A stretch of 64,000 nt of DNA from Akkermansiaceae bacterium (lineage in GTDB: Bacteria; Verrucomicrobiota; Verrucomicrobiia; Verrucomicrobiales; Akkermansiaceae): NCBI GenBank assembly GCA_017798145.1, contig CP059069.1, positions 667,226 to 731,225 on the forward strand. The letters are read 5' to 3'. A model generated the notes under the pieces. It did no database searches. It was not told where the DNA came from and saw only the letters and a program-made list of their open reading frames with translations. Position 1 is the stretch's first letter. Each line of letters opens with the position of its first letter. The translations under genes were made by a program, and so were the position numbers. Of this stretch, positions 1-64,000 are shown in pieces.

Positions 1-1
1 C

Positions 2-871
2 ATCGCCATCGTCGGCACCGCAGGCTTGCAGCCCGCCTTGGCCGCGATCGGAGCAGGCAAGGATCTGGCCGTCGCCTCCAAGGAAATCCTCGTCATGGCC
101 GGTGGGATCATCACCGCCCGCGCTACGGAAAAAGGGGTGCGCATCCTGCCCGTCGATTCAGAACACAATGCCATTTTCCAATGCCTCGAAGGCCACCGCG
201 GCCCCGACCGCGAAATCTCCCGCCTCATCCTGACCGCATCAGGCGGCCCGTTCCGGGAGATGGCTTCGGAAAAGCTCTGGGACGTCACACCGGAGATGGC
301 CATGAAGCACCCCACCTGGGAGATGGGGCCGAAGATCACCATCGATTCGGCCACACTGTTCAACAAGGGCTTGGAAATGATCGAGGCACGCTGGCTGTTC
401 GGCATCGGCATGGATCGAATCGAGGCGGTGATCCACCCGCAGAGCATCGTCCATTCCATGGTCGAGTTCACCGACGGCTCGGTGCTCGCCCAGCTCTCGC
501 GCACCGACATGGGTTTCCCCATCCAGTATGCACTCACCTACCCGGCTCGGATGAAAGGCGCCCTGGAGCCGCTGGACTTCACAAGCCTCTCCAAGCTGGA
601 ATTCTACGCCCCCCGCACGGATGACTTCCCAGCGCTGAATCTCGCGCGGACAGCCGGGCTGACAGGCGGCACCCTCCCCGCCGTCCTCAACGCCGCAAAC
701 GAGGTGGCCGTGGAACATTTCCGCAACGGGAAAATCCGCTTCCCACAGATCTGGGAATGTGTGGCTCAAACGATGGACTCCCATGCAACCGTGCATAATC
801 CATCTCTCCCGCAGATCCTCTCGGCCGATTTTTCCGCCCGCGAGTCCGCGCTGGAATGGTGCCTGCGATAG
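2..871 (+). CDS. dxr: 1-deoxy-D-xylulose 5-phosphate reductoisomerase, C-terminal part (5' end outside window)
   Basis: DXR (IspC) catalyses the NADPH-dependent rearrangement and reduction of DXP to MEP, the committed step of the MEP isoprenoid pathway, in the cytoplasm. The frame is open from base 2, so the start and the NADPH-binding Rossmann half lie outside the window. What is seen is the C-terminal ~290 residues: the GTAGLQP segment at the left edge, the metal/substrate region NKGLEMIEA, the strongly conserved HPQSIVHSMVEF stretch, and the C-terminal helical domain (NAANEVAVEHF). The stop is TAG at 869-871. In many bacteria dxr is followed by rseP; here the next gene is on the opposite strand. 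Isoprenoid supply fits the presence of hpnD further right. Confidence 0.96.
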   Translation: MAIVGTAGLQPALAAIGAGKDLAVASKEILVMAGGIITARATEKGVRILPVDSEHNAIFQCLEGHRGPDREISRLILTASGGPFREMASEKLWDVTPEMAMKHPTWEMGPKITIDSATLFNKGLEMIEARWLFGIGMDRIEAVIHPQSIVHSMVEFTDGSVLAQLSRTDMGFPIQYALTYPARMKGALEPLDFTSLSKLEFYAPRTDDFPALNLARTAGLTGGTLPAVLNAANEVAVEHFRNGKIRFPQIWECVAQTMDSHATVHNPSLPQILSADFSARESALEWCLR

Positions 872-878
872 GCTTGAC

Positions 879-1739
879 TCAGCGTCTTCTGCGAAGAAGG
901 GCTATCATAAGCCCGAAAGAAAACGCGATCGAAGTGCCGAGCTCAGGCACCGGCACCGGTCCGTCCCACGGATTCAGAGAGATCACCGACTGGTTGTTGT
1001 TCGGGTTGGTGGGATCGATCCAGAAAATCACCCGATCCGTGGGATCGTAGCCGGGGCCGCCCCAGTTGTCGCTTGCTGCGGAAGCGAACCATCCGTCCGT
1101 GATCGCGATGATTTGGTTGGCACGGCCGTCAAGAACGCTGTTTCCCGTATTGTTCCTGACGTAGTAATTTCCCTGCCCTGTCTCCACATCCGGGGCGGCA
1201 TCGTAGAGAACCTCCCAGATCGCCGTCTGGAGGGCGGCGGCCTCGATATCACCCGCTGCATGGACTTGGTCATAAAATCTATCGATCAGGTAGGCCGCGC
1301 GAAGAAGCGCGCCGGGACGGTATTGTGAAACACCCTCATTGATGTAGCGGCTGTTTGCAGTCGCAAAATCGCTACCAACATACGTGTGGGTGACCGATTG
1401 GTTCGCAGAGGTCAGGAAAGCCGTTTCCGAATCGATGCAGAAAACTGCGATCCCCCGAACCTGCTGGTAAGTCCCGCCGGTATCCCCCTCGACCAACCCG
1501 GGAGCCGATGGCGTAAGTCCTCCCATCAGGCTTGGATCCGTGGGCATGATTACCAGTTGACCGACGTAGCCATTGTAGTTGTTGCCACCTAGGTGATCCG
1601 GCACCTGAAGACCATCAACTGCCCCGTCCACATCGGCGGATTGACCGGAGATACTCCAGAACTCCAACTGCGCCGTGACAAACGGAGAACTGAACAGGAC
1701 GAATATGATCGCTCCGAAGATCTTTCGTATTTGAAGCAT
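879..1739 (-). CDS. PEP-CTERM surface protein with a probable Cys-Gln thioester (TQXA-like) domain
   Basis: This is an exported protein of 286 aa. Residues 1-23 form a signal peptide ending VTA. The tail (264-286) is a PEP-CTERM sorting signal variant: PELGTS, a hydrophobic helix, then RRRR. Such tails are recognised by an exosortase and anchor proteins at the envelope or in the polysaccharide matrix. The central part carries FCIDSE with Cys101 and LQTAIWEVLYD with Gln171. This Cys...QxAIW pairing is the signature of thioester-forming adhesin domains (TQXA family), in which a Cys-Gln bond reacts with host or matrix amines. The thioester call is inference from these two motifs. The gene converges on dxr, and an AT-rich stretch (1740-1792) precedes the start. 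No exosortase gene is seen in the window. Confidence 0.8.
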   Translation of the reverse strand: MLQIRKIFGAIIFVLFSSPFVTAQLEFWSISGQSADVDGAVDGLQVPDHLGGNNYNGYVGQLVIMPTDPSLMGGLTPSAPGLVEGDTGGTYQQVRGIAVFCIDSETAFLTSANQSVTHTYVGSDFATANSRYINEGVSQYRPGALLRAAYLIDRFYDQVHAAGDIEAAALQTAIWEVLYDAAPDVETGQGNYYVRNNTGNSVLDGRANQIIAITDGWFASAASDNWGGPGYDPTDRVIFWIDPTNPNNNQSVISLNPWDGPVPVPELGTSIAFSFGLMIALLRRRR

Positions 1740-1792
1740 GGATGGATATTTTCAAAAAAATATGCCGATGTCCATCATTTATTTTGTATAAA
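1740..1792 (-). promoter_or_regulatory. AT-rich upstream region of the PEP-CTERM gene
   Basis: This short island of A/T runs lies in otherwise GC-rich DNA, between the PEP-CTERM gene start and the end of the VTT-domain gene. It is the obvious place for the leftward promoter, but I cannot pick convincing -35/-10 hexamers. Confidence 0.3.
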
Positions 1793-2422
1793 TTAATAAT
1801 CAGACTTTCTAAAGTGATTTGCCGTAATCCAAAGGAAAGCGGGCAGACCCAGGCTGAGAGCCAGTCCCCAGCCCGGATTCTCCCGCCCGACTGTCCCAAT
1901 CCAAGCAAACAGAAACCCCATCGGCACCGCACCACAGGCGAGAGCCAAACAGAATTTCCCGAAGGGCATTCGCAACAGCCCTGCCATGCAGGCCAGCACC
2001 TCGGGAAGGATAGGCAAGGCGCGGCTTACGGCCACCACCAGCGCCCCGTTCCTATCGAAAAGCCTGCGGCCTTTTTCAAAATCCTTCTCGCCGAGCCATT
2101 TCCGGGAGAACCCTTCCTTGAAAAAACGCCCCACCCCGTAGCCCAGCATCCCGGCAAGCATGGATCCCGCCGTGGCAAAAAAACCACCCAGCCAGAACCC
2201 ATACACCGCCCCCAGCGCCGACATCACGACCGTCCCGGGAATGGGCAACAAAAGATCCGCCAGCAGCAACCCTATCCCAGCCAGCCACGCCCAATCTCGC
2301 GATTCCTCAAATCTCGCCACCAGCACCTCCCCACTCCACGCCTGTTCCAGCCCGGCTCCGAACAACATCCATCCGAGCAGGAATAACGCGCACAGCAACA
2401 ACATCAGTCCAATCAGTCTCAT
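1793..2422 (-). CDS. VTT/DedA-type (SNARE-associated) inner-membrane protein
   Basis: This is a polytopic inner-membrane protein of about 209 aa with the VTT (DedA/TVP38-type) pattern. It has a first membrane helix, then LADLLLPIPGTVV with its reentrant-type Pro/Gly turn, a Gly-rich helix (GSMLAGMLGYGVGR), and the SRALPILPEVLACMAG segment, where the conserved Arg and Pro-Glu match the family core. Members are linked to lipid scrambling and membrane homeostasis; the substrate here is unknown. I chose ATG at 2422 because it falls just after the stop of dinG (2430) and begins directly with the hydrophobic helix. An in-frame ATG at 2452 would add ten charged residues and overlap dinG. The gene is probably co-transcribed with dinG. 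Confidence 0.8.
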   Translation of the reverse strand: MRLIGLMLLLCALFLLGWMLFGAGLEQAWSGEVLVARFEESRDWAWLAGIGLLLADLLLPIPGTVVMSALGAVYGFWLGGFFATAGSMLAGMLGYGVGRFFKEGFSRKWLGEKDFEKGRRLFDRNGALVVAVSRALPILPEVLACMAGLLRMPFGKFCLALACGAVPMGFLFAWIGTVGRENPGWGLALSLGLPAFLWITANHFRKSDY

Positions 2423-2429
2423 CGCTTTA

Positions 2430-4430
2430 TCAGATGATCTCCACCGGCGCATCCGGGAGCGCCTTCATGAACGCGTTTCCATAGCGTTTCGTAAGGATGC
2501 GGTTGTCGAGAATGTGAACCCAGCCGATGTCGCGCTTGGTGCGGATCAGGCGCCCCACTCCCTGCCGCATTTTCAAAATGGCCTCCGGCACGGAGTATTC
2601 CATGAACGGGTTTCCTCCCGCCGCCTCGATCGCCTCCAGCCGCGACGCGGTGAGCGGATGATCCGGCACGGCGAAGGGCAGCCGCGTGACCACAACGTTG
2701 GAAAGCGCTTCGCCCGGCACATCGACACCTGTCCAGAAGCTGTCCGTACCGAAGAGGACGCTGTCGAGATCCTCGCGGAAATTCTCCAGCATCGTGTGGC
2801 GCGGCATACCCTCGCCCTGCATGAGCAGCCGCCAGCCCTTGGTCCTGAAAAAATTCCCGCACTTTTCCGCCGCCTCCCGCATCGTGCGGTAGCTGGTGAA
2901 CAGCACGAAGGCGCGGCCATCGCTGGCGCTCACCGCCTCCATGATCGCCTTGGCCAGGGCATCGGGATACTCCCTCGCGCTCGGCTCGGGCATGGTTTTC
3001 CTGATACGGATTTTCATCTGCTTGCGGTAATCGAAGGGGCTTCCTATGCTCAGCGCCCGGGCATTTTCCGCACCCACCCGCTTCCGGAAATAGCCCAGCT
3101 CAGGATCGCCCACGCCGAGCGTGGCGCTGGCCATCACGCAGGATTTCTTTCCTGAAAAAAGCAGCGGCCGCAGCCTATCGGCAACATTCACCGGCGCTCC
3201 GTGGCAGCTGAACTGAGTCTCTTCGCGCCCGCTCCTCTCCACCCAATAGACGCAGCCCTCGTCCTTCTGGTCGAGGAACTCGCCGACCGCGCCATGCGTC
3301 TCGCGCAGCTTGCGCGCGGCATCCATGAGTTCGTTCTTCGATGATTCGCTCTCGGTGTCCTCCGCCAGCTCGGAAATCTCTTCCCACAGTTCCCGCAGCG
3401 GAGCGGCGAGGCAGTTCTCCACAAGCTCCGGCCTGCGCACGCGGAATTCCTTGGACCACTCTCCGAACTTCGCCGCATTGCCCACTTCCCCGAAAAATTT
3501 CTCCACCGCCACCAACCCGCGCTCAACGGCGAGCATCGGCGCGGCCTTGCGGTGGCTTTTGAGCATCCCTTTTCGCGTCTTCGGATTGTAGAGCCGCTGC
3601 AAATCGAAGCGCAGCCCCGCCTGTGAAATTCGCAGCCCCAGCTGCACCGCCGCGACCTGCTCCACCGTGTGCGCCTCGTCGAGGACGGCGAAGTCATTCG
3701 GGAAAAGGAAACCGGGCATCTTTTCCTCGCCGGGTTCCGCATCGAGTTCGAGGTTGTTCAGCAGTGCGAAAAACAGGGTGTGGTTGACGACAACAAGCTT
3801 TGCGTCCGCAGCGGCCTTCCGCGCCTCCTGGAAAAAACAGTTCCCCCTCGGCCCGCAATGGCGCTGGGTGCAGGAATGCGCCTCGCTGCACACCTGCAGC
3901 CAGACTTTCGTCGTGGGCTGGAAGGGCATCCCGCTCAAGGTGCCGTCCTTCGTCCCCTCCGCCCATGTCCGGATGCGGCTCAGCTCCTCGCTTTCCGTTG
4001 TGGTGAAAAGATCCGCCGATTGTTCCCAGGCCCGCCGCAGCCTTGCCGGGCAGAGGTAGTTCTGCCTCCCCTTGAGCAAAACCGCAGGCAACTCCTCGCC
4101 GAGGATCTTTCGGACGATGGGTATGTCCTTTCTCACCAACTGCTCCTGCAGATTGATCGTGTGGGTGGAGATCACCGCCTTGCGCCCCGTCTCCAGGGCG
4201 AATTTCGCCGCAGGAACAAGGTAGGCCAGTGATTTCCCGACACCCGTGCCGGCCTCCGCGACAAGGGAGCTACCCGCGACAAAACTCTCCGCCACCGCCA
4301 CCGCAAGCAGCTCCTGCTCCCGCCGATACTCAAAGTCCTTGGATCCCGAGAGCGGCCCCTTCGCGGAAAAGATCTCCCGCACCCTCTCCGCGAGATCCGT
4401 TCCCCCGCCGCTTTCCGAAACCGATATCAT
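2430..4430 (-). CDS. dinG: DinG-family (XPD-like) ATP-dependent DNA helicase
   Basis: This 666-aa superfamily 2 helicase probably unwinds DNA 5' to 3' in repair and R-loop or G4 processing. Motif I (AEAGTGVGKS, ending near residue 67) binds ATP. The DEAH box is in VLDEAHTVE. Between them a cluster of cysteines (NYLCPARL, QVCSEAHSC, HCGPRGNC) is placed as in the iron-sulfur domain of DinG/XPD enzymes. Later motifs include GTDSFWTGVDVPGE (motif V region) and QGVGRLIRTKRD (motif VI). Length is normal for stand-alone DinG. The start ATG at 4430 gives MISVSESGGG. The divergent intergenic region (4431-4549) shows no LexA-like palindrome that I can recognise. An ATP-dependent helicase is certain; the dinG name rests on the Fe-S layout. 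Confidence 0.92.
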   Translation of the reverse strand: MISVSESGGGTDLAERVREIFSAKGPLSGSKDFEYRREQELLAVAVAESFVAGSSLVAEAGTGVGKSLAYLVPAAKFALETGRKAVISTHTINLQEQLVRKDIPIVRKILGEELPAVLLKGRQNYLCPARLRRAWEQSADLFTTTESEELSRIRTWAEGTKDGTLSGMPFQPTTKVWLQVCSEAHSCTQRHCGPRGNCFFQEARKAAADAKLVVVNHTLFFALLNNLELDAEPGEEKMPGFLFPNDFAVLDEAHTVEQVAAVQLGLRISQAGLRFDLQRLYNPKTRKGMLKSHRKAAPMLAVERGLVAVEKFFGEVGNAAKFGEWSKEFRVRRPELVENCLAAPLRELWEEISELAEDTESESSKNELMDAARKLRETHGAVGEFLDQKDEGCVYWVERSGREETQFSCHGAPVNVADRLRPLLFSGKKSCVMASATLGVGDPELGYFRKRVGAENARALSIGSPFDYRKQMKIRIRKTMPEPSAREYPDALAKAIMEAVSASDGRAFVLFTSYRTMREAAEKCGNFFRTKGWRLLMQGEGMPRHTMLENFREDLDSVLFGTDSFWTGVDVPGEALSNVVVTRLPFAVPDHPLTASRLEAIEAAGGNPFMEYSVPEAILKMRQGVGRLIRTKRDIGWVHILDNRILTKRYGNAFMKALPDAPVEII

Positions 4431-4549
4431 CCGGGCGCATCTTCATCCCGCCACCGCCCGGCATGCAACCCGCATGTTTCCGCGTCAGCGCGCATTTTGT
4501 CACAATCCCAGCCTAGCCTTATTCCGCATCCCGCCCATAGTGGCCTGCC

Positions 4550-4990
4550 ATGGACATCCAAGCACCAGACCTTTCACAGACATTCCCCCGCAGCCCCCGC
4601 GACACCTCGATCGCAGGCTACGTCGTCGCCGCCCGCGCCCTCGACAAATGCCGTGCCGTGATCGCGCAGACCGCCGGCGAATACCATTCCGGGTGCCCGC
4701 TCGATGAGGTGTGGCTCGATTTCGCCGGGATCAAATACAAGGCCTTCCTCAAATTCGTCGCCACCGGCGCGGATGACGCGGCGGTCTCCGATTGGGTCGC
4801 GAAAAAGGCGAAGCAGAAGAAGCGTTCCGAGATCATCGCCTGGAACAACAGGATGCGCGACAAGCAGATCAGCAAGATGCCAGCCAAGCTCCAGGAATTC
4901 CTGGAAGACTATATCCCCGCCAACATCCCCGCAGGAAAAGTCGTGCGGGTCTGGTTCGATGTCTATGACATCGAGGAGCAGCGCCTCTGA
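4550..4990 (+). CDS. DUF5069-family protein
   Basis: This is a soluble protein of 146 aa with no signal peptide. The opening (DLSQTFPRSPRD), followed by IAGYVVAARALDKCRA and CPLDEVWLDFAGI, is the pattern of DUF5069, a family common in Verrucomicrobia, Planctomycetes and some Proteobacteria. Its function is not known to me. The C-terminal half is Lys-rich and then acidic (WFDVYDIEEQ). It is transcribed divergently from dinG and converges on the vWA gene with a 2-bp gap, so it is probably a single-gene unit. Confidence 0.75.
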   Translation: MDIQAPDLSQTFPRSPRDTSIAGYVVAARALDKCRAVIAQTAGEYHSGCPLDEVWLDFAGIKYKAFLKFVATGADDAAVSDWVAKKAKQKKRSEIIAWNNRMRDKQISKMPAKLQEFLEDYIPANIPAGKVVRVWFDVYDIEEQRL

Positions 4991-4992
4991 AC

Positions 4993-6066
4993 CTACTTTT
5001 TCTTGAGACTCTTCACCTCGCGGACTTTTCCGCCCTTGTCCACGATGGTGAAAGCTCCGCCGGTGCGCTTGGCCAGTTCGAACATGGCCTCCTCGGCCTT
5101 GGGTTCCATCATGGCGATGGAGTTGACAACGATCCCCTTGCGCTTCGCCTTGGCCGCGAGATCCCTGGTCAGACCCATCATGTCGCGACCGCTCATCTGG
5201 CCGTCTGTCATGAAAAAGACTATCTGTGGCGGAGGCTCCATATCGAAGGCCATCTCAAGGGGGTTGGTCCAGTCCGTGCCCCAGACGAGCTTCGATTCCT
5301 TGATGACCTTGAGGGATTCCGCCATCTGGGAGGATGTCATGTCCAGCCACTCGACCGACTGCCTTTTCCCGACCGGTTTCCAATCGTGGGCACCCTTTCC
5401 TGTCCACTTGTAGGTGTGCCCGCCTTTGGCTTTCACGGAACCCTGGGGGCCGCTGGCTGTTGCATCGCTGCCTGCGACCCATGCCGGCCCGGAAAAGAAA
5501 ATCATCTGGAATTTGGTCGAGGCGTTGAGGCCGCTGACGGATTTGGTGAGTTCGTTCCTCATCAGTTTGTCCTTCTCTCCGGCCATGGATCCGGAGTAGT
5601 CGATGACATATGCGATGCGCTCGGCGCTCACTTTCTGGTTGAAGAAGGATGCGCCGCCGCCCTTGCCGCTGCCCATACCGTCTCCCCAGCCTCCGCCGAA
5701 ATCCTCACCATCGCCGAATTCGACCGATTCGGTGGTCACGGCGACATCGGGCACAGGGATGGAGATGTCCGCCGTGGTTGTGGCTGCGATGACCTTGACC
5801 ATCGAGGAGGAGGGCGATGAAGGCTTGCGCTGGATCGCGCTCTTGATCTTCTCGGGCTCAGGTTCGTCGGCCTTTGTCTCGTTGGCCTTGTAGGTGACGA
5901 TGGTGGGGGTTTCCTTGATGAGGTTCGGCAGCAGGAAGAAGCCGAGCACCAAGCCGAGGATCACGATCGTAAGGAAGGCGATCACGAGGGAGGAGATGGT
6001 CGAATTGCGCCGTTGGGAAGCCAAGCGCGCCTGCGCTTCGGGGCTGAGTTTTGCGTGGATGCTCAT
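4993..6066 (-). CDS. Membrane-anchored von Willebrand factor A domain protein
   Basis: This is a 357-aa protein. A basic N-terminus is followed by one membrane helix (about residues 23-47), then a low-complexity periplasmic linker (about 50-145, Ser/Pro- and Gly-rich). A vWA domain starts near 148. The MIDAS motif is DYSGSMAG (Asp156, Ser158, Ser160), with the later MTDGQMSG loop supplying a further metal-binding position. It probably binds a protein partner through a divalent metal, facing the periplasm. The ligand is unknown. The neighbours (ybeY on the same strand, 124 bp upstream) give no clear functional hint. The frame is clean and the ATG start is well placed before the helix. Confidence 0.85.
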   Translation of the reverse strand: MSIHAKLSPEAQARLASQRRNSTISSLVIAFLTIVILGLVLGFFLLPNLIKETPTIVTYKANETKADEPEPEKIKSAIQRKPSSPSSSMVKVIAATTTADISIPVPDVAVTTESVEFGDGEDFGGGWGDGMGSGKGGGASFFNQKVSAERIAYVIDYSGSMAGEKDKLMRNELTKSVSGLNASTKFQMIFFSGPAWVAGSDATASGPQGSVKAKGGHTYKWTGKGAHDWKPVGKRQSVEWLDMTSSQMAESLKVIKESKLVWGTDWTNPLEMAFDMEPPPQIVFFMTDGQMSGRDMMGLTRDLAAKAKRKGIVVNSIAMMEPKAEEAMFELAKRTGGAFTIVDKGGKVREVKSLKKK

Positions 6067-6190
6067 GGTCTGGGTTTCACTTTGCGGAATGCTAATGCGC
6101 TATGACGGTTTCGCCAAACGGAATTTGGCTGAAACTCGAATACCTAACGCCTGGATTCAATGCTTCCTTTGGTGTTTCTTGCAATTTCCG

Positions 6191-6655
6191 TCAACCGAGC
6201 CTCTCCGCCAGCCCGTCCGACCAGAGTGCGGCGACGATGTTTTCCTGGGCCGCTTCCATCGCCTTGCGTTCCGAATCCTCCACATCCTCGTGGCCTGCCA
6301 GATGCAGCAGGCCATGGACAAGGTAGCGAAGGATTTCCCTACCCGGCGGCTCGCCGTATTCCGCAGCTTGCCGGAGGGCCACCTCCGCGCCGATGACGAT
6401 CTCGCCATGGTGGAAAGTTATCACATCGGTGGCTCCGGGGATTTCCATGAAATCCATGTGAACCCGGGAGCTTGTCTCATCGTCAACCAGGGCGACCTCA
6501 AGCGTGGCGAGGTGAGCGAGCGGGCTGCCTTCCTCCGCCGCGGCGGAAAGCGCCATTCCCGCCGCCTTATCCGCGATATCCTCAAGGGCGGTGAGCCATG
6601 CGACGGGGATACCGACCGCGTCCTGGTGGTTCCCGATGATGACTTCCAATGGCAT
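6191..6655 (-). CDS. ybeY: Endoribonuclease YbeY
   Basis: YbeY is a zinc-dependent single-strand RNase involved in 16S rRNA 3'-end maturation and ribosome quality control. At 154 aa it has the family's usual size. The signature HGLLHLAGHED lies at 114-124. The first two zinc histidines (His114, His118) are present, while the third ligand position (124) is Asp rather than the classical His. I believe this substitution also occurs in other phyla, so it need not mean inactivity. The upstream segment PGATDVITFHHGE matches the conserved TDVLSFP-type strand. It lies 8 bp downstream of the PgpH-type gene, an arrangement seen in many bacteria, and is probably co-transcribed with it. Confidence 0.92.
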   Translation of the reverse strand: MPLEVIIGNHQDAVGIPVAWLTALEDIADKAAGMALSAAAEEGSPLAHLATLEVALVDDETSSRVHMDFMEIPGATDVITFHHGEIVIGAEVALRQAAEYGEPPGREILRYLVHGLLHLAGHEDVEDSERKAMEAAQENIVAALWSDGLAERLG

Positions 6656-6663
6656 GGGAGGGT

Positions 6664-8331
6664 TCAGTTGCTGCGCTGCACGGCCACGCCGGTGAGCCTG
6701 CCCGTGGCGGCGCGCGGATCGCGACTGAGATCCGAAGGGCGCTTGGTGGCTCCTTGCGTCCGATCTTCCGGCTTCTGGTAGTCGATGCGGCTATGGAGCA
6801 TGCTACGAAGGGTTTTCGCGAAACTCTCCTTCACCAGCGCAAGTTCGCGGAGCGTCAGGGGGCATTCGTCGAGTTGCCCGTCGTTGATCTTTGCGCGGAC
6901 GAGTTCCTCCACAAGCGCGCGGATCTTCGCCGGAGTAGGCTTGCGCAGGGTGCGGGAAGCGCTCTCGATGGTATCGGCAAGGCAGACGATTCCGCTCTCC
7001 CTGCTGCCGGGGCGCGGGCCGGGGTAGCGGAAATTCTTTTCCTCAACCTTGGGCAGGTCCTCGGGATTCTCAAGGCGCCGGTCCACCTTCTCAAGCTCCG
7101 CCTTTTTCTGCTCCTGCGCTTTCCGGTAGAAGAAATACACGAGCGAATCGCCATGGTGCTCCTGGATCACATCGATCACGCGTGGATTGAGCTTGTGCTT
7201 CACCGCGAGATCGATGCCGTCCTTCACATGGGCGGTGATGATGAGCGCGCTCATTGTCGGCGTCAGGCTGTCGTGCGGGTTCTCCGCTTCATCATGCTGG
7301 TTCTCGATGAAATAGCCGGGCTTCTTGAGTTTCCCGACATCATGGAAATAGGCGCAGACGCGGCACATCGGGGCGTTCGCGCCGATGGACTCCGCAGCGG
7401 CTTCTGATAGGGCGGCAACCACAAGGCTGTGGTGGAAGGTCCCGGGTGCCTCCAGTTGCATTTGCTTGAGGAGCTTGTGGTTCAGATCGCTGAGTTCCAG
7501 CCAGCTGATGTCCGTGGTGAGGTGGAAGCCACCCTCGAACATGGGTAGCAGCCCGCTGATGATCATGGCAGTGGCCACGGCGATACCGATCGAGATCCCG
7601 CCCGCAGACCCCAGGATCTGGATGCGGTTCATGGAGCCCGGGCCGAAAACCTCCATCGCATCCAGCTTGCCAAGGATGAGCGCCAGAAGCAGCATGACAA
7701 GGCCGACGTAAAGCCCGGATCGCAGGAGTTGGATGCGCCGCCGCACCCTATCCGTGCAGAGCACCGCCGTCATCCCGCCAAGCAGGCTGATGATGAGGTA
7801 ATTCATCACATCCCCGGCAGGCACCAGCAAGGCGCCGATCAGGCTCACGTAGACTGCGGCAAAAGAGCCCACCGTCCTGCCAAGGAGTATCCCCAGGAGC
7901 ATGGGGGCAAGCGCACAGGGGATGGATATGAAGCGGTATGTCTCCGGTATGGTGCCCAGGTCCGCCAGCACCATCACCAGCCTTACGATGAGCAGGTGCC
8001 CGAAGACGGATCCCAGCACGAGCACGACCCGGCTGTTCTTGCCGCATGCCTGGCGGTGACCGACGTGGAACATGGCCAACGCGGCGAGCGCGATGGAGAA
8101 GCCGTAGAGCATTCCCTTGAAGGGCTCCGCAGAAAAGGTGGCTGCAGGCGAGGCTTTTAGCGCGAGAACCGCAGACGCAACCGCAAAGGTTGCATAGAGG
8201 GCCAGCCTGACGATGGGACTCTCCTCGATGGCCTGCACGGCTGCATTCTCGCCATGCACACGGCGCTTTCTGCCCAGCGAGAAGCCTTTTTGCGCCAGCC
8301 GCCAACGCTTGATGGTGTCAAGGAATCCCAA
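6664..8331 (-). CDS. PgpH-type 7TM-HD domain phosphodiesterase lacking the extracellular domain
   Basis: This is a membrane protein with about seven helices followed by a cytosolic HD hydrolase domain. The HD signature is clear: TFHHSLVVAALSEAA, then CAYFHDVGKLKKPGYF, with IITAHVKDG and QEHHGDS supplying further histidines. PgpH-type enzymes degrade cyclic di-AMP. That substrate is inference, because no c-di-AMP synthase is in the window. Typical PgpH proteins have a long extracellular 7TMR-HDED domain before the seven helices; it is missing here. I favour TTG at 8331 (LGFLDTIKRWRLAQKG), which matches how relatives begin. The frame stays open to an ATG at 8445, but those residues look non-coding and cover an inverted repeat. 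Confidence 0.85.
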   Translation of the reverse strand: MGFLDTIKRWRLAQKGFSLGRKRRVHGENAAVQAIEESPIVRLALYATFAVASAVLALKASPAATFSAEPFKGMLYGFSIALAALAMFHVGHRQACGKNSRVVLVLGSVFGHLLIVRLVMVLADLGTIPETYRFISIPCALAPMLLGILLGRTVGSFAAVYVSLIGALLVPAGDVMNYLIISLLGGMTAVLCTDRVRRRIQLLRSGLYVGLVMLLLALILGKLDAMEVFGPGSMNRIQILGSAGGISIGIAVATAMIISGLLPMFEGGFHLTTDISWLELSDLNHKLLKQMQLEAPGTFHHSLVVAALSEAAAESIGANAPMCRVCAYFHDVGKLKKPGYFIENQHDEAENPHDSLTPTMSALIITAHVKDGIDLAVKHKLNPRVIDVIQEHHGDSLVYFFYRKAQEQKKAELEKVDRRLENPEDLPKVEEKNFRYPGPRPGSRESGIVCLADTIESASRTLRKPTPAKIRALVEELVRAKINDGQLDECPLTLRELALVKESFAKTLRSMLHSRIDYQKPEDRTQGATKRPSDLSRDPRAATGRLTGVAVQRSN

Positions 8332-8350
8332 AATGAAATCTTTTGTTAAT

Positions 8351-8380
8351 CCACCCGGGAATCGCTCCGAATCCCGGTGG
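8351..8380. repeat. Imperfect inverted repeat upstream of the PgpH-type gene
   Basis: The arms CCACCCGGGA (8351-8360) and TCCCGGTGG (8372-8380) pair except for one bulged base, around an 11-base loop. It lies just upstream of the likely start of the HD-domain gene, so it could be a leader hairpin. No T-run follows on either strand. Confidence 0.35.
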
Positions 8381-8466
8381 CAGGGGGCAGAAACTAGCCA
8401 CCGCGCCAGCCGATGGCAATCCGCATTTTCCGACATGCCACGCATTTACTGAATTTCCTCAATTAC

Positions 8467-8474
8467 AGAAAATC
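8467..8474. repeat. Left target-site duplication of the ISL3-type remnant
   Basis: AGAAAATC directly abuts the left end of the element. The copy at 9416-9423 is GGAAAATC (7 of 8 identical). ISL3-family elements duplicate 8 bp on insertion. Confidence 0.6.
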
Positions 8475-9415
8475 GGCTCCTCCTTAGATCTTTATGGAAC
8501 CAGTGATAGCTTGCCGCAGAAGAAGAGGATTCTGGTGCGGCAGTTCTTGAAGTTCCTGAAGCCCCGGGCATTGGCCTTGATGGCTTGGATCTTGGAGTTG
8601 ATCCCTTCCGGGATGGCGTTGGTGATGTGGCAGTCGAAGTGGGTGAGGATGTTGTCGAGATGCTTCCCGGGCATCCCCGCCACTTCCTTCATCCATCCAC
8701 TCCCGAGCTGGCAACCTCCTTCTCCCAATACTCCAAGTGGCGCTCCGCATCATCCCTGTCCCGCCGGTTCCAGAAGCGCTTGAAGAGTTCCTTGAGACAC
8801 CAGGCTTTGGAAACCCCGAGCTCGCATCCGCCTGACATCCTGATCCGGCAGGGGGCTTCATCGCTCAGGTGCTCCATGCCAATCCATGCAAGCTCGCCGG
8901 GTTCCCGACGCGCCAGGCCGCGCCCAACCGCACGTTCCATGATGGTCTGGATCTGGTGCCGGTTGATGCCCAGGAGATCTCCCGCGGCTTGCGTGCTGCG
9001 GCTGGCTTGGATGACGCGGATGGCGAATGCCTCAAACAACAGCGTGAAGCCGGAGTGCTTGGCCGCCCATGGCAGCGACATGGTTTTCACCACGTGTTGC
9101 TCGCATTTGATACGCGGCGATTTGCTGTGGAGATAGGTGCCGGATTGCATCGTGTCCAGATGCCTCCAGCTGCGCTCGGCGAACTGGCCGCAGACCTTGC
9201 AGGCCTTTCCGCACTCAGGGCATTGGTCGCTCTCGCCCTCATAACCACCCGGAGCGGATCAATATCAAGGTCAACACCTGTCAACTTTCCAAGGGGATTG
9301 CAGCCCGAGCAGTTGGCCGCAGTGATTCGCCGTCAGCACCATGCATGAGCATCCAAGCCATGAGCCCTCCAAGCAAGCGTCTGGCTCGCCTCTCCACAAA
9401 ATCTTACGAAGAACC
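8475..9415 (-). mobile_element. ISL3-family insertion sequence remnant, 941 bp, internally deleted
   Basis: The ends are imperfect inverted repeats: 8475-8497 (GGCTCCTCCTTAGATC...) against the complement of 9394-9415 (GGTTCTTCGTAAGATT...), about 16 of 23 positions matching. They are flanked by a near-perfect 8-bp direct repeat. The interior encodes leftward ISL3 transposase fragments. The element is shorter than the usual 1.3-1.5 kb, consistent with loss of the catalytic core. It sits between the PgpH-type gene and prfC, so it lies in the promoter region of both. Confidence 0.75.
8492..9284 (-). pseudogene. ISL3-family transposase, frameshifted and with the DDE core deleted
   Basis: Reading leftward, the N-terminus (GVDLDIDPLRVV) is in one frame. 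A frameshift near 9243 moves to a second frame carrying the zinc ribbon (CPECGKACKVCG), the segment WRHLDTMQSGTYLHSK, and the helix-turn-helix region (RSTQAAGDLLGINRHQ). Near 8815-8865 the expected IGIDEKSF-type strand is followed almost at once by the late segment SKAWCLKELFKRFWNRR, so roughly 150 codons holding the catalytic DDE residues appear to be missing. A second frameshift near 8715-8728 leads to the C-terminus (TNAIPEGINSKIQAIK, then ILFFCGKLSL). The protein cannot be active. The stop lies inside the left terminal repeat, as is common in this family. Confidence 0.8.
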
Positions 9416-9423
9416 GGAAAATC
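9416..9423. repeat. Right target-site duplication of the ISL3-type remnant
   Basis: GGAAAATC immediately follows the right inverted repeat and matches AGAAAATC at 8467-8474 at 7 of 8 positions. Confidence 0.6.
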
Positions 9424-9637
9424 AGCAAACCTACGCGATTGCGGGATAGCGCCCCCCGAAACAGATGGCATGGTGGAGGTGTCAATGCGGGCTTCCGGCC
9501 AGAAACCGCATTGGCGTTCCCCCCAAGAGATAGTCGGCGGACGTCATGGACAGCCTCCCGGCGTCCGTCGGCGAATCTTTGGGAATCTGCGGACATTGAC
9601 CTTTTCACGCCCAGGGGCTATCCCCTCGCCCCCGTCC
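9424..9637 (+). promoter_or_regulatory. prfC upstream region with a short hairpin before the start codon
   Basis: About 210 bp separate the IS remnant from prfC. A TTGACC hexamer (9596-9601) resembles a -35 box, but no good -10 follows. A small hairpin, AGGGG-CTAT-CCCCT (9613-9626), ends 11 bases before the ATG and could mask the ribosome-binding area. No Shine-Dalgarno sequence is seen. Confidence 0.25.
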
Positions 9638-11275
9638 ATGCCGCTTTCCGACTACTCAACCCCATCCCCGGCTCTCCAGAAAGAGGTCTCGCGCCGCCGT
9701 TCCTTCGCCATCATCTCCCACCCGGATGCAGGTAAAACGACCCTTACGGAAAAATTCCTCCTCTATGGCGGAGCCCTGAACCTCGCCGGCTCGGTAACCG
9801 CGCGGAAAAACCAGCGCTCGACAACCTCCGACTGGATGGAACTGGAAAAACAGCGCGGGATCTCAGTTTCCTCTACCGTCCTCCAGTTCGAATACAAGGA
9901 CTGCGTGGTCAATATCCTCGACACCCCCGGCCACAAGGACTTCTCCGAGGACACCTACCGCGTCCTCACCGCCGTAGATGCCGCCGTCATGGTCGTGGAC
10001 GCCGGAAAAGGCATCGAGGCACAAACCCGCAAGCTCTTCGAGGTCTGCCGCCGGCGCGGGGTGCCTATCTTCACCTTCTTCAACAAACTCGACCGCCCGG
10101 CCCGCCCGACCCTCGATCTCCTCGATGAGCTCGAATCCGTCCTCGGCATCCACGCCTACCCCGTCAACTGGCCCCTCGGCGACGGACCTCGCTTCAAAGG
10201 CGTTTTTGATCGGGAAAACAAGCAGGTCCATCTCTTCGAGCGCACCGTCCACGGCTCATACCGCGCCCCCGTCAACGTCTCGGGCATCGAGGACCAGTCG
10301 GTCAAGGACACCGTCGATGAGATCACCTACAACCAGGTTTGCGACGAACTCGAACTCCTCGAAGGAGCCGGGGCCGATTTCAACCTCGCTGAAATTCTCG
10401 CCGGAAACCTCACCCCCACCTTCTTCGGCTCCGCCGCGAACAACTTCGGAGTGCAGCTCCTGCTAGACCGTTTCTTGGAACTCTCCCCACCACCTCTCCC
10501 GCGAAAAAGCGACACCCAACCGGTTCACCCCGCCTCAAGGGAATTCTCCGCTTTCGTTTTCAAGATCCAGGCGAACATGAACCCGAAGCACCGGGACCGC
10601 ATCGCCTTCATCCGCATCGTTTCCGGCCGGTTCGAGCGCGACATGAACGTTTTCAACACCCGCACCGGCGACACCGTCCGCCTCGCCAACTCCCAGCGCC
10701 TTTTCGCCCGCGAGCGCGAAACGGTCGATGATGCCTTCGCCGGCGATGTCGTCGGCCTCGTCGGCAACTACGACCTCCTCATCGGCGACACGCTGGCCAC
10801 CTCCCCGGAGGTGAAATTCGACGAGATCCCGCGCTTCCCGCCTGAGTGCTTCTCCTACCTCACCAACAAATCCACCGCGAAATACAAGCGCTTCCAATCC
10901 GGGCTCGAGCAGCTACTCAAGGAAGGCGTCGCCTCCGAGTTCACTCCGCTGGAAGACACCGGCATGTCCTCGCGCGTCCTCCTCGGAGCCGTCGGCCCGC
11001 TGCAGTTCGAGGTTCTACAGCACCGCCTCGAAGGCGAGTATGCCGCCGAGACGCGCATCGAGCCCGCCGACTGGTCCATCGCGCGCTGGCTTAAGCCGAA
11101 GGAAGGCGACCCGAAAGCGCCCGAAGCCCGCCCCGCCCTCTCCCTCGGCACCGTTCTGGCGCGCGATCCCAACGGCTGGCTCACGGCACTTTTCCCGCAC
11201 GACTGGGCTATGAAAACCTTCACCGAAAAAAACGAGGACTGGATCATCTCCGAGCAGCCGTTCGCGCCGATGTAG
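9638..11275 (+). CDS. prfC: Peptide chain release factor 3
   Basis: RF3 is a translational GTPase that recycles RF1/RF2 from the ribosome after peptide release. The product is 545 aa, close to the family norm (~530). GTPase motifs are clear: G1 HPDAGKTTLTEK, the switch region with TTSDWMELEKQRGIS, G3 DTPGHKDFSEDT, and G4 NKLDRPARP. The C-terminal part (ESGLEQLLKEGV-like, GAVGPLQFEVLQHRL) is typical of RF3 and separates it from EF-G. The frame is open for about 300 bases further upstream, but that part runs into the IS remnant and looks non-coding. ATG at 9638 gives the expected MPLSDYSTPSPALQKEVSRR start. It is a single-gene unit. Confidence 0.96.
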   Translation: MPLSDYSTPSPALQKEVSRRRSFAIISHPDAGKTTLTEKFLLYGGALNLAGSVTARKNQRSTTSDWMELEKQRGISVSSTVLQFEYKDCVVNILDTPGHKDFSEDTYRVLTAVDAAVMVVDAGKGIEAQTRKLFEVCRRRGVPIFTFFNKLDRPARPTLDLLDELESVLGIHAYPVNWPLGDGPRFKGVFDRENKQVHLFERTVHGSYRAPVNVSGIEDQSVKDTVDEITYNQVCDELELLEGAGADFNLAEILAGNLTPTFFGSAANNFGVQLLLDRFLELSPPPLPRKSDTQPVHPASREFSAFVFKIQANMNPKHRDRIAFIRIVSGRFERDMNVFNTRTGDTVRLANSQRLFARERETVDDAFAGDVVGLVGNYDLLIGDTLATSPEVKFDEIPRFPPECFSYLTNKSTAKYKRFQSGLEQLLKEGVASEFTPLEDTGMSSRVLLGAVGPLQFEVLQHRLEGEYAAETRIEPADWSIARWLKPKEGDPKAPEARPALSLGTVLARDPNGWLTALFPHDWAMKTFTEKNEDWIISEQPFAPM

Positions 11276-11435
11276 GAGCAAGCCCTTTGGAGTGGGGACA
11301 TCTTGTCTCCGTTATGCGGCTGGAAGGCTCGCCTCACGCGGCGTGGAGCGACAAGCCGAGAAACAACGCCCTAGGTATTTCCCGCGAGGCAAGCCTCACT
11401 TGCAAAGGCGTAGGCTAGCCGTCTGCGCTCCCAAT

Positions 11436-11963
11436 TCACACCTCCACCCGATACCGCATCACCTTCGGATCCACCTCCTTGCTCCAGGCATCAATACCGC
11501 CTGTGAGGCCGTAGGCATTTTCGATCCCATGCCCCCGGAACCACGCCACCTGATCGAGCACGTATTTCCCGGTATGGTCGTAGAGGGCGATGATTCCTCC
11601 GGGTTTCTCCTTGAAAATTTTCTCCTGAAGCTCCGGGTTGAATAGCTCCGCACCAGCGATCTTCACCGCCTCGTGCTCCTCCCGCGTCCGCACATCGACC
11701 CAGTGGATTTCCTCCCCGGCATCCATCCGACTCTTCACCACCTCGGGCTCCATCAGCATGGTGAGGTCGTGTTCGTGGCTGGCGAGGAGATGAGCCAGGA
11801 CTTCAACGGCATCCAGTTCCGCGCGCTTGCATAGTTCCGCAAGGGATTCCCCGTCATCGAACGCACAACTCTGGCAGCCACCGAGGTGATATTTCGCGAA
11901 AAGCGCCCGCCGCGCCCCCGGCATCGCCGCCATCAACTCCCCCATCTTCGTTTCCGTATCCAT
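11436..11963 (-). CDS. DUF1858-like plus rhodanese-like protein without the catalytic cysteine
   Basis: This is a 175-aa cytosolic protein with two parts. Residues 1-60 resemble the DUF1858/ScdA-N type helical domain (MGELMAAMPGARRALFAKY, then GCQSCAFDDGESLAELC with Cys30, Cys33 and Cys45). Residues 65-175 form a rhodanese-like domain (WVDVRTREEHEAVKIAGA at its start, YGLTGGIDAWSKEVD at its end). The active-site loop reads YDHTGKYV, with Asp129 where sulfurtransferases carry Cys, so transfer of sulfur by this loop is not expected. A regulatory or redox-sensing role via the N-terminal cysteines is a guess. The ATG at 11963 lies 22 bases after the SpoIIE-phosphatase stop, and I infer a common operon. 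Confidence 0.8.
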   Translation of the reverse strand: MDTETKMGELMAAMPGARRALFAKYHLGGCQSCAFDDGESLAELCKRAELDAVEVLAHLLASHEHDLTMLMEPEVVKSRMDAGEEIHWVDVRTREEHEAVKIAGAELFNPELQEKIFKEKPGGIIALYDHTGKYVLDQVAWFRGHGIENAYGLTGGIDAWSKEVDPKVMRYRVEV

Positions 11964-11985
11964 GCTCTTTCTTGAAATTTGGAAG

Positions 11986-13437
11986 CTAGCGCTTCTCGAT
12001 CGCCACGATTGTGACATCGTCCATCTGAGGCCTCTCGCCCGAGAAGGAACCGACTTCCTCCTGCACCCTTTTGACAATCGCTTCCGCGCCCATCGTCGCC
12101 GCAGCGCGGAACGAGCGGGACAGCCTCTCCAACCCGAATTCCTCGCCGCTCCCGTTGGCGGCTTCCTTCACCCCGTCCGTGTAAAGCAGCACGCAATCGC
12201 CGGCCTCCAGCGTGATCGTCTCATCCTTCGTGACCCGCTCGAACACATTCCCGCCATCGATCCCCAGAGCCATCCCCTTCGGCTTGGACACCTCCACGAT
12301 TCCTGTCGCCTTCCGGAAGATGAGCGCCGGGTCATGGCCCGCCCTTGAGAAGGTCATCGTGCCGTCCGCCGGATCGAGCACTGCGTAGATCAGGCTGATG
12401 AACATGTCCTCGCGTATGTCGGGGAAAAGATAGCGGTTCACCGCCGCTAGCACCGCCGAGGGCGATGCGTCCGCAAGCGCCACCGCCCGCAGGAGACTGC
12501 GGCACATCGCCATCAGCAGCCCCGCAGGAACGCCTTTGCCTGAGACGTCCGCGATGACCACGCCAAGCTTTCCGCGCGGCAGCTCGATGTAATCGTAATA
12601 ATCGCCGCTGATGATCTTCGCCGGGAGGTTGGTGCCGTTCACCCGGAAGCCGGCCACCACCGGATCCTCCTGCGGCAGCAGAACCCGCTGCACCTCTCGT
12701 GCGTTCCGCATCTCGCCCTCCATTTCCTTTTTCTCGTTCGCATCCCGATGCACCCGCGCATTCCCGATGGCAAACGCGGACTGCTCCGCCACCGACCGGA
12801 ACACCGCGAAATCGTTGTTGGAAAAACCTTCGGCCCCCTTCCGGTCCGCCACCGCCAGCACCCCGATATCCTTTCCGGCATACCGCAGCGGGGAAACCAT
12901 CACCGCCACCGCATCCGCGTATCTCGCCCCATCCGCCGATGCGGGATGCCGCCGCAGATCACCCACAAGAGCCGCCTCCGCCGATGTGAAACCCTGCCCG
13001 ATCAGCCCCTCTCCGACCGCCACCCTCGCCAGCCTGAGATGGCTCTCCAGTGCACGCGGATCGGACTCCGCCCTTTTCGTCACGTCTTCCGGCACCGCCA
13101 CCAGCGGGGGGCAGTGTTCCGAAACATACGCCGGATTCAGGAAACCCGGCTCGTTGGCCACATGATAGATCGCACCACCTTCCGCTCCCACCACATCAAC
13201 CACCCCCTCCACAATCATACGGGAGAGCGCACCATCCGTAGGTTCCATCCCGATCGCCAGCCCGAGGTCATGCAGGAAGGTGAACATGCGCTCCTCCTCC
13301 CCTTCCATCTCGCGGAATTTCTCGCGGATGCGCTTCGCCCTGCGCCGCTGGTTGCGTAGCGCCATCAGCAGCACGGAACCCACCGCCAGCGATGCGGCTA
13401 TCGTCCACGCAGTGGGTTCGTCGATCATGCCGTTCAA
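11986..13437 (-). CDS. GAF plus SpoIIE-type (PP2C) serine phosphatase, RsbU-like
   Basis: This is a 483-aa protein. An N-terminal membrane helix (about 10-28) is followed by a coiled linker, a GAF-type sensor domain (about 55-230), a second short coil (NEKKEMEGEMRNAREVQR), and a SpoIIE/PP2C phosphatase domain (about 250-483). Metal-binding acidic residues are in SGDYYDYI, IADVSGKGVPAG, YTDGVKEA and DDVTIVA. RsbU-like phosphatases dephosphorylate a STAS-domain antagonist in partner-switching pathways. The STAS gene immediately upstream is the natural substrate (inference). The TTG start at 13437 has GGAGG 7 bases upstream (13445-13449) and overlaps the STAS stop as TTGA. An ATG three codons later has no such signal. 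Confidence 0.92.
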   Translation of the reverse strand: MNGMIDEPTAWTIAASLAVGSVLLMALRNQRRRAKRIREKFREMEGEEERMFTFLHDLGLAIGMEPTDGALSRMIVEGVVDVVGAEGGAIYHVANEPGFLNPAYVSEHCPPLVAVPEDVTKRAESDPRALESHLRLARVAVGEGLIGQGFTSAEAALVGDLRRHPASADGARYADAVAVMVSPLRYAGKDIGVLAVADRKGAEGFSNNDFAVFRSVAEQSAFAIGNARVHRDANEKKEMEGEMRNAREVQRVLLPQEDPVVAGFRVNGTNLPAKIISGDYYDYIELPRGKLGVVIADVSGKGVPAGLLMAMCRSLLRAVALADASPSAVLAAVNRYLFPDIREDMFISLIYAVLDPADGTMTFSRAGHDPALIFRKATGIVEVSKPKGMALGIDGGNVFERVTKDETITLEAGDCVLLYTDGVKEAANGSGEEFGLERLSRSFRAAATMGAEAIVKRVQEEVGSFSGERPQMDDVTIVAIEKR

Positions 13438-13964
13438 TGCCTGGCCTCCGGCTTACCGCCAAGCTGCTCGCCCAATGTCTCCACCACTCCGGAAAACTTC
13501 CGCCTGTTCCCTTCGTTCGCATCGGAGAGAACCTCGTGTGCCTCTAGGATGTGCCGCGTGTGCAATTCCGTACCCGCTTTCATGCCCGCCACCTTCGGCT
13601 TGAGCAGATCCCTTGCCTTATCCGCCACATCTTTCCACCCAGCATCCTTGGGATCGATCTCCATCAGGAAATCGAGTCCCAGATCCTCGAGCGAGCTGCG
13701 GTTCCGCTCGCCCGGATCCGCCACCTGCAGCACCCCGTCCTTTTCGGAAATCCGGTTCGCCAGCCCCGCCAGCGTCCCCATGAAGGTAGAGTCCATACCC
13801 GTGCAGGCCTCGAGGTCAACCACCAGGCACGCCTCCCCCCGGCTGATCCTCGCCTCGCCGAATTCCTTCACAGCCGGGCTGTTCAGGAACGAACCCTTGC
13901 CCTCGCAACGAATCCAACTGAAACCTTCGAACTTCCCGACTTTGATTGGACAAACGATTGACAC
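13434..13964 (-). CDS. STAS-domain anti-sigma factor antagonist-like protein
   Basis: This protein of about 176 aa has a STAS fold in its first 110 residues: GSFLNSPAVKEFGEA, then ACLVVDLEACTGMDSTFMG. That last stretch contains the conserved D-x-x-x-x-D-S/T-x-x-x-G phosphorylation motif (CTGMDSTFMGTL), so the Ser or Thr after Asp is the likely target of a kinase and of the neighbouring phosphatase. The C-terminal ~60 residues are helical (KARDLLKPKVAGMKAG, HTRHILEAHEVLSDAN). The start is uncertain: GTG at 13964 is the best candidate, and no ATG is available. Its stop overlaps the phosphatase start, suggesting translational coupling. No HATPase (RsbW-type) kinase gene is seen in the window. 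Confidence 0.85.
   Translation of the reverse strand: MSIVCPIKVGKFEGFSWIRCEGKGSFLNSPAVKEFGEARISRGEACLVVDLEACTGMDSTFMGTLAGLANRISEKDGVLQVADPGERNRSSLEDLGLDFLMEIDPKDAGWKDVADKARDLLKPKVAGMKAGTELHTRHILEAHEVLSDANEGNRRKFSGVVETLGEQLGGKPEARH
13445..13449 (-). promoter_or_regulatory. Ribosome-binding site that fixes the TTG start of the SpoIIE phosphatase
   Basis: GGAGG on the minus strand lies 7 bases before TTG 13437 and within the end of the STAS gene. It supports the TTG over the ATG at 13428. Confidence 0.6.
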
Positions 13965-14065
13965 GCAACATGCGCCGTTGCTCCACGGCGATTCTTCTTT
14001 TACCCTAAACACAGCCGCCCACCCGGTCAACCTCCAAGCCAAAAACCCGGACAGCCCATCTTCGC

Positions 14066-14839
14066 ATGAAATCGCGCTACCTCATCCTCATCCCCCTCAT
14101 CCTGCTCGGGCTACTCCTCATCCCCCTCATCCTCGTCCGCAACGAGGTCACGAAAAAACTCCCCCCCTCTCCCACTCTCCCCACCCCGCCCTCTTCTCCG
14201 CTCCCGCCCTACACCACCGCCCCACCCTCCCCCGACGGCATCGGGAAAATCTTCATGGGCCGCGAAATCTCCCACGTCATGGGCCACCCCGGCATCGGCT
14301 GGCTGGAGCGCACCGACCGGGAAAAGGAGGAAGCCCCCTCCAAGGCCATCGCCATGCTCGATCTCGCACCGGACACCGTCATCGCGGACATCGGCGCGGG
14401 CTCCGGCTACTACAGCTACCGCATCGCCCCGCTCATCCCGGAGGGAAAGGTCATCGCCGTCGACATCCAGCCGGAGATGCTCCGCTACCTCAGGTTCGAG
14501 TCCGAACGCCTGTCCATCACCAACGTCGAACCCCACCTTGGTGCCATCGACGACATCAAGCTTCCCGCGCACACCCTCGATGCCGCCCTCATGGTCGATG
14601 CCTACCACGAGTTCTCCCACCCCGCCGAGATGCTGCAATCCCTCCACAAAGCCCTGAAACCCGGCGGCAAAATTTACCTTCTCGAATACCGCGCCGAAGA
14701 CCCCGAAGTTCCCATCAAACCCCTCCACAAGATGTCCGAAGCTCAGGCCCGCAAGGAATTCGAAGCCCTGGGCTTCACCTTCCTCGAAAACAAGCCCGGC
14801 CTGCCGTGGCAACACCTGCTGATCTTCGGGAAGCCTTAA
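14066..14839 (+). CDS. Membrane-anchored class I SAM methyltransferase
   Basis: This is a 257-aa protein. A hydrophobic N-terminus (residues 5-24, rich in Leu/Ile) acts as a signal anchor. A Pro-rich linker follows (about 31-56, PPSPTLPTPPSSPLPP), then a methyltransferase fold from ~80. SAM-binding motif I is ADIGAGSGYYSYRIA, motif II VIAVDIQPEMLRYL, and the post-motif LKPGGKIYLLEYR. If the helix is a signal anchor in the normal orientation the catalytic domain faces the periplasm, where SAM is scarce, so topology is a question. GREISHVMGHPGIGWLER is a conserved block in periplasmic-looking methyltransferases I have seen. The substrate is unknown. It is divergent from the STAS operon. Confidence 0.82.
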   Translation: MKSRYLILIPLILLGLLLIPLILVRNEVTKKLPPSPTLPTPPSSPLPPYTTAPPSPDGIGKIFMGREISHVMGHPGIGWLERTDREKEEAPSKAIAMLDLAPDTVIADIGAGSGYYSYRIAPLIPEGKVIAVDIQPEMLRYLRFESERLSITNVEPHLGAIDDIKLPAHTLDAALMVDAYHEFSHPAEMLQSLHKALKPGGKIYLLEYRAEDPEVPIKPLHKMSEAQARKEFEALGFTFLENKPGLPWQHLLIFGKP

Positions 14840-14841
14840 AA

Positions 14842-14915
14842 TCTAAACTGCAAACCCCAAAAAAGAGCGAGCGGCCCGGCCGTGAATTCTTCTTCCTTGG
14901 AGTTTGGAGTTTAGA
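14842..14915. repeat. Intergenic inverted repeat (CTAAACT family), copy 1
   Basis: The left arm TCTAAACTGCAAACCCCAA (14842-14860) is matched by TTGGAGTTTGGAGTTTAGA (14897-14915) in inverted orientation, 17 of 19 positions. The loop is GC-rich (GCGGCCCGGCCG) and purine-rich. It fills the whole gap between the two methyltransferase genes and resembles the copy between alaS and glyS. Confidence 0.65.
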
Positions 14916-14930
14916 ATTTAGAGTTACGCC

Positions 14931-16094
14931 ATGCCCGGCCTCATCATCGCCCCCCGTGCCCGTATCTTCCACGGCCACGAATGGGTTTACGCAACAGAGA
15001 TCAAGAAATCCTTCGGAAACCCGCAGCCCGGCGATGTGATCACGCTCAAGGATTTCCGCGACCGCCCGCTCGGCTCCGCGATCTTCAACCCCGCCTCCCA
15101 GATCGTCGCCCGCCGCTTCTCCCGCCGCCGCCAGGATCTCGATCTCGACTTCTTCACCCGCCGCATCCGGCAGGCCATCGCCCTGCGTGAAGACCTCCCC
15201 GGCATTGACCCCACGCTCGCCCGCCTTGTCTGGTCCGAGTCCGATGGCATCCCAGGCCTGATCGTCGATCGCTACGGCGACCACCTCTGTGTCCAGACCA
15301 CCACCCTTGCCATGGACATGCGCAAAGAACTCATCCGCGATGCACTCGTGGAATTGCTTTCGCCGGTATCCATCGTCCTGCGCAACGACTCCCCCTCCCG
15401 CAAGGCGGAGGGCATGGAGCAATCCATCGAGATCCTTCACGGCGAAAACCCCGGCCCGTTCATGGTTTCCACGAACGGGATCACCTACGAGATCGACCTC
15501 ATCGACGGCCAGAAGACCGGGCTCTACCTCGACCAGTTCCAGGCGCATGCCGAGGTCGCGAAGCTCTCCAAAGGTCTCCGCGTCCTGGATTGTTTCGCCA
15601 ACCAGGGCGGCTTCGCGCTCGCCTGTGCGAAAGCCGGTGCGGCGAAAGTCACCGCCGTCGATATCTCCGGCTCTGCCTGCGCCGCCGCGCGCAAAAATGC
15701 CGAACTGAACAACCTAGGTATCGAGGTCACCGAGGCGAACGTCTTCGATTTCCTGAAATCCGCGAAACCGGAATACGACCTGATCATCCTCGATCCGCCG
15801 AGCTTCACGAAGAACAAGAAGACCCTCATGGACGCCATGCGCGGCTACAAGGAGATCCACCTCCGCGCCCTCAAGCTATTGGAAAAGGACGGCCTGCTCT
15901 CCACCTTCTGCTGCTCCCACCACGCCTCCCGCGAGCTCTTCCTCGAAAACCTCGCCGACGCCTCCGTTGATGCCAAGAAATCCCTCCGACTCGTCGCCGA
16001 GCATACCCAGCGCCCCGACCACCCCGTCCTCATCACCATCCCGGAAACGTCCTACCTGAAAGGCTTCACCTCGCAGGTGATCGCGACACGCTGA
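14931..16094 (+). CDS. RlmI-like 23S rRNA (cytosine-5) methyltransferase
   Basis: This is a 387-aa protein with the class I rRNA methyltransferase layout: an N-terminal PUA-like domain (GHEWVYATEIKKSFGN, GDVITLKDFRDRPLGSA), a central EEHEE-type domain, and a C-terminal SAM domain. SAM motifs are VLDCFANQGGFALACAKAGA and VTAVDISGSAC. The catalytic-type loop is LIILDPPSFTKNKK, with CCSHHASRELF later. RlmI methylates C1962 of 23S rRNA in E. coli, and that target is inferred by homology. Cytosolic. The ATG at 14931 immediately follows the inverted repeat. It converges on the next gene with a 32-bp gap holding a weak CCCTG...CAGGG hairpin. Confidence 0.9.
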   Translation: MPGLIIAPRARIFHGHEWVYATEIKKSFGNPQPGDVITLKDFRDRPLGSAIFNPASQIVARRFSRRRQDLDLDFFTRRIRQAIALREDLPGIDPTLARLVWSESDGIPGLIVDRYGDHLCVQTTTLAMDMRKELIRDALVELLSPVSIVLRNDSPSRKAEGMEQSIEILHGENPGPFMVSTNGITYEIDLIDGQKTGLYLDQFQAHAEVAKLSKGLRVLDCFANQGGFALACAKAGAAKVTAVDISGSACAAARKNAELNNLGIEVTEANVFDFLKSAKPEYDLIILDPPSFTKNKKTLMDAMRGYKEIHLRALKLLEKDGLLSTFCCSHHASRELFLENLADASVDAKKSLRLVAEHTQRPDHPVLITIPETSYLKGFTSQVIATR

Positions 16095-16126
16095 CGCCCT
16101 GTGCGGCCGGCAGGGAACATTCGGGC

Positions 16127-17020
16127 TCAGAGTTCGCTCAGCGGTTTTTTGAGATATTGCTCATCGCGCAGCTTCCGGAGATATTCCAGATACCTTTGCT
16201 GTGCCTCCAGGCTTTTCCCGTCTCTCGCAGGCGCGGTGCCGGATGACGCGATGCCTACCGGCTGCTGCCCGTATTTTTTCCAGGGACCGTAGGGCACCTG
16301 GCCTTCCTCGACAAAACGCCAATGGACTTTCTCGCCGGATTTCACGCCGAGGTAATCGCGGATTGATGGTGAGAGATCGATGCCGGCCGCCTGGTTCTGG
16401 CTGGTCTTCGGAGCCTTGTTGCCAAAGACGTAGGCCCAATCGTCCGTGACCCATGGGCCGCAGTCCTCCCATTGGGCGTAGCAACTCCTCTTGTTGACGT
16501 AGATCTGTACCCAGCGGCCTTTGAGGACGGTTTTCCCCGGCGCGGGGTTCATCCTGGAAAACCACGGGATGACTTTTGCCGCCTCGGGCTTGTGGCTGTT
16601 CCAGCCAAGGACGTCGTTGTAGGGAAGGGCTACGTAAAATGGGTTGAGCTTAGGGATGAAATCCTTGGGCCGGAACTCGCCTGTGGCGTGGTTGGCGATG
16701 CGCTTTTCCGGATCCGGGTTGTCGTATCCCCCGAAGTTTTCCGCCCACCGGGTATCCCATGAGGATTTGCAATTCGGGGTCGGGTTGCGCGCGGTAGGCT
16801 GCTCGCCGCACCAGAAAATCGTGGCCGTGATGTAGGTTTTCCAGGGATAGAGCGCCCTCGAGGAAGGGGTGACAGGCCTCGGTGGTGAGATAGGGCGGCT
16901 GCCTGTGGGGATGACGACCCGTGGCGCCCCTTCCTGGATACCCTGCCCGGCCAGCGGTGCCTGGGATACCAGGAGCGCTGCGGCGAAGGGCAATTTGTTT
17001 CCAAGGAAATTCTGTAGCAT
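16127..17020 (-). CDS. Secreted protein of unknown function with a DPBB-like segment
   Basis: This is a 297-aa exported protein. The signal peptide ends near ...APLAGQG (about residue 26), followed by a Pro-rich linker. The body is rich in Trp, Tyr and Pro. It has paired cysteines (IFWCGEQ, TPNCKSSW, KRSCYAQWEDCGPW). The block YAQWEDCGPWVTDDWAYVFG followed by AAGIDLSPSIRDYLG recalls double-psi beta-barrel proteins of the RlpA type, where a CGPW/GxDLSP pairing forms the peptidoglycan-binding core. This is a weak resemblance, not a confident assignment. The C-terminus is a short charged helix (EAQQRYLEYLRKLRDEQ). It is convergent with the RlmI-like gene. Confidence 0.65.
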   Translation of the reverse strand: MLQNFLGNKLPFAAALLVSQAPLAGQGIQEGAPRVVIPTGSRPISPPRPVTPSSRALYPWKTYITATIFWCGEQPTARNPTPNCKSSWDTRWAENFGGYDNPDPEKRIANHATGEFRPKDFIPKLNPFYVALPYNDVLGWNSHKPEAAKVIPWFSRMNPAPGKTVLKGRWVQIYVNKRSCYAQWEDCGPWVTDDWAYVFGNKAPKTSQNQAAGIDLSPSIRDYLGVKSGEKVHWRFVEEGQVPYGPWKKYGQQPVGIASSGTAPARDGKSLEAQQRYLEYLRKLRDEQYLKKPLSEL

Positions 17021-17100
17021 CCGTTAAGTAATGGCTTCTTGCTGGCAATTTTCTACCCTAAAAAACTCCTGCGGACAAGCCAAAGCCCATGCCATACCCC

Positions 17101-17844
17101 ATGAAACGCATCATCCCCACGCATCTTCTCCTCGCAGCCTCCCTATTGGCCGCCGAGACGAGGACATGGACGAACCCTGATGGGACAAAATCCTTTGAGG
17201 CGGAATTCGTCTCCAGGGGCAAGGATACGGTGAGCCTCTTGCGCAGCGATGGCAGGAAACTGGAGATCAAGCTGACCCTCCTTCACCACGAAGACCAGCG
17301 CTGGGTGAATGCCAACCACCCGGCGGATGGCGGCGACCCGGTGCCGGATCCGGACGCCGTCTTTGACACGCTGAAATTCGGCGACAGCCGGGACAGCGTC
17401 ACGGAAAAGCTCAAGGCGAGCAAGATGGTGGAGACGGCGGTGGCGGGGACTTTTTTCGGGCGTACCGGGCTGAACGGGATTTTCCGCACCAGGCACGAGA
17501 TCGGCGGGCTTTTCTGCTACCTATTTTTCGATTGGGACGAGGGCGGCGGGCTGAAGGAAATCACCCTCCAGACCGAGGGCAAGCCTGCCGCGCAATACGA
17601 CTCCACGCTGAAGCCATGCTGGGCGCAGCTTGTCGAGCTCATCGGCCCCATCCATGGCAAGGCCTTGCAGGACGCAGGTTTCCCGGCTTCGACAAAACTT
17701 GCGGAAGGGCAGATGCTCGCCAGCCACCTCTGGAACATCGAGAGCGGCGGCTCCGTGATGCTGGGCACTTCCCGCGTGGGCGATGAATACCAGGTTTCCG
17801 TCCGTTTCACCCGCGAAAAAATCCCCGTGAACCGGACACCGTGA
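17101..17844 (+). CDS. Secreted SHD1-like domain protein
   Basis: This is a 247-aa exported protein. The signal peptide is MKRIIPTHLLLAASLLAAE. I start at ATG 17101 because it begins this peptide; ATG 17089 would add four residues. Residues ~19-70 (RTWTNPDGTKSFEAEF, DTVSLLRSDGRKLEI, LTLLHHEDQRWVN) match the SLA1-homology 1-type repeat found in many Verrucomicrobia and Planctomycetes secreted proteins. The remainder (~75-247) has a repeated alpha/beta look (KFGDSRDSVTEKLKASKMV, GLFCYLFFDWDEGGGLKEI) of a kind seen in small lipoproteins that bind or sense other proteins. The function is unknown. It lies alone between two leftward genes. Confidence 0.7.
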   Translation: MKRIIPTHLLLAASLLAAETRTWTNPDGTKSFEAEFVSRGKDTVSLLRSDGRKLEIKLTLLHHEDQRWVNANHPADGGDPVPDPDAVFDTLKFGDSRDSVTEKLKASKMVETAVAGTFFGRTGLNGIFRTRHEIGGLFCYLFFDWDEGGGLKEITLQTEGKPAAQYDSTLKPCWAQLVELIGPIHGKALQDAGFPASTKLAEGQMLASHLWNIESGGSVMLGTSRVGDEYQVSVRFTREKIPVNRTP

Positions 17845-17859
17845 GGAGCCAGCGCGACA

Positions 17860-18507
17860 TTACCACAAGGTTTTGGGAGCCACCCACTCGCGGGTTTCGC
17901 GGATCTTTTCCAAGCGCTCCACCTCAAGCCGGTAACGCCTGAGCCGGATTTCATCATCATCCATTTCGGCCGACCATCGCCACATCTGCCGGGTTTGGGC
18001 GATCCGCCCATCCAGGCCATCGGCCCAGGCGGCTTCCTCTGCCCGGTATGCGGCGATGCTCCAGCCGAGGGGGATCGCAATGAACAGGGTCACGGCAAGG
18101 CGCATCCGCCATTTTCCGGCCACATTGCGGGTGGACATCCAGCCGAAGAATGCCGCCAACGCCGATCCGAGGGTTGAGTAGAATACGAAATTGCCTGCGG
18201 TCGAAAACGGGAAACAACCGGGCGTCCTAAGGTAAAACATGAAATCCGGCGCATACCACAATCCCCCGCTGAGGGTGTGCAAAGCGGGCATGTTGTACAG
18301 AAAACCAATCACAAACTGGAACCAGAAGCCTGCGTAAAGGGTGCCACAGATCAGCATGACCCGCATCCAGGCCTCCCAGCGGCGCGCTTCCCCAGCTCGC
18401 AGATCCGCCTGCCGCAATCGCGCGGCTCTCCCCCTAGCTGGGATGCCTCTCAGGCGCAGGCGCGGACGGCTTGGCTCCCCCTCTGGGAAAATGAGCTTTG
18501 CGGGCAC
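17860..18507 (-). CDS. Small polytopic membrane protein of unknown function
   Basis: This is a protein of about 215 aa with a basic N-terminal region (RPRLRLRGIPARGRAARLRQ), then about four membrane helices. The first is MLICGTLYAGFWFQFVIGFL, the next lies around FSTAGNFVFYSTLGSALAAFFGW, and another is LAVTLFIAIPLGWSIAAY. A charged, coiled C-terminal tail (RLRRYRLEVERLEKIRETREW) follows. I do not recognise a family. The start is uncertain: GTG at 18507 keeps the basic segment, which looks like real coding sequence, while ATG at 18366 would begin at the first helix. It lies downstream of alaS on the same strand. Confidence 0.6.
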   Translation of the reverse strand: MPAKLIFPEGEPSRPRLRLRGIPARGRAARLRQADLRAGEARRWEAWMRVMLICGTLYAGFWFQFVIGFLYNMPALHTLSGGLWYAPDFMFYLRTPGCFPFSTAGNFVFYSTLGSALAAFFGWMSTRNVAGKWRMRLAVTLFIAIPLGWSIAAYRAEEAAWADGLDGRIAQTRQMWRWSAEMDDDEIRLRRYRLEVERLEKIRETREWVAPKTLW

Positions 18508-18560
18508 GTAAATATCGAAGGAGGAAACCGGCTGCCGGTCAAGCCTCCGAAACGATGGGT

Positions 18561-18575
18561 TGTCAGCGGCTGACA
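18561..18575. repeat. Perfect short palindrome after alaS
   Basis: TGTCAGC-G-GCTGACA has seven perfectly paired bases and a one-base centre, and lies 6 bases past the alaS stop. It could be a protein-binding site or a weak attenuator for the downstream membrane-protein gene. No T-run follows. Confidence 0.35.
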
Positions 18576-18581
18576 GGGAGG

Positions 18582-21398
<2,817 letters not shown>

Positions 21399-21761
21399 GG
21401 TCGGGCGCGCAAAATGGACAAAGTCCCGGAAACTTGGAACTCTAAACTTCGAGGAGTGGCGAGTGATCAGTAAACAGTGATCGGTTGAAGACTCGGGCTG
21501 TGACGTATGGAATTCGGGTAATTTGCTCAGCTTTGAGGTTTAGGGTTTAAAGTTTAGAGTTTTGAAGTTGGTGGCACGGAAAACGCTTCAAATTGCGTTA
21601 TTCCCGTGGTTAGCGGATGGGCTGCGGCGGATTCAAGTTCTCCCTCGGGGGCGCTGGGTTCGCCGCAGCGATCCGGGTGGGAACCAGAGGGCGCTGAATT
21701 GATGTTGCCCCCTCCAGTGGCCTGTGTTCTTATCCGCGCCCCCGAGCGCGGGATCGATTTT
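21399..21761. other. 363-bp divergent intergenic region between alaS and glyS
   Basis: It carries promoters for both synthetase genes (not individually recognisable) and a long inverted repeat of the CTAAACT family (21431-21570). Between the arms lies a phrase with partial self-similarity (GTGATCAGTAAACAGTGATCGG, 21463-21484). I see no T-box, riboswitch or tRNA-like structure. Confidence 0.6.
21438..21561. repeat. Intergenic inverted repeat (CTAAACT family), copy 2
   Basis: AACTCTAAACTT (21438-21449) is perfectly complementary to AAGTTTAGAGTT (21550-21561). Partial pairing extends outward (AACTTGG at 21431 against the GAAGTTGG region near 21564). The loop is 100 bases. The same core, CTAAACT/AGTTTAG, forms the repeat at 14842-14915. 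Confidence 0.65.
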
Positions 21762-23132
21762 ATGGCAAACAAGGATGTAACGGACCCGGTGCGGATGGAG
21801 AAGATCGTATCGCTCTGCAAGCGCAGGGGCTTCATTTTCCAGGCGGGCGAACTCTACGGGGGACTCAACGGCTGCTGGGACTACGGCCCGCTCGGCGCGG
21901 AACTTAAGCGCAACCTAAAGGACTACTGGTGGCGCAAGACCGTGCAGGAGCGCGACGACGTGCTTGGCATGGATGGATCGATCCTGACCATGGAGCAGGT
22001 GCTCCAGTCTTCCGGCCATATCGGTGGGTTCAGCGATCCGATGGTGGACTGCAAGACCTGCAAGGGGCGCTTCCGCGCGGACAGTCTCGATACCTTCCAG
22101 TGCAAGGAAAAACCAAGCGTCTGCCCGGGGGCTTCGCCGAAATGCGAGCTGACCGAGCCCCGCGAGTTCAACCTCATGCTCCAAACGAACTTCGGAGCCA
22201 CCGGAGAGCAGATCGCCTACCTACGTCCGGAGACCGCCCAGTCGATTTTCTGCCAATACAAGAACGTGCTCGATTCGAACCGCGTGAAACTGCCCTTCGG
22301 CATCGCGCAGGTCGGGAAATCATTCCGCAACGAGATCAACCCGCGGAACTTCACCTTCCGCTCCCGCGAGTTCGAGCAGATGGAGATCGAGTACTTCTGC
22401 CGCCCGGAGGACGGCATGCGCCTCACCGATGAGTGGTTGGAAACCCGCCTTTGCTTCTACGAGGAAATCGGCATCCCGCGCGCCAAGCTCCACATCCTGG
22501 ATGTCCCGGACGGCGACCGCGCGTTCTACTCGAAGAAAACCTACGACATCGAATACGAGTTCCCCTTCGGCATCCAGGAACTGGAAGGCGTGGCCTACCG
22601 CACGGATTACGACCTCGGCGTCCACGCGAAGGGCTCCGGGAGGCCGCTTGAGTATTTCGACGAGGAGACCAAGGAGCGTTTCCTCCCGCATGTGGTGGAG
22701 CCATCCGCTGGCTGCGACCGCACGGTGCTGGCTCTCATCTGTGAGGCCTTCGACGAGGAGGAACTCGGCAGCGACGGCAAGAGCGATGTCCGCACGGTCA
22801 TGCGCTTCATGCCCTCGATGGCGCCGATCAAGGTCGCAATTTTCCCCCTTCTGAAAAAGAACGAGGACCAGGTCCGCATCTGCCGGGAGATCCAGAAGTC
22901 ACTCCGGCCGTGGATGAACGTGTTCTACGACGACAGCGGAGCCGTAGGCCGCCGCTACCGGCGCCAGGACGAGGTCGGCACGCCGTTCTGCATCACCGTC
23001 GATTTCGAGACCCTCGGAGAGGAAGATCCATCCCTGAAAGGCACCGTCACCCTCCGCCACCGGGATTCCATGCAGCAGGAGCGCATTCCTGTGGATGAAT
23101 TGCTTCCTTGGCTGCTGGCAAGGATTCGGTAA
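21762..23132 (+). CDS. glyS: Glycyl-tRNA synthetase, homodimeric (alpha2) type
   Basis: This 456-aa class IIa synthetase is of the single-chain type also found in eukaryotes, not the alpha/beta glyQ/glyS type. It charges tRNA-Gly. Motif 2 is KSFRNEINPRNFTFRSREFEQMEIE and motif 3 is VVEPSAGCDRTVLAL. The N-terminal YGPLGAELKRNLKDYWWR and the cysteine-bearing insertion (CKTCKGRF) are typical. The frame is open 156 bases further upstream, but ATG 21762 gives the normal MANKDVTDPVRMEKIVSLCKRRG beginning. A tRNA-Gly(GCC) is present at the right end of the window. Confidence 0.97.
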   Translation: MANKDVTDPVRMEKIVSLCKRRGFIFQAGELYGGLNGCWDYGPLGAELKRNLKDYWWRKTVQERDDVLGMDGSILTMEQVLQSSGHIGGFSDPMVDCKTCKGRFRADSLDTFQCKEKPSVCPGASPKCELTEPREFNLMLQTNFGATGEQIAYLRPETAQSIFCQYKNVLDSNRVKLPFGIAQVGKSFRNEINPRNFTFRSREFEQMEIEYFCRPEDGMRLTDEWLETRLCFYEEIGIPRAKLHILDVPDGDRAFYSKKTYDIEYEFPFGIQELEGVAYRTDYDLGVHAKGSGRPLEYFDEETKERFLPHVVEPSAGCDRTVLALICEAFDEEELGSDGKSDVRTVMRFMPSMAPIKVAIFPLLKKNEDQVRICREIQKSLRPWMNVFYDDSGAVGRRYRRQDEVGTPFCITVDFETLGEEDPSLKGTVTLRHRDSMQQERIPVDELLPWLLARIR

Positions 23133-23191
23133 TTTGAAGTTGCAAGAAGCCCCCCGCCCATTCATCCAAGGGGGCGAGAAAACCAAGCACC

Positions 23192-23428
23192 ATGGCAGAC
23201 AAGGAAGATAGGAACGAAGAGAACGTCGGCGGGAAATTTTATGTCGATAGCCAATGCATCGACTGCGATCTCTGCCGTGAGACCGCACCGGCGAATTTCA
23301 CGCGGGCGGAGGACGAGGGATACTCCTACGTTTTCAAGCAACCGGAGACCGACGAGGAGCTCGAGCAATGCAAGGAAGCCATGGAAGGCTGCCCGGTCGA
23401 GGCCATCGGCGAAGACGGGGACGAGTGA
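23192..23428 (+). CDS. 4Fe-4S ferredoxin
   Basis: This is a small acidic electron-transfer protein of 78 aa. It has the single-cluster pattern CIDCDLC (Cys22, Cys25, Cys28) and a distal CP pair (Cys67-Pro68), with one more cysteine (Cys60) nearby. The layout (DSQCIDC, APANF, then EGCPVEAIGED) is that of the monocluster ferredoxins common in Bacteroidetes/Verrucomicrobia-type genomes. The redox partner is unknown. It lies 60 bp after glyS and 5 bp before the dciA-like gene, probably in one transcript with both. Confidence 0.92.
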   Translation: MADKEDRNEENVGGKFYVDSQCIDCDLCRETAPANFTRAEDEGYSYVFKQPETDEELEQCKEAMEGCPVEAIGEDGDE

Positions 23429-23433
23429 ACCCC

Positions 23434-23820
23434 ATGGCCTCGCCACGGAGAAAAAAACCAACGCGCCGGGCGGGGATACACGAGGATCTGATGCGCGAAT
23501 GGCTCGGCTGCGACAAGCCGGACAATCTTGGTGCGAACATCAGCCAGGCAGGCGCATGGGTGGACTCCATCCTGAAGTCCCAGTTTTTTGCGGACGGGCT
23601 GAATGAAGATGAGCTGAAATCCGCATGGAAGGAGATCGCGGGCGAGTTCATCGGCGCGAACACGCAGCCCGCATCCGTAAAGGACGGCCACCTGGTCCTC
23701 CGCGTCACCCAACCGGCGATGCGCTTTCATCTGGAACAACTCAAACCCCAGCTCCTGAAAACCATCCAGGAACGCTTCGGGAAAGCGAAAGTGAGGTCGA
23801 TACGCTTCAACCTGGGATAA
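23434..23820 (+). CDS. DciA-like (DUF721) protein, probable helicase loader
   Basis: This is a 128-aa protein. A basic, disordered N-terminus (MASPRRKKPTRRAGIHEDL) is followed by a DUF721-type KH-like fold (LKSAWKEIAGEFIGANTQPAS, HLVLRVTQPAMRFHLEQLKPQLL, KVRSIRFNLG). DciA is the ancestral loader of the replicative helicase DnaB in bacteria without DnaC/DnaI. It converges on dnaG, 24 bp away, which supports a replication role. Members of DUF721 are often named only by the domain, so the loader function is inference. ATG 23434 gives the expected short basic start. The frame is open further upstream inside the ferredoxin gene, but that is not needed. Confidence 0.78.
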   Translation: MASPRRKKPTRRAGIHEDLMREWLGCDKPDNLGANISQAGAWVDSILKSQFFADGLNEDELKSAWKEIAGEFIGANTQPASVKDGHLVLRVTQPAMRFHLEQLKPQLLKTIQERFGKAKVRSIRFNLG

Positions 23821-23844
23821 GATCCCGGTTTCGGTGAGGGCACT

Positions 23845-25737
23845 TCACTTCTTCCATTTCTCCCAAGGCTTTTTCTCCGCCTTGATCGTTTCCTGAGGAA
23901 GTTCGTCATCGTAGAGGGAGCGGCCTGTCCATCGGAGCAGGCCGGCGATTTCCTTGGCCTCCTCAAGGAGTTCCTTCATCCGCTCCGGTGATATGCCCGG
24001 TTCGTTGAGGGCGGCTTTCACGGCGGCATCGCGCTTCTGGAGGACTACGGCGGAGAGCATCCCGAGCGATTGCTCCGCCGCCTGCAAGCCGTCCGCCGGG
24101 GTGACATCGCCTGCGCCCATGAGTTTGTTGAGCGCCATCTGTTCGCTTTTCCGCAGCCCTGAGATGAAGGCGTTCACTGCGGCGCTCGAACCCGGATCTG
24201 GCGATGCGGCGAGGATCTTTTCCAGCAGCCCGACACCCTCCACCCATGCCTTTGCCTCGTGGAGGGTCTCGAACTGCTCGCCGAGGAAATGCTGCGCCGG
24301 GGCGGATGTCAGCCCGAGGTGACAGAGGTAGCCGACGGTGCGATCCAGCGGTACGGGCGCGACGGTCACCTCTTCCTCCGCGTCCTGCCCACGCACCGGC
24401 CTCTGCGACTGGGTTTTCGACTTCCTGACCGCGGCGCCTATGCCCTCCCGCAAGGTCGCTGAGCCGAGGCCGAGCATGCTGGCCACCACATTGATTTGCT
24501 GGTCGCGCGCGGCATGGTCTCCCATCGCGGCGAGCAATTCCGTGCATTCACGCGCCATCTGAGCCCTGCCCTCTGCGGTTTCCAAACGTCCAGCCGCCCG
24601 CGCAACCTGAATCTTGAAATCAAAGAAACCAGTGGCCTCCCCCACCAGCTTGCGGAAGCCGTCAACACCATGTTCCCTCAGGAATGAATCCGGATCGTAC
24701 CCGGCGGGCAGTTGCACCATCACAACGGACAGACCCTCGGCCGCCAAACCGCGGAAAGCCCCTTCGCTTGCCTTGATCCCAGCGCTATCCGCGTCGTAAC
24801 ACAACGCGGCAGTCTGTGCGTAGCGTTTCAATATCCTCGCCTGATGCGGGGTGAATGCCGTCCCCTGAGAGGCGATTGCGTTTTCGACACCGCTTTCATG
24901 GCACGCGATCGCATCGATCTGCCCCTCACAGATGATCACGGTCTTCTCTTTCAGGATCGCCTTTTTCGCCATGCTTAGCCCGAAGAGCACATTCGATTTC
25001 TTGAAGATATCGGTCTCCGGGGAGTTGATGTATTTCCCGGATCGCGGGTCTTCGCGAAGCTGCCTGCCACTAAAGGCGATCACATCGCCGACCTCGTTTC
25101 TGATCGGAAACATCAGCCTGTCGCGGAATCTGACATAAATCCCGGCCGCCGGCCTGCTCTCATCCTTGAGAGCGGCCAGGCCGGAGCCAACGAGATCCTT
25201 GCCCGTGTATTTCCGCTCCCTGGCCCAATCGAGGAAGGTCTTGGCATTCTCCGGCATCCAGCCGATCTCCCAGCGCTCCGCCATCTCGCGGCCGAAGCCG
25301 CGGCTTTTCAGGTAGTCCCGCGCGTGCTGGCAGTCCGGGTTTTTCCTCAGTTGCTCGTGGAAAAACGCGGAAGCCTCACGGTGGAGGTCGAGCAGTCTCC
25401 CACGGGATTTCCTAGCCGCCCGTGCGTTTGGATCATCAGGCTCCTCATCGAGATGGACGCCCGCCTTGGAGGCGAGTTTCTTGAGCGCATCCATGAAGAG
25501 AAGCCCCTCGTGCTCCATGACGAAGGAGATCGCGTTTCCGCTCTTGCCGCAACCGAAGCAGTGGTAGAACTGATTCTGCGCGCTGACGTTGAACGAAGGG
25601 GTTTTCTCATGGTGGAAAGGGCAGTTCGCCTTGTAGTTGGTGCCCGCGCGCTTGAGCGGGATATAGCTGTTGATCAGATCGACGATGTCCGTCGCCGCCA
25701 GCACCTGCTCAATCGTTTCCCTGGGGATCAGACCCAC
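23845..25737 (-). CDS. dnaG: DNA primase
   Basis: DnaG makes RNA primers for replication. At 630 aa it is of normal length. The N-terminal CHC2 zinc domain has CPFHHEKTPSF and HCFGCGKSGN (Cys39, His42, Cys60, Cys63). The central TOPRIM domain includes VIICEGQIDAIACHESG and ALCYDADSAGIKAS. The RNA-polymerase-type segment YINSPETDIFKKSNVLFGL is conserved in the family. The C-terminal ~200 residues correspond to the helicase-interaction domain and are poorly conserved, as usual. The start ATG gives MGLIPRETIEQVLAATDIVDLI. The SET-domain gene ends 3 bp upstream on the same strand, so the two are likely co-transcribed. Confidence 0.97.
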   Translation of the reverse strand: MGLIPRETIEQVLAATDIVDLINSYIPLKRAGTNYKANCPFHHEKTPSFNVSAQNQFYHCFGCGKSGNAISFVMEHEGLLFMDALKKLASKAGVHLDEEPDDPNARAARKSRGRLLDLHREASAFFHEQLRKNPDCQHARDYLKSRGFGREMAERWEIGWMPENAKTFLDWARERKYTGKDLVGSGLAALKDESRPAAGIYVRFRDRLMFPIRNEVGDVIAFSGRQLREDPRSGKYINSPETDIFKKSNVLFGLSMAKKAILKEKTVIICEGQIDAIACHESGVENAIASQGTAFTPHQARILKRYAQTAALCYDADSAGIKASEGAFRGLAAEGLSVVMVQLPAGYDPDSFLREHGVDGFRKLVGEATGFFDFKIQVARAAGRLETAEGRAQMARECTELLAAMGDHAARDQQINVVASMLGLGSATLREGIGAAVRKSKTQSQRPVRGQDAEEEVTVAPVPLDRTVGYLCHLGLTSAPAQHFLGEQFETLHEAKAWVEGVGLLEKILAASPDPGSSAAVNAFISGLRKSEQMALNKLMGAGDVTPADGLQAAEQSLGMLSAVVLQKRDAAVKAALNEPGISPERMKELLEEAKEIAGLLRWTGRSLYDDELPQETIKAEKKPWEKWKK

Positions 25738-25740
25738 GGC

Positions 25741-26310
25741 TCAGCTCGCTTTCTCCGAGATTTTCCCGCGCCCCAGCTTCTCGTCGAGGATCTCCCATTG
25801 GCTGCGGCTGACGATGTAGCCGACGCAGCCGTCCTTTCCGCAGAGGCACGGATGGTCCTCGTAGCAATCGACGTCGAAGCCGTAATCGAAGGTCAGTTCC
25901 TCGCCCTCCGCGATGTCGCGCAGGGCATGGATAAATATCCTTTTCCCCTTCGACCAAGCCTCGCAGTTCGGATCGCAGGAGTGGTTGATCAGCCGGGCGT
26001 TGTTCCAGGGAACATTGCCGTCGATGTCGTATTTCTTGGTCAGGGTGAAAATGTAAACGGCGGCATCACCGCTGGCGATGGCGCGCTTGTGCTGGGCGGT
26101 GCCGCGTTTCGCGCTCTCCTCCTTGGAAATGATCTCACCGACGTATTCGATGATCTTTTCCTCGGGCGCGATGGCGCGCGTGGCATAAACGCCCCTGCCG
26201 TGGATTGTGGAACCGCGCACCTCGCAGAGATCGCTCTGCCCGCGCTTCCACATTTCAAGCATCCTCTTATGGAGTTCACGCTCCCCGATATGTTTCATGC
26301 CCTTCGCCAT
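25741..26310 (-). CDS. SET-domain protein lysine methyltransferase with a post-SET motif
   Basis: This 189-aa protein is built almost entirely of a SET domain. It has the N-flanking GRGVYATRAIAPEEKI, the SAM-binding NHSCDPNC (109-116), and the pseudoknot/catalytic ELTFDYGFD (138-146) with its conserved Tyr. A post-SET zinc motif follows: CLCGKDGC (Cys155, Cys157, Cys162), matching CxCx4C. It should transfer methyl groups from SAM to lysines of a protein. The bacterial substrate is unknown; chlamydial NUE and archaeal relatives modify chromatin-like proteins. ATG 26310 is preferred over far-upstream starts that would overlap the next gene. It lies between a secreted-protein gene and dnaG on the same strand. 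Confidence 0.9.
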   Translation of the reverse strand: MAKGMKHIGERELHKRMLEMWKRGQSDLCEVRGSTIHGRGVYATRAIAPEEKIIEYVGEIISKEESAKRGTAQHKRAIASGDAAVYIFTLTKKYDIDGNVPWNNARLINHSCDPNCEAWSKGKRIFIHALRDIAEGEELTFDYGFDVDCYEDHPCLCGKDGCVGYIVSRSQWEILDEKLGRGKISEKAS

Positions 26311-26321
26311 GCGCGTTATCC

Positions 26322-26930
26322 TTACCTGATCTGTTTTTTTTCCAAAGGAGGAAGTTCGAGATCCTGGGGCAAAGTGATGAAAAGGCTGCGCAGTTCGTTC
26401 ACCGTCACAGCGGAGCCGTCGATGAAGGTCCAGTCGTCCTTGCCCTTGTCGCAGATCGCCACCTGGAAGCCGGTGCTCTCGATGTTCACCGCCACCGGAT
26501 CGCCCTGGATCATCGCCCGGAATCTGGTGACTGTGGGAACCAGCACCAGCCACTTGGTGAAGCGGAGCTTCTCAACCTGCTCGCCGTCGATCACCTCCAC
26601 CGTTTTCCCCGGATAAACCTCGAAAGGCCTGGGCTGGCCGGAGGGCTTGAAATCCGTGATCGAGATACCCTGCTGGAGCATCTGTTTCGCAACACCATCA
26701 AGCTGCTGCTGGAGCTTATCCATGCCTCCCATCCGCTTCGCACTCCTTTCCTTCCACACGGGATACATCCTCTCGATGGCAACCTGATACCTGCCGAGCA
26801 CCACTTCCCGGCCAAGCTCCCCCACCGCCTTCACCGCAGCCGCCGTGACCTCGGGAGGCACCGGCTGCGTCTCCACATCCTGGGCGTGGATACCCGCAGA
26901 CATGGCAAAAATAAGCAGCAGGCGTTTCAT
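26322..26930 (-). CDS. Secreted protein of unknown function
   Basis: This is a 202-aa exported protein. The signal peptide is MKRLLLIFAMSAGIHAQ (cleavage after HA). The mature part has a helical first half (VTAAAVKAVGELGREVVLGRY, MDKLQQQLDGVAKQML) and a beta-rich second half ending in FITLPQDLELPPLEKKQI. The later segment (FTKWLVLVPTVTRF, WTFIDGSAVTVNELRSLF) looks like a small alpha+beta domain of the NTF2-like or DUF4440 type, but I cannot assign a family. ATG 26930 begins the signal peptide. Longer frames run antisense to hflK and are not credible. It precedes the SET-domain gene by 11 bp and is divergent from hflK. Confidence 0.7.
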   Translation of the reverse strand: MKRLLLIFAMSAGIHAQDVETQPVPPEVTAAAVKAVGELGREVVLGRYQVAIERMYPVWKERSAKRMGGMDKLQQQLDGVAKQMLQQGISITDFKPSGQPRPFEVYPGKTVEVIDGEQVEKLRFTKWLVLVPTVTRFRAMIQGDPVAVNIESTGFQVAICDKGKDDWTFIDGSAVTVNELRSLFITLPQDLELPPLEKKQIR

Positions 26931-27059
26931 GCCAATACACATGCCCCCCTCCGCACCCGTCGTCAACCACCAAGCCGACGTTCCTCGGCGCACATTTTCC
27001 CACGGAGTTTTCTCGCAAAGAACCCGCACGGGACCTAGCCTTCTGCCAAACACAGAATC

Positions 27060-28007
27060 ATGCCCCAGAAAATCAGCATCAACTTCGCGGTCATCCGCAT
27101 CGCCTTCGTGGCGATCCTCCTCCTCATCGGCATCACCAGCAGCTTCTACACCGTTTCGGCGGACTCGCAGGCGGTCGTCCTCCGCTTCGGCAAGCCGCAG
27201 TTGCAAACGAAGGGCCCCGGCCTGCATTTCAAGCTGCCCTTCGGCATCGACCGCGCCCTCATCGTGGAGGTGGAGCGCCAGCTCAAACAGGAATTCGGAT
27301 ACGGCACAGACGGAGCAACCAACCAGTGGCAGTATTCCGATCCCGGCGAGCAGGAACTGGAGAAATCCATGGTCACCGGCGATCTCAACGCCGCCCTGGT
27401 CGAGTGGGTCGTCCAATACCGCATCGACGATCCCATCCAATACCTCTTCGCCGTCCGCGAGCCTGACGCCACCCTGCGCGACCTTTCCGAGAGCGTCATG
27501 CGTGAGATCGTCGGCGACCGCACCGTCGATGAGGTCATCACCGTCGGGCGCCAGGAAATCGAAGCCCTAGCCTCCGAGAAACTCCAGGAAGCCACAGTCG
27601 GCTACACCATGGGGCTGCGCATCGAGCAGGTGCAACTCAAGGATGTGAACCCACCCCGCGCCGTCCAGTCCTCCTTCAACGCGGTCAACCAGGCGCAGCA
27701 GGACAAGGAAACGGCGATCAACGTCGCCAACGGCGAATACAACAAGGAGATCCCCCGCGCGCGCGGTGAGGCCGACCGCATGATCTCCGCCGCAGAGGGA
27801 TACGCGAAAAAGCGCGTCAACGAGGCCGAGGGCGATGTCGCCTCCTTCGAGGCTCTTCTCGTCGAGTACACCGCCGCCCCGGAAATCACCCGCCGCCGCC
27901 TCTATCTCGAAACCATGTCCGAGATCCTTCCCAAGCTCGGCAAGACCATCATCCTCGACGAGGAAGCCAAAGGCATCCTTCCCCTCCTCAACCTCAGTGA
28001 AAAATGA
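27060..28007 (+). CDS. hflK: HflK-like SPFH/prohibitin membrane protein
   Basis: This is a 315-aa SPFH protein with one N-terminal membrane helix (about residues 10-30) and a large external SPFH domain (SADSQAVVLRFGKPQLQTKGPGLHF). A coiled coil follows (NAVNQAQQDKETAINVANGE, ARGEADRMISAAEGYAKKRVNEA). With HflC it forms a cage around the FtsH protease and modulates membrane-protein turnover. It lacks the Gly/Pro-rich N-terminal extension of E. coli HflK and is correspondingly shorter. HflC follows 35 bp downstream. Naming K versus C rests on gene order and on the segment DATLRDLSESVMREIVGDRTVDE, typical of HflK. Confidence 0.88.
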   Translation: MPQKISINFAVIRIAFVAILLLIGITSSFYTVSADSQAVVLRFGKPQLQTKGPGLHFKLPFGIDRALIVEVERQLKQEFGYGTDGATNQWQYSDPGEQELEKSMVTGDLNAALVEWVVQYRIDDPIQYLFAVREPDATLRDLSESVMREIVGDRTVDEVITVGRQEIEALASEKLQEATVGYTMGLRIEQVQLKDVNPPRAVQSSFNAVNQAQQDKETAINVANGEYNKEIPRARGEADRMISAAEGYAKKRVNEAEGDVASFEALLVEYTAAPEITRRRLYLETMSEILPKLGKTIILDEEAKGILPLLNLSEK

Positions 28008-28042
28008 GATTGCGAATTTGAAGAATTGAAAATCGAAAATCC

Positions 28043-29029
28043 ATGAAGAAGCCAATCATCACCCTAGTCGCCATGGCCATCGCCGCCATCGTCTTCGTCC
28101 TATACATATGCTCCTACACCATCTCGCCGACGGAGCAGGTCATCATCACCCAGTTCGGCGAGCCCCAGGGCGATCCGATCACCGAGCCGGGCATCCATTT
28201 CAAGACCCCCTTCATCCAGGTGGTGAACCGCATCCCAAAAAACATTCTCCCATGGGATGGCAACCGCACCGAGATGCCCACCAAGGACAAGCTCTACATC
28301 TCCATCGACTGCTTCGGGCGCTGGCGCATCACCGATCCGCTGGAATACTTCCGCCGCCTCCGCAACGAGCGCTCCGCTGAGTCCCGCATCGAGGACATCA
28401 TCGGTTCCGCCACCCGCAGCATCATCGGAAAGCACGACCTCATCGAGGTCGTCCGCACCGACAAGGAAAGAAAGCCAGCCAAGGACGAAACCCTTGAGGA
28501 AATGACCGAAGGCCAATCCGGCAGCATCGGCATCCTGCCCAGCATCCGCAAAGGCCGCAGCGTCCTTGAGGAGGAGATCATGGCGGACGCAAAGAGCAAG
28601 CTGGAGGAACTCGGCATCGAGTTGCTCGACGTACGCTTCAAGCGCATCAACTACGAGCCGGATGTCGTCGCGAAAATCTACGGACGCATGATTTCCGAGC
28701 GCCAGCAGATCGCCTCCAAGTTCCGCTCCGAAGGCGAGGGCGAGGCCGCCCGCATCTTCGGCGACAAGGAGCGCGACCTCAATGGCATCTCCTCCGAGGC
28801 CTACAAGCAGGTACAGACCATAAAGGGCCAGGCCGATGCGAAGGCCTCCCAGATCTACGCCCGCGCCTACGGTCAGAACCCCAAGGCCGCAGAGCTCTAC
28901 GAGTTCATCAAGACCATGGAGATGTATCGCAACACCATCGGCAAACAATCCACCCTCGTCCTCTCCACGGACTCGGACTTGTTCCGTTTCCTCAAATCCT
29001 CGGATGCCACGGCGGAGGGCGGGGAGTAG
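28043..29029 (+). CDS. hflC: HflC-like SPFH/prohibitin membrane protein
   Basis: This is a 328-aa partner of HflK. The N-terminal membrane helix (residues 5-24) is followed by an SPFH domain (SPTEQVIITQFGEPQGDPITEPGIHF) and the interface stretch LYISIDCFGRWRITDPLEYFRRL. Conserved HflC features include GRMISERQQIASKFRSEGEGEAARI and the C-terminal QIYARAYGQNPKAAELYEFIKTMEMY. An insertion (about residues 140-175, KERKPAKDETLEEMTEGQSG) is longer than in E. coli. The protein should assemble with HflK at the inner membrane facing the periplasm. It converges with the next gene, with a 6-bp gap and no clear terminator. Confidence 0.9.
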   Translation: MKKPIITLVAMAIAAIVFVLYICSYTISPTEQVIITQFGEPQGDPITEPGIHFKTPFIQVVNRIPKNILPWDGNRTEMPTKDKLYISIDCFGRWRITDPLEYFRRLRNERSAESRIEDIIGSATRSIIGKHDLIEVVRTDKERKPAKDETLEEMTEGQSGSIGILPSIRKGRSVLEEEIMADAKSKLEELGIELLDVRFKRINYEPDVVAKIYGRMISERQQIASKFRSEGEGEAARIFGDKERDLNGISSEAYKQVQTIKGQADAKASQIYARAYGQNPKAAELYEFIKTMEMYRNTIGKQSTLVLSTDSDLFRFLKSSDATAEGGE

Positions 29030-29035
29030 TTTCAG

Positions 29036-29785
29036 CTAACCGGCAGCGACCGCTGTGACCGCCAGCATCCGGTCTGAGCTGCCGGCTTGCTGCAATGAGG
29101 GCAGCGCACTGCGGACTACCACATCGGAAAAACCCGCCGCCGCCATCGCCCCCGCAATCTCCCATGGCATGAACAGCGTGATGGGATGACGGACGAGACG
29201 GGCCGGCTCCCCATCCACCGAAATGGAATAGCTGAGGGTGATGCTCTGGTTCATGAAGTCGCACTCCGGCGTGACCTCGCGGCGTATGAGACCTCCCTCA
29301 AAGCTGTATTCGCGGCAGACCACCGTGGGCGGCTCCGCGATCACGGCAACGGCATTCCATGCCTCCACCACAATGATCCCGCCATCCACCATCCGCTCCC
29401 TGGCCGCCCGCAGAAAGGCCAGCAGTTCATCATACGTTGGAAGGCAGTTGACCACATTGAAAAGGCTGGTCACGCACCGGAAATCCCCTTCTCCGAGATC
29501 CCTTGCATCCACGCAGTGGAACCGGACATCGGATTCCTTCGATTTCGCCACGGAAATCATATCCCCGGAGATATCGATCCCGGTGACATCGAAGCCTTCC
29601 CGGGAAAGCCGGATCGCGTGCGTCCCCGTGCCACATCCGAGATCGAGCAGGCGCACGGCACCTCCCCCGACGCGGCTCCGCAGGTAACCCGTCAGCGCGG
29701 CCACCTCGAGATCGTAGCACTTGTGGCCGGTGATGATGTCATAGATCTCTGCGAAAGATTTGCTGTAGGCGTCATCGGGATTCAT
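29036..29785 (-). CDS. Class I SAM-dependent methyltransferase
   Basis: This is a 249-aa soluble methyltransferase. Motif I is LLDLGCGTGTHAIRLSREG, the acidic loop is VTGIDISGDMISVAKSK, and motif post-I is VDARDLGEGDFRCVTSLFNVVNCL. The C-terminal half is a beta-rich cap (EYSFEGGLIRREVTPE, ITLSYSISVDGE) typical of sugar or small-molecule methyltransferases. It lies next to the DegT aminotransferase (36-bp gap, same strand) at the edge of the glycan region, so methylation of a nucleotide sugar such as an N- or O-methylated amino sugar is plausible (inference). The start ATG gives MNPDDAYSKSFAEIYD, a usual start for this family. Confidence 0.85.
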   Translation of the reverse strand: MNPDDAYSKSFAEIYDIITGHKCYDLEVAALTGYLRSRVGGGAVRLLDLGCGTGTHAIRLSREGFDVTGIDISGDMISVAKSKESDVRFHCVDARDLGEGDFRCVTSLFNVVNCLPTYDELLAFLRAARERMVDGGIIVVEAWNAVAVIAEPPTVVCREYSFEGGLIRREVTPECDFMNQSITLSYSISVDGEPARLVRHPITLFMPWEIAGAMAAAGFSDVVVRSALPSLQQAGSSDRMLAVTAVAAG

Positions 29786-29821
29786 CGGTGATCGGGCTTC
29801 GCGTTCAACAAGCTTCGGGGA

Positions 29822-30973
29822 TCACCGGTTTCCTGCGAAATATCCGCTGATCGAGGCGCAAACCCTTTCCACCACGCTGTCGGGCATCAGGGAGTGGAGC
29901 GGCAGCGAAAGGATCTCATGCCCGGCCTTGTCCGTCACGCCCAGGTCTCCCCGGCGTTCTTCCGCAAGCAGGCTGAACCAGTGGCCGGGCTGCCAGTGGA
30001 TGCCCGTATCGATGCCCTCCGCCTTGAGATGATCCCGGAGCGGCTGGCGGTGCTCCGCCGCAACTCGGATGTAGTAAAGGAACGGGGTGACTTCCGCAAA
30101 GTCGGATAGCGGCGTGCGGACTTGCTCCACGCCGGCCAGCAATTCGTTGTAAAGCTTGCAGGCGTCCTGCCTGGACCGGGATATCTCCGGCATCTTCTTG
30201 AGTTGCGAAAGGCCGATCGCGGCATGCAGGTTCGCCATGTGGTAGCGGTAACCGATCCTGCTGACATCATACGTCCATGCGCGCTGGTTGCCATACATGA
30301 CCTTCGCCGGCTGGGACATCCCGATCAGGCGCATCTCGTGCATTTTCGCAACCTCCTCCTCCGTCCTGACCACCAGGGCGCCACCGTCGATCGTGGTGAT
30401 GGTCTTGACCGGATCGAAGCTGAACATGCACAGGTCCGAGAACGAGCCGACTTTCTTGCCGTTGAGGTGCGAGCCGAAGGAATGAGCCGCGTCGTGAACA
30501 ACCCGTATGCCGTGTTTCGCTGCGAGAGCGGAAACCGCCCCATGATCCGCAAGGCAGCAATCGTAATCCATCGCCACGATCGCCTTGGTGCGGGGGGTGA
30601 CAAGCTCCGCCGCCTTCGCGACATCGATGCACAAGGTCTCGTCGAGGATATCGCAGAAAACCGGTTTCGCCCCGGTGGCGAGGATGGCCTGGAAATCCGC
30701 TATGTTATTGAACGACGGCGTGATGACCTCATCGCCCGGCCCCACATCGGCGAGAAGGAACGCGAGGTGCAATGCCGAGTAGCCGGTGTTCACGGCAACC
30801 ACGTGCCGGTCTCGCAGCTCAAGGAACTCCGCCAGCCCGTCCTCGAAGGCACCGACACTCGCACCCATCCCGAGCCAACCTTGCTCCAGGGATTCACGCG
30901 CCGCTCCCAGCTCCTCCGGGCCTATCAGGGGCTTGAAAACCGGTATCGTCTCGTTGTTTTTTCCTTCAGCCAT
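29822..30973 (-). CDS. DegT/DnrJ/EryC1/StrS-family sugar aminotransferase
   Basis: This is a 383-aa PLP enzyme that transfers an amino group onto a keto-sugar nucleotide. Conserved features are VNTGYSALHLAFLLADVGPGDEVITPSF at the N-terminal part of the fold, DAAHSFGSHLNGKKVG, and the Schiff-base Lys180 in FSFDPVKTITTIDGGAL. The lysine shows this is a true aminotransferase and not an RfbH-type 3-dehydrase, in which it is His. The frame extends ~190 bases further upstream, but ATG 30973 (MAEGKNNETIPVFKPL) gives the normal family length. It is divergent from the glycosyltransferase pair at 31.1 kb. The donor sugar may come from the CDP-hexose set to the right. Confidence 0.88.
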   Translation of the reverse strand: MAEGKNNETIPVFKPLIGPEELGAARESLEQGWLGMGASVGAFEDGLAEFLELRDRHVVAVNTGYSALHLAFLLADVGPGDEVITPSFNNIADFQAILATGAKPVFCDILDETLCIDVAKAAELVTPRTKAIVAMDYDCCLADHGAVSALAAKHGIRVVHDAAHSFGSHLNGKKVGSFSDLCMFSFDPVKTITTIDGGALVVRTEEEVAKMHEMRLIGMSQPAKVMYGNQRAWTYDVSRIGYRYHMANLHAAIGLSQLKKMPEISRSRQDACKLYNELLAGVEQVRTPLSDFAEVTPFLYYIRVAAEHRQPLRDHLKAEGIDTGIHWQPGHWFSLLAEERRGDLGVTDKAGHEILSLPLHSLMPDSVVERVCASISGYFAGNR

Positions 30974-31121
30974 CTCGGCGCCGAGATTGAACGGGGCACC
31001 ATGGCGTGGGAAGCCGAATTTTCCGATCGCGAATCCCGCCATCGCTTCCCGGATCCTGGCGGGCGCCCATTCGTACTTGAATTCATACCCGAACGGGGCG
31101 ATCAACGCAGCCCACCGAAAC

Positions 31122-31922
31122 ATGAGCCACCCCATGCCTGACACGACCCGAAACATCGTCACCTTGAAATGGGGCAGCCGCTACGGTGCGGAATACGTGA
31201 ACCGCCTCGCGGCTGCCGTCAGGAGGCACACGAAGTGCGAGACCAACATCGTCTGTTTCACCGACGACCCCGCCGGCATCGATGAATCCGTCAAAACATT
31301 CCCCATCCCGGAGATCGACCTTCCGCCGGAAAAGGCCGTGACCGGCTGGCGCAAGCTCTGCCTGTTCCGGACCGACCTGCCCATCGAAGGCCTTTGCCTG
31401 TTTCTGGATCTCGATATCGTCATCACCGGCCCGCTGGACGGTTTTTTCAGCTACGAGCCGGATCGCATCCCCATCATCCACAACTGGCTCGCCGCCCACA
31501 AGACATGGTTCCGCAAGCGCCCGGAAACCGGGAATTCCTCGGTCTTCCGATTTACCGCAAACGAATGCGGATTCGTATGGGATCAGTTCCAGGGCGAGAA
31601 GGAGTGGGCTTTGGAAAATTTCCAACCGCCGCAAACCTACCTCACCCACTGCATACGCCCGAAAATGTGCTACTGGCCCGAAAGCTGGGCGCGCTCCTTC
31701 AAGCGGCACTGCCAGCCGGTTTTCCCGCTCAACCTCATCGTCTCCCCGAAGCTTCCGGCGGACGCCAGCATCATCGTATTCCATGGCAAGCCGGATCCGG
31801 AAGATGTCATCGACGGATACCGTGGGAAAAAAATCCACCACCACACGAGGCCGACCCCATGGGTGGCGCGACATTGGCTCCTGCCGGATGACAGTCCGCA
31901 GGGGAAAAACACCGGGCGGTGA
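31122..31922 (+). CDS. Glycosyltransferase of the DxD nucleotide-sugar type
   Basis: This is a 266-aa protein. It begins with a short strand (NIVTLKWGSRYGAEYVNRLAAAV) and has a conserved FTDDPAGIDESV loop. The metal/nucleotide-binding LFLDLDIVITGPLDGFF supplies the DxD. TGNSSVFRF and the late PEDVIDGYR / IIVFHGKP segments resemble glycosyltransferases of the GT8-like fold found in LPS/capsule clusters. The sugar and acceptor are unknown. I start at ATG 31122 (MSHPMPDTTRN); ATG 31134 is nearly as good. The frame is open far to the left, but that part is antisense to the aminotransferase. The stop overlaps the next gene as TGATG, showing coupling. Confidence 0.8.
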   Translation: MSHPMPDTTRNIVTLKWGSRYGAEYVNRLAAAVRRHTKCETNIVCFTDDPAGIDESVKTFPIPEIDLPPEKAVTGWRKLCLFRTDLPIEGLCLFLDLDIVITGPLDGFFSYEPDRIPIIHNWLAAHKTWFRKRPETGNSSVFRFTANECGFVWDQFQGEKEWALENFQPPQTYLTHCIRPKMCYWPESWARSFKRHCQPVFPLNLIVSPKLPADASIIVFHGKPDPEDVIDGYRGKKIHHHTRPTPWVARHWLLPDDSPQGKNTGR

Positions 31923-33007
31923 TGCGTTCGGTGAAAGCCGCCCAAATGCCTGCCGAACATCCAGACAACAGCCCCGCCCAGGCTCCGCGCATCCGTGTGA
32001 AGCTCATGATGAAATGCGCGGATGGCGTTGAGACTGAAAACCTGCTGCGGCGTTTCCCCGGCGGGAAACCGAGCTGGGGACGCTGCGACTTCGTCCTAGA
32101 TTACTCCTCCACGGACTACGACTGGCTGGTTGTCTACGACGACCTGCCATCCTCCCACCGGGAAAAACTCGCCTGCCCGAGGAACCATACGCTGCTGGTG
32201 ACGGCGGAGCCTTCCAGCATCAAGACCTACGGCAGCGCTTTCCTCGGCCAGTTCGGCCACGTGCTGACAAGCCAGGAGCCATGGGCGATACGCCATCCCA
32301 ACGCGGTTTTCTCGCAGCCCGCCCTGCTCTGGTTCTACGGGCGCAACGACAGGCGTGGAGCCTATGATACCATGGCCTCGCTGCCCATGATCCCGAAGAC
32401 GAAGGATCTCTCGACGGTCTGCTCGGCGAAGCGCCAGACACACACGCTGCACCGCACACGCTATGATTTCATCCAGGCGCTGCGGACGCACCTGCCGGAT
32501 CTCGATGTCTTCGGCCATGGCGTGCGACCCATCGTGGACAAAGCGGATGCGGTGGACGGCTACCGCTATCACATCGCCATCGAGAACCACATCGCGGAGC
32601 ACCACTGGACGGAGAAACTCGCTGATCCGCTGCTAGGTTACTCGCTGCCGTTCTACTGCGGGTGCCCCAATGCGGCGGACTACCTGCCCGCTGACTCGTT
32701 CATCCCTATCAACATGGAAGATGCGGCGGGCACTGCAGAAACCATACGCCTGGCGATCAGGGATGACGAGTGGGCGCGGCGGCTTCCGGCGATTCGCGAG
32801 GCGCGGCGTCGCCTGCTGGATGAACTGGGGATGTTCCCCACGCTGGCTCGCCTGGTCGAATCGCGTCATGGCGGATCCGGCGTTGCCGGCGGCGTGATTT
32901 CCAGCAGGCGTGCATTGCGCAAATCAAACCCCACGGCGTTTTTCACGGAGATGTATGAGCGCATCCGCAACCGGTCCCACAACCGGCTTTCTTCCCTCCG
33001 GGCTTGA
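31922..33007 (+). CDS. Glycosyltransferase family 10 (fucosyltransferase-like) protein
   Basis: This is a 361-aa protein. The C-terminal half has the GT10 donor-binding signature: YRYHIAIENHIAEHHWTEKLADPLLGYSLPFYCG, given here in pieces (HIAIENHIAEHHWTEKL; ADPLLGYSLPFYCG), followed by FIPINMEDAAG. Bacterial GT10 enzymes transfer L-fucose (alpha-1,3) onto LPS or capsule, and the true donor here is unknown. The N-terminal half contains DYDWLVVYDDLPSS and LLVTAEPSSIK, usual for the acceptor-side Rossmann domain. It is coupled to the upstream glycosyltransferase (ATG 31922 overlaps its stop; a GTG at 31919 is also in frame). The 3' end overlaps the convergent methyltransferase by 65 bp. Confidence 0.85.
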   Translation: MRSVKAAQMPAEHPDNSPAQAPRIRVKLMMKCADGVETENLLRRFPGGKPSWGRCDFVLDYSSTDYDWLVVYDDLPSSHREKLACPRNHTLLVTAEPSSIKTYGSAFLGQFGHVLTSQEPWAIRHPNAVFSQPALLWFYGRNDRRGAYDTMASLPMIPKTKDLSTVCSAKRQTHTLHRTRYDFIQALRTHLPDLDVFGHGVRPIVDKADAVDGYRYHIAIENHIAEHHWTEKLADPLLGYSLPFYCGCPNAADYLPADSFIPINMEDAAGTAETIRLAIRDDEWARRLPAIREARRRLLDELGMFPTLARLVESRHGGSGVAGGVISSRRALRKSNPTAFFTEMYERIRNRSHNRLSSLRA

Positions 33008-33725
33008 TGGCGGTGGCCACCAGCTTCTTGCCCTTGGGGCTGCCGTTGAAAAGGCCCAGCAATTGGAAGGCCGCACCGAAAATCCCCTTCAGGGAAAAGG
33101 CCGCGCTCTTGTGGCTGCCGACAGAGATCTCCTCGAATCCGGCCTCTTCCAGCGCATCCCTCATCACAAACCATGGCACCGGGTTGATGTGTCCGTCCTT
33201 CACATAGTGCCGTGGCAAAAACAGGTCGAACCTCCCCGTAAGGAGGAACGTCATGGCAGACTTGGGGCTGTTGATGTTCGGCGTGGTGATCATCAGGAAT
33301 CCGCCCGGCTTGAGCGCCGATTTCAGCAATCTCGTGAAATGCCTGGTGTTCTCAAGGTGCTCGATGATCTCGACGGCGACGACCGCGTCATAGGCTTCGC
33401 GTTCCGACTCCGGCAGGTCGGCGTTCAGGTCCGCCTGTTTGAAATCGATGTTATCGTGGGAGGCACGGAAATTTTCCGCGACGTAATCCACGGCGGTGAC
33501 CCGGAAGCCGAGTTCCGCGAGGCGCAGTGAGAGCGCGCCGCTGCCACTGCCGAGTTCCAGAAGGTGGGAGCCCGGCTTGAGGCATTTCGAAAGGTGTGCG
33601 GCCACAAACTCGTGGATGCCCCGGTTCGCCAGGATGGGCAGTCCCTTGTAGTCCCGCCCCTTGCGCCCGCCGGTTCCGGAGGCCATTTCCTGATAGTGGG
33701 ATACCTTGATCGTGGATTTGCTCAT
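32943..33725 (-). CDS. UbiG-like SAM-dependent methyltransferase
   Basis: This is a 260-aa protein. The SAM motifs are LLELGSGSGALSLRLAELG and VTAVDYVAENF, followed by VVAVEIIEHLENTRHF and the LKPGGFLMITTPNINSPKS loop. The last is the hallmark of UbiG/methyltransferase-11-type enzymes in polysaccharide clusters. The C-terminal tail is Gly/Cys-rich (CGTGCGCAHTSP), which is unusual and may bind metal. It could O-methylate a sugar or a glycan end (inference). I start at ATG 33725 (MSKSTIKVSHYQEM); an ATG at 33785 would add twenty residues. The 3' end overlaps the GT10 gene by 65 bp on the other strand. It is the last gene of the leftward glycan run. Confidence 0.83.
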   Translation of the reverse strand: MSKSTIKVSHYQEMASGTGGRKGRDYKGLPILANRGIHEFVAAHLSKCLKPGSHLLELGSGSGALSLRLAELGFRVTAVDYVAENFRASHDNIDFKQADLNADLPESEREAYDAVVAVEIIEHLENTRHFTRLLKSALKPGGFLMITTPNINSPKSAMTFLLTGRFDLFLPRHYVKDGHINPVPWFVMRDALEEAGFEEISVGSHKSAAFSLKGIFGAAFQLLGLFNGSPKGKKLVATAIKPGGKKAGCGTGCGCAHTSP

Positions 33726-33768
33726 CACTGTTTTTTTCAGACATTCCCCCGCCGGACAACCGAAACTT

Positions 33769-34779
33769 TCACGGATCCATCCCATCCGGGTGCTTATCGA
33801 TCAGCATCCGAGCGGCGATCCACGAGCGCTGGCTGCGGAAAGGGTGATCCGCACCGAGGCTGCGGCGCTCCAGGAAATCATCGGACTGGAAGCGGTCAGC
33901 GATCCTGCGCCAAGCGCGGGAAAGCTCCCTTGCCACCCGCTCGCCAATGCCCCGCTGCGGCTTGCCGGCGGCAAGGTGATGGTAATGCCTGGCGACGAGG
34001 GCTTCCGCATCTCCGATTCCCATGCCGGACGTTTCGACCAGGCGTTTCGCAAGCCCCTGAACGAACATGCAATGCTGCTGCCCGCGCGCACCGGCATCCT
34101 CGAAATTAGGCCGGTTCCCATAGTTCCCCCCGTGCATCTGGCGGATGCCGTAAAGTGTTGGAGAGAAATGCACCTTGCCGCCGAGGACGTTGAGCTGCGC
34201 CAGGAAATGCTCGGGATACACCCGCGCTTTTGCGAAATCCAGGCTATCGACCGTGAGCCGCAGGCTCTCGCGGATCTCATCCGTCCTCTGGACGAAGTAG
34301 AAGGTCGAGAACCAGTGCTTCGCGAAATCGCCGAACCTTGCCGCCGCATCATCCTTGGAGACGCTGTAACCGCGGCACAGCACCTCCTTGCTCCCACCCT
34401 CCCGCAGCCTGACCTTGGCCGTGGCACCACCGGAGCAAGAATAATCGGGATGGCCGTCCAGGAAAACGGCGCAAGCGGAGACCCCTTCGAAATCCAAAAA
34501 ATCATCATCCGCACAGAAGACAAGGTAGGGTGTCTTCACCTGCTCGACCGCCCACAGGAACTTTTCAAGGATGGGGATTTCCTTCCTCATGTATTGGAGT
34601 TTCAGCGCCTCCCCGGCGGCCTTAACGGTGCTTTCGTTCTCCTTCCATCCGTCCCCGCCCGTCGAGTCCACGACGATGCTTTCAAAACCGCACTCCATCA
34701 TGCCAAGGTAAGCGACCAGGCGCCTCAGATACCTCTGCCTCTCATGGGTGGGGACCACCACTGTGATGTCCGGATTCAT
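33769..34779 (-). CDS. Glycosyltransferase family 2 protein
   Basis: This is a 336-aa GT-A-fold enzyme. It opens with DITVVVPTHERQRYLRRLVAYL. ESIVVDSTGGDGW follows, then the metal-binding PYLVFCADDDFLDFEG with the acidic triad. The central part (KHWFSTFYFVQRTDEI, PEHFLAQLNVLGGKVHF) fits the TIGR00180-type family of capsule glycosyltransferases. The last ~60 residues are helical and basic (GERVARELSRAWRRIADRF). ATG 34779 is chosen because AAGGA lies 6 bases upstream (34786-34790); upstream ATGs at 34785 and 34809 lack this. It lies 30 bp after the CmcI-like gene. Donor and acceptor are not known. Confidence 0.85.
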   Translation of the reverse strand: MNPDITVVVPTHERQRYLRRLVAYLGMMECGFESIVVDSTGGDGWKENESTVKAAGEALKLQYMRKEIPILEKFLWAVEQVKTPYLVFCADDDFLDFEGVSACAVFLDGHPDYSCSGGATAKVRLREGGSKEVLCRGYSVSKDDAAARFGDFAKHWFSTFYFVQRTDEIRESLRLTVDSLDFAKARVYPEHFLAQLNVLGGKVHFSPTLYGIRQMHGGNYGNRPNFEDAGARGQQHCMFVQGLAKRLVETSGMGIGDAEALVARHYHHLAAGKPQRGIGERVARELSRAWRRIADRFQSDDFLERRSLGADHPFRSQRSWIAARMLIDKHPDGMDP

Positions 34780-34785
34780 GGTCAT

Positions 34786-34790
34786 TCCTT
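34786..34790 (-). promoter_or_regulatory. Ribosome-binding site fixing the GT2 start
   Basis: AAGGA on the minus strand is spaced 6 bases from ATG 34779, supporting this start over the two upstream in-frame ATGs. Confidence 0.55.
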
Positions 34791-34809
34791 GGAGCTTGCC
34801 CCCCATCAT

Positions 34810-35589
34810 TCATCGGACGCGCTTCAGGAAACCGTGGGGAGCCACGGTGACCGCCAGCTTGTCCTGGATGGGCGTGTCGATCACGAACTCGGGGTATTTG
34901 GCGACGAACTCCATGACCGCGGTCTTGGGATTGTTGCCAGGATCCCATGGCCGGTCGCTGAAAAATCCGGCGGGCATGTCCTCGACGAAGGTATCGAACA
35001 CCACGCAGTAGCTGCCCACGGACACCAGAGGAGCATACGCCTCAAGCTCCGCAAGAACGTGGTCATGGGTGTGCATGGAATCTAGGCAGACCATGATGTT
35101 GCCCGCACCGGATGCCATGCCCTTCACCTGCGCGACCGTTTCCGGGGCGACGGAGGAACCCTGCACCATGGCGATGCGGTTTGCGAAGGGATGCGCCTCG
35201 ATCTCGGCGCGGTTGTGGTCGCGGATGTCTATGTCCACGCCGATGACCTTGCGGGCGGGCTTCGCGGTGTCCAGCGGCACACCGGCCTTGGTCGCCTCCG
35301 CAAGATCGAGCAGCGCCAGGAGTGACGCGCTCAGTATCAGCGAGCCGCCGTGCGCGATGCCCGTCTCGATGATCAGATCCGGCTTCACCTCCCAGACGAG
35401 TTCCTGCATCGCGACGATGTCCTGCGGATACTGGATGATGGGACGTCCCAGCCACTCGAAGTTGTACACATACTGACGGCTCATCGATTCCTTCAGCCAT
35501 TGCTGGGAAAGCCGGAAGAAGTCCTGGTCTTCGCCCAGCCGGGCTATCCTTGCTTCTCTTTCTGTCTGGAAATCTTTGATCGGGTTCAT
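34810..35589 (-). CDS. CmcI-like (cephalosporin hydroxylase family) methyltransferase
   Basis: This is a 259-aa protein of the CmcI/rhamnosyl O-methyltransferase family: LGRPIIQYPQDIVAMQELVWEV, then the SAM-site IIETGIAHGGSLILSAS, the VIGVDIDIRDHN strand, and MVCLDSMHTHDHVLAELEAY with metal-type Asp/His. Despite the family name (cephalosporin hydroxylase), many members sit in LPS or glycopeptidolipid clusters and act as sugar O-methyltransferases, the likeliest role here (inference). DKLAVTVAPHGFLKRV is the typical C-terminus. It lies 70 bp downstream of the C-methyltransferase gene and 30 bp upstream of GT2. Confidence 0.85.
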   Translation of the reverse strand: MNPIKDFQTEREARIARLGEDQDFFRLSQQWLKESMSRQYVYNFEWLGRPIIQYPQDIVAMQELVWEVKPDLIIETGIAHGGSLILSASLLALLDLAEATKAGVPLDTAKPARKVIGVDIDIRDHNRAEIEAHPFANRIAMVQGSSVAPETVAQVKGMASGAGNIMVCLDSMHTHDHVLAELEAYAPLVSVGSYCVVFDTFVEDMPAGFFSDRPWDPGNNPKTAVMEFVAKYPEFVIDTPIQDKLAVTVAPHGFLKRVR

Positions 35590-35659
35590 GTCGTCTTGGG
35601 AAATTAGGGATGGGGCTTGCGGATGGCGAGCGCGATGTTGGTCCGGCGATCCAGAAGGC

Positions 35660-36898
35660 TTATGGAAGGGAATGGATCGCCAGGCGGGGGACTGCGGTCA
35701 CGAAGGAGCCTCCCCATCCGCGGATTTCATGGAGCTGGGCGATCACCTCTTCCCTCAGGTTCCATGGCAGGATGACGATGTAATCCGGCTTTTCCCCCAT
35801 GATGCGGGAAGGCTCCACGATGGGGATCCTGCTGCCGGGCATGAACTTGCCCTGCTTTGCGGGGTTGATGTCCGCGACGAATGAGATCAGGTCGCCGCGT
35901 ATCCCCGCAAAGTTCATCAGCGTGTTCCCCTTGGCGGCCGCGCCGTATGCGGCGACGGTTTTCCCTTGGCGCTTCGCCTCGATGAGGAATGCGAGGAAAT
36001 CGTCCTTCACCGTCTCGGCACGGGACTGGAAGGAGGAGTAGGTTTCCGCCAGGGTGAGCCCCGCCGATTCCTCGCGGGAGAGGATGTCATTCACGGACGG
36101 CAGCTCGGGCTGGTTCCCGGCGTTGCCAGCAAGCCCTGCGAACACCCGCAGGCTGCCGCCGTGTGTCGGGATTTCCTGCACGTCGAACACGCGCAGGCCG
36201 TTCGTCGCGAATACGCGGGCTACGGCGGTGAGGGAGAGATAGGAAAAGTGCTCGTGATATACCGTATCGAACTGGTTGTCGCCGATGAGATTGAGCAGAT
36301 GCGGAAACTCGAAGGTGGCCACGCCGTGGGGCTTGAGCAGGCGTGCGAAGCCGGAGACGAAGTCGTTGATGTCGGGCACGTGGGCGAGCACGTTGTTGGC
36401 GGCGGTCAGATCCGCGCCAAGGCCTTGCCCCACCATTTTTTCCGCAAGCGCGAGCCCGAAGAACTCGCCGATCACGCTGATCCCCTTGGCGCGGGCGGCG
36501 GCGGCGGTTCCGGCGGTGGGCTCGACTCCCGTGCATGGGATGCCGCGCTGCTGCACGAATTGCAAAAGGTAGCCGTCGTTCGCTGCAACCTCGACAACGT
36601 GGGATGACGCATCCAAGCCCAGCCTGCCCTGCATTTCCGAGACATAAGCCTCGGCATGCGCCACCCAGCTGGCGGAGCAACTGCTGTAATAGGCATACTC
36701 CGCATCAAAAAGCTCGTCGGCGGAAGCGGTGTCCTCCGTCTGCACGAGCCAGCATTTGTCGCAGGCTAGCACTTTGAGCGGATAATGGATCTCGCGTTTC
36801 GACAAGCTGCCGAGCGTAAGGTACGCGTTGGAAGGCGGTGCGGCACCGAGATCGAGGAAGGGCAGCGTGAGGGGATTGTTGCAGTGGCGGCAGTTCAT
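35660..36898 (-). CDS. NDP-sugar C-methyltransferase (TylC3/NovU-like)
   Basis: This is a 412-aa protein. The N-terminal zinc domain has CRHC (Cys3, Cys6) and ACDKC (Cys46, Cys49). A central SAM domain carries VEVAANDGYLLQF (~102-114). The catalytic block is VYHEHFSYLS (Tyr214, His215, Glu216, His217), as in the C-3-methyltransferases TcaB9/TylC3. A C-terminal Rossmann-like domain (GKTVAAYGAAAKGNTLMN, FVADINPAKQGKFMPGS, YIVILPWN) completes the family layout. Such enzymes methylate C3 of 4-keto-6-deoxy NDP-sugars. Here the sugar should be a CDP-hexose made by the overlapping rfbFG genes (inference). The start ATG 36898 overlaps the stop of the epimerase-like gene as ATGA. Confidence 0.9.
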   Translation of the reverse strand: MNCRHCNNPLTLPFLDLGAAPPSNAYLTLGSLSKREIHYPLKVLACDKCWLVQTEDTASADELFDAEYAYYSSCSASWVAHAEAYVSEMQGRLGLDASSHVVEVAANDGYLLQFVQQRGIPCTGVEPTAGTAAAARAKGISVIGEFFGLALAEKMVGQGLGADLTAANNVLAHVPDINDFVSGFARLLKPHGVATFEFPHLLNLIGDNQFDTVYHEHFSYLSLTAVARVFATNGLRVFDVQEIPTHGGSLRVFAGLAGNAGNQPELPSVNDILSREESAGLTLAETYSSFQSRAETVKDDFLAFLIEAKRQGKTVAAYGAAAKGNTLMNFAGIRGDLISFVADINPAKQGKFMPGSRIPIVEPSRIMGEKPDYIVILPWNLREEVIAQLHEIRGWGGSFVTAVPRLAIHSLP

Positions 36899-37440
36899 GG
36901 CACTTTTATGAGCGGGTGGGCTCCATCCCTTGCGGAGATGGCGCTGATGGGCAGCGGCCACTCGATGGCCAGCGCCGGGTCGCCGGGATTCAGCCCGCGC
37001 TCGGATGGCGCGTGATGTGCGGCGGTATGGAAGTAGAGCATTTCGCAGTCGTCTGTTAGCGTCTGGAAACCGTGGGCAAATCCCTCGGGGATAACCAGTG
37101 TTTTGTGATTTCCCGGGCTGAGCGTCTCGGCGTGCCAGCGGTGGAATGTCGGCGAACCGGGGCGCACATCGACGACGACATCAATTACCTCTCCGCGCAG
37201 GCAGGAGACGAATTTCATCTCGGCATGGGGCTCCGCCTGGAAATGCATGCCTCGCACGGTGCCCCGCGCTGCGGTGTGGGTCAGGTTGACCTGCAGGATG
37301 TGGCGCCCGCCCATGATTTCCGCAAGTTCGTCCGTGCATAGCAGTCGCTGGAGCGATCCCCGGTGATCCCCCAGGAGCCGCCGCTCCAGCACGCGGAGAC
37401 CTTCCAGCGGGGTGTCGGTGATCTCGAAGCGGTCGCTCAT
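36895..37440 (-). CDS. dTDP-4-dehydrorhamnose 3,5-epimerase-like protein with an altered active site
   Basis: This is a 181-aa cupin of the RmlC family. Conserved parts are HRGSLQRLLCTDEL, the base His66 in RGMHFQ, and VPEG-type IPEGFAHGFQTL. The catalytic Tyr region, usually ...YYxPxxERG, reads AAHHAPSERG: His142-His143 stand at the tyrosine positions. The protein may therefore only epimerise one centre, or act as an isomerase or binding partner on a 4-keto-6-deoxy CDP-sugar. Gene order (rfbF-rfbG-this-C-methyltransferase) points to action between dehydration and C-methylation. Both flanking junctions are ATGA overlaps. The family call is sure; the reaction is not. Confidence 0.85.
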   Translation of the reverse strand: MSDRFEITDTPLEGLRVLERRLLGDHRGSLQRLLCTDELAEIMGGRHILQVNLTHTAARGTVRGMHFQAEPHAEMKFVSCLRGEVIDVVVDVRPGSPTFHRWHAETLSPGNHKTLVIPEGFAHGFQTLTDDCEMLYFHTAAHHAPSERGLNPGDPALAIEWPLPISAISARDGAHPLIKVP

Positions 37441-38501
37441 GCGCGGGCTGATTCCTGGTAGTCGTTGATTTGCGCGAGAGTGACTTCATGCATCGCCTCC
37501 CCGGCAAGCCATGCGGTGTGCCAGGCGAGGGTTTTTCCCAAAGCCTCGCCCAGCGCCCAACGCGGGTGCCAAGCGAGATGGCGGCGCGCGGAGGAAATGT
37601 CCAGCGAGAGCAGACCCGCCTCATGCGGCACATCCGCATCCGCATTGCAGATGACCCGGGCGGTGCCACCCCACGCAGCGGCCAGCCTTTCGGCAACCTC
37701 CCCAACAGTGACATTATCGGCAGCTTCCGGACCGAAGTTCCATGCCCCGGCGGCGGCACGGCCAGGCTCCCGCAACAATGCCTCGGCTAGCGCCAGGTAG
37801 CCACCCAGCGGTTCGAGCACGTGCTGCCAGGGGCGCACCGCACCCGGGTAGCGGAGCCGAACCGGTTCGCCCGCTGCAAATGCGCGAAGGCAATCCGGCA
37901 CCAGGCGGTCAGCCGCCCAATCCCCCCCACCGATGACATTGCCCGCGCGTGCGGTGGCGATCCTCACCGGTGAATCCCTGAAAAAGCTGTCGCGCATGGA
38001 TGCGGTGACGATCTCGGCCGCCGCCTTGCTTGCGCTGTATGGATCATGCCCGCCGAGGCGGTCTCCCTCACGGTACGGATGCACCCATTCGCGGTTCTCA
38101 TAGACCTTGTCCGTGGTCACGATGACAACGGCCTTGACCGATGGCACGGAGCGCACAGCCTGCAGGAGGTTGGCGGTTCCGATCACGTTCGTAACGAAGG
38201 TGCCGAGCGGATCCGAATAGCTAGCCCTCACCAGCGGCTGTGCCGCCAGGTGGAAAACGGCCTCCGGCTGCGCGTCCGACATGGCCTGGCTGAGACGGGC
38301 GGCATCGGCGAGATCGGCGCGCACATCCGAAGCGAGCGCGGAAGCGACCCCAGCCACCTCGAACACCGAGGGCTCGGTCGGCGGATCGAGGGCATAGCCA
38401 TGCACCCTGGAACCAAGCGAGTGAAGCCAGAGGGAAAGCCAGGATCCCTTGAAACCTGTGTGCCCTGTCAGGAAAATGTCCTTGTCTTGCCAGATTGTCA
38501 T
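37437..38501 (-). CDS. rfbG: CDP-glucose 4,6-dehydratase
   Basis: RfbG turns CDP-glucose into CDP-4-keto-6-deoxyglucose. The product is a 354-aa SDR enzyme with the nucleotide-binding start LTGHTGFKGSWLSLWL, FHLAAQPLVRASYSDP, and the active-site DPYSASKAAAEI (Tyr/Lys pair). VIGGGDWAADRLVPD and WQHVLEPLGGYL are signature stretches that separate CDP-glucose dehydratases from dTDP-glucose dehydratases. It lies 10 bp after rfbF and overlaps the epimerase-like gene by ATGA. It is cytosolic and supplies the branch point of the deoxysugar made by this cluster. Confidence 0.94.
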   Translation of the reverse strand: MTIWQDKDIFLTGHTGFKGSWLSLWLHSLGSRVHGYALDPPTEPSVFEVAGVASALASDVRADLADAARLSQAMSDAQPEAVFHLAAQPLVRASYSDPLGTFVTNVIGTANLLQAVRSVPSVKAVVIVTTDKVYENREWVHPYREGDRLGGHDPYSASKAAAEIVTASMRDSFFRDSPVRIATARAGNVIGGGDWAADRLVPDCLRAFAAGEPVRLRYPGAVRPWQHVLEPLGGYLALAEALLREPGRAAAGAWNFGPEAADNVTVGEVAERLAAAWGGTARVICNADADVPHEAGLLSLDISSARRHLAWHPRWALGEALGKTLAWHTAWLAGEAMHEVTLAQINDYQESARA

Positions 38502-38511
38502 GATGCGTCCC

Positions 38512-39282
38512 TTACCAGGATTTCCACGGCGCCTTGCCTGATTCCCACAGCGTTTCTAACAGGTTTTTCTCGCGCAGCGTGTCCATCGGCTGCCAGAACC
38601 CGTGATGGGTGTATGCTGCCAGGCGCCCTGTTTCCGCCAATGTGCGGAGCGGCTCGTTTTCCCACGAACAATCATCGCCGTGGATGAGGTCGATGCATTT
38701 TGGCGACAGCACGAAAAACCCCCCGTTGATGAATCCACCGTCGCCCTTGGGTTTTTCCGCAAAGCCGGTGACCCGCTCCCCGTCCATCTCAAGTGCGCCG
38801 TATCTCCCCGGCGGCTGGACGGCGGTCACCGTGGCGTCCAGCCCGTGGGTGTGATGGAACCTGATCAGCGCGGTGATATCGACATCGGAAAGGCCATCCC
38901 CGTATGTCATGCAGAAGGCATCCTCATTCTCCAGATACGATGCCGCGCGCCTGATGCGCCCACCGGTCAGGGTCTCCTCGCCGGTATCGATCAAGGTCAC
39001 CCGCCACGGCTCCGCATTGCGTTGGTGCACATCCATCGTGTTGTGCTCCATGTCGAACGTCACATCCGACATGTGGAGGAAATAATTCGCGAAGTATTCC
39101 TTGATGATATAACCCTTGTAACCGCAGCAGATGATGAAGTCGTTCACCCCGTGGGCGGAGTATGTTTTCATCAGGTGCCAAAGTATGGGCTTGCCGCCGA
39201 CCTCGATCATTGGCTTGGGCTTGAGGTGGGTTTCCTCGGAAATCCGGGTTCCGAGGCCACCCGCTAGGATGACGGCTTTCAT
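38512..39282 (-). CDS. rfbF: Glucose-1-phosphate cytidylyltransferase
   Basis: RfbF makes CDP-glucose from CTP and glucose-1-phosphate. The product is a 256-aa nucleotidyltransferase with the N-terminal [19 protein letters not shown] loop, [12 protein letters not shown] (metal-binding Asp), [13 protein letters not shown] and [13 protein letters not shown]. These features, especially the Glu-Glu in the first loop, are those of the CDP-glucose rather than dTDP-glucose synthases. ATG 39282 begins MKAVILAGG and overlaps the preceding small gene by ATGA. It is the first committed enzyme of the CDP-hexose set. Confidence 0.95.
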
Positions 39283-39608
39283 GGAAATCTCATGGTATAA
39301 GTTTTTGTTTCGATCCAGAGCGCCTGTCTCAGGCATTCCCCTCCGTGCAAACAGATCTCATCAACCCCGAAGATACCGGCATGGCAGCATCTCTCATGCT
39401 CGAGGTAGGCGCGGATATCCGGCGAGCAGCAAATATCCTCGACCGGGATGGCCCTCGTGGGGAATTTCGTGAAATCGATGCCCTCGGGGAGATCCGCTAC
39501 GAGCAGATCCTGCTCACCGGCTCCCGAAGCACCGGGGATCGAAGGCAGCATCCGATGGCTCCGAAGGTAGCGGTAGGGTCTGATGTGGTGGCGTGCCTTG
39601 GCGATCAT
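39279..39608 (-). CDS. Small protein of unknown function in the glycan operon
   Basis: This is a 109-aa soluble protein that I do not recognise. It has a basic N-terminus ([20 protein letters not shown]), a segment [25 protein letters not shown], and a Cys-rich middle ([23 protein letters not shown]). It may be a remnant or a truncated acetyltransferase-like domain, but that is only a guess from the strand-like ending ([13 protein letters not shown]). Coding status is supported by its position: it lies 13 bp after the dehydrogenase stop and its own stop overlaps rfbF by ATGA. The codon use looks like its neighbours. Confidence 0.6.
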
Positions 39609-39621
39609 GGTTGGGGGAAAA

Positions 39622-40899
39622 TCACGCCTGGCGGTAACTTACCGGGCGGTTGGCGGGCGGGACAGCGTTGCGGGTGTCCACCAGCGGACACGTGTAGCGG
39701 GAGAAATCGTGGGTCTTGTACCCATCGTGGCCGGTCGATAGGACGATCAGGTCGTATTCGTCGGTGAGCGCCACCACGGATTTCCTGCCCGCGTATTCCG
39801 CATGCTCGCGGGTCATCGGGATCACGGGCACGTGGGGATCGTGGTAAAACACCTCGCCGCCAAGCGCCTCGAATTTCTCGATAAGCTTATAGGTGGGCGA
39901 TTCGCGGTCATCATCGACGTTCGCCTTGTAGGCCAAACCTAAAAGCAGGATCTTCGCACCCTTGATCGCCTTGCCGTCGTTGTTGAGGGCTTCGAAACAG
40001 ACCTTCACCACGTGATCCGGCATGGCAGTGTTGATCTCACCCGCCAACTCGATGAAACGCGTGTGTTGGCCGAATTCACGGGCTTTCCAGCTGAGGTAAA
40101 AAGGATCGATGGGGATGCAGTGCCCGCCCAGTCCGGGGCCGGGGTAGAAGGGCATGAATCCGAAGGGCTTTGTTTTCGCCGCCTCGATGACCTCCCAGAT
40201 ATCGATGTCCATCGCGCCGTAAACGACTTTGAGCTCGTTCACGAGGGCGATGTTCACGGAGCGGAAAATGTTCTCAAGGAGCTTGGTGGCCTCGGCGACG
40301 CGGCAGGAACTGACCGGCACGAGTTTCTGGATCGCGATGCCGTATACCTCCATGGCTTTCTCAAGGCACTTCGGCGTGAGGCCGCCGACAACCTTGGGGA
40401 TGATCGCGACCTTGCTGTCGGGATTGCCGGGATCCTCGCGTTCGGGGGAAAATGCGAGGTGGAAATCAACGCCCGCCTTTTTCCCGGATCCCTTCTCCAA
40501 AACCTCAAGGAGCTCGCCGTCCGTGGTGCCCGGGTAGGTGGTGGATTCGAGGACGACGATCGCCCCATCCCTGAGGAAAGGCGCGATGGTTTTCCCGGTT
40601 TCCAACACATAGCTGAGATCAGGCTCGCGGAAATGGCTGAGCGGTGTTGGCACACAGAGGATGACCGCATCGGTCTCCGCAATGCGGGAGAAGTCCGTGG
40701 ACGCATCCAGCATCCCAGCCGATGTCTGGGCGCTTATCTCATCGCCCGATACGTGCTTGATGTAGCTATTCCCGGCGAGGATGGCATCGGTTTTCTTTGG
40801 ATCAATATCCAGCCCGAGAACCTTCGCTCCGGAACGTGCGAACTGGAGGGCGAGGGGCAAACCGACATATCCGAGTCCTACGATGGCAATGTGTCTCAT
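39622..40899 (-). CDS. Nucleotide-sugar dehydrogenase (UDP-N-acetylglucosamine/mannosamine 6-dehydrogenase type)
   Basis: This is a 425-aa NAD-dependent enzyme that oxidises the C6 of a UDP-amino sugar to the uronate (WbpA/WecC class). The Rossmann start is IAIVGLGYVGLPLALQFA. LCVPTPLSHFREPDLSYV and ESTTYPGTTDGE are typical. The central helix has the conserved NIFRSVNIALVNELKVVY. The catalytic Cys is in PGPGLGGHCIPIDPFYLSW. C-terminal features (GLAYKANVDDDRESP, LSTGHDGY) fit WbpA rather than UDP-glucose dehydrogenase. It lies 52 bp after the GT4 gene. The product should feed glycan synthesis with an acidic sugar. Confidence 0.92.
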   Translation of the reverse strand: MRHIAIVGLGYVGLPLALQFARSGAKVLGLDIDPKKTDAILAGNSYIKHVSGDEISAQTSAGMLDASTDFSRIAETDAVILCVPTPLSHFREPDLSYVLETGKTIAPFLRDGAIVVLESTTYPGTTDGELLEVLEKGSGKKAGVDFHLAFSPEREDPGNPDSKVAIIPKVVGGLTPKCLEKAMEVYGIAIQKLVPVSSCRVAEATKLLENIFRSVNIALVNELKVVYGAMDIDIWEVIEAAKTKPFGFMPFYPGPGLGGHCIPIDPFYLSWKAREFGQHTRFIELAGEINTAMPDHVVKVCFEALNNDGKAIKGAKILLLGLAYKANVDDDRESPTYKLIEKFEALGGEVFYHDPHVPVIPMTREHAEYAGRKSVVALTDEYDLIVLSTGHDGYKTHDFSRYTCPLVDTRNAVPPANRPVSYRQA

Positions 40900-40951
40900 T
40901 CGTCGGCCCGATTCTTCTCATGCCGTGGGGGCAGATGGTAGAAGTTTTTTC

Positions 40952-42052
40952 TCAACGGGTGGATTTGAGCAGATCCGCATACAGATCCAGGGTGTCCCGG
41001 CACATGGCTTCGAGAGTGTACATCCCTTCCGCAAGGAGCGGTTTCGGCTTGGAGGCGAGGATGGCTTTGGCAGTCGCGATGAGCCGTCCGGTGTCCCCGA
41101 GGGGCACTTTCCCCTCGGGAAAAACATGGGTGAGCAGCTCCCCCACCCCGCCGCAATCGTAGCCGAGCACCGGTTTCCCGAGCGCCATCGCCTCAAGCAC
41201 GGTGCGTCCGAAGGATTCCGGCTGCTGCGAGAGCGCGCAGACCACATCGCTAACGGCCATGACCTCGCGTACATCGCTGCGGTGCCCGAGGAATGTGACG
41301 CGATCCTGCATGCCCAGCTCGGCGAGCTTTTCCCGGAGTTCCCCGAGATATGCCTTTTTCTTCGGATGGGTGTCGCCAGCCACAAGCCCATGAACCCCTT
41401 CCAGAGCCGCGATCAGCTTGAAAAAATCACCATGCCCCTTGAGCCGTGTGATCCGGCCGGGCAGAAGAAACAGCGTTTTCCCCTCCAGCTCCGGGTGCCG
41501 GGATTCCCATTCCGAGAGCCAGGCTGCATCCGGACGGTATCCGGCGGGATAAGCCCCCGGTTCGATCCCCCTGTGGATCACGGTGATCCTGCTTTCGGGA
41601 ACCGCCGGATAATTCTCTTGGATATATTGCCGGATGCATTCGGATACGGCGATCACCCGCTCCCCCTTCGTCATCACCGCAGAATAGCGGTTCACGGAAT
41701 AGAAACCATGGACGGTGCTGACCAAGCGGGGCCGGGTTTCGGGATCCATCTTGCGCCACGCCAGCCATGAGATCCAGCCCGGCACCCGCGAGCGGAAATG
41801 GAGGATATCGGGCTTCTCCTTTTCTAACAATCTTCGGAAAGGCCTCGCATGGAACAGCGAGCCCAGGCTTTTCCTATGCACGGGCATTGCAATGTGGCGC
41901 GCCCCGGAATGTTCCAATGCCTCCACCAACCTGCCGCCGTTGGAGACCACCACCGCCTCATGCCCATGCTTCACCAGGAAACCCGCCACTTCCAGCGTGC
42001 CGCGCTCCACCCCTCCGGAATTCAGCTCCGGCAGCACCTGCATCACTTTCAT
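40952..42052 (-). CDS. Glycosyltransferase family 4 protein
   Basis: This is a 366-aa GT-B-fold enzyme. The acceptor-side start is [25 protein letters not shown], typical of WaaG/capsule GT4 enzymes. Donor-side signatures include [43 protein letters not shown] and [28 protein letters not shown], in which the E-x7-E pair binds the nucleotide sugar. The sugar is unknown. The protein may be membrane-associated. Its start overlaps the Hsp70 stop as ATGA (42049-42052), so translation of the two is linked. It starts the glycosyl part of the operon. Confidence 0.9.
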
Positions 42053-43785
42053 ACGCCCATTTCCCTTTCCAGGGCCTCTGCCATCGCCGCCTCCAGAAGC
42101 CTTGCGGCGGCGGCTTCGGTGGCCTGATCGAGCTTTTGCACTGCGGCTTTCAGGGGGTTGGGTGCACCTTTTCCCAAGGCGGCTTTCACCTCGTCATAAG
42201 CGGCATTGATTTCCTCCTTCTCGGCTTCCTCCGCCAAGCCCTGGGATAGGAGCATCTCAACGGCGGGCAGAAGCTCCTCGGCCTTGATCCTCGCCTCGGT
42301 GAAAATGCGCTCGGACATGTCATCGAACGCATACTCGACGGAGGCGCTCACCATTTCTTCCACCGCCGCGTCATCCACGTTCACCGCAGAGCTTTCGATG
42401 TTCACCACCACATCCTTGCCCGTCGAGACCTCCCGCGCCAACACCTCCAGGATGCCGTCCGCATCGATCTTGAACTGCACGCCGATCCTCGCCTGCCCTT
42501 TCGGCAACCGTTCCATCTCCACCTCGAATTTCCCCAGCTCCCAGTTGTCCCGTGCCATCTCGCGCTCGCCCTGGAGGACGCGGACTCCCATTCTCACTTG
42601 GTTGTCGGCGGCGTTCGTGAACATCTCCCCGGCCTTGCAAGGGATGGTGGTGTTGCGTGGGATGATGACGTTCATCAGCCCGCCAAAAGTCTCGATCCCG
42701 AGGCTGAGAGGGGTGACATCCAGCAGAACCATCTTCCGCATCGCGCCGCTCATCACCCCCGCCTGGATCGTCGCCCCCAGCGCGATCGCCTCGTCTGGAT
42801 GCTGGGTCACATCGACCTCCCGCCCGAAGAAATCCGCCACCGCCGCCCTGACCGCCGGCATCCGCGTGCTGCCGCCCACCAGCACCACCGCATCCAGGTC
42901 GCCGGTCTCGAGCCCGCTGTCGATCATCGCCTGGCGGCAGCATTTCAGGGTCTTCGCGATCCATCCCTTGGTCATCGCATCGAGTTCCGCACGCGTGATG
43001 GTTTTCGTGAAACTGTTCTCCCCGTCATAGAACGGAATCATGACCTCGCAGACCATCTGATCGGAAAGGGTGCGCTTGGCATTCTCCGCCCCCTCCATGA
43101 ACTTGCACCGCATGCTCTCGGAAAGTTCCGGGAGGCCATCTGTCAGGAGTGAGAAAATCATCCCGTCCACATCATCCCCGCCGAGCCGGGTGTCCCCATG
43201 CGTGGCGAGCACCTGGAAAACGCCGCCCTCCATCTCAAGGATGGTCAGGTCGAAGGTTCCGCCGCCTAGGTCGTAGACGGCCACACGCGCCCTGTCCCTG
43301 AGCTTGTCCAGCCCGTAGGCAAGCGCTGCGGCCGTAGGCTCGTTGATGATGCGCAGCACCTCCAGCCCCGCAAGCTCCCCGGCACGCTTCGTCGCGGCAC
43401 GCTGGGCGTCGTTGAAATAGGCGGGGACGGTGATCACCGCTTTCGAAAGCTCCGCCCCGATCCGCCACTGCGCGATCCGTTTCAGCTCCTTGAGAATCTC
43501 CGCGCTCACCTCCTCGGGGCTTTTCCCGACGTGCGCCAGGACGGAGTCCCCGGCCGCATCCGCCCCGATCCAGCGCTTCACGCTGCTGACCACGCGCAGC
43601 GGATCGGCCGCCCTGCGCCGCAGCGCCTTGCGCCCCACCTCCACGCTGCCGTCTTTGCCATACCACACCACGCTGGGCATGATGCGTTTCCCCTCCTCGT
43701 CCGCCAGGAGGATGGGAAAGCCGGAATCCACCACACCCACAGCCGAATGGGTCGTCCCGAGATCGATTCCGAGGATTGTCTCCAA
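42049..43785 (-). CDS. Hsp70 (DnaK/HscA-like) family chaperone
   Basis: This is a 578-aa Hsp70. The ATPase domain has [67 protein letters not shown], and [13 protein letters not shown]. The substrate domain begins [14 protein letters not shown] and the helical lid is short ([23 protein letters not shown]). It is shorter than DnaK (~640) and lacks a long lid tail, resembling HscA-like paralogues. No DnaJ or GrpE is nearby. I use TTG 43785: AGGA lies 9 bases upstream and the stop of the lipoprotein gene is only 1 base away. An earlier in-frame start at 43830 would add fifteen unrelated residues. ATGA overlap with the GT4 gene. Confidence 0.9.
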
Positions 43786-43786
43786 A

Positions 43787-44170
43787 CTAAGGTATCCTGA
43801 AAATTTTCCCGTTCGAGGGATCTTTCGCAAGCTGCCCGGAGCGGAAGCCCTCTACATCGATCACGTTGTAAGGGGCGTAGGGGCTGATCACCTGATTCGG
43901 ATTGTCCGTGCGCTCAGCGCTCGGATATTGGTCACGCGTCGGCTGCGGGGCGGGCTGCGGCTCGGGGGGCAGTTCCATCCCTGTGCCGTATCGGCCATCC
44001 GGCTGTCCGTAGCGATTTTCAGGCTGCTGGTAGCGCCCGCCAGGATAGCTCTGGCGCTGATCCCGCCCATACGGGCCACTACGCGGCTCGGGGCCGACGG
44101 GAAGTGGCTCGCAGGAAACGAGGAGCAGGCATCCGGCGAGGCCTGCGGTGATAAGGTGGGGCTTGGTCAT
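43787..44170 (-). CDS. Small Pro/Gln-rich lipoprotein
   Basis: This 127-aa lipoprotein has a signal peptide ending LLLVSC (lipobox, Cys20). The mature part is low-complexity, rich in Pro, Gln, Arg, Tyr and Gly ([33 protein letters not shown]). A short ordered C-terminus ([26 protein letters not shown]) looks like the conserved tail that anchors or binds a partner. I infer outer-membrane or periplasmic location. The function is unknown. It lies between hpnD (26-bp gap) and the Hsp70 gene (1 base), in the same leftward run. Confidence 0.75.
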
Positions 44171-44196
44171 GGTTTTCAGACGTTTCTGGGTTCGGT

Positions 44197-45036
44197 TTAT
44201 TCGTTCCTTCGCCTCGCGGCAATCAGATGTTTCGAGAGGATAGCCAGTTTGCGGGCTTTTGAAACAGAATAACGCTTCGAGAAAACCTGGAATTTGCCGT
44301 CCCGCATCTTGCCCAGGAGAGCCCGGTAGATTTCCGCCATGATCCTCGCGGGGACGAGCGCCGCCCGATCCACCTCAGGCATGATTTTCTCCGCCTCCGC
44401 GAAGAGATGCTCCGCCCGCTCCGCCTCGTAGGACATGAGCGCGAGAAAACGGCCGTCATACACTTTCCCGATGAGATCGCGCTCGGAGTATTGAAAGCGG
44501 ATCAGGTCGTTGATCGGCAGGTAGATGCGTCCTCCGTTCGCCAGATCCTCGCCGACATCGCGGAGTATGTTGGTGAGTTGCAGCGCATTGCCCAGCAGCT
44601 CCGCATACTTGTCGGAATCCGCATGCACGCAGCCGAAAATCCGCGTGCACACCAGCCCGACCACGCCGGCCACCTTCCAGTTGTATCTGGAAAGCTCCTC
44701 CCATCCCTGGAAACGCTGCACCTCCAGATCCATCCCGCAGCCCGCCACGATATCCAGCAGCCACTCCGCCGGTATCCCCCGCCGCGCCATCATTTGCTCC
44801 AGCTCCTTGCCGAGACCATGGCCATCGGAAAAACCTTTCCGTATCCCATCCTCCCACTCCCGGAGAGCCTTCCGCCTCTCCTCCTTCGGCACCCTCGCAT
44901 CATCCGCGATGTCATCCACCGTCCGGCAGAAGGCATAGAAAATCACCGTGTCATCACGCCTGTCCTTGGGCAGGATCCGCAGCGCGAACGCCAGGTTCGA
45001 CTTCGCCTTCCAGGTGATCTCAGAGGCGCTTTCCAC
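44197..45036 (-). CDS. Squalene/phytoene synthase family, presqualene-diphosphate synthase-like
   Basis: This is a 279-aa trans-isoprenyl diphosphate condensing enzyme. The two aspartate-rich motifs are present: VDDIADD (first, with FCRTVDD) and LRDVGED (second, in LTNILRDVGEDLANGGRIYLP). SRYNWKVAGVVGLVCTRIFG matches the HpnD branch (presqualene diphosphate synthase), which condenses two farnesyl diphosphates on the way to squalene and hopanoids. A carotenoid role (CrtB) cannot be excluded because hpnC/hpnE or crtI are not in the window. dxr at the left edge supplies precursors. It lies 6 bp after lepB and is probably co-transcribed. Confidence 0.85.
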   Translation of the reverse strand: MESASEITWKAKSNLAFALRILPKDRRDDTVIFYAFCRTVDDIADDARVPKEERRKALREWEDGIRKGFSDGHGLGKELEQMMARRGIPAEWLLDIVAGCGMDLEVQRFQGWEELSRYNWKVAGVVGLVCTRIFGCVHADSDKYAELLGNALQLTNILRDVGEDLANGGRIYLPINDLIRFQYSERDLIGKVYDGRFLALMSYEAERAEHLFAEAEKIMPEVDRAALVPARIMAEIYRALLGKMRDGKFQVFSKRYSVSKARKLAILSKHLIAARRRNE

Positions 45037-45042
45037 GGCGGG

Positions 45043-46260
45043 TCACTTAATGAATCCCCAATGCCCCGTATCGATCGGCCACAGCGAGAACAGCGCCGGG
45101 CCGACAAGGTTGAATTCCTTCACCGTCCCCCAGTAGCGCGAGTCGAGCGAGTTGCCGGTGTTGTCCCCCATCGCCGCATACTCCCGGAAACCGGGCCTGG
45201 CCTTTTCCTTGGCGAGTTCGAGAACATCCTCGGGGCTTGCGATGTAAATCCTGCGCGTGCTCCCGCGCCGCTCGGCCGGATGGTAGCCTTCGTGATCCTC
45301 CCCGAAAGGCGGCTTGCCCTCCGCGACACGCCGTATCCCCGGCTCCAGCGCGATTTTCCCATCCACAAGCAGATCCGGTTTCCTGATCGAAAGCGTATCC
45401 CCCGGCACCCCGACAAGCCGCTTGATGTAGTGTGATCCCCCACCCTGCGGCCCGCTCCAGTCCTTGATCCCCTTGATGCCTATCGTATCGAAAACGAAAA
45501 CCTCGCCGCGTTCCGGCTTGCGGAAATGGTAGGAGAACTTGTCGACCAGCACCAGATCCCCGGTGTCGATGAATCCCTCCAGGAGCACTTGCCCCTTTTT
45601 AAGCAATCCACCATTCTTCGCCGCCTCGCCGAGGGCGGCGCGCAGCCCCGCGTCATAGGAAGGGGTCGAGGGAGCGGGCAGCTTGAGCGGCTTTTCGTTG
45701 AGGCTGTATAGGTTGGATCTGCTGAAAAAATGCCACCACTGGAAGTCCCGTGCATCCGTCACAAGGCCGTCATCGGTGAGCATCAGCTTCAGGTTCCTGT
45801 CGGCATCGTTCACCACCTTCACATAGCTCCTCCCCTTGAGCGCCCACTCGATCATCCTCACGGGGAACGAAGGCCATTCCGCCTCCGGCTGCTGCTTGCC
45901 GACGATGCCGTTGAGCGTAGGCTGCATCGAGCCCGTAGGGATGCGGAACGGCTGCAGGTAATACGCGCGCAACCCCAGCGCGATCACGATCGCCACGAAC
46001 ATCACCTCGACATTTTCCTGGAACCAATCCTGCGGTTTCTCGCGAGGCAGGGCGTTGTCGCAGGTCGCACGGAGTTGCTTGGAGGCTTCCGCCACCTTCG
46101 AGGTATCCTTGAGCCGTATCGCATCCGCTAGGTCTTTCCGCCGGGACTCGATCTCATCCACCCGCTCCGGGGCAAGCAGATCCCTCTTGTAATCCACGAA
46201 TTTCTTCGCCCCTTTCACAAGGAGCTTCGCGTTCTTTTTCCAGGCGGGCGTGAAAAACAT
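45043..46260 (-). CDS. lepB: Signal peptidase I
   Basis: Leader peptidase cleaves signal peptides of exported proteins at the periplasmic face. The product is 405 aa, longer than the E. coli enzyme (324). The first membrane helix comprises residues ~84-100 (VEVMFVAIVIALGLRAYYL). The catalytic Ser111 lies in RIPTGSMQPTL, the Lys general base in SHYIKRLVGVPGD, and the conserved box E is MGDNTGNSLDSRYWG. A long insertion (about 120-225, KQQPEAEWPSFP..., NGGLLKKGQVLLEG) lies between box B and the Lys box. I choose ATG 46260; an upstream frame is open to 46287. It starts the leftward operon and is divergent from the flavoprotein/ferredoxin fusion. Confidence 0.95.
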   Translation of the reverse strand: MFFTPAWKKNAKLLVKGAKKFVDYKRDLLAPERVDEIESRRKDLADAIRLKDTSKVAEASKQLRATCDNALPREKPQDWFQENVEVMFVAIVIALGLRAYYLQPFRIPTGSMQPTLNGIVGKQQPEAEWPSFPVRMIEWALKGRSYVKVVNDADRNLKLMLTDDGLVTDARDFQWWHFFSRSNLYSLNEKPLKLPAPSTPSYDAGLRAALGEAAKNGGLLKKGQVLLEGFIDTGDLVLVDKFSYHFRKPERGEVFVFDTIGIKGIKDWSGPQGGGSHYIKRLVGVPGDTLSIRKPDLLVDGKIALEPGIRRVAEGKPPFGEDHEGYHPAERRGSTRRIYIASPEDVLELAKEKARPGFREYAAMGDNTGNSLDSRYWGTVKEFNLVGPALFSLWPIDTGHWGFIK

Positions 46261-46394
46261 ATGCGCGGAGCCTGCACCGACCGGCACTCACCTGCAAGCC
46301 CTATGCCGGGACAGGAAAACATGCTCCGTTTCCCGGAAAAATCTGAATAGCTTCATTCCATGCCCGCTCTCCCAAAAAGTCGGCGAACAAGAAC

Positions 46395-48644
46395 ATGCTT
46401 TCCCAAACCAAGAGATACACCCGATGGCTCCACGGAAAATGGCCCGCCGGCGGCGTCGAGAAATCCCCCGCCGCCAACGCCGACGGCACCTGCAACCTCC
46501 TTGGTGTCCGCATCGTCGGAGACCTCAGCGGTGTCCCCTTGCTGAAATTTTCCGCCGACTCCGGGGCACGCGCAGTGCAAGCCATCCTCGGGGAAAAGGA
46601 TTTCGAAAAAGGCGGTGACACGCTCGATCTCGCCATCATCGGCGCTGGCGTTTCCGGAATTTCTGCCGCCATCGAGGCCTCCAAAGCCGGGCTGAACTAC
46701 AGGATCTTCGAATCCGCCGAGGCCTTCTCCACGATCCGGAATTTCCCCCGCAAGAAACCGATCTACGCCTATCCCACCGCGATGACCCCGGCCGGTGACA
46801 TGCGTTTCGAGTCCGACGTGAAGGAAAACCTGCTAACAGAACTCGAAAAGCAGCAACAGGAATACCGCATCGAGACCACCCAGGCCGCCATCGAAAAGAT
46901 ATCCCGCTCCGGCGGCTTGCTGAAACTCCACATGAAGGGCGAGGAGCCCGTCACAGCGAAGCGCGTCATCATCGCCATCGGGCGCACCGGGAATTTCCGC
47001 AAGCTCGATGTCCCGGGCGAAGGACTCGAAAAGGTCTCCAACCGCCTCATCGATGCATCGACGTTCTCCGGCAAGCGCGTCCTCGTGGTAGGCGGCGGTG
47101 ACTCGGCGATGGAGGCCGCGATCTCGCTGGCGGAAGAGGGGGCGAGCGTCGATCTCTCCTACCGGAAAAAGGAATTCGCACGTCCCAAGCCGGAAAACAC
47201 CCGGAAACTCAGGAGCCTTGAAGCGGCCGGGACAATCACCCTCCACATGGGCACCAACGTCCAGGAGATCGGAGAAAACGAAGTCACCCTTTGCGGCGAG
47301 GACGGATGCTACAAGGTTCTGGAAAACGACCATGTCTTCACCCTCATAGGGCGCGAGGCACCTCTGGATTTTTTCCGGAAATCCGGCATCCATGTCACCG
47401 GGGACCGTGGTGCCAGGTGGTGGCTCTCGCTGGCCGGATTCGGCCTGCTGATGGTCTTCCTCTACCACCTCAAGGCCTATGTCGATTTCCTAGGGATCAA
47501 CGGCACGAACCTCTGGCCCGTTTTCCAATCGCGCGGCTGGTTCCCATTCAACATACCCGTCATCGGCGGTGAAAACGGACTCCTGCGAACCACCCTGAAC
47601 ACCGCCGCCAACGATCCCGGCTTCGTCTTCGCGCTCATCTACACCGCCGTCATCGTAATCTTCGGCATCCGCCGTGTCAGGCGCAGGAAAACCCCTTACG
47701 TGAAGCTCCAGACCGCCACCCTCGCCGCATTCCAGGTGATCCCCCTTTTCCTGCTCCCATACATCCTTTTCCCATGGATGGGCGCGAACGGTGCCTTCAC
47801 CAGCGGCGGCCTCGGCGAGTGGTTCGGCATGACCTTCCTCTCCAACGGCCCGGGCACCGAGCCCACCCAATACTGGCGCGCCTTCGGCTTCATCCTCGCG
47901 TGGCCGCTTTTCATCTACAACATCTTCACCGAAGCGCCGCTATGGGGCTGGCTCATCCTCGGCTTCGTCCAGACCTTCGTCATCATCCCGCTCATCGTCT
48001 GGCGCTGGGGAAAAGGCGCCTATTGCGGCTGGATCTGCTCCTGTGGGGCGATGGCCGAGACCCTCGGCGACCAACACCGCCACAAGATGCCGCACGGCCC
48101 GAAGTGGAACAAACTCAACATGCTCGGCCAGGCCATCCTCGCACTCGCCCTGGCCGTTCTACTCCTTCGCATCGCCGGCTGGGTATTCCCGCAGGCCGGC
48201 ATCAACGGAATCGTCATGGGGCTCACGGAAAAATGGTCCCCGTTTTCCTACAAATACATGATCGACCTCTGGCTCGCGGGAGCCATCGGCTACGGCCTCT
48301 ACTTCCATTTCTCCGGCCGCGTCTGGTGCCGCTTCGCCTGCCCGCTCGCCGCGCTGATGCACATCTACGCGCGCTTCACCCGCTTCCGCATCTTCGCCGA
48401 CAAGGACAAGTGCATCTCCTGCAACGCCTGCACCACCGTCTGCCACCAGGGCATCGATGTCATGGCCTTCGCCAACAAGGGCAAACCCATGGAAGACCCC
48501 CAGTGCGTCCGTTGCTCCGCCTGCGTCCAAAGCTGCCCCACCGGTGTCCTCGACTTCGGCCGCTTCGGGAGCAAGGGCGAGAAAATCTTCGACACCCTCC
48601 CCGCCTCCCTAGTCAACCTTGCCGAACGGAGAAAACCCAAATAA
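46395..48644 (+). CDS. Flavoprotein (thioredoxin reductase/YpdA-like) fused to a NapH/CcoG-type polyferredoxin
   Basis: This 749-aa membrane protein joins two modules. Residues 1-340 form a two-dinucleotide-binding flavoprotein: an FAD site with IIGAGVSGISAAIEA (Gly83/85/88) and an NAD(P) site with VVGGGDSAMEAA (~231-242). The redox CxxC of thioredoxin reductase is absent. A membrane part with about six helices follows from ~342. It carries the NapH/CcoG cysteines YCGWICSC (544-550) and VWCRFACP (645-649), then two 4Fe-4S sites (CISCNACTTVC, 673-683; CVRCSACVQSC, 704-714). It should move electrons from NAD(P)H via flavin to Fe-S centres, probably across or along the membrane. The final acceptor is unknown. 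Single-gene unit, divergent from lepB. Confidence 0.88.
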   Translation: MLSQTKRYTRWLHGKWPAGGVEKSPAANADGTCNLLGVRIVGDLSGVPLLKFSADSGARAVQAILGEKDFEKGGDTLDLAIIGAGVSGISAAIEASKAGLNYRIFESAEAFSTIRNFPRKKPIYAYPTAMTPAGDMRFESDVKENLLTELEKQQQEYRIETTQAAIEKISRSGGLLKLHMKGEEPVTAKRVIIAIGRTGNFRKLDVPGEGLEKVSNRLIDASTFSGKRVLVVGGGDSAMEAAISLAEEGASVDLSYRKKEFARPKPENTRKLRSLEAAGTITLHMGTNVQEIGENEVTLCGEDGCYKVLENDHVFTLIGREAPLDFFRKSGIHVTGDRGARWWLSLAGFGLLMVFLYHLKAYVDFLGINGTNLWPVFQSRGWFPFNIPVIGGENGLLRTTLNTAANDPGFVFALIYTAVIVIFGIRRVRRRKTPYVKLQTATLAAFQVIPLFLLPYILFPWMGANGAFTSGGLGEWFGMTFLSNGPGTEPTQYWRAFGFILAWPLFIYNIFTEAPLWGWLILGFVQTFVIIPLIVWRWGKGAYCGWICSCGAMAETLGDQHRHKMPHGPKWNKLNMLGQAILALALAVLLLRIAGWVFPQAGINGIVMGLTEKWSPFSYKYMIDLWLAGAIGYGLYFHFSGRVWCRFACPLAALMHIYARFTRFRIFADKDKCISCNACTTVCHQGIDVMAFANKGKPMEDPQCVRCSACVQSCPTGVLDFGRFGSKGEKIFDTLPASLVNLAERRKPK

Positions 48645-48749
48645 GCACAACCCCGGCCACAGGAATCCGATCCGCGCTAATCCGTGGTTCCCCTCCATTC
48701 ACCAGCCCAGCCTTGGCGCCTTGGCGTCTTCGCGGTTCAACCCTCTGCC
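48645..48749. other. Intergenic phrase resembling dispersed noncoding repeats
   Basis: A 105-bp spacer holds the phrases GATCCGCGCTAATCCGTGG (48669-48687) and CCTTGGCGCCTTGGCGTCTT (48711-48730). The second has an internal near-tandem CTTGGCG repeat. I recall similar phrases as dispersed intergenic sequences in several phyla; this is an impression, not a search result. Confidence 0.4.
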
Positions 48750-50192
48750 ATGCTCGCCACCATCGCCTTCGCAATCTACCTCGCCTGCTGCGCGGGGATG
48801 CTGCTCTACGGCATCAACTGCTACGTCCTCGTCTTCCTCTTCAAGAAAACCTCCGCCAGAAAAAATCCCCGCCGCCACCTCGCCGAGCTCCCGAAAGTCA
48901 CCACCCAGCTCCCCATCTACAACGAGCTCAACGTCGCCGCCCGCGCCCTCCGCGCCATCGCCGCCTTCGACTACCCCGCCCACCTCCACCAGATCCAGGT
49001 GCTCGACGACTCCACTGACGAGACCCGCACCCTCATCGACCGAACCGCCGCCGAGCTGCGCGAAAATGGCATCTGGATCGATGTCCTGCGCCGCGAGATC
49101 CGCACCGGCTACAAGGCGGGCGCACTCGCCGATGCCATGCCCGCCGCCCACGGCGAGTTCATCGCCATCTTCGACGCGGATTTTGTCCCGGCTCCCGACT
49201 TCCTGAAACAACTCCTCCCCCATTTCACCACGGAGAAAACCGCCCTCGTGCAGGCTCGCTGGGATCACCTCAACCGCGATGCCTCGCTGCTCACCCGTGC
49301 CCAATGCATCGGCATAGACGGCCACTTCGGCATCGAGCAACCCGCCCGCTGCGGCAACAGGCTCTTTCTCAATTTCAACGGCACGGCCGGAATCTGGCGG
49401 CGCTCCGCCATCGACGACGCCGGCGGCTGGACCGCCGACACGCTGACCGAAGACCTCGACCTCTCCTACCGCGCCCAGCTGAAAGGCTGGCACCTTGAAT
49501 ACGTCCCGGAAATCACGGTTCCCGCAGAGATCCCGGAAACCTACTCCGCGTTCAAAAGCCAGCAGTTCCGTTGGGCGAAAGGATCCATCCAGACAGCCAT
49601 CAAGCTCCTCCCGCAGATTTTCCGCTCCGACCTCACAGCCTTCGCCAAGATCCAGACCGTCTTCCACCTCTGTGCCTACGGGATGCACGCCCTGATGCTC
49701 GCCGTCGCCCTCCTCGCCCTGCCAGCCATCGCCTACCTCGGCGGCGGGATCCCACCATACATCCTCGTCATTTTCATCATCCCTCTCCTAGCCGCCACCC
49801 TCGGCCCATCCGTGCTGTACATGGTCAGCCAGCACTCGCTACGCCCCGCCGATTGGAAGAAGACCATCCTGCTGCTTCCCGCCCTGGTTCTGTTAGGCTT
49901 CGGGATCTGCATCTCCAACACCCGCGCCGTCCTCGAGGCCATCCTCGGCATACGCAGCGGATTCGTCCGCACACCCAAGCGCGGTGAGAACACCTCGAAT
50001 AACTACGCCCCCTCCGCCAGCCTGGTGCCGCTGCTGGAAATTTCCGCCGCCGCCTATTGTGCCCTCACCCTCGTCATCTACGCCCGCCACGGCGAGTTCG
50101 GCATCCTCCCTTTCCTAACCCTCTACGCCGCAGGCTTCGCCCTCGTCGGCATCTGCAGCCTCCGCGAACAGTTCGATGCAAGGAAAGCCTGA
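48750..50192 (+). CDS. Processive membrane GT2 (cellulose synthase-like) glycosyltransferase
   Basis: This is a 480-aa membrane protein with one N-terminal helix (~3-28) and about four C-terminal helices (from ~310). The cytosolic GT-A domain has TQLPIYNELNVAARALRAI, VLDDSTDETR, AIFDADFVPAPDF, TEDLDLSYRAQLKGW and QQFRWAKGS. These are the D, DxD, D, Q(Q/R)xRW signature of cellulose-synthase-like GT2 enzymes, so it should build and perhaps export a polysaccharide or transfer sugar to a lipid. ATG 48750 precedes the first helix; 22 more codons are open upstream. The next gene starts inside its last codons (17-bp overlap), so the two form an operon. Confidence 0.9.
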   Translation: MLATIAFAIYLACCAGMLLYGINCYVLVFLFKKTSARKNPRRHLAELPKVTTQLPIYNELNVAARALRAIAAFDYPAHLHQIQVLDDSTDETRTLIDRTAAELRENGIWIDVLRREIRTGYKAGALADAMPAAHGEFIAIFDADFVPAPDFLKQLLPHFTTEKTALVQARWDHLNRDASLLTRAQCIGIDGHFGIEQPARCGNRLFLNFNGTAGIWRRSAIDDAGGWTADTLTEDLDLSYRAQLKGWHLEYVPEITVPAEIPETYSAFKSQQFRWAKGSIQTAIKLLPQIFRSDLTAFAKIQTVFHLCAYGMHALMLAVALLALPAIAYLGGGIPPYILVIFIIPLLAATLGPSVLYMVSQHSLRPADWKKTILLLPALVLLGFGICISNTRAVLEAILGIRSGFVRTPKRGENTSNNYAPSASLVPLLEISAAAYCALTLVIYARHGEFGILPFLTLYAAGFALVGICSLREQFDARKA

Positions 50193-52314
50193 GCCTCCCG
50201 GAGAGCCGCGCCTTTGGCCGGTTTCTTCCCGCACCTTCGCATGGGGGGCATCCATCGCCATCATCGCCGCCGCCTGCGCCGCATGGTCATCCCTCCCCTC
50301 CCTCGGTTCCTGCCCCATTCTCCGCGTCGCCATCTTCGCCGCCATGGGCATCGCCATGCTCGGCAGCGTCTTCCTCTTCCCGGACGGCCCCGACCGCATC
50401 GCCCTCATCCTCATCCCCGCGATCCTGCTCCGCATCATCCTCTGGCCCGCCCCGGTTTCCGACGATGTGAACCGCTACCTCTGGGAAGGACAACTGGTGG
50501 CCGCCGGGGAAAACCCATACGCCGCCCCAGCCGACGATCCGCGCTGGGAATCCCTCCACGATTCCACATGGCAGGCCATGAACCACCGAGACCGCCCCAC
50601 CGCATACCCTCCCGGCGTTCAGTGGATCATGGCCGCCACAGCCACCATCTACCCCTCCCTGAAATCCTTCAAAGCCCTCGCCCTCCTCGGCGACATGGCA
50701 ACCCTGCTCCTGCTATTCGCCCTGCTCCGCGATAACACCGCCCCCCTGCGCTGGGCCGGTTTCTACGCCTTCAACCCCGTCGTCCTCATCGCCTTCGCCG
50801 CCGAGGCCCACTTCGACAGCCTCATGGCCGCCGCGCTGTTGGCCGCAATCCTCGCAGCATCTCGAAATAAAAAATCCGCATGGCTGTGGCTAGCCCTTGC
50901 CGTCCAGATCAAGCTCGTCTGCCTCATCCTCGCCCCGCTTTTCCTCATCCCATTTCTCAGGTTCATTCGCTTCCATACGCGCCCATTTGGCGAAGAGCAT
51001 GGAAATTTCCAGTTCGCCTATCTCCGCTTCGCTCCGGTTGTGGTCCGTCTTCTCCTCTTTTCCGCAATCCTCATCCTGCCCAGCCTACCGTTCCTGACAG
51101 CCTTGCCGCAATGGCTCCACGGTGTCGGAAGCTTCGCCACCGCCGGTGATTTCAACGCCCCGCTCTTCACTCTCCTCGCCTCCACAGGACTCGCCTTGGG
51201 GATGGTGAAAAACATCTGTCTCGCCACCTTTGGCGTTTCCGCCGCTGCCATCCTCATCGGCCGCTGGAAAGGAATGCCCTTGATCGATTCCTGCCTCTGG
51301 ATGCTTGGCACTCTCCTCGCCTGCTCCCCCATCGTTCACTTCTGGTATCTCGCATGGCTGCTTCCCCTCACCGCCATCCGCCCATCCTTCGCATGGACCA
51401 CCGCCTCGATCACCATGGCCGGATATTTCATCGCTTGGTGGACACAGGAAAACCTTGGCTGGTGGGGCTACGGCCACAGCATTGCCACGGTCATCTGGCT
51501 CCCATGGTTCCTCGCCGCTCTCGCCCAACACCGCCATCTCCCTGCCCGCGTGCGCAGCTCCTTGGACTGCGGCAGCCCTGCTGCCGCTTTGGGCGATGCA
51601 GCCTGCTGCGAGCCGCATTTCGCCATCGTCATCCCCGCGCTTGAAAACACCCCATCCCTGACGGATTTGCTTCAAACCATCCGTGAGGAACTCCCCGACT
51701 CCGAAGTCATACTTCCCACCCCCTCACCCCATTTTCCACAAATCCCCAACACCCGCCATATCCCCGCCCCCCTCGGTCGCGGCAACCAGATCGCCGCCGC
51801 CATAGCGACCACCACCGCTCCCTGGATCCTCATCGTCCACGCCGATGCCACACCGCCCCCCGGCTCCGCAAAACATCTGTTAGAAGAAGCCAGGAAACAC
51901 CCCCAAGCCTCCCTCATCGTCCCGGGCCAGCGCTTCGATGATCATACACCGGCCACCCTACTCATCGAGGCGCTCAACGAACTGCGCGTCGTCTTTGGCG
52001 GGATCGCCTTCGGGGACCAGACCATGCTCATCCGCCGCTCGGCTATCGAAGCCGCAGGAGGCTTCCCCGCCCAGCCGCTCATGGAAGACGTCGAGGCCAG
52101 CCTCCGCCTCGCCACCCAGGGCAGCATCCTCTACCTCGGCCGCGAGTGGAAAGTTTCCGCAAAAAAATGGCAGGGCAATTTCCTCAAACGCTTCACCCTC
52201 GTCATCCGGCTCACCGCCACCTACCAGCTAGCCCGCCTCCGCAGCCCCGCCCACGCCGCCGCCGTCTCGGAGAGCATGTATCGCGAATACTATCCTCAAG
52301 AACTGGGAGGATGA
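50176..52314 (+). CDS. Fused membrane mannosyltransferase-like (GT-C) and GT2 glycosyltransferase
   Basis: This is a 712-aa protein. Residues 1-~460 contain about ten membrane helices and features of polyprenyl-sugar-using GT-C enzymes: PVSDDVNRYLWEGQLVAAG (loop 1 with the acidic pair), NPYAAPADDPRW, DRPTAYPPGVQWIMA and FNPVVLIAFAAEAHFDSL. Residues ~475-712 form a soluble GT2 domain of the TIGR04283 type: FAIVIPALENTPSLTDLL, RGNQIAAAIATTTAPWIL, VHADATPPPG (DxD-like, ~553) and FGDQTMLIRRSAIEAAGGF. Fusion of a polyprenyl-dependent with a nucleotide-dependent transferase suggests sequential addition or make-and-use of the same sugar carrier. It overlaps the upstream GT2 gene by 17 bp. Confidence 0.85.
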   Translation: MQGKPEPPGEPRLWPVSSRTFAWGASIAIIAAACAAWSSLPSLGSCPILRVAIFAAMGIAMLGSVFLFPDGPDRIALILIPAILLRIILWPAPVSDDVNRYLWEGQLVAAGENPYAAPADDPRWESLHDSTWQAMNHRDRPTAYPPGVQWIMAATATIYPSLKSFKALALLGDMATLLLLFALLRDNTAPLRWAGFYAFNPVVLIAFAAEAHFDSLMAAALLAAILAASRNKKSAWLWLALAVQIKLVCLILAPLFLIPFLRFIRFHTRPFGEEHGNFQFAYLRFAPVVVRLLLFSAILILPSLPFLTALPQWLHGVGSFATAGDFNAPLFTLLASTGLALGMVKNICLATFGVSAAAILIGRWKGMPLIDSCLWMLGTLLACSPIVHFWYLAWLLPLTAIRPSFAWTTASITMAGYFIAWWTQENLGWWGYGHSIATVIWLPWFLAALAQHRHLPARVRSSLDCGSPAAALGDAACCEPHFAIVIPALENTPSLTDLLQTIREELPDSEVILPTPSPHFPQIPNTRHIPAPLGRGNQIAAAIATTTAPWILIVHADATPPPGSAKHLLEEARKHPQASLIVPGQRFDDHTPATLLIEALNELRVVFGGIAFGDQTMLIRRSAIEAAGGFPAQPLMEDVEASLRLATQGSILYLGREWKVSAKKWQGNFLKRFTLVIRLTATYQLARLRSPAHAAAVSESMYREYYPQELGG
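52210..52229 (+). repeat. 20-bp repeat, copy inside the GT fusion gene
   Basis: CTCACCGCCACCTACCAGCT encodes LTATYQL near the end of the GT2 domain. The identical 20 bases recur at 53421-53440. Confidence 0.7.
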
Positions 52315-52318
52315 TAGT
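52289..52318 (+). terminator. Hairpin at the end of the GT operon (weak)
   Basis: ACTATCCTC pairs with GAGGATGATAGT around a 9-base loop, with one bulged G. The hairpin spans the stop codon. No T-run follows, so it is at best a pause or decay-protecting structure. Confidence 0.25.
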
Positions 52319-52586
52319 CGATCGGATAAGTATTCCACGCCGTCACAGCCAGCAATACGTCCCTACCCGATTTGCGATCATTTTCGGTTTTCACGCTTGT
52401 CATCAAAAGCGTTTTTCAGGTTTTATCTAACTATCCACTCTGGTGGACGGGAACTTCAAAAGCCCGAATACCGCGTAGCGGAAAAGGACATTCTCTCCAC
52501 CACCATCCACGAACAGGGCGGGCGCACGGTAACGATCCGGGAAATCAAGCCCATCGCCCTCCTCGCCAGCTGCATGTCATGGGCGA

Positions 52587-52718
52587 AGCACCGCCGCCAA
52601 GCTCCACCTGCGCCTCAACCTCCAGACCTTCCTGCCCTCCTGCGCCATCATAGAGGAAGCCTCCGGTATGGCAACCGCCTGCGGCATCCGCCGGAACGTC
52701 GTTGGATTGAGCATTTAG
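52587..52718 (+). pseudogene. IS4-type transposase fragment
   Basis: A short frame encodes STAAKLHLRLNLQTFLPSCA and then IIEEASGMATACGIRRNVV before a stop. KLHLRLxLxTFLPxxAIIEEA is the strand following the first catalytic Asp region in IS4-family transposases. Only about 40 residues remain, and both sides are unrelated, so this is a fragment. Confidence 0.5.
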
Positions 52719-52854
52719 GTTTGGTTCTACCGGAGAGAAGTTTTTCGGTGAATCGCCTATCAGGTAAACGGGCAACACATCCCCCACACCTACGTAAGCG
52801 GTCAACAGAACCCCTCTATCCATCCCCGGGGCGATTTGCGTATGCTACCCGGTC

Positions 52855-53227
52855 ATGTCCGATTCGGACCACCCCACCACAAGTATCATCAAGTCAGACC
52901 GCACCGGGCGCACGCGCTATACCCGCCAATACAAAGCAGGAGATTCTGGCCGCGTTCGACTCCAGCAGTTTGAGCACTCCGCAATTCGCCGCGCAATGCG
53001 GCATCAAGTATCCGACCTTCGCCTCCTGGATCGCCGCGGCAAAGCGCGATGGCAAGCCTTCCACCTGAGCGACAAGCGGCCCGACATTCCTGCTCGCCGA
53101 AGTCGCCGCGTCTCCCGGGGCGCTTTCCGCCGCGCTTGAAGTCCGCCTGCCCTGCGGAGCCGTCGCGTGGGTTTCATCCTGCGGCCAGCTTCCGCTGCTC
53201 GTTGAACTCATTCGCCAACTCGCCTGA
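52855..53227 (+). pseudogene. IS66 TnpA-type accessory protein, frameshifted and with a premature stop
   Basis: The start MSDSDHPTTSIIKSDRTGRT is in one frame. One extra G near 52936 shifts it. The continuation is QEILAAFDSSSLSTPQFAAQ, then CGIKYPTFASWIAAAKRDGK, the helix-turn-helix of IS66 TnpA. A TGA interrupts after KPST, and the same frame then resumes as FLLAEVAASPGALSAALEV, LPCGAVAWV and LLVELIRQLA with the normal stop. TnpA is needed for IS66 transposition together with TnpB and TnpC; only remnants of the first two are here. Confidence 0.75.
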
Positions 53228-53236
53228 CCCGACGCC

Positions 53237-53356
53237 ATGCTAACCTTCAACGGAAGCCTCAAGGTCTATGTCGCGCTGGAGCCATGCGACATGCGCAAAA
53301 GCTTCAACACGCTCGCCGAGCTCGTCCGCAACAATCGTAAGTTCCCAGGAAGTTAG
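53237..53356 (+). pseudogene. IS66 TnpB (Orf2) N-terminal fragment
   Basis: MLTFNGSLKVYVALEPCDMR, then KSFNTLAELV, is the conserved beginning of IS66 TnpB. After about 33 residues the similarity ends (near 53335), and a stop follows at 53354-53356. It lies 9 bp after the tnpA remnant, the normal order in IS66 elements. TnpC and the right end of the element are missing. Confidence 0.75.
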
Positions 53357-53420
53357 AACAGAGTGCAGCAACTACGGGGGTTCGGGATGGGAAAGGGGCG
53401 TTCATTCAGCTCTTAACCGC

Positions 53421-53440
53421 CTCACCGCCACCTACCAGCT
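53421..53440 (+). repeat. 20-bp repeat, copy in the IS graveyard
   Basis: It is identical to 52210-52229. In the corresponding frame it again reads LTATYQL, preceded by LNR and followed by unrelated sequence, which suggests a leftover of a duplicated gene end carried with the IS debris. Confidence 0.65.
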
Positions 53441-53583
53441 CACCCTCCTTCCAGGCGGCCACACTTCGCATCGGATTCATCCATCCGGACAATGCTTGGG
53501 GATTGCCTGCCGCCCCTTGCGCCTTTTGAGCACGGTTGTTTTTTGATTGCTTGCTAAGCTCCGTATCGTTAGGTTTCCATTTC

Positions 53584-54519
53584 ATGAAAGCGTTGTTCAC
53601 AGCCTTTATGGCCATCTGCCTTGGCTCATGCCAAAAGGGCGGTGAGGACAGTGTCTGGTGGGGCAACGAAAAGACCATCATCGAGCTCCGGAACCAGCTG
53701 GAACTCGCCAGTTACCGGGCCGATAAAGCGCATCCCGGAGATGATGCGGAAGCCGCTGCCCGTGCTTCGGTAAATCCCGCTGCGCTGAGGGGCGAGATCG
53801 AGACCCTGGCGCATGGCAAGGCTCAGCTAACCAGGGAAATCGCGGCCATGAAAAGCGGTTGGGATGATTTCCGGCGATCCGTGCTCAATGATAGCAGAGT
53901 CCAGGCAAGCGGTAAGACCTTCGCCACATTCGTGGCTGCGGACGGCAGGGCTTTCAAGGAAGCCAAGGTGACCGAAATCGACGACAGCGGCGTATCCATC
54001 GCCCATGCCAGCGGTACGGCGCGACTTCGTTTCGGCGATCTCGATCCGGAGTGGCAGCTGTATTTCGGACTCGACGCGGAGCTGGCGAGGAAATCCCACG
54101 AGGCGGAGGCGGAGGGAAGGCTTGCCTACGATCGGCGCATCGACAGGCAGATGGCCGTGATCGCCGAAAAGGAAGCCGGTGCCAGAAAAGAACGGAAGAA
54201 GGAGGAGCAACGCCTTGCAGAAGCCAGGGCTATCGCATCCTACGCAAGGACTACCCCAGCGAGTTCGCTTTCCGCATCGATCGGAGGCCTCGGGGAAACA
54301 TCCAGGGTTTACGGAAGCCGCCGCTATGGGGGTTATTCCAGTTATTACAGGCAGCCCACCGTCCGTTACAGCTACGTTCCCTACTGCGGATCTCACCGCC
54401 AGGGGATTCCGATTTTCGGCTCGTCCGCTCCGGGTAACTACAGCGGCTGGGGATGCGCCCAGGCCGTACCAGTGCGCCCCCCTATCCAACAAGCCATCCA
54501 ATGGAAGCCCGCCCAGTAG
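53584..54519 (+). CDS. Paralogous envelope protein 1: lipoprotein with coiled coil and conserved beta-type module
   Basis: This is a 311-aa protein. The signal peptide ends with lipobox LGSC (Cys16). Residues ~30-90 form a coiled coil (TIIELRNQLELASYRADKAH, AALRGEIETLAHGKAQLTREI). A hinge, GWDDFRRSVLNDSRVQASG (92-110), and a module of about 55 residues follow: AADGRAFKEAKVTEIDDSGV, SIAHASGTARLRFGDLDPEW. A second coil (~165-215) leads to a low-complexity tail with Tyr, Ser and Gly (YGSRRYGGYSSYYRQ). The hinge and module recur in the genes at 54875 and 55835. I infer an outer-membrane or periplasmic lipoprotein. The function is not known. ATG 53584 starts the lipoprotein signal. It is the first of four tandem genes. 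Confidence 0.75.
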   Translation: MKALFTAFMAICLGSCQKGGEDSVWWGNEKTIIELRNQLELASYRADKAHPGDDAEAAARASVNPAALRGEIETLAHGKAQLTREIAAMKSGWDDFRRSVLNDSRVQASGKTFATFVAADGRAFKEAKVTEIDDSGVSIAHASGTARLRFGDLDPEWQLYFGLDAELARKSHEAEAEGRLAYDRRIDRQMAVIAEKEAGARKERKKEEQRLAEARAIASYARTTPASSLSASIGGLGETSRVYGSRRYGGYSSYYRQPTVRYSYVPYCGSHRQGIPIFGSSAPGNYSGWGCAQAVPVRPPIQQAIQWKPAQ

Positions 54520-54523
54520 AATC

Positions 54524-54844
54524 ATGAACCTTACCACTCAACTCGCCGCCCTCTCCGCTTGCCTGCTCTTCGTTTCCTGCGGGGAGGATCCGGAACTGGT
54601 CCGCAAGCACGGCGAACAGGAGGCGGAGATCGCCAAGCTGAAAGGGGAACTCGCCCTGGCCGAAGAACGCCTCAAGAACCTACCCGAGGACAAGACGTCC
54701 GAGCTGAAAGCGGCGGAGAGCGAGACGAGGGCGCTGCAGGCGGAACACACGAAACTTACCCAAGAGGTGGCGGATCTGGAAGCGGAACACAAGTCCCTCA
54801 GGGAGGAATACGAGGCGTATCAGCGCAAATACGCTCTCCGCTGA
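54524..54844 (+). CDS. Paralogous envelope protein 2: short coiled-coil lipoprotein without the module
   Basis: This is a 106-aa protein with a signal peptide ending in lipobox FVSC (Cys19). The rest is one long acidic coiled coil (about 27-100: EQEAEIAKLKGELALAEERL, TKLTQEVADLEAEHKSL). It ends exactly after the hinge motif LREEYEAYQRKYALR. The same hinge (LREEYGAYRESYRKK; LEREWEDYRNTYRSF) precedes the beta module in proteins 3 and 4, so this gene looks like the coil-plus-hinge half alone. It follows gene 1 by 4 bp and precedes gene 3 by 30 bp. An outer-membrane lipoprotein acting as a spacer or partner for the longer proteins is a guess. Confidence 0.72.
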   Translation: MNLTTQLAALSACLLFVSCGEDPELVRKHGEQEAEIAKLKGELALAEERLKNLPEDKTSELKAAESETRALQAEHTKLTQEVADLEAEHKSLREEYEAYQRKYALR

Positions 54845-54874
54845 CATCCGCACCAACATCCAATCAACAGTCAC

Positions 54875-55816
54875 ATGGCATTCAACGATCTTTTCACAAG
54901 CGCAAGGGGACCCGGGGTCATAGGCATGATCATGGCCCTCATCGTCCTCCTCGGCTTCGGCCTGCTCTTCATGTTCGCTTTCGAGGAAGGCTCGCAGGGC
55001 GGCGGACGATCCCTCGCATCTGTCATCCGCGAGAACACCAGCGTGATCGCGAACCTGAAGTCGGATATCGCCAGCGGTGCCTCAAAAATGGATCAGGCAC
55101 CAAGGCTCAAGGAGATTTCCTCGAAGCTTTCCTCATCGGTTTCGCTCAACAAATCGCTCTCCTTGCAGATTTCCGAAAAGAAAAATGAGATCGCCGGGCT
55201 GAAGGAGAACCTCGCGGTGCTGGAAAGGGAATGGGAGGATTACAGGAACACTTACCGCTCTTTCGTGCGGGAAAAGGCAGGCGGAACATCCATGCCGGAG
55301 CTCAAGACGAGCGACGGCACGGTCTATGTGGATGTGGATATCCGGAGCGTTTCCGCCATTGGCATGGACATCCGCCATCGCGACGGATTCAAGCGGATCG
55401 GCTTCGAGGAACTCCCGGCGGATCTCCAGGATTACTACCAGTTCGACAAGGATCAGATGCATGCCGAAGCGGAACGTGAGGCCAAGGTGCGCCTCAAGCA
55501 TGACAAGGCGGTGGCAGCAGCCGGCAGGGTTGCCGATGAGCGGAAGGCCGAGGAGATGGCCAAAAAAGCCCAGGAAAACCGGGAAAAGACATTGCTGGCC
55601 ATCGCGGCGAAGGAAAGCCAGGCAAAGGCCATCGAGGACGAGATAAGCCAGATCGAGCGGGATATCGTGGCCGCCGAGGCTGCGGCATCTGCTGCGAGGG
55701 CGGCAGGGAAAATGCACCTCAACAAATCCGGCAGCCTGCGCGGCACATTGAATTCGAAGCGCAACGCCCTCTCTCAGCTTCGGGCCGAGATCCTGCGCCT
55801 GCAATCCTCCATCTAA
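54875..55816 (+). CDS. Paralogous envelope protein 3: membrane-anchored coiled coil and conserved module
   Basis: This is a 313-aa protein with one N-terminal membrane helix (~14-36, GVIGMIMALIVLLGFGLLFMF), then a coiled coil (~50-117) and the hinge REWEDYRNTYRSFVREKAGG (118-137). The module covers about 140-192: MPELKTSDGTVYVDVDIRSV, GMDIRHRDGFKRIGFEELP, DLQDYYQFDKD. A second long coiled coil runs to the end (~192-313). It is oriented with the bulk in the periplasm if the helix is a signal anchor. It shares its architecture with the protein at 55835; sequence identity is low but the order of features is the same. No family name is known to me. Confidence 0.73.
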   Translation: MAFNDLFTSARGPGVIGMIMALIVLLGFGLLFMFAFEEGSQGGGRSLASVIRENTSVIANLKSDIASGASKMDQAPRLKEISSKLSSSVSLNKSLSLQISEKKNEIAGLKENLAVLEREWEDYRNTYRSFVREKAGGTSMPELKTSDGTVYVDVDIRSVSAIGMDIRHRDGFKRIGFEELPADLQDYYQFDKDQMHAEAEREAKVRLKHDKAVAAAGRVADERKAEEMAKKAQENREKTLLAIAAKESQAKAIEDEISQIERDIVAAEAAASAARAAGKMHLNKSGSLRGTLNSKRNALSQLRAEILRLQSSI

Positions 55817-55834
55817 CAGCCATTTCCAGCCGGA

Positions 55835-56779
55835 ATGAACTCCGACAACCACAGCGGAATCATCTGGTCGCTTGCCTGCCTGATCATCCTTACTCTCGGC
55901 GCGGTTTTACTCGCAACACTCGTTGACCGGAAGCACGGAGCTTCGAAGTTGCGGAGCAGCTTGCTCGGGCGGATCGCGGACGGTGAGCACAACCTCGGGA
56001 ACCTGCGCGACGAGTTGGAATCCCTGAACGCAAGGTATGACGCAGCCCAGGATCTCGCAAAGCGGAGCGCTGCGGGTGCCAGCTCCAAGGGCAAGCTCGC
56101 CTCGGAAATGCGAAGTTCTGTGGAGTTGCTGCGGGCAAGGTGCGAGGAATTACAGGCATCCATCCCGAAGCTCAGGGAGGAATACGGGGCTTACCGCGAG
56201 AGCTACAGAAAAAAGGCCTGGCTGGAGGCCTCAGGCGAGAGAATCGGCAATCTTTTGCTGAAATCGGGGCGTAGCTTCGAGGACGTGACCATCAGCCGGG
56301 TGACTCCCATCGGAATTGAGATAAGCCACGCCAACGGCATCGCCAGGATCGATTCGCAGGATCTCGGCGGTGAGTTCGCCGAGCGCTTCCAATGGGACGA
56401 GAAGGAACGCGCCTTGGCGCTCCAGAAGGAGCTAGCCAACAGGGAACGGATCACCCGCGTCGCACCGGCCGAGCCGAGCCCGCCCGTGGATGCGCCCGTG
56501 GAAATTTCCGGGGAGGAGCTGGAAAAAATCCGCAGCCAGGTGAGGGCGCTCCAAGCCAAGGCCATGACACTCAAGGGATCGATAGGGACGGCGGAAAGGG
56601 AGAGCCGCTATGCCAGCAACCGCTCGGTTCCAGGCTCCCTGCGGACATGGGCCGAACAGGCGATGATACTAAAGTCGGATCTGGCGCGCACCGAGGCATT
56701 GCTCGCCCTTGCCAAGGACAGGCTGCGGGCGGCAAACCCCAGCGATCCCCTACTGCTGTGGACGCCCGCCATGCGCTAA
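55835..56779 (+). CDS. Paralogous envelope protein 4: membrane-anchored coiled coil and conserved module
   Basis: This is a 314-aa protein. A membrane helix (~9-30, IIWSLACLIILTLGAVLLATL) is followed by a coiled coil (~38-115), then the hinge LREEYGAYRESYRKKAWLEA (113-132). The module spans ~134-195: GERIGNLLLKSGRSFEDVTI, TPIGIEISHANGIARIDSQD, GEFAERFQWDEKE. A second helical region (~195-314) contains a Pro-rich break (APAEPSPPVDAPVEIS). Compared with protein 3, the pattern G-R/T-x-F/Y-x-D-V-x-I is kept at the module start and H-x-x-G near its middle. It starts 18 bp after gene 3 and converges on the PqiC-like lipoprotein gene with a 15-bp gap. Confidence 0.73.
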   Translation: MNSDNHSGIIWSLACLIILTLGAVLLATLVDRKHGASKLRSSLLGRIADGEHNLGNLRDELESLNARYDAAQDLAKRSAAGASSKGKLASEMRSSVELLRARCEELQASIPKLREEYGAYRESYRKKAWLEASGERIGNLLLKSGRSFEDVTISRVTPIGIEISHANGIARIDSQDLGGEFAERFQWDEKERALALQKELANRERITRVAPAEPSPPVDAPVEISGEELEKIRSQVRALQAKAMTLKGSIGTAERESRYASNRSVPGSLRTWAEQAMILKSDLARTEALLALAKDRLRAANPSDPLLLWTPAMR

Positions 56780-56794
56780 ACGGGCAGCCGCATT

Positions 56795-57379
56795 TCACAG
56801 GCTGCGAGTGATCGCCCGGGAAAGGCGTGCCAGCGCCTCGTTCATCGCCTTGACACGGACGGACAGCTTGGCGGCCTTGGCATCCGTCGACTCGGTGATG
56901 GGGACGGATGTGCGGAAGGACTTCGGAGCAGCATCACCGCCGCCTATGGGCTGAAGCTTCCAGGTGCACTCCAGAAGCAGCGAGCCGTCCGGCTCCGGAT
57001 CGAAACGCTCGATGCGGATCTCCACGAGCGAGCTGTAGTCCCGGGTTATGAAATTGCCCGATGGCTGGATGTTCGTCGAGCCGGTGAGGCGGCGCAGGTT
57101 GTCCGCCATGACACGGGCGATGCCCGCATCGAGTGGCTCTGACCAGAGATCTTTTTCATGGATCTCCAGCCTGCCATCCCCGGTGCGGGTGATGAGCTCG
57201 CTGCGGTCCATGTAAGGCGGGAGCGAGGGGCGGGCTATGGCTACGGCGGGCGCAGCGGAAACCGGCGTGCGGGATACGATCGGGGAATCCAGCAAATGTC
57301 GCACAGGGCTGTCGGAAACAGGCTGGAACACGGTGCAGGCGGTCAGGAGGAACGCTAGGGTCAAGGCTGGGATTTTCAT
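56795..57379 (-). CDS. PqiC/ABC-transport-auxiliary lipoprotein
   Basis: This is a 194-aa lipoprotein. The signal ends LLTAC (Cys15). The mature part fits the ABC-type transport auxiliary family (PqiC/YmbA): VRHLLDSPIVSRTP near the start, IARPSLPPYMDRSELITRTG, LWSEPLDAGIARVMADNLRRL, and the late VKAMNEALARLSRAI helix. In PqiABC and MCE systems such lipoproteins sit in the outer membrane and help move phospholipids between membranes. It is the last gene of the Mla-type operon and its start overlaps the MlaD stop as ATGA. No MlaC or MlaA gene is seen. Confidence 0.85.
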   Translation of the reverse strand: MKIPALTLAFLLTACTVFQPVSDSPVRHLLDSPIVSRTPVSAAPAVAIARPSLPPYMDRSELITRTGDGRLEIHEKDLWSEPLDAGIARVMADNLRRLTGSTNIQPSGNFITRDYSSLVEIRIERFDPEPDGSLLLECTWKLQPIGGGDAAPKSFRTSVPITESTDAKAAKLSVRVKAMNEALARLSRAITRSL

Positions 57380-58383
57380 TCGGATTTCTTGCCGCGCAGC
57401 AGGCTGCCCGGGTTGCGTTTCAGGTCGTTGGAAAGCTCCCGCAGCGTGCGGGATGCGGCCTCCGTCTCGTGGAGCAGGTTCTGGAAATCCAGCAGCAGCG
57501 GAGACCTTGGATCCGTCACCTTGGAAAGCTCTGCCGTCGCCTTCTCGATCTGGTCGAGGCTTACCTTGGTTTTTTCGGCAACCTCACGGATATCGGCCAA
57601 CAAGGGTTCCATGTTCTCATTGCCCTTGGCGCTGATTTCCCGGATATCCTTGAGCGCCTGATCGAGGTTCGCGAGGGATTCCTTGATTCGGCCGTCCGAG
57701 GTGATTTCCCGGACATCGCTGGTGATGGCGGTGAGGTTCTCATTCATTTCCTTGAGATCCAGCCCGCCGATCTGCTCCTTCGCCCCTTTGAGCACATCGC
57801 GCATTTCCATGATCAATCCGCCGAGATCCAGGTCGTTGATCTTTTTCAGCCCGTCGGTGATGCCTGAAATCAGCTCGTCGATCTCCGTGGGTATGGTGGG
57901 GACGACAGGATATTCGGGCTCGCCCGGCTGCGCGTAGGTGAAGCCCTGAACATTCGGCACTATGTCAAACTCGATGTAGAGCTGGCCGGTGACAAGGCTC
58001 TGCTGTTTCATCCCGGCACGCAGCCCCTGCCTGACCGCCATCGCCACCCCCGCCTTGGTGGAGAAATCAAGCGTCCCGGCTCCGGCCCCGCCCACGCTTT
58101 TCAGGTCTTTCGCGGTTAGCTCGACGACGACCGGGATGATCTTGCGGTTGCCCGCGGGATCGATGATCACGCTGATGGAGGAAACCCTTCCGATGCCAAC
58201 CCCGCCGAAGCGCACATCGGAACCGACTTGGAGGCCGTTGACGCTTTTGTCGAAATAGAGGAGCACCTTGTGCGTCTTCTCGAAGTATTTCCCAGCGCCC
58301 AGCAGCACCAGGGCGGCGGCGACGATGAGCAAGCCCACCAAAGTGAACAGGCCTATCATCGTGGAACTGGCTTTCTTGCTCAT
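57376..58383 (-). CDS. mlaD: MlaD-like MCE-domain protein
   Basis: This is a 335-aa protein with one N-terminal membrane helix (~9-31) and a single MCE domain (~37-115: HKVLLYFDKSVNGLQVGSDV, RFGGVGIGRVSSISVI). A long helical C-terminal part follows (EMRDVLKGAKEQIGGLDLKE, IREISAKGNENMEPLLADI, TRSPLL-type hydrophobic tail). MCE proteins form hexameric rings that pass lipids across the periplasm, fed by the MlaFE ABC transporter. It is longer than E. coli MlaD (183 aa), closer to MCE proteins with extended helical barrels. ATGA overlaps join it to both neighbours. Confidence 0.92.
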   Translation of the reverse strand: MSKKASSTMIGLFTLVGLLIVAAALVLLGAGKYFEKTHKVLLYFDKSVNGLQVGSDVRFGGVGIGRVSSISVIIDPAGNRKIIPVVVELTAKDLKSVGGAGAGTLDFSTKAGVAMAVRQGLRAGMKQQSLVTGQLYIEFDIVPNVQGFTYAQPGEPEYPVVPTIPTEIDELISGITDGLKKINDLDLGGLIMEMRDVLKGAKEQIGGLDLKEMNENLTAITSDVREITSDGRIKESLANLDQALKDIREISAKGNENMEPLLADIREVAEKTKVSLDQIEKATAELSKVTDPRSPLLLDFQNLLHETEAASRTLRELSNDLKRNPGSLLRGKKSE

Positions 58384-59162
58384 GCTTGTCTGCGGTTGGC
58401 TGATGTATCGCCGCGGCTCAGGAAAATGCGCACGGCCTCGTTGTCAGACCGCTCCCGAAGTTCTCCGGGATCACCGGTCGCACCCTGTTTCCTAGTTTCT
58501 GTATCCAGGAAAACCGAGTTGTTGGCGATTGCAAAAATGCTGGCCAGCTCGTGGGTGACGATCACAAAGGTGGATCCAAGCGAGTCCCGCAGGCTCAGGA
58601 TCAGCTCATCGAGGCGGCTCGAACTCAGCGGATCGAGCCCGGCACCGGGTTCGTCGAGGAAGAGGACATCCGGATCCAAGGCCATCGCACGGGCGATCCC
58701 CGCCCGCTTGTTCATCCCGCCGCTGACCTGCGCCGGATAGTAATCCTCATAGCCGGAGAGCCCGACGAGAGCGAGCTTGTAGGCGGCCAGATCACGGATC
58801 TCCGCCGCGCCGAGATCCGTGTGTTCCTCCAAGGGCATTGCGATGTTTTCCGCAAGTGTCATCGAAGACCACAAGGCACCGGATTGGTACATGACCCCGA
58901 ATCGACGGATGAAGGACAGTCGCCCGGCGGCATCCGCGGCGGTGAAGTCGTGGCCATCGTGGTACACCGCGCCCCGCGCCGGCTCCTTCAGGCCTATCAT
59001 GTGCCGTAGCAAGGTGCTTTTCCCGCAGCCGCTGCCCCCCATGATGACGAAGATGTCCTTGTCCATAACATCGAAGTTGAGGTCTTCCATCACCACAAAA
59101 TCCCCGTAGGACATGGTCAGGCCCCGGACGGAAATCTTTGCGCTTGGATCGACTTTTCCCAT
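58380..59162 (-). CDS. mlaF: MlaF-like ABC transporter ATP-binding protein
   Basis: This is a 260-aa ATPase of the MCE (Mla) lipid ABC transporter. Walker A is IMGGSGCGKSTLLR, the Q-loop MYQSGALWSSMTLAENI, the signature VSGGMNKRAGIARAM, and Walker B VLFLDEPGAGLDPL, with the H-loop in IVTHELAS. RFGVMYQSGALWSSMTL and GGMNKRAGIAR are diagnostic of the MlaF group. ATG 59162 overlaps the MlaE stop by one base (TGATG). The frame is open to 59912 inside the mlaE gene, but that extension is antisense-like noise. It powers lipid movement from or to the outer membrane. Confidence 0.94.
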   Translation of the reverse strand: MGKVDPSAKISVRGLTMSYGDFVVMEDLNFDVMDKDIFVIMGGSGCGKSTLLRHMIGLKEPARGAVYHDGHDFTAADAAGRLSFIRRFGVMYQSGALWSSMTLAENIAMPLEEHTDLGAAEIRDLAAYKLALVGLSGYEDYYPAQVSGGMNKRAGIARAMALDPDVLFLDEPGAGLDPLSSSRLDELILSLRDSLGSTFVIVTHELASIFAIANNSVFLDTETRKQGATGDPGELRERSDNEAVRIFLSRGDTSANRRQA

Positions 59163-60283
59163 CAGATGTCCAGCAAGGTGAAAATGACCGCAAATGCGGA
59201 GTCCAGGATGATGACGGAGGTGATGGAAGCGACGACCGCCCGTGTCGTCGCCTGTCCCACGGCCGAGGAGGATGAGCCGGAATTCATTCCCTGCATACAC
59301 CCGGAAATCGCGATCGCCGCACCGAAAAAGACACTCTTGAAAACGCCCAGGGAAGCCTGGGTGAGATCCACCGTGGTCAGCATTTCCGTCCAGAAAAGCT
59401 GCGGTGGGATCCCCACCCACGCCGCCACCAGCATCCCCCCGAGTATGCCGATCACGTTCGAATACACTGTCAGGATGGGCATCATCAGCACCAGCGCGAA
59501 AAGCCTCGGCAGCACAAGGTAGTCGAAGGGATTGAAGCCGAAGGTCTTGAGCGCATCGATCTCCTGGTTTGCGTTCATGCTGCCGATGTGGGCGGCGAAG
59601 GATGCGCCGGTGCGGCCGCTCATGATGATGGCTGTCATCATCACCCCCATTTCCCGCACCATCGCGATCCCCACCAGATCCGCGACGTAGAGACTGGCTC
59701 CGAAGCTCGCCAACTGCACGTTCCCAACGAACGCCAGTATCATGCCGATGAGGAAACTGATGAGCGCCACGATGGGCAGGGCGTCGACCCCGCAATCCTG
59801 CACGACTGCCCAGAAATCGCCGCTGCGGAAACGTGCCCGCCCGGTGAAAAACCGAAGCATCGCCAGAACGGCATCGCCGACGAACTCCAGCATGGCTAGC
59901 AGCGCCCCCCACGCAGCGCTTGCGCCCGCGCCGAGCCGCCCCAGACCATGGGGCGCCGCGCCGCGGGATTTCGCCTCGCTCCTTTCAGGCACCTTGGTGG
60001 CAAGCTCAAGGAGCTTGCGCAGATTCTCAGGCAGCCCGTCGAAAACCGGTTCTTTCACCCCGGATTCACGGAGCTTGCCCAATAGGTAGGCAGGCAAGGT
60101 CGAGTCGAAGGAGCCGAGCCGCTCTGCCTTGATTTCATCCGGCCAAGCGCCTACCGCATCTCCAGTGATCTCAGGTTTGCCACCCGCCATCCAATCGCCC
60201 GCAAGGGTCAGCGAAAGAACACCGCCTGCACTTTCCCAAACGGCTCGCGGTGGTATGGATCTGTCCGCCTTGTCGCTGTTCAT
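59162..60283 (-). CDS. mlaE: MlaE-like permease with an N-terminal STAS-like extension
   Basis: This is a 373-aa protein. The first ~115 residues (LSLTLAGDWMAGGKPEITGD, LGSFDSTLPAYLLGKLRESG) look like a STAS-type domain, as in fused MlaB-MlaE proteins. Residues ~125-373 are the MlaE permease: DCGVDALPIVALISFLIGMI, the EMGVMMTAIIMSGRTGASFA loop, MNANQEIDALKTFGFNPFDY and the final hydrophobic IILDSAFAVIFTLLDI. The built-in STAS part would replace the separate MlaB subunit, which is otherwise absent. It forms the membrane part of the transporter with MlaF. It is the first gene of the operon, divergent from the pilin-like gene. Confidence 0.92.
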   Translation of the reverse strand: MNSDKADRSIPPRAVWESAGGVLSLTLAGDWMAGGKPEITGDAVGAWPDEIKAERLGSFDSTLPAYLLGKLRESGVKEPVFDGLPENLRKLLELATKVPERSEAKSRGAAPHGLGRLGAGASAAWGALLAMLEFVGDAVLAMLRFFTGRARFRSGDFWAVVQDCGVDALPIVALISFLIGMILAFVGNVQLASFGASLYVADLVGIAMVREMGVMMTAIIMSGRTGASFAAHIGSMNANQEIDALKTFGFNPFDYLVLPRLFALVLMMPILTVYSNVIGILGGMLVAAWVGIPPQLFWTEMLTTVDLTQASLGVFKSVFFGAAIAISGCMQGMNSGSSSSAVGQATTRAVVASITSVIILDSAFAVIFTLLDI

Positions 60284-60464
60284 ACCTCGGGAAAATCACA
60301 GGAAAGGGCTTTTCGCCGTTCAATCCGCCAAACATCTTGGCCTTGCGGCCCAGGGATGGCGAGCCGGAAATCCCCCCGCCAAGGACATCGCGCGACCCTC
60401 CAATGCAAGCGCACGATTTCCTCAAGAAAACATCGTGTGATTTCCCAAAAGCGGCATATTCTCC

Positions 60465-61226
60465 ATGAAACCCATGATATCCGCAAGAATCCCTTCCGCA
60501 TACGGAAAGCGCAATCCGAACCCAGGATTCACCCTGGTTGAGCTTCTCATAGTGATCGGCATCGTCGCCGTGCTGGCCTTGATCAGCATCCTCGCCGCAA
60601 GAAAATTCATGAACAAGGCGATGGAAACCAAGTCCCTCAACACGATTCGCCAGGTCGCCACCGCGAACATGGCCTACGCCCAGGAAAACAACGGCGAGAT
60701 CAACGTGGTGCGTGTGGATTCGGAAACCCAGGTCGAACGCAGGCCAGGCCGCGGATATGTTGCGGACTCCTTCTGGGGCAGGATCACACCGTATCTCTTC
60801 TCCGACATCGCATATTCAAGCGCAAACCAACCCAAGCTGGCCGCCGACATCAAGCAGCGGCTGCTCACCTTCCACGGCACCACGAATATCAATACGATGG
60901 CGAAAACCTTCCAGAGGGACGTGCCGATCTACGGGGGCGACGGCTCCGGCATCAAGGTTCCCTACACATTCAGCACCTATCTCGCCCCATGGAACAGGAT
61001 CGTCAAGACATCCACCGTCGCTGACCCCGCCCAAACAGCCTACATGACGTTCGGTTCCTACCGTTTCAACGAGAACGACATGTCCGAATACAGCCCGCAT
61101 GTATCGCCCCGCATCCCTCAAAAACGGGTCGATTTCTTCAGCAACCGCAAGGCGGCCATCATCTTCCTCGACGGGCACCTTGAAATGGTCGGCACCCCCA
61201 TGCCGAAACGCCGTTTCGGCCAGTAG
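60465..61226 (+). CDS. Pseudopilin-like protein with a type IV/type II prepilin signal
   Basis: This is a 253-aa protein. A basic leader (MKPMISARIPSAYGKRNPNPG) ends in Gly21, followed by FTLVELLIVIGIVAVLALI, the N-methylated hydrophobic helix with Glu at +5 (Glu26). This is cut by a prepilin peptidase. The mature domain has NTIRQVATANMAYAQENNGE and later FFSNRKAAIIFLDGHLEMV, the pattern of Verrucomicrobia/Planctomycetes prepilin-like proteins (DUF1559-type or GspG/H-like). Many of these occur as large families, not in pilus operons. No pilus genes are near. The role (fibre, secretion or adhesion) is unknown. Confidence 0.85.
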   Translation: MKPMISARIPSAYGKRNPNPGFTLVELLIVIGIVAVLALISILAARKFMNKAMETKSLNTIRQVATANMAYAQENNGEINVVRVDSETQVERRPGRGYVADSFWGRITPYLFSDIAYSSANQPKLAADIKQRLLTFHGTTNINTMAKTFQRDVPIYGGDGSGIKVPYTFSTYLAPWNRIVKTSTVADPAQTAYMTFGSYRFNENDMSEYSPHVSPRIPQKRVDFFSNRKAAIIFLDGHLEMVGTPMPKRRFGQ

Positions 61227-61336
61227 CGGAGGGATTCCAGCGGCATGTCGCCGCCTTGTTCGCCAGGAACATCGGATAGCCGTGCTTTCTTTTCTCGACG
61301 GCATTGAGAAGTGCCGGGATGATGGCGACATTCCAG

Positions 61337-62923
61337 ATGAGCCGTAAAATCCAGCCCGCCGCGAGTTCCATCGCCCTCCTGCTATCCCTGCAATGCGCTC
61401 TCCCGCTCCATGCCGGGGAGGCTCCCTTTTTCACCCCTGAAAAGGACAGGAAAGGAATGCAGGGCGGACTCCCCACCGACCCGAAGCTCCCCAACGTGCT
61501 GATCCTCGGCGACTCCATCTCCATCGGATATACGCCCGCCGTGCGCGATGGACTCAAGGGCAGGGCAAACCTCATCCGCCCCAAGGAGAATTGCGGTGAC
61601 ACCCGCATGGGCTTGGCGGGGATCGACAAGTGGCTGGGTGACACGAAATGGGATGTCATCCATTTCAACTGGGGGCTCTGGGATCTCTGCTACCGGAATC
61701 CCGAATCGAATTCCCAGGGCAAGCGCGACAAGGCCAACGGCACCATCTCCATACCCATCCCCGCTTACGAAAAAAACCTCGAAAGCCTCGTCACCCGCCT
61801 CAAGCAAACCGGAGCCACCCTGATCTGGGCCAACACCACCCTCGTGCCTGAACACGAGGTGGGGCGTGTCGCCGGGGACGAACTCCGATACAACGCCGCT
61901 GCCGCCCGTATCATGGAAAAACACGGCGTGCGGATCAACGACCTCCGCGCCCTCACGGGAACCTTCGGCAAGGAAATGTTCAGCGGCCCGGGTGATGTGC
62001 ATTACACGGCGGCCGGCTCAGCGAAGCTCGCCGAGCAGGTCGTCGCGGAGATTTCCAAAGCACTCCATAACGGCGGTGTCATCGACACCCATGTCCACCT
62101 CTACGATCTGGCCCGCCCGGAAGGAGTGGGCTGGATCCCCAAGGACAACGAGAAACTCTACCGCAACCACCTCCCCGCAGACCACGAACCCATCGCCAAG
62201 GCCAACGGGGTCACCGGTGTCGTGCTGGTGCAGGCAGGCCAGAGCCTCCCTGACAACCAATGGAACCTCGACATCACCGCCCACAACAAATCCCTCTATC
62301 GCGGCGTCGTCGGGAACCTCTCCCAAGTCATCGGAACGGATGCTTTCCTCCCCCTTTTCGGCAAGCTCTGCCAAGACCCGCGCTACCTCGGATACCGCCT
62401 CTCCGGACGCAACGGCAGATCCATGGACGGTGCCTTTTTCCGCGATCTCAAACTGACCGCCGAAGCCGGGAAAAGCGTCGATTTCCTCCTCGGCGACTAC
62501 ACCCTGCGCGATGTCGCCACCGTCGCCAGGCGCATGCCCTCGCTGCGCATCATCGTGGATCACTTCGGGGGTGTCAGGCTCGATGGAAAACCGCTCCCGG
62601 AGGAATGGATCGCGGAGTTCCGTGCCGTGGCGGAGTTCCCCAACGTCCATTGCAAGGTCTCCGCCCTCTACGGCCGCGTTGCCGAACAGCCTGCGCCGAC
62701 CGATCTCGCCTTCTACAAACCTGTCCTTGATCTTGCCTTCGACGCCTTCGGCGAGCACAGGCTCATCTACGGCAGCGACTGGCCGGTCACAAAAACCACA
62801 GGCGACTACGCCTCCGTCCTGAGGCTCACCCGCGAATACTTCCAACCCAAGGGACCAGCCATCTGCGACAAGCTTTTTCGCCTCAACGCCGAAAAATTCT
62901 ACGCAATCCCTCCGATGGAGTGA
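61337..62923 (+). CDS. Exported fusion of an SGNH hydrolase and an amidohydrolase
   Basis: This is a 528-aa protein with a signal peptide (MSRKIQPAASSIALLLSLQC ending ALPLHA). Residues ~50-245 form an SGNH/GDSL-type hydrolase: catalytic Ser60 in LILGDSISIGY, block III-like HFNWGLWDL, and the Asp-x-His pair Asp220/His222 in GPGDVHYTAAGS. Residues ~248-528 are an amidohydrolase-2 (TIM barrel) domain: IDTHVHLYDLAR (His252, His254), RIIVDHFGG and LIYGSDWPVT. The second half resembles L-fuconolactonase/2-pyrone-4,6-dicarboxylate lactonase relatives. I infer de-esterification plus lactone or ester hydrolysis of plant or algal sugars in the periplasm. ATG 61337 is chosen as the start of the signal peptide. 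Confidence 0.85.
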   Translation: MSRKIQPAASSIALLLSLQCALPLHAGEAPFFTPEKDRKGMQGGLPTDPKLPNVLILGDSISIGYTPAVRDGLKGRANLIRPKENCGDTRMGLAGIDKWLGDTKWDVIHFNWGLWDLCYRNPESNSQGKRDKANGTISIPIPAYEKNLESLVTRLKQTGATLIWANTTLVPEHEVGRVAGDELRYNAAAARIMEKHGVRINDLRALTGTFGKEMFSGPGDVHYTAAGSAKLAEQVVAEISKALHNGGVIDTHVHLYDLARPEGVGWIPKDNEKLYRNHLPADHEPIAKANGVTGVVLVQAGQSLPDNQWNLDITAHNKSLYRGVVGNLSQVIGTDAFLPLFGKLCQDPRYLGYRLSGRNGRSMDGAFFRDLKLTAEAGKSVDFLLGDYTLRDVATVARRMPSLRIIVDHFGGVRLDGKPLPEEWIAEFRAVAEFPNVHCKVSALYGRVAEQPAPTDLAFYKPVLDLAFDAFGEHRLIYGSDWPVTKTTGDYASVLRLTREYFQPKGPAICDKLFRLNAEKFYAIPPME

Positions 62924-62961
62924 ACTGCACCGCCACCGGAAACGGTTGGGCGCAAAAAAAA

Positions 62962-63036
62962 TGGAGCGGGCGATGAGATTCGAACTCACGACATCCACCT
63001 TGGCAAGGTGGCGCTCTACCACTGAGCTACGCCCGC
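62962..63036 (-). tRNA. tRNA-Gly(GCC)
   Basis: The minus strand folds into a full cloverleaf: acceptor GCGGGCG/CGCCCGC with a discriminator T and an encoded CCA, D-arm GCTC...GAGC, anticodon stem CCACC/GGTGG with loop TTGCCAA (anticodon GCC), and a T-arm with TTCGAAT. It reads glycine GGC/GGU codons. Length is 75 including CCA. It lies convergent with the SGNH gene, before trpC. Confidence 0.96.
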
Positions 63037-63160
63037 GTCGCTATGCGCGTGCGGAGTTGTTACCCTACCGCCGGACGGGATCAAGAGAATTTTGGCGAAA
63101 TTTCGGGAAAATATCCTCCACACATCCGCATCGGGAGCCTACCCATGCGCAACTGCAACC

Positions 63161-63946
63161 ATGACCGACAAACTTGCCGAAATCATCGCCACCAAACACA
63201 CCGAGGTGGAAGCACTGCTGCCACGCGCCGCTCACCTCCGCGCCGCAGCACTCCAGCGCAACGATTTTCGCGGCTTCCGTGCCGCCCTCGACCGCGGGCC
63301 GTCCCAGCTTGCTCTCATCGCGGAGGTCAAGAAAGCCTCGCCGTCCGTCGGGCTGATCGATCCGGACTTCGACCCCATCCGCCAGGCCGGGCGCTACATC
63401 GATGGGGGCGCATCCTGCCTCTCCATCCTCACCGATGAGAAGTATTTCCAAGGATCGCTCGGCTATCTGTCGAAAATCTCCGAATTCTCCCCAATCCCCC
63501 TGCTGCGCAAGGATTTCACCATCCACGAGACCCAGATCCATGAGGCGGTCATCGCAGGCGCGGATGCCATCCTGCTCATCGTTGCCGCGCTCGATGATGA
63601 ACTCATGCGCCGGCTCTACGACGAGGCGAAATCCTTCCAGCTCGATGTCCTCGTGGAAGTCCACGACCTCCCTGAAATGGAGCGCGCCCTGGAACTCGGC
63701 GCGGATCTGATCGGCATCAACAACCGCAACCTCAAGACTTTCGAGGTCGACATGGCCACCACCGAGCGCCTGGCCGAGGAAGTGCCGGATGATGTGATCC
63801 TCATTTCCGAAAGCGGGATCAAGACCCATGAGGATGCCCTCCGTGCGCTCAACGCCGGGGCGAACGCCCTGCTCATCGGCGAGACACTGATGCGCGCCGA
63901 TGATCCCTCCCGCGCCATCGAGGGCTTCATGGAACTGAGCCTCTAG
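63161..63946 (+). CDS. trpC: Indole-3-glycerol phosphate synthase
   Basis: TrpC closes the indole ring in tryptophan synthesis (CdRP to indole-3-glycerol phosphate). The product is a 261-aa TIM barrel. Catalytic Lys and Glu regions are LIAEVKKASPSVGLI, LSILTDEKYFQGSLGYL, LLRKDFTIHETQI, LVEVHDLPEMERALELGA, LIGINNRNLKTFEVD and ISESGIKTHEDALRAL. ATG 63161 gives MTDKLAEIIATKHTEVEAL, the usual start. The frame is open 69 bases further upstream with no support. No other trp gene lies in the window, so it is either a solitary gene or the first of a run continuing to the right. Confidence 0.96.
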   Translation: MTDKLAEIIATKHTEVEALLPRAAHLRAAALQRNDFRGFRAALDRGPSQLALIAEVKKASPSVGLIDPDFDPIRQAGRYIDGGASCLSILTDEKYFQGSLGYLSKISEFSPIPLLRKDFTIHETQIHEAVIAGADAILLIVAALDDELMRRLYDEAKSFQLDVLVEVHDLPEMERALELGADLIGINNRNLKTFEVDMATTERLAEEVPDDVILISESGIKTHEDALRALNAGANALLIGETLMRADDPSRAIEGFMELSL

Positions 63947-64000
63947 CCCACCCCGATCAGGTCGCGGGGGCGAGACGCTGCAATGCCCGGCCAAGGATGA

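Follow-up and report, generated by a model that had tools for sequence, protein, structure and literature searches.

A cassette of four tandem genes

The window analysed here, a stretch of 64,000 nucleotides from the genome of an Akkermansiaceae bacterium, carries four adjacent rightward genes, P1 to P4, separated by gaps of 4, 30 and 18 bp; the open reading frames and their spacing agree with the initial annotation, and all features given below lie on the + strand. P1 (53584..54519, 311 aa) and P2 (54524..54844, 106 aa) are predicted lipoproteins with lipobox-like motifs, LGSC and FVSC, respectively. P3 (54875..55816, 313 aa) and P4 (55835..56779, 314 aa) each have a single N-terminal hydrophobic helix, so that the earlier division into two lipoproteins and two membrane-anchored proteins is borne out by these predicted anchors. 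From N- to C-terminus, P1 comprises a helical region, the module described below, a charged Ala-rich helix and a Tyr/Gly-rich tail. P2 consists of a coil alone and ends at a Tyr/Arg neck (EEYEAYQRKYALR). P3 contains an N-terminal tail and membrane helix, a coil, the neck, the module and second helices, and P4 a membrane helix, a coil, the neck, the module and one second helix. A scan for promoters and terminators gave no promoter-like and three terminator-like sites, which did not exceed the numbers in shuffled sequences.

Coiled coils had been proposed for all four proteins. Heptad-like periodicity was found in P2 and in the first coils of P3 and P4 (best period 3.46-3.52, reached by 0/2000 shuffles), but not in P1, where it was matched by 274/2000 shuffles. 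Periodicity was likewise not significant in the second helices of P3 (669/2000 shuffles) or in that of P4 (399/2000). The Tyr/Arg segment had been read as a hinge common to the four proteins. P1 has no neck of the Tyr type, and in the AlphaFold2 model of P3 coil 1 and the neck form one continuous helix (residues 47-135, 55013..55279), suggesting that the neck terminates a long helix and does not form a flexible joint. The observation that the second protein stops at this point did hold: P2 ends at the neck, and Y99, K102 and Y103 are near-invariant in 20 P2 sequences. A P2 profile gave a match to the coil of P3 that extends over the neck (probability 94.5, E 8e-8); between coils, whose sequences are poorly conserved, matches of this type can be partly compositional. 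As judged from sequence, P2 is homologous to the P3 coil through the neck. Every match of Pfam or NCBIfam coil models to P2, P3 and P4 fell under its cut-off, and matches from PHROGs and PADLOC, all of coil type (to P2, plus one to P4), were taken as noise.

The shared module and its predicted fold

Three of the four proteins were thought to share a module. The modules of P1 (53893..54087), P3 (55265..55459, 65 residues as aligned) and P4 (56216..56410) gave scores of 74, 91 and 87 in the three pairwise local alignments, against shuffle means of 22-24, and none of 5000 shuffles equalled the score in any comparison. Short BLAST with the modules alone aligned P1 with P4 (9e-7) and P3 with P4 (4e-9), P1 and P3 not being aligned, and whole-protein BLAST within P1, P3 and P4 gave E values of 1.2e-10 to 1.5e-12. 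This result indicates that the modules align across the proteins and are homologous at the sequence level. Of the motifs assigned to the module, H-x-x-G is common to all three, while D-V-x-I is absent from P1, which reads EAKV instead. A module profile built from P1, P3 and P4 themselves retrieved these three alone from the complete genome, with nothing further below E 0.46. Among 240 sampled Verrucomicrobiota genomes, 83 carry the module, corresponding to 45 of 129 genera. In G289, a lipoprotein that bears the module is a fusion protein with a protease domain of the trypsin type (Trypsin_2, E 2.6e-9).

The proposed origin of the set by duplication is consistent with the homology of both modules and coils, and also with a tree of 103 rows, in which P1, P3 and P4 form separate lineages across genera: the three labels require 8 changes against 47.1 when shuffled, a comparison that is partly circular, as the labels were assigned by profile scores. 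The tree omits L047, L051 and L053 (length, near-copies or outliers), plus L055, L109 and L153.

The cassette had been said to belong to no named family. Accordingly, no Pfam or NCBIfam model matched its proteins or modules at the model's cut-off, so that the module appears to be a domain that none of these models covers, and the PDB sequence search returned nothing below E 0.4 (24 matches at E<=10, none of them Sm, LSm or Hfq). We found no paper on the module or the cassette among the open-access papers searched.

AlphaFold2 predicted the P4 module to be a small Sm/SH3-like barrel of four strands (pLDDT 85.6). This was the one module model folded, and by homology P1, P3 and P4 are predicted to carry the same small barrel; modules matching different known folds were not seen. 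Foldseek gave no match at E<=0.001 with this model, nor any at that threshold against viral models. Its top fold match was to Sm/LSm/Hfq proteins (for example M. jannaschii Hfq, 4x9d and 5dy9; E 0.043, TM 0.63/0.69). VIA, in which a family missing from the matches is not thereby ruled out, gave Z 6.6 and an rmsd of 1.9 over 51 residues, a resemblance of fold alone. Sm/LSm/Hfq barrels usually have five strands, whereas the module model has four, and these families form RNA-binding rings, whereas the cassette proteins are predicted to be exported or membrane-bound. At E<=1, none of 42 modules drew a match from an Sm, LSm or Hfq sequence model. The match to SHD1 (PF03983; 2hbp) includes the C-terminal helix (VIA Z 5.2, rmsd 2.5 over 54; Foldseek E 0.38). 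By hhalign SHD1 and the module were in register but weakly so (probability 6.2%, P 0.006). The genome has four SHD1 domains above the cut-off, none of them in P1-P4, and the SHD1 model matched none of 42 module sequences at E<=1. YgdR of E. coli (2jn0) is likewise a lipoprotein with a small barrel (by Foldseek, TM 0.51/0.62 and E 0.58) but has no coil. The family that we take it to represent, DUF903 (PF06004), was rejected as a candidate: its model, positive on the E. coli control, had no match in the genome, in P1-P4 or in the 42 modules.

Conservation among relatives and genomic neighbourhood

The initial annotation raised the question of whether the four genes are kept together in relatives. 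For 40 of 45 P2 genes, a script found a module gene next downstream within 150 bp, a count in which most loci of the genus set had been picked through a P4 match and do not form an independent sample of adjacency. Inspection explained four of the other five: at L103 and L137 a module gene does follow once the script's choice of start is corrected, at L046 P3 is broken, and at L142 the contig end cuts the locus. L143 was the one true exception. When the count was limited to the 20 P2 genes in regions picked by P2 matches alone, the script found the arrangement in 17, the others being L137 (corrected), L142 (cut) and L143. P2 thus nearly always directly precedes a module gene, a pattern that spans seven genera. 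At the level of genomes, P2 is present in 21 of 61 in the genus set, modules occur in all 21, and 34 of the 61 have neither. P1 lies directly upstream of P2 at 23 loci in three genera, with a 4 bp overlap in 8 cases. P1 and P4 are absent at several loci and are not fixed members. What is conserved is therefore not the complete set of four but a core of cassette genes, kept together in many Akkermansia relatives. The core genes probably belong to one envelope complex, since they stay together.

The segments of the proteins are very unequally conserved (19 named loci were left out of these figures, as was any P4 of <=250 aa). The most conserved parts of P3 are its N-terminal tail and its membrane helix, placed by AlphaFold2 at residues 13-36 (54911..54982), with mean pairwise identities of 59% and 54%, against 17-18% for the coils, the least conserved. 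In P2, the motif following the lipobox Cys (54578..54658) reaches 44%. The top-conserved segment of P4 is SVPGSLRTW with its flank (56624..56650 for the motif; 58%), which reads SVPGSLETW in most relatives. With the tail and membrane helix of P3 conserved most and the coils least, the pattern is more suggestive of a specific complex than of a passive spacer.

Downstream, the cassette converges, as noted initially, on an Mla-type operon with genes for ABC_trans_aux, MlaD, an ABC ATPase and MlaE. This linkage proved not to be conserved. It was seen at 2 of 36 loci having >=3 kb of downstream sequence, the window and G010, where the Mla genes are 1.7 kb off with an aminopeptidase P gene between. 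A general association with the Mla/MCE system was thus ruled out. The recurrent neighbour among those tested was the aminopeptidase P gene (8/36 loci).

A putative envelope complex and its alternatives

We propose that the cassette encodes one verrucomicrobial lineage-specific envelope complex with a P2-P3 coil pair at its core and barrel heads, a reading to which we give about even chances. The core pair would consist of a short coiled-coil lipoprotein, P2, and an inner-membrane protein, P3, with a homologous coil and a terminal Sm/SH3-like barrel. Their coils probably pair in register as far as the shared Tyr/Arg neck, P2 anchoring and capping the rod, and P3, at most loci also P4 and P1, supplying barrels that may serve as binding or oligomerising heads. 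The conserved membrane helix of P3 may mediate attachment of the complex, either to itself or to a partner in the membrane. Homology, gene order and co-occurrence were observed directly; the helices and the fold are model predictions, and the contact between P2 and P3, their location and their activity are putative. Against this complex, the flank charges of P4 suggest that its coil may lie across the membrane, the P1 coil lacks support from periodicity, and P1 and P4 are missing at several loci.

A lipoprotein and a single-span protein encoded adjacently could also form a tether across the envelope, in which P3 from the inner membrane and P2 from the outer membrane would meet in the periplasm and set the spacing of the two membranes. 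The predicted helices of P2 (84 residues, 12.6 nm) and P3 (88 residues, 13.2 nm), placed end to end, approximate the width of the Gram-negative periplasm. At the position following the P2 lipid Cys, the alignment shows G, E, S, K, N and occasionally some further residue other than Asp; under the E. coli +2 rule this would direct P2 to the outer membrane, although that rule is not general (PMC10260701). By analogy, the layout would be that of a two-component spanin and the purpose that of TolA-Pal or Lpp. The genes of the Rz/Rz1 spanin are adjacent, one product being a single-span protein with a coil and the other a lipoprotein (PMC6139136), as P2 adjoins P3 with anchors predicted from sequence. 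Unlike these spanins, the cassette lies on a bacterial chromosome, its coils are homologous and it has a barrel head; no spanin family in PHROGs matched at E<=0.01, and no relative of P4 was found in viral_contigs (tblastn, E<=1e-3). Lpp (Braun lipoprotein), which holds the envelope, is a short lipoprotein like P2. An Lpp-type covalent tether was rejected, as P2 has no conserved C-terminal Lys: its last residue in 20 sequences is Lys in 8, Arg in 7 and another in 5, and the window's P2 has Arg. Homology of the coils through the neck is easier to reconcile with a parallel pair on one membrane than with a bridge in which the coils run end to end or antiparallel, and a tether does not account well for coils that are conserved least and a P3 membrane helix that is conserved most. 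We regard the tether as rather unlikely.

The orientation of P4 bears on both readings. Its membrane helix (residues 8-31, 55856..55927) has an acidic N-tail and a basic C-flank, charges that predict an orientation opposite to that of P3, with the C-terminus cytoplasmic; a simple inner-to-outer-membrane tether is therefore unproven. P3 and P4 might then be opposed in the inner membrane, the barrel of P3 being periplasmic together with P1 and P2, and that of P4 cytoplasmic. In a comparison limited to rows with a clear membrane helix (8 others were dropped), P4 had fewer Lys and Arg before the helix than after it in 31 of 32 rows (28/32 by net charge). The net charge of P3 was more positive on the N-terminal side of the helix in 37 of 42 rows; the 42 include two (L055, L109) that are not true P3. 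The P4 flanks resemble those of Pf3 coat protein, a case of N-out insertion with an acidic N-tail and a basic C-flank. However, the Lys and Arg count of P3 was unbiased (11 up, 16 equal, 15 down; n=42), and in genus g144 the bias of P4 is slight or inverted (L135, L136). P4 of that genus also contains a stretch rich in Tyr and Ser that resembles the one in the lipoprotein P1 and would be unexpected in the cytoplasm, and flips are rare among homologues. Opposed insertion of P3 and P4 is thus doubtful in our view, and an elaboration of it, a membrane-straddling scaffold with an Sm-like head on both faces and P2 as the obligatory coil partner of P3, appears slightly less probable again.

Least probable, and by our estimate quite improbable, is a role in assembling proteins of the surface or outer membrane, such as SadB has for the adhesin SadA. 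SadB is a homotrimeric inner-membrane lipoprotein with lipid anchor, coiled coil and beta domain (PMC3953254), an order similar to that in the cassette proteins, and the protease fusion in G289 is of a kind that a quality-control factor might have. However, genes for adhesins, barrels or secretion do not recur near the cassette (among the neighbours tested, aminopeptidase P is the one that does), the SadB beta domain is an Ig-like sandwich and not the small four-strand barrel predicted here, and the accessible part of the SadB source describes no module-less partner gene corresponding to P2.

The cassette is a co-conserved set of envelope genes in the family of Akkermansia that seems not to have been described before, and, if the P2-P3 pair is real, it presents a natural duplication of a coil into head-bearing and headless partners. 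The cassette may offer a way into the envelope organisation of a phylum in which the methanotrophs examined have no Lpp homologue (PMC10260701). For Methylacidiphilum, a lipoprotein with a conserved C-terminal domain, WP_009060351, was proposed as envelope tether (PMC10260701), the one published verrucomicrobial tether lipoprotein that we came across, and we found this type in four genomes of one genus. The three proteins examined lack the module (-2.3 bits at best), and a search of the window's genome had no bearing on the guess that the published domain is a YMGG glycine zipper (PF13441). The P2 profile matched those three proteins weakly (5-6 bits), in the region of the signal peptide and the residues that directly follow. 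Among the relatives of the window, genome G234 carries two P2-P3 pairs in tandem.

A module common to P1, P3 and P4

The genome is a single contig of 4,389,840 bases, of which the window represents bases 667226-731225. Four neighbouring genes form the cassette. P1 (53584-54519, + strand) and P2 (54524-54844, +) encode predicted lipoproteins whose N-terminal signal peptides end in a lipobox-like LGSC and FVSC, respectively; P3 (54875-55816, +) and P4 (55835-56779, +) encode predicted single-span proteins with one N-terminal membrane helix (54911-54982 and 55856-55927). As the initial annotation stated, the cassette converges on an Mla-type operon, with 15 bp between the end of P4 and genes for ABC_trans_aux, MlaD, an ABC ATPase and MlaE.

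The module attributed to P1, P3 and P4 is real: local alignment scores exceeded those of all 5000 shuffles in each of the three comparisons. When the modules alone were compared by BLAST, P1-P4 and P3-P4 aligned and P1-P3 did not. A module profile found no fourth copy below E 0.46 in the same genome. P2 has no module; its coil and neck (the Tyr/Arg segment) match those of P3 (profile match, probability 94.5, E 8e-8). A coiled coil had been proposed for all four proteins, and this held for P2 and the first coils of P3 and P4, where heptad-type periodicity was equalled in 0/2000 shuffles each; the shuffle test revealed no such periodicity in P1 or in the second helices of P3 and P4. None of the four proteins reaches the cut-off of any Pfam or NCBIfam model, and Pfam gave no consistent match for 42 module sequences, the two commonest models each appearing in 3/42 at E of at least 0.007.

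An AlphaFold2 model of the module (32 sequences, pLDDT 85.6) contains four strands, a short helical turn and a helix. Its best Foldseek matches in the PDB were Sm/Hfq-like barrels (E 0.043, TM 0.63/0.69), with zero matches at E<=0.001; SHD1 (E 0.38) and E. coli YgdR (E 0.58) ranked lower. The VIA Z score against the model was 5.2 for SHD1 and 6.6 for Hfq, which, according to VIA's own warning, may reflect a common arrangement. The module is taken as a small, predicted Sm/SH3-like barrel, common descent not being claimed. A secreted SHD1 protein is encoded in the window at 17062-17841 (+; domain 17152-17310, PF03983, 26.6 bits); its domain is among the four in this genome that exceed the SHD1 cut-off.

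The P3 model (13 sequences, pLDDT 85.1) comprises a membrane helix at 13-36, one helix at 47-135, the module and two further helices; with a pTM of 0.41, the relative placement of these parts is unreliable. The neck had been described as a hinge between coil and module, a description that does not fit its position within the single predicted helix 47-135.

Spread of the module and of the gene set

Matches to the module are spread widely through the phylum, in 83/240 sampled genomes and 45/129 genera (E<=1e-5). Its carriers there also include single-span coil proteins and short secreted proteins whose tails are rich in Tyr and Gly. Outside any cassette, L110 (genome G085) and L111 (G153) encode solitary single-span proteins in which a long N-terminal tail is combined with coil, neck and module, and a lipoprotein of G289 joins coil, neck and module in one chain with a trypsin-like peptidase domain (L153:4035-5711, -; Trypsin_2, E 2.6e-9). 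The C-terminal part of a P3-like protein of G395 (L137:3526-4404, -) resembles SHD1 by eye, Pfam giving nothing at E<=0.001.

Among 61 sampled genomes of the genus, 27 have a module match and 21 have P2, all of the latter within the former; 34 have neither. P2 is missing from six module genomes: in G015 and G022 the match sits at the end of a contig, and the other four are G021, G032, G310 and G314. L106, L105 and L104, in G032, G021 and G310, hold no cassette; they encode a secreted P1-like protein that has the module and a Tyr/Gly-rich tail but lacks a clear coil. Across the family, P2 was found in 54/211 genomes and 8/14 genera. Twenty-three loci have the order P1-P2-P3-P4: 18 belong to the genus, 3 to genus g19 and 2 to g150. 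Two of the 23 are truncated by contig ends and two have a broken P3. P2-P3-P4 or P2-P3 is seen at other loci.

P2 and the following module gene

The 45 P2 genes, from 42 loci in seven genera, include near-copies among species (e.g. those of L044, L047 and L051); a script placed a module gene next, within 150 bp, in 40 of them. The module gene is also next in L103 and L137 once the script's start choice is corrected; in L046 P3 is broken into two frames, in L142 a P3-like start is followed by the contig end, which cuts the locus; the one true exception is L143, whose module gene lies upstream. L153 was left out since its P2 match falls inside a module-bearing protein. Most genus loci had been retrieved through their P4 matches, so adjacency is judged more fairly on the 20 P2 genes whose regions were retrieved solely through a P2 match. 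The script placed a module gene next in 17 of these, and correction adds L137; the other two are the truncated L142 and the exception L143.

The second locus of G234 carries two P2-P3 pairs in tandem, and in L103 (G303) and L151 (G378) a complete P1-P2-P3-P4 set is immediately preceded by two further genes, one P2-like and one short and P4-like, which makes these clusters of six genes. Adjacency together with these extra and tandem pairs indicates that the elementary unit is a lipoprotein without a head together with a single-span protein that bears one.

Lineages, neighbours and membrane orientation

A quick tree was built from 103 rows spanning neck and module, and only 9/100 of its inner branches were strongly supported. 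The P1/P3/P4 labels required 8 changes on it versus 47.1 when shuffled (0/200 as low). This points to P1, P3 and P4 being old lineages kept separate, on labels that are partly circular: they were taken from profile scores, agreeing with gene order in most loci.

The Mla neighbourhood does not extend to relatives as a general link, Mla-type genes being present in 2 of the 36 loci for which at least 3 kb of downstream sequence was available. An aminopeptidase P gene (AMP_N + M24) lies directly downstream on the same strand, at 39-122 bp, in 8/36 loci (L039, L040, L041, L043, L049, L100, L102 and L154). Neither neighbour explains the set.

The proteins had been proposed to act as spacers or tethers. 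Mean pairwise identity among 36 P3 sequences is 59% in the N-tail, 54% in the membrane helix, 39% in the neck, 35% in the module and 17-18% in the coils; it reaches 58% in the SVPGSLETW segment of 21 long P4 proteins and 44% in the stretch after the lipid Cys of 37 P2 proteins. A specific complex is preferred to a spacer mainly because a membrane helix conserved in this way would be unnecessary in a passive rod. From the homology, gene order, co-occurrence and predicted fold established here, an envelope complex built around a P2-P3 core is best supported; its pairing, place and task we infer: the P2 and P3 coils would pair up to the neck, and the barrel heads would be binding or oligomerising parts. 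Comparisons were drawn with SadB (PMC3953254) and with two-component spanins (PMC6139136). Neither the module nor the cassette was found described in the open-access literature searched, and the one published verrucomicrobial tether lipoprotein encountered there (PMC10260701) lacks the module.

Charge flanks were counted after eight rows were dropped. Lys + Arg were fewer before than after the P4 membrane helix in 31/32 rows, which predicts a cytoplasmic C-terminus for P4; in genus g144 the bias is weak or reversed. For P3, net charge before the helix was more positive in 37/42 rows, Lys + Arg alone giving no bias (11 up, 16 equal, 15 down, 42 rows). The P4 (55856-55927) and P3 (54911-54982) membrane helices have opposite charge flanks across relatives. 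P4 of g144 also has a Tyr/Ser-rich stretch resembling the P1 tail.
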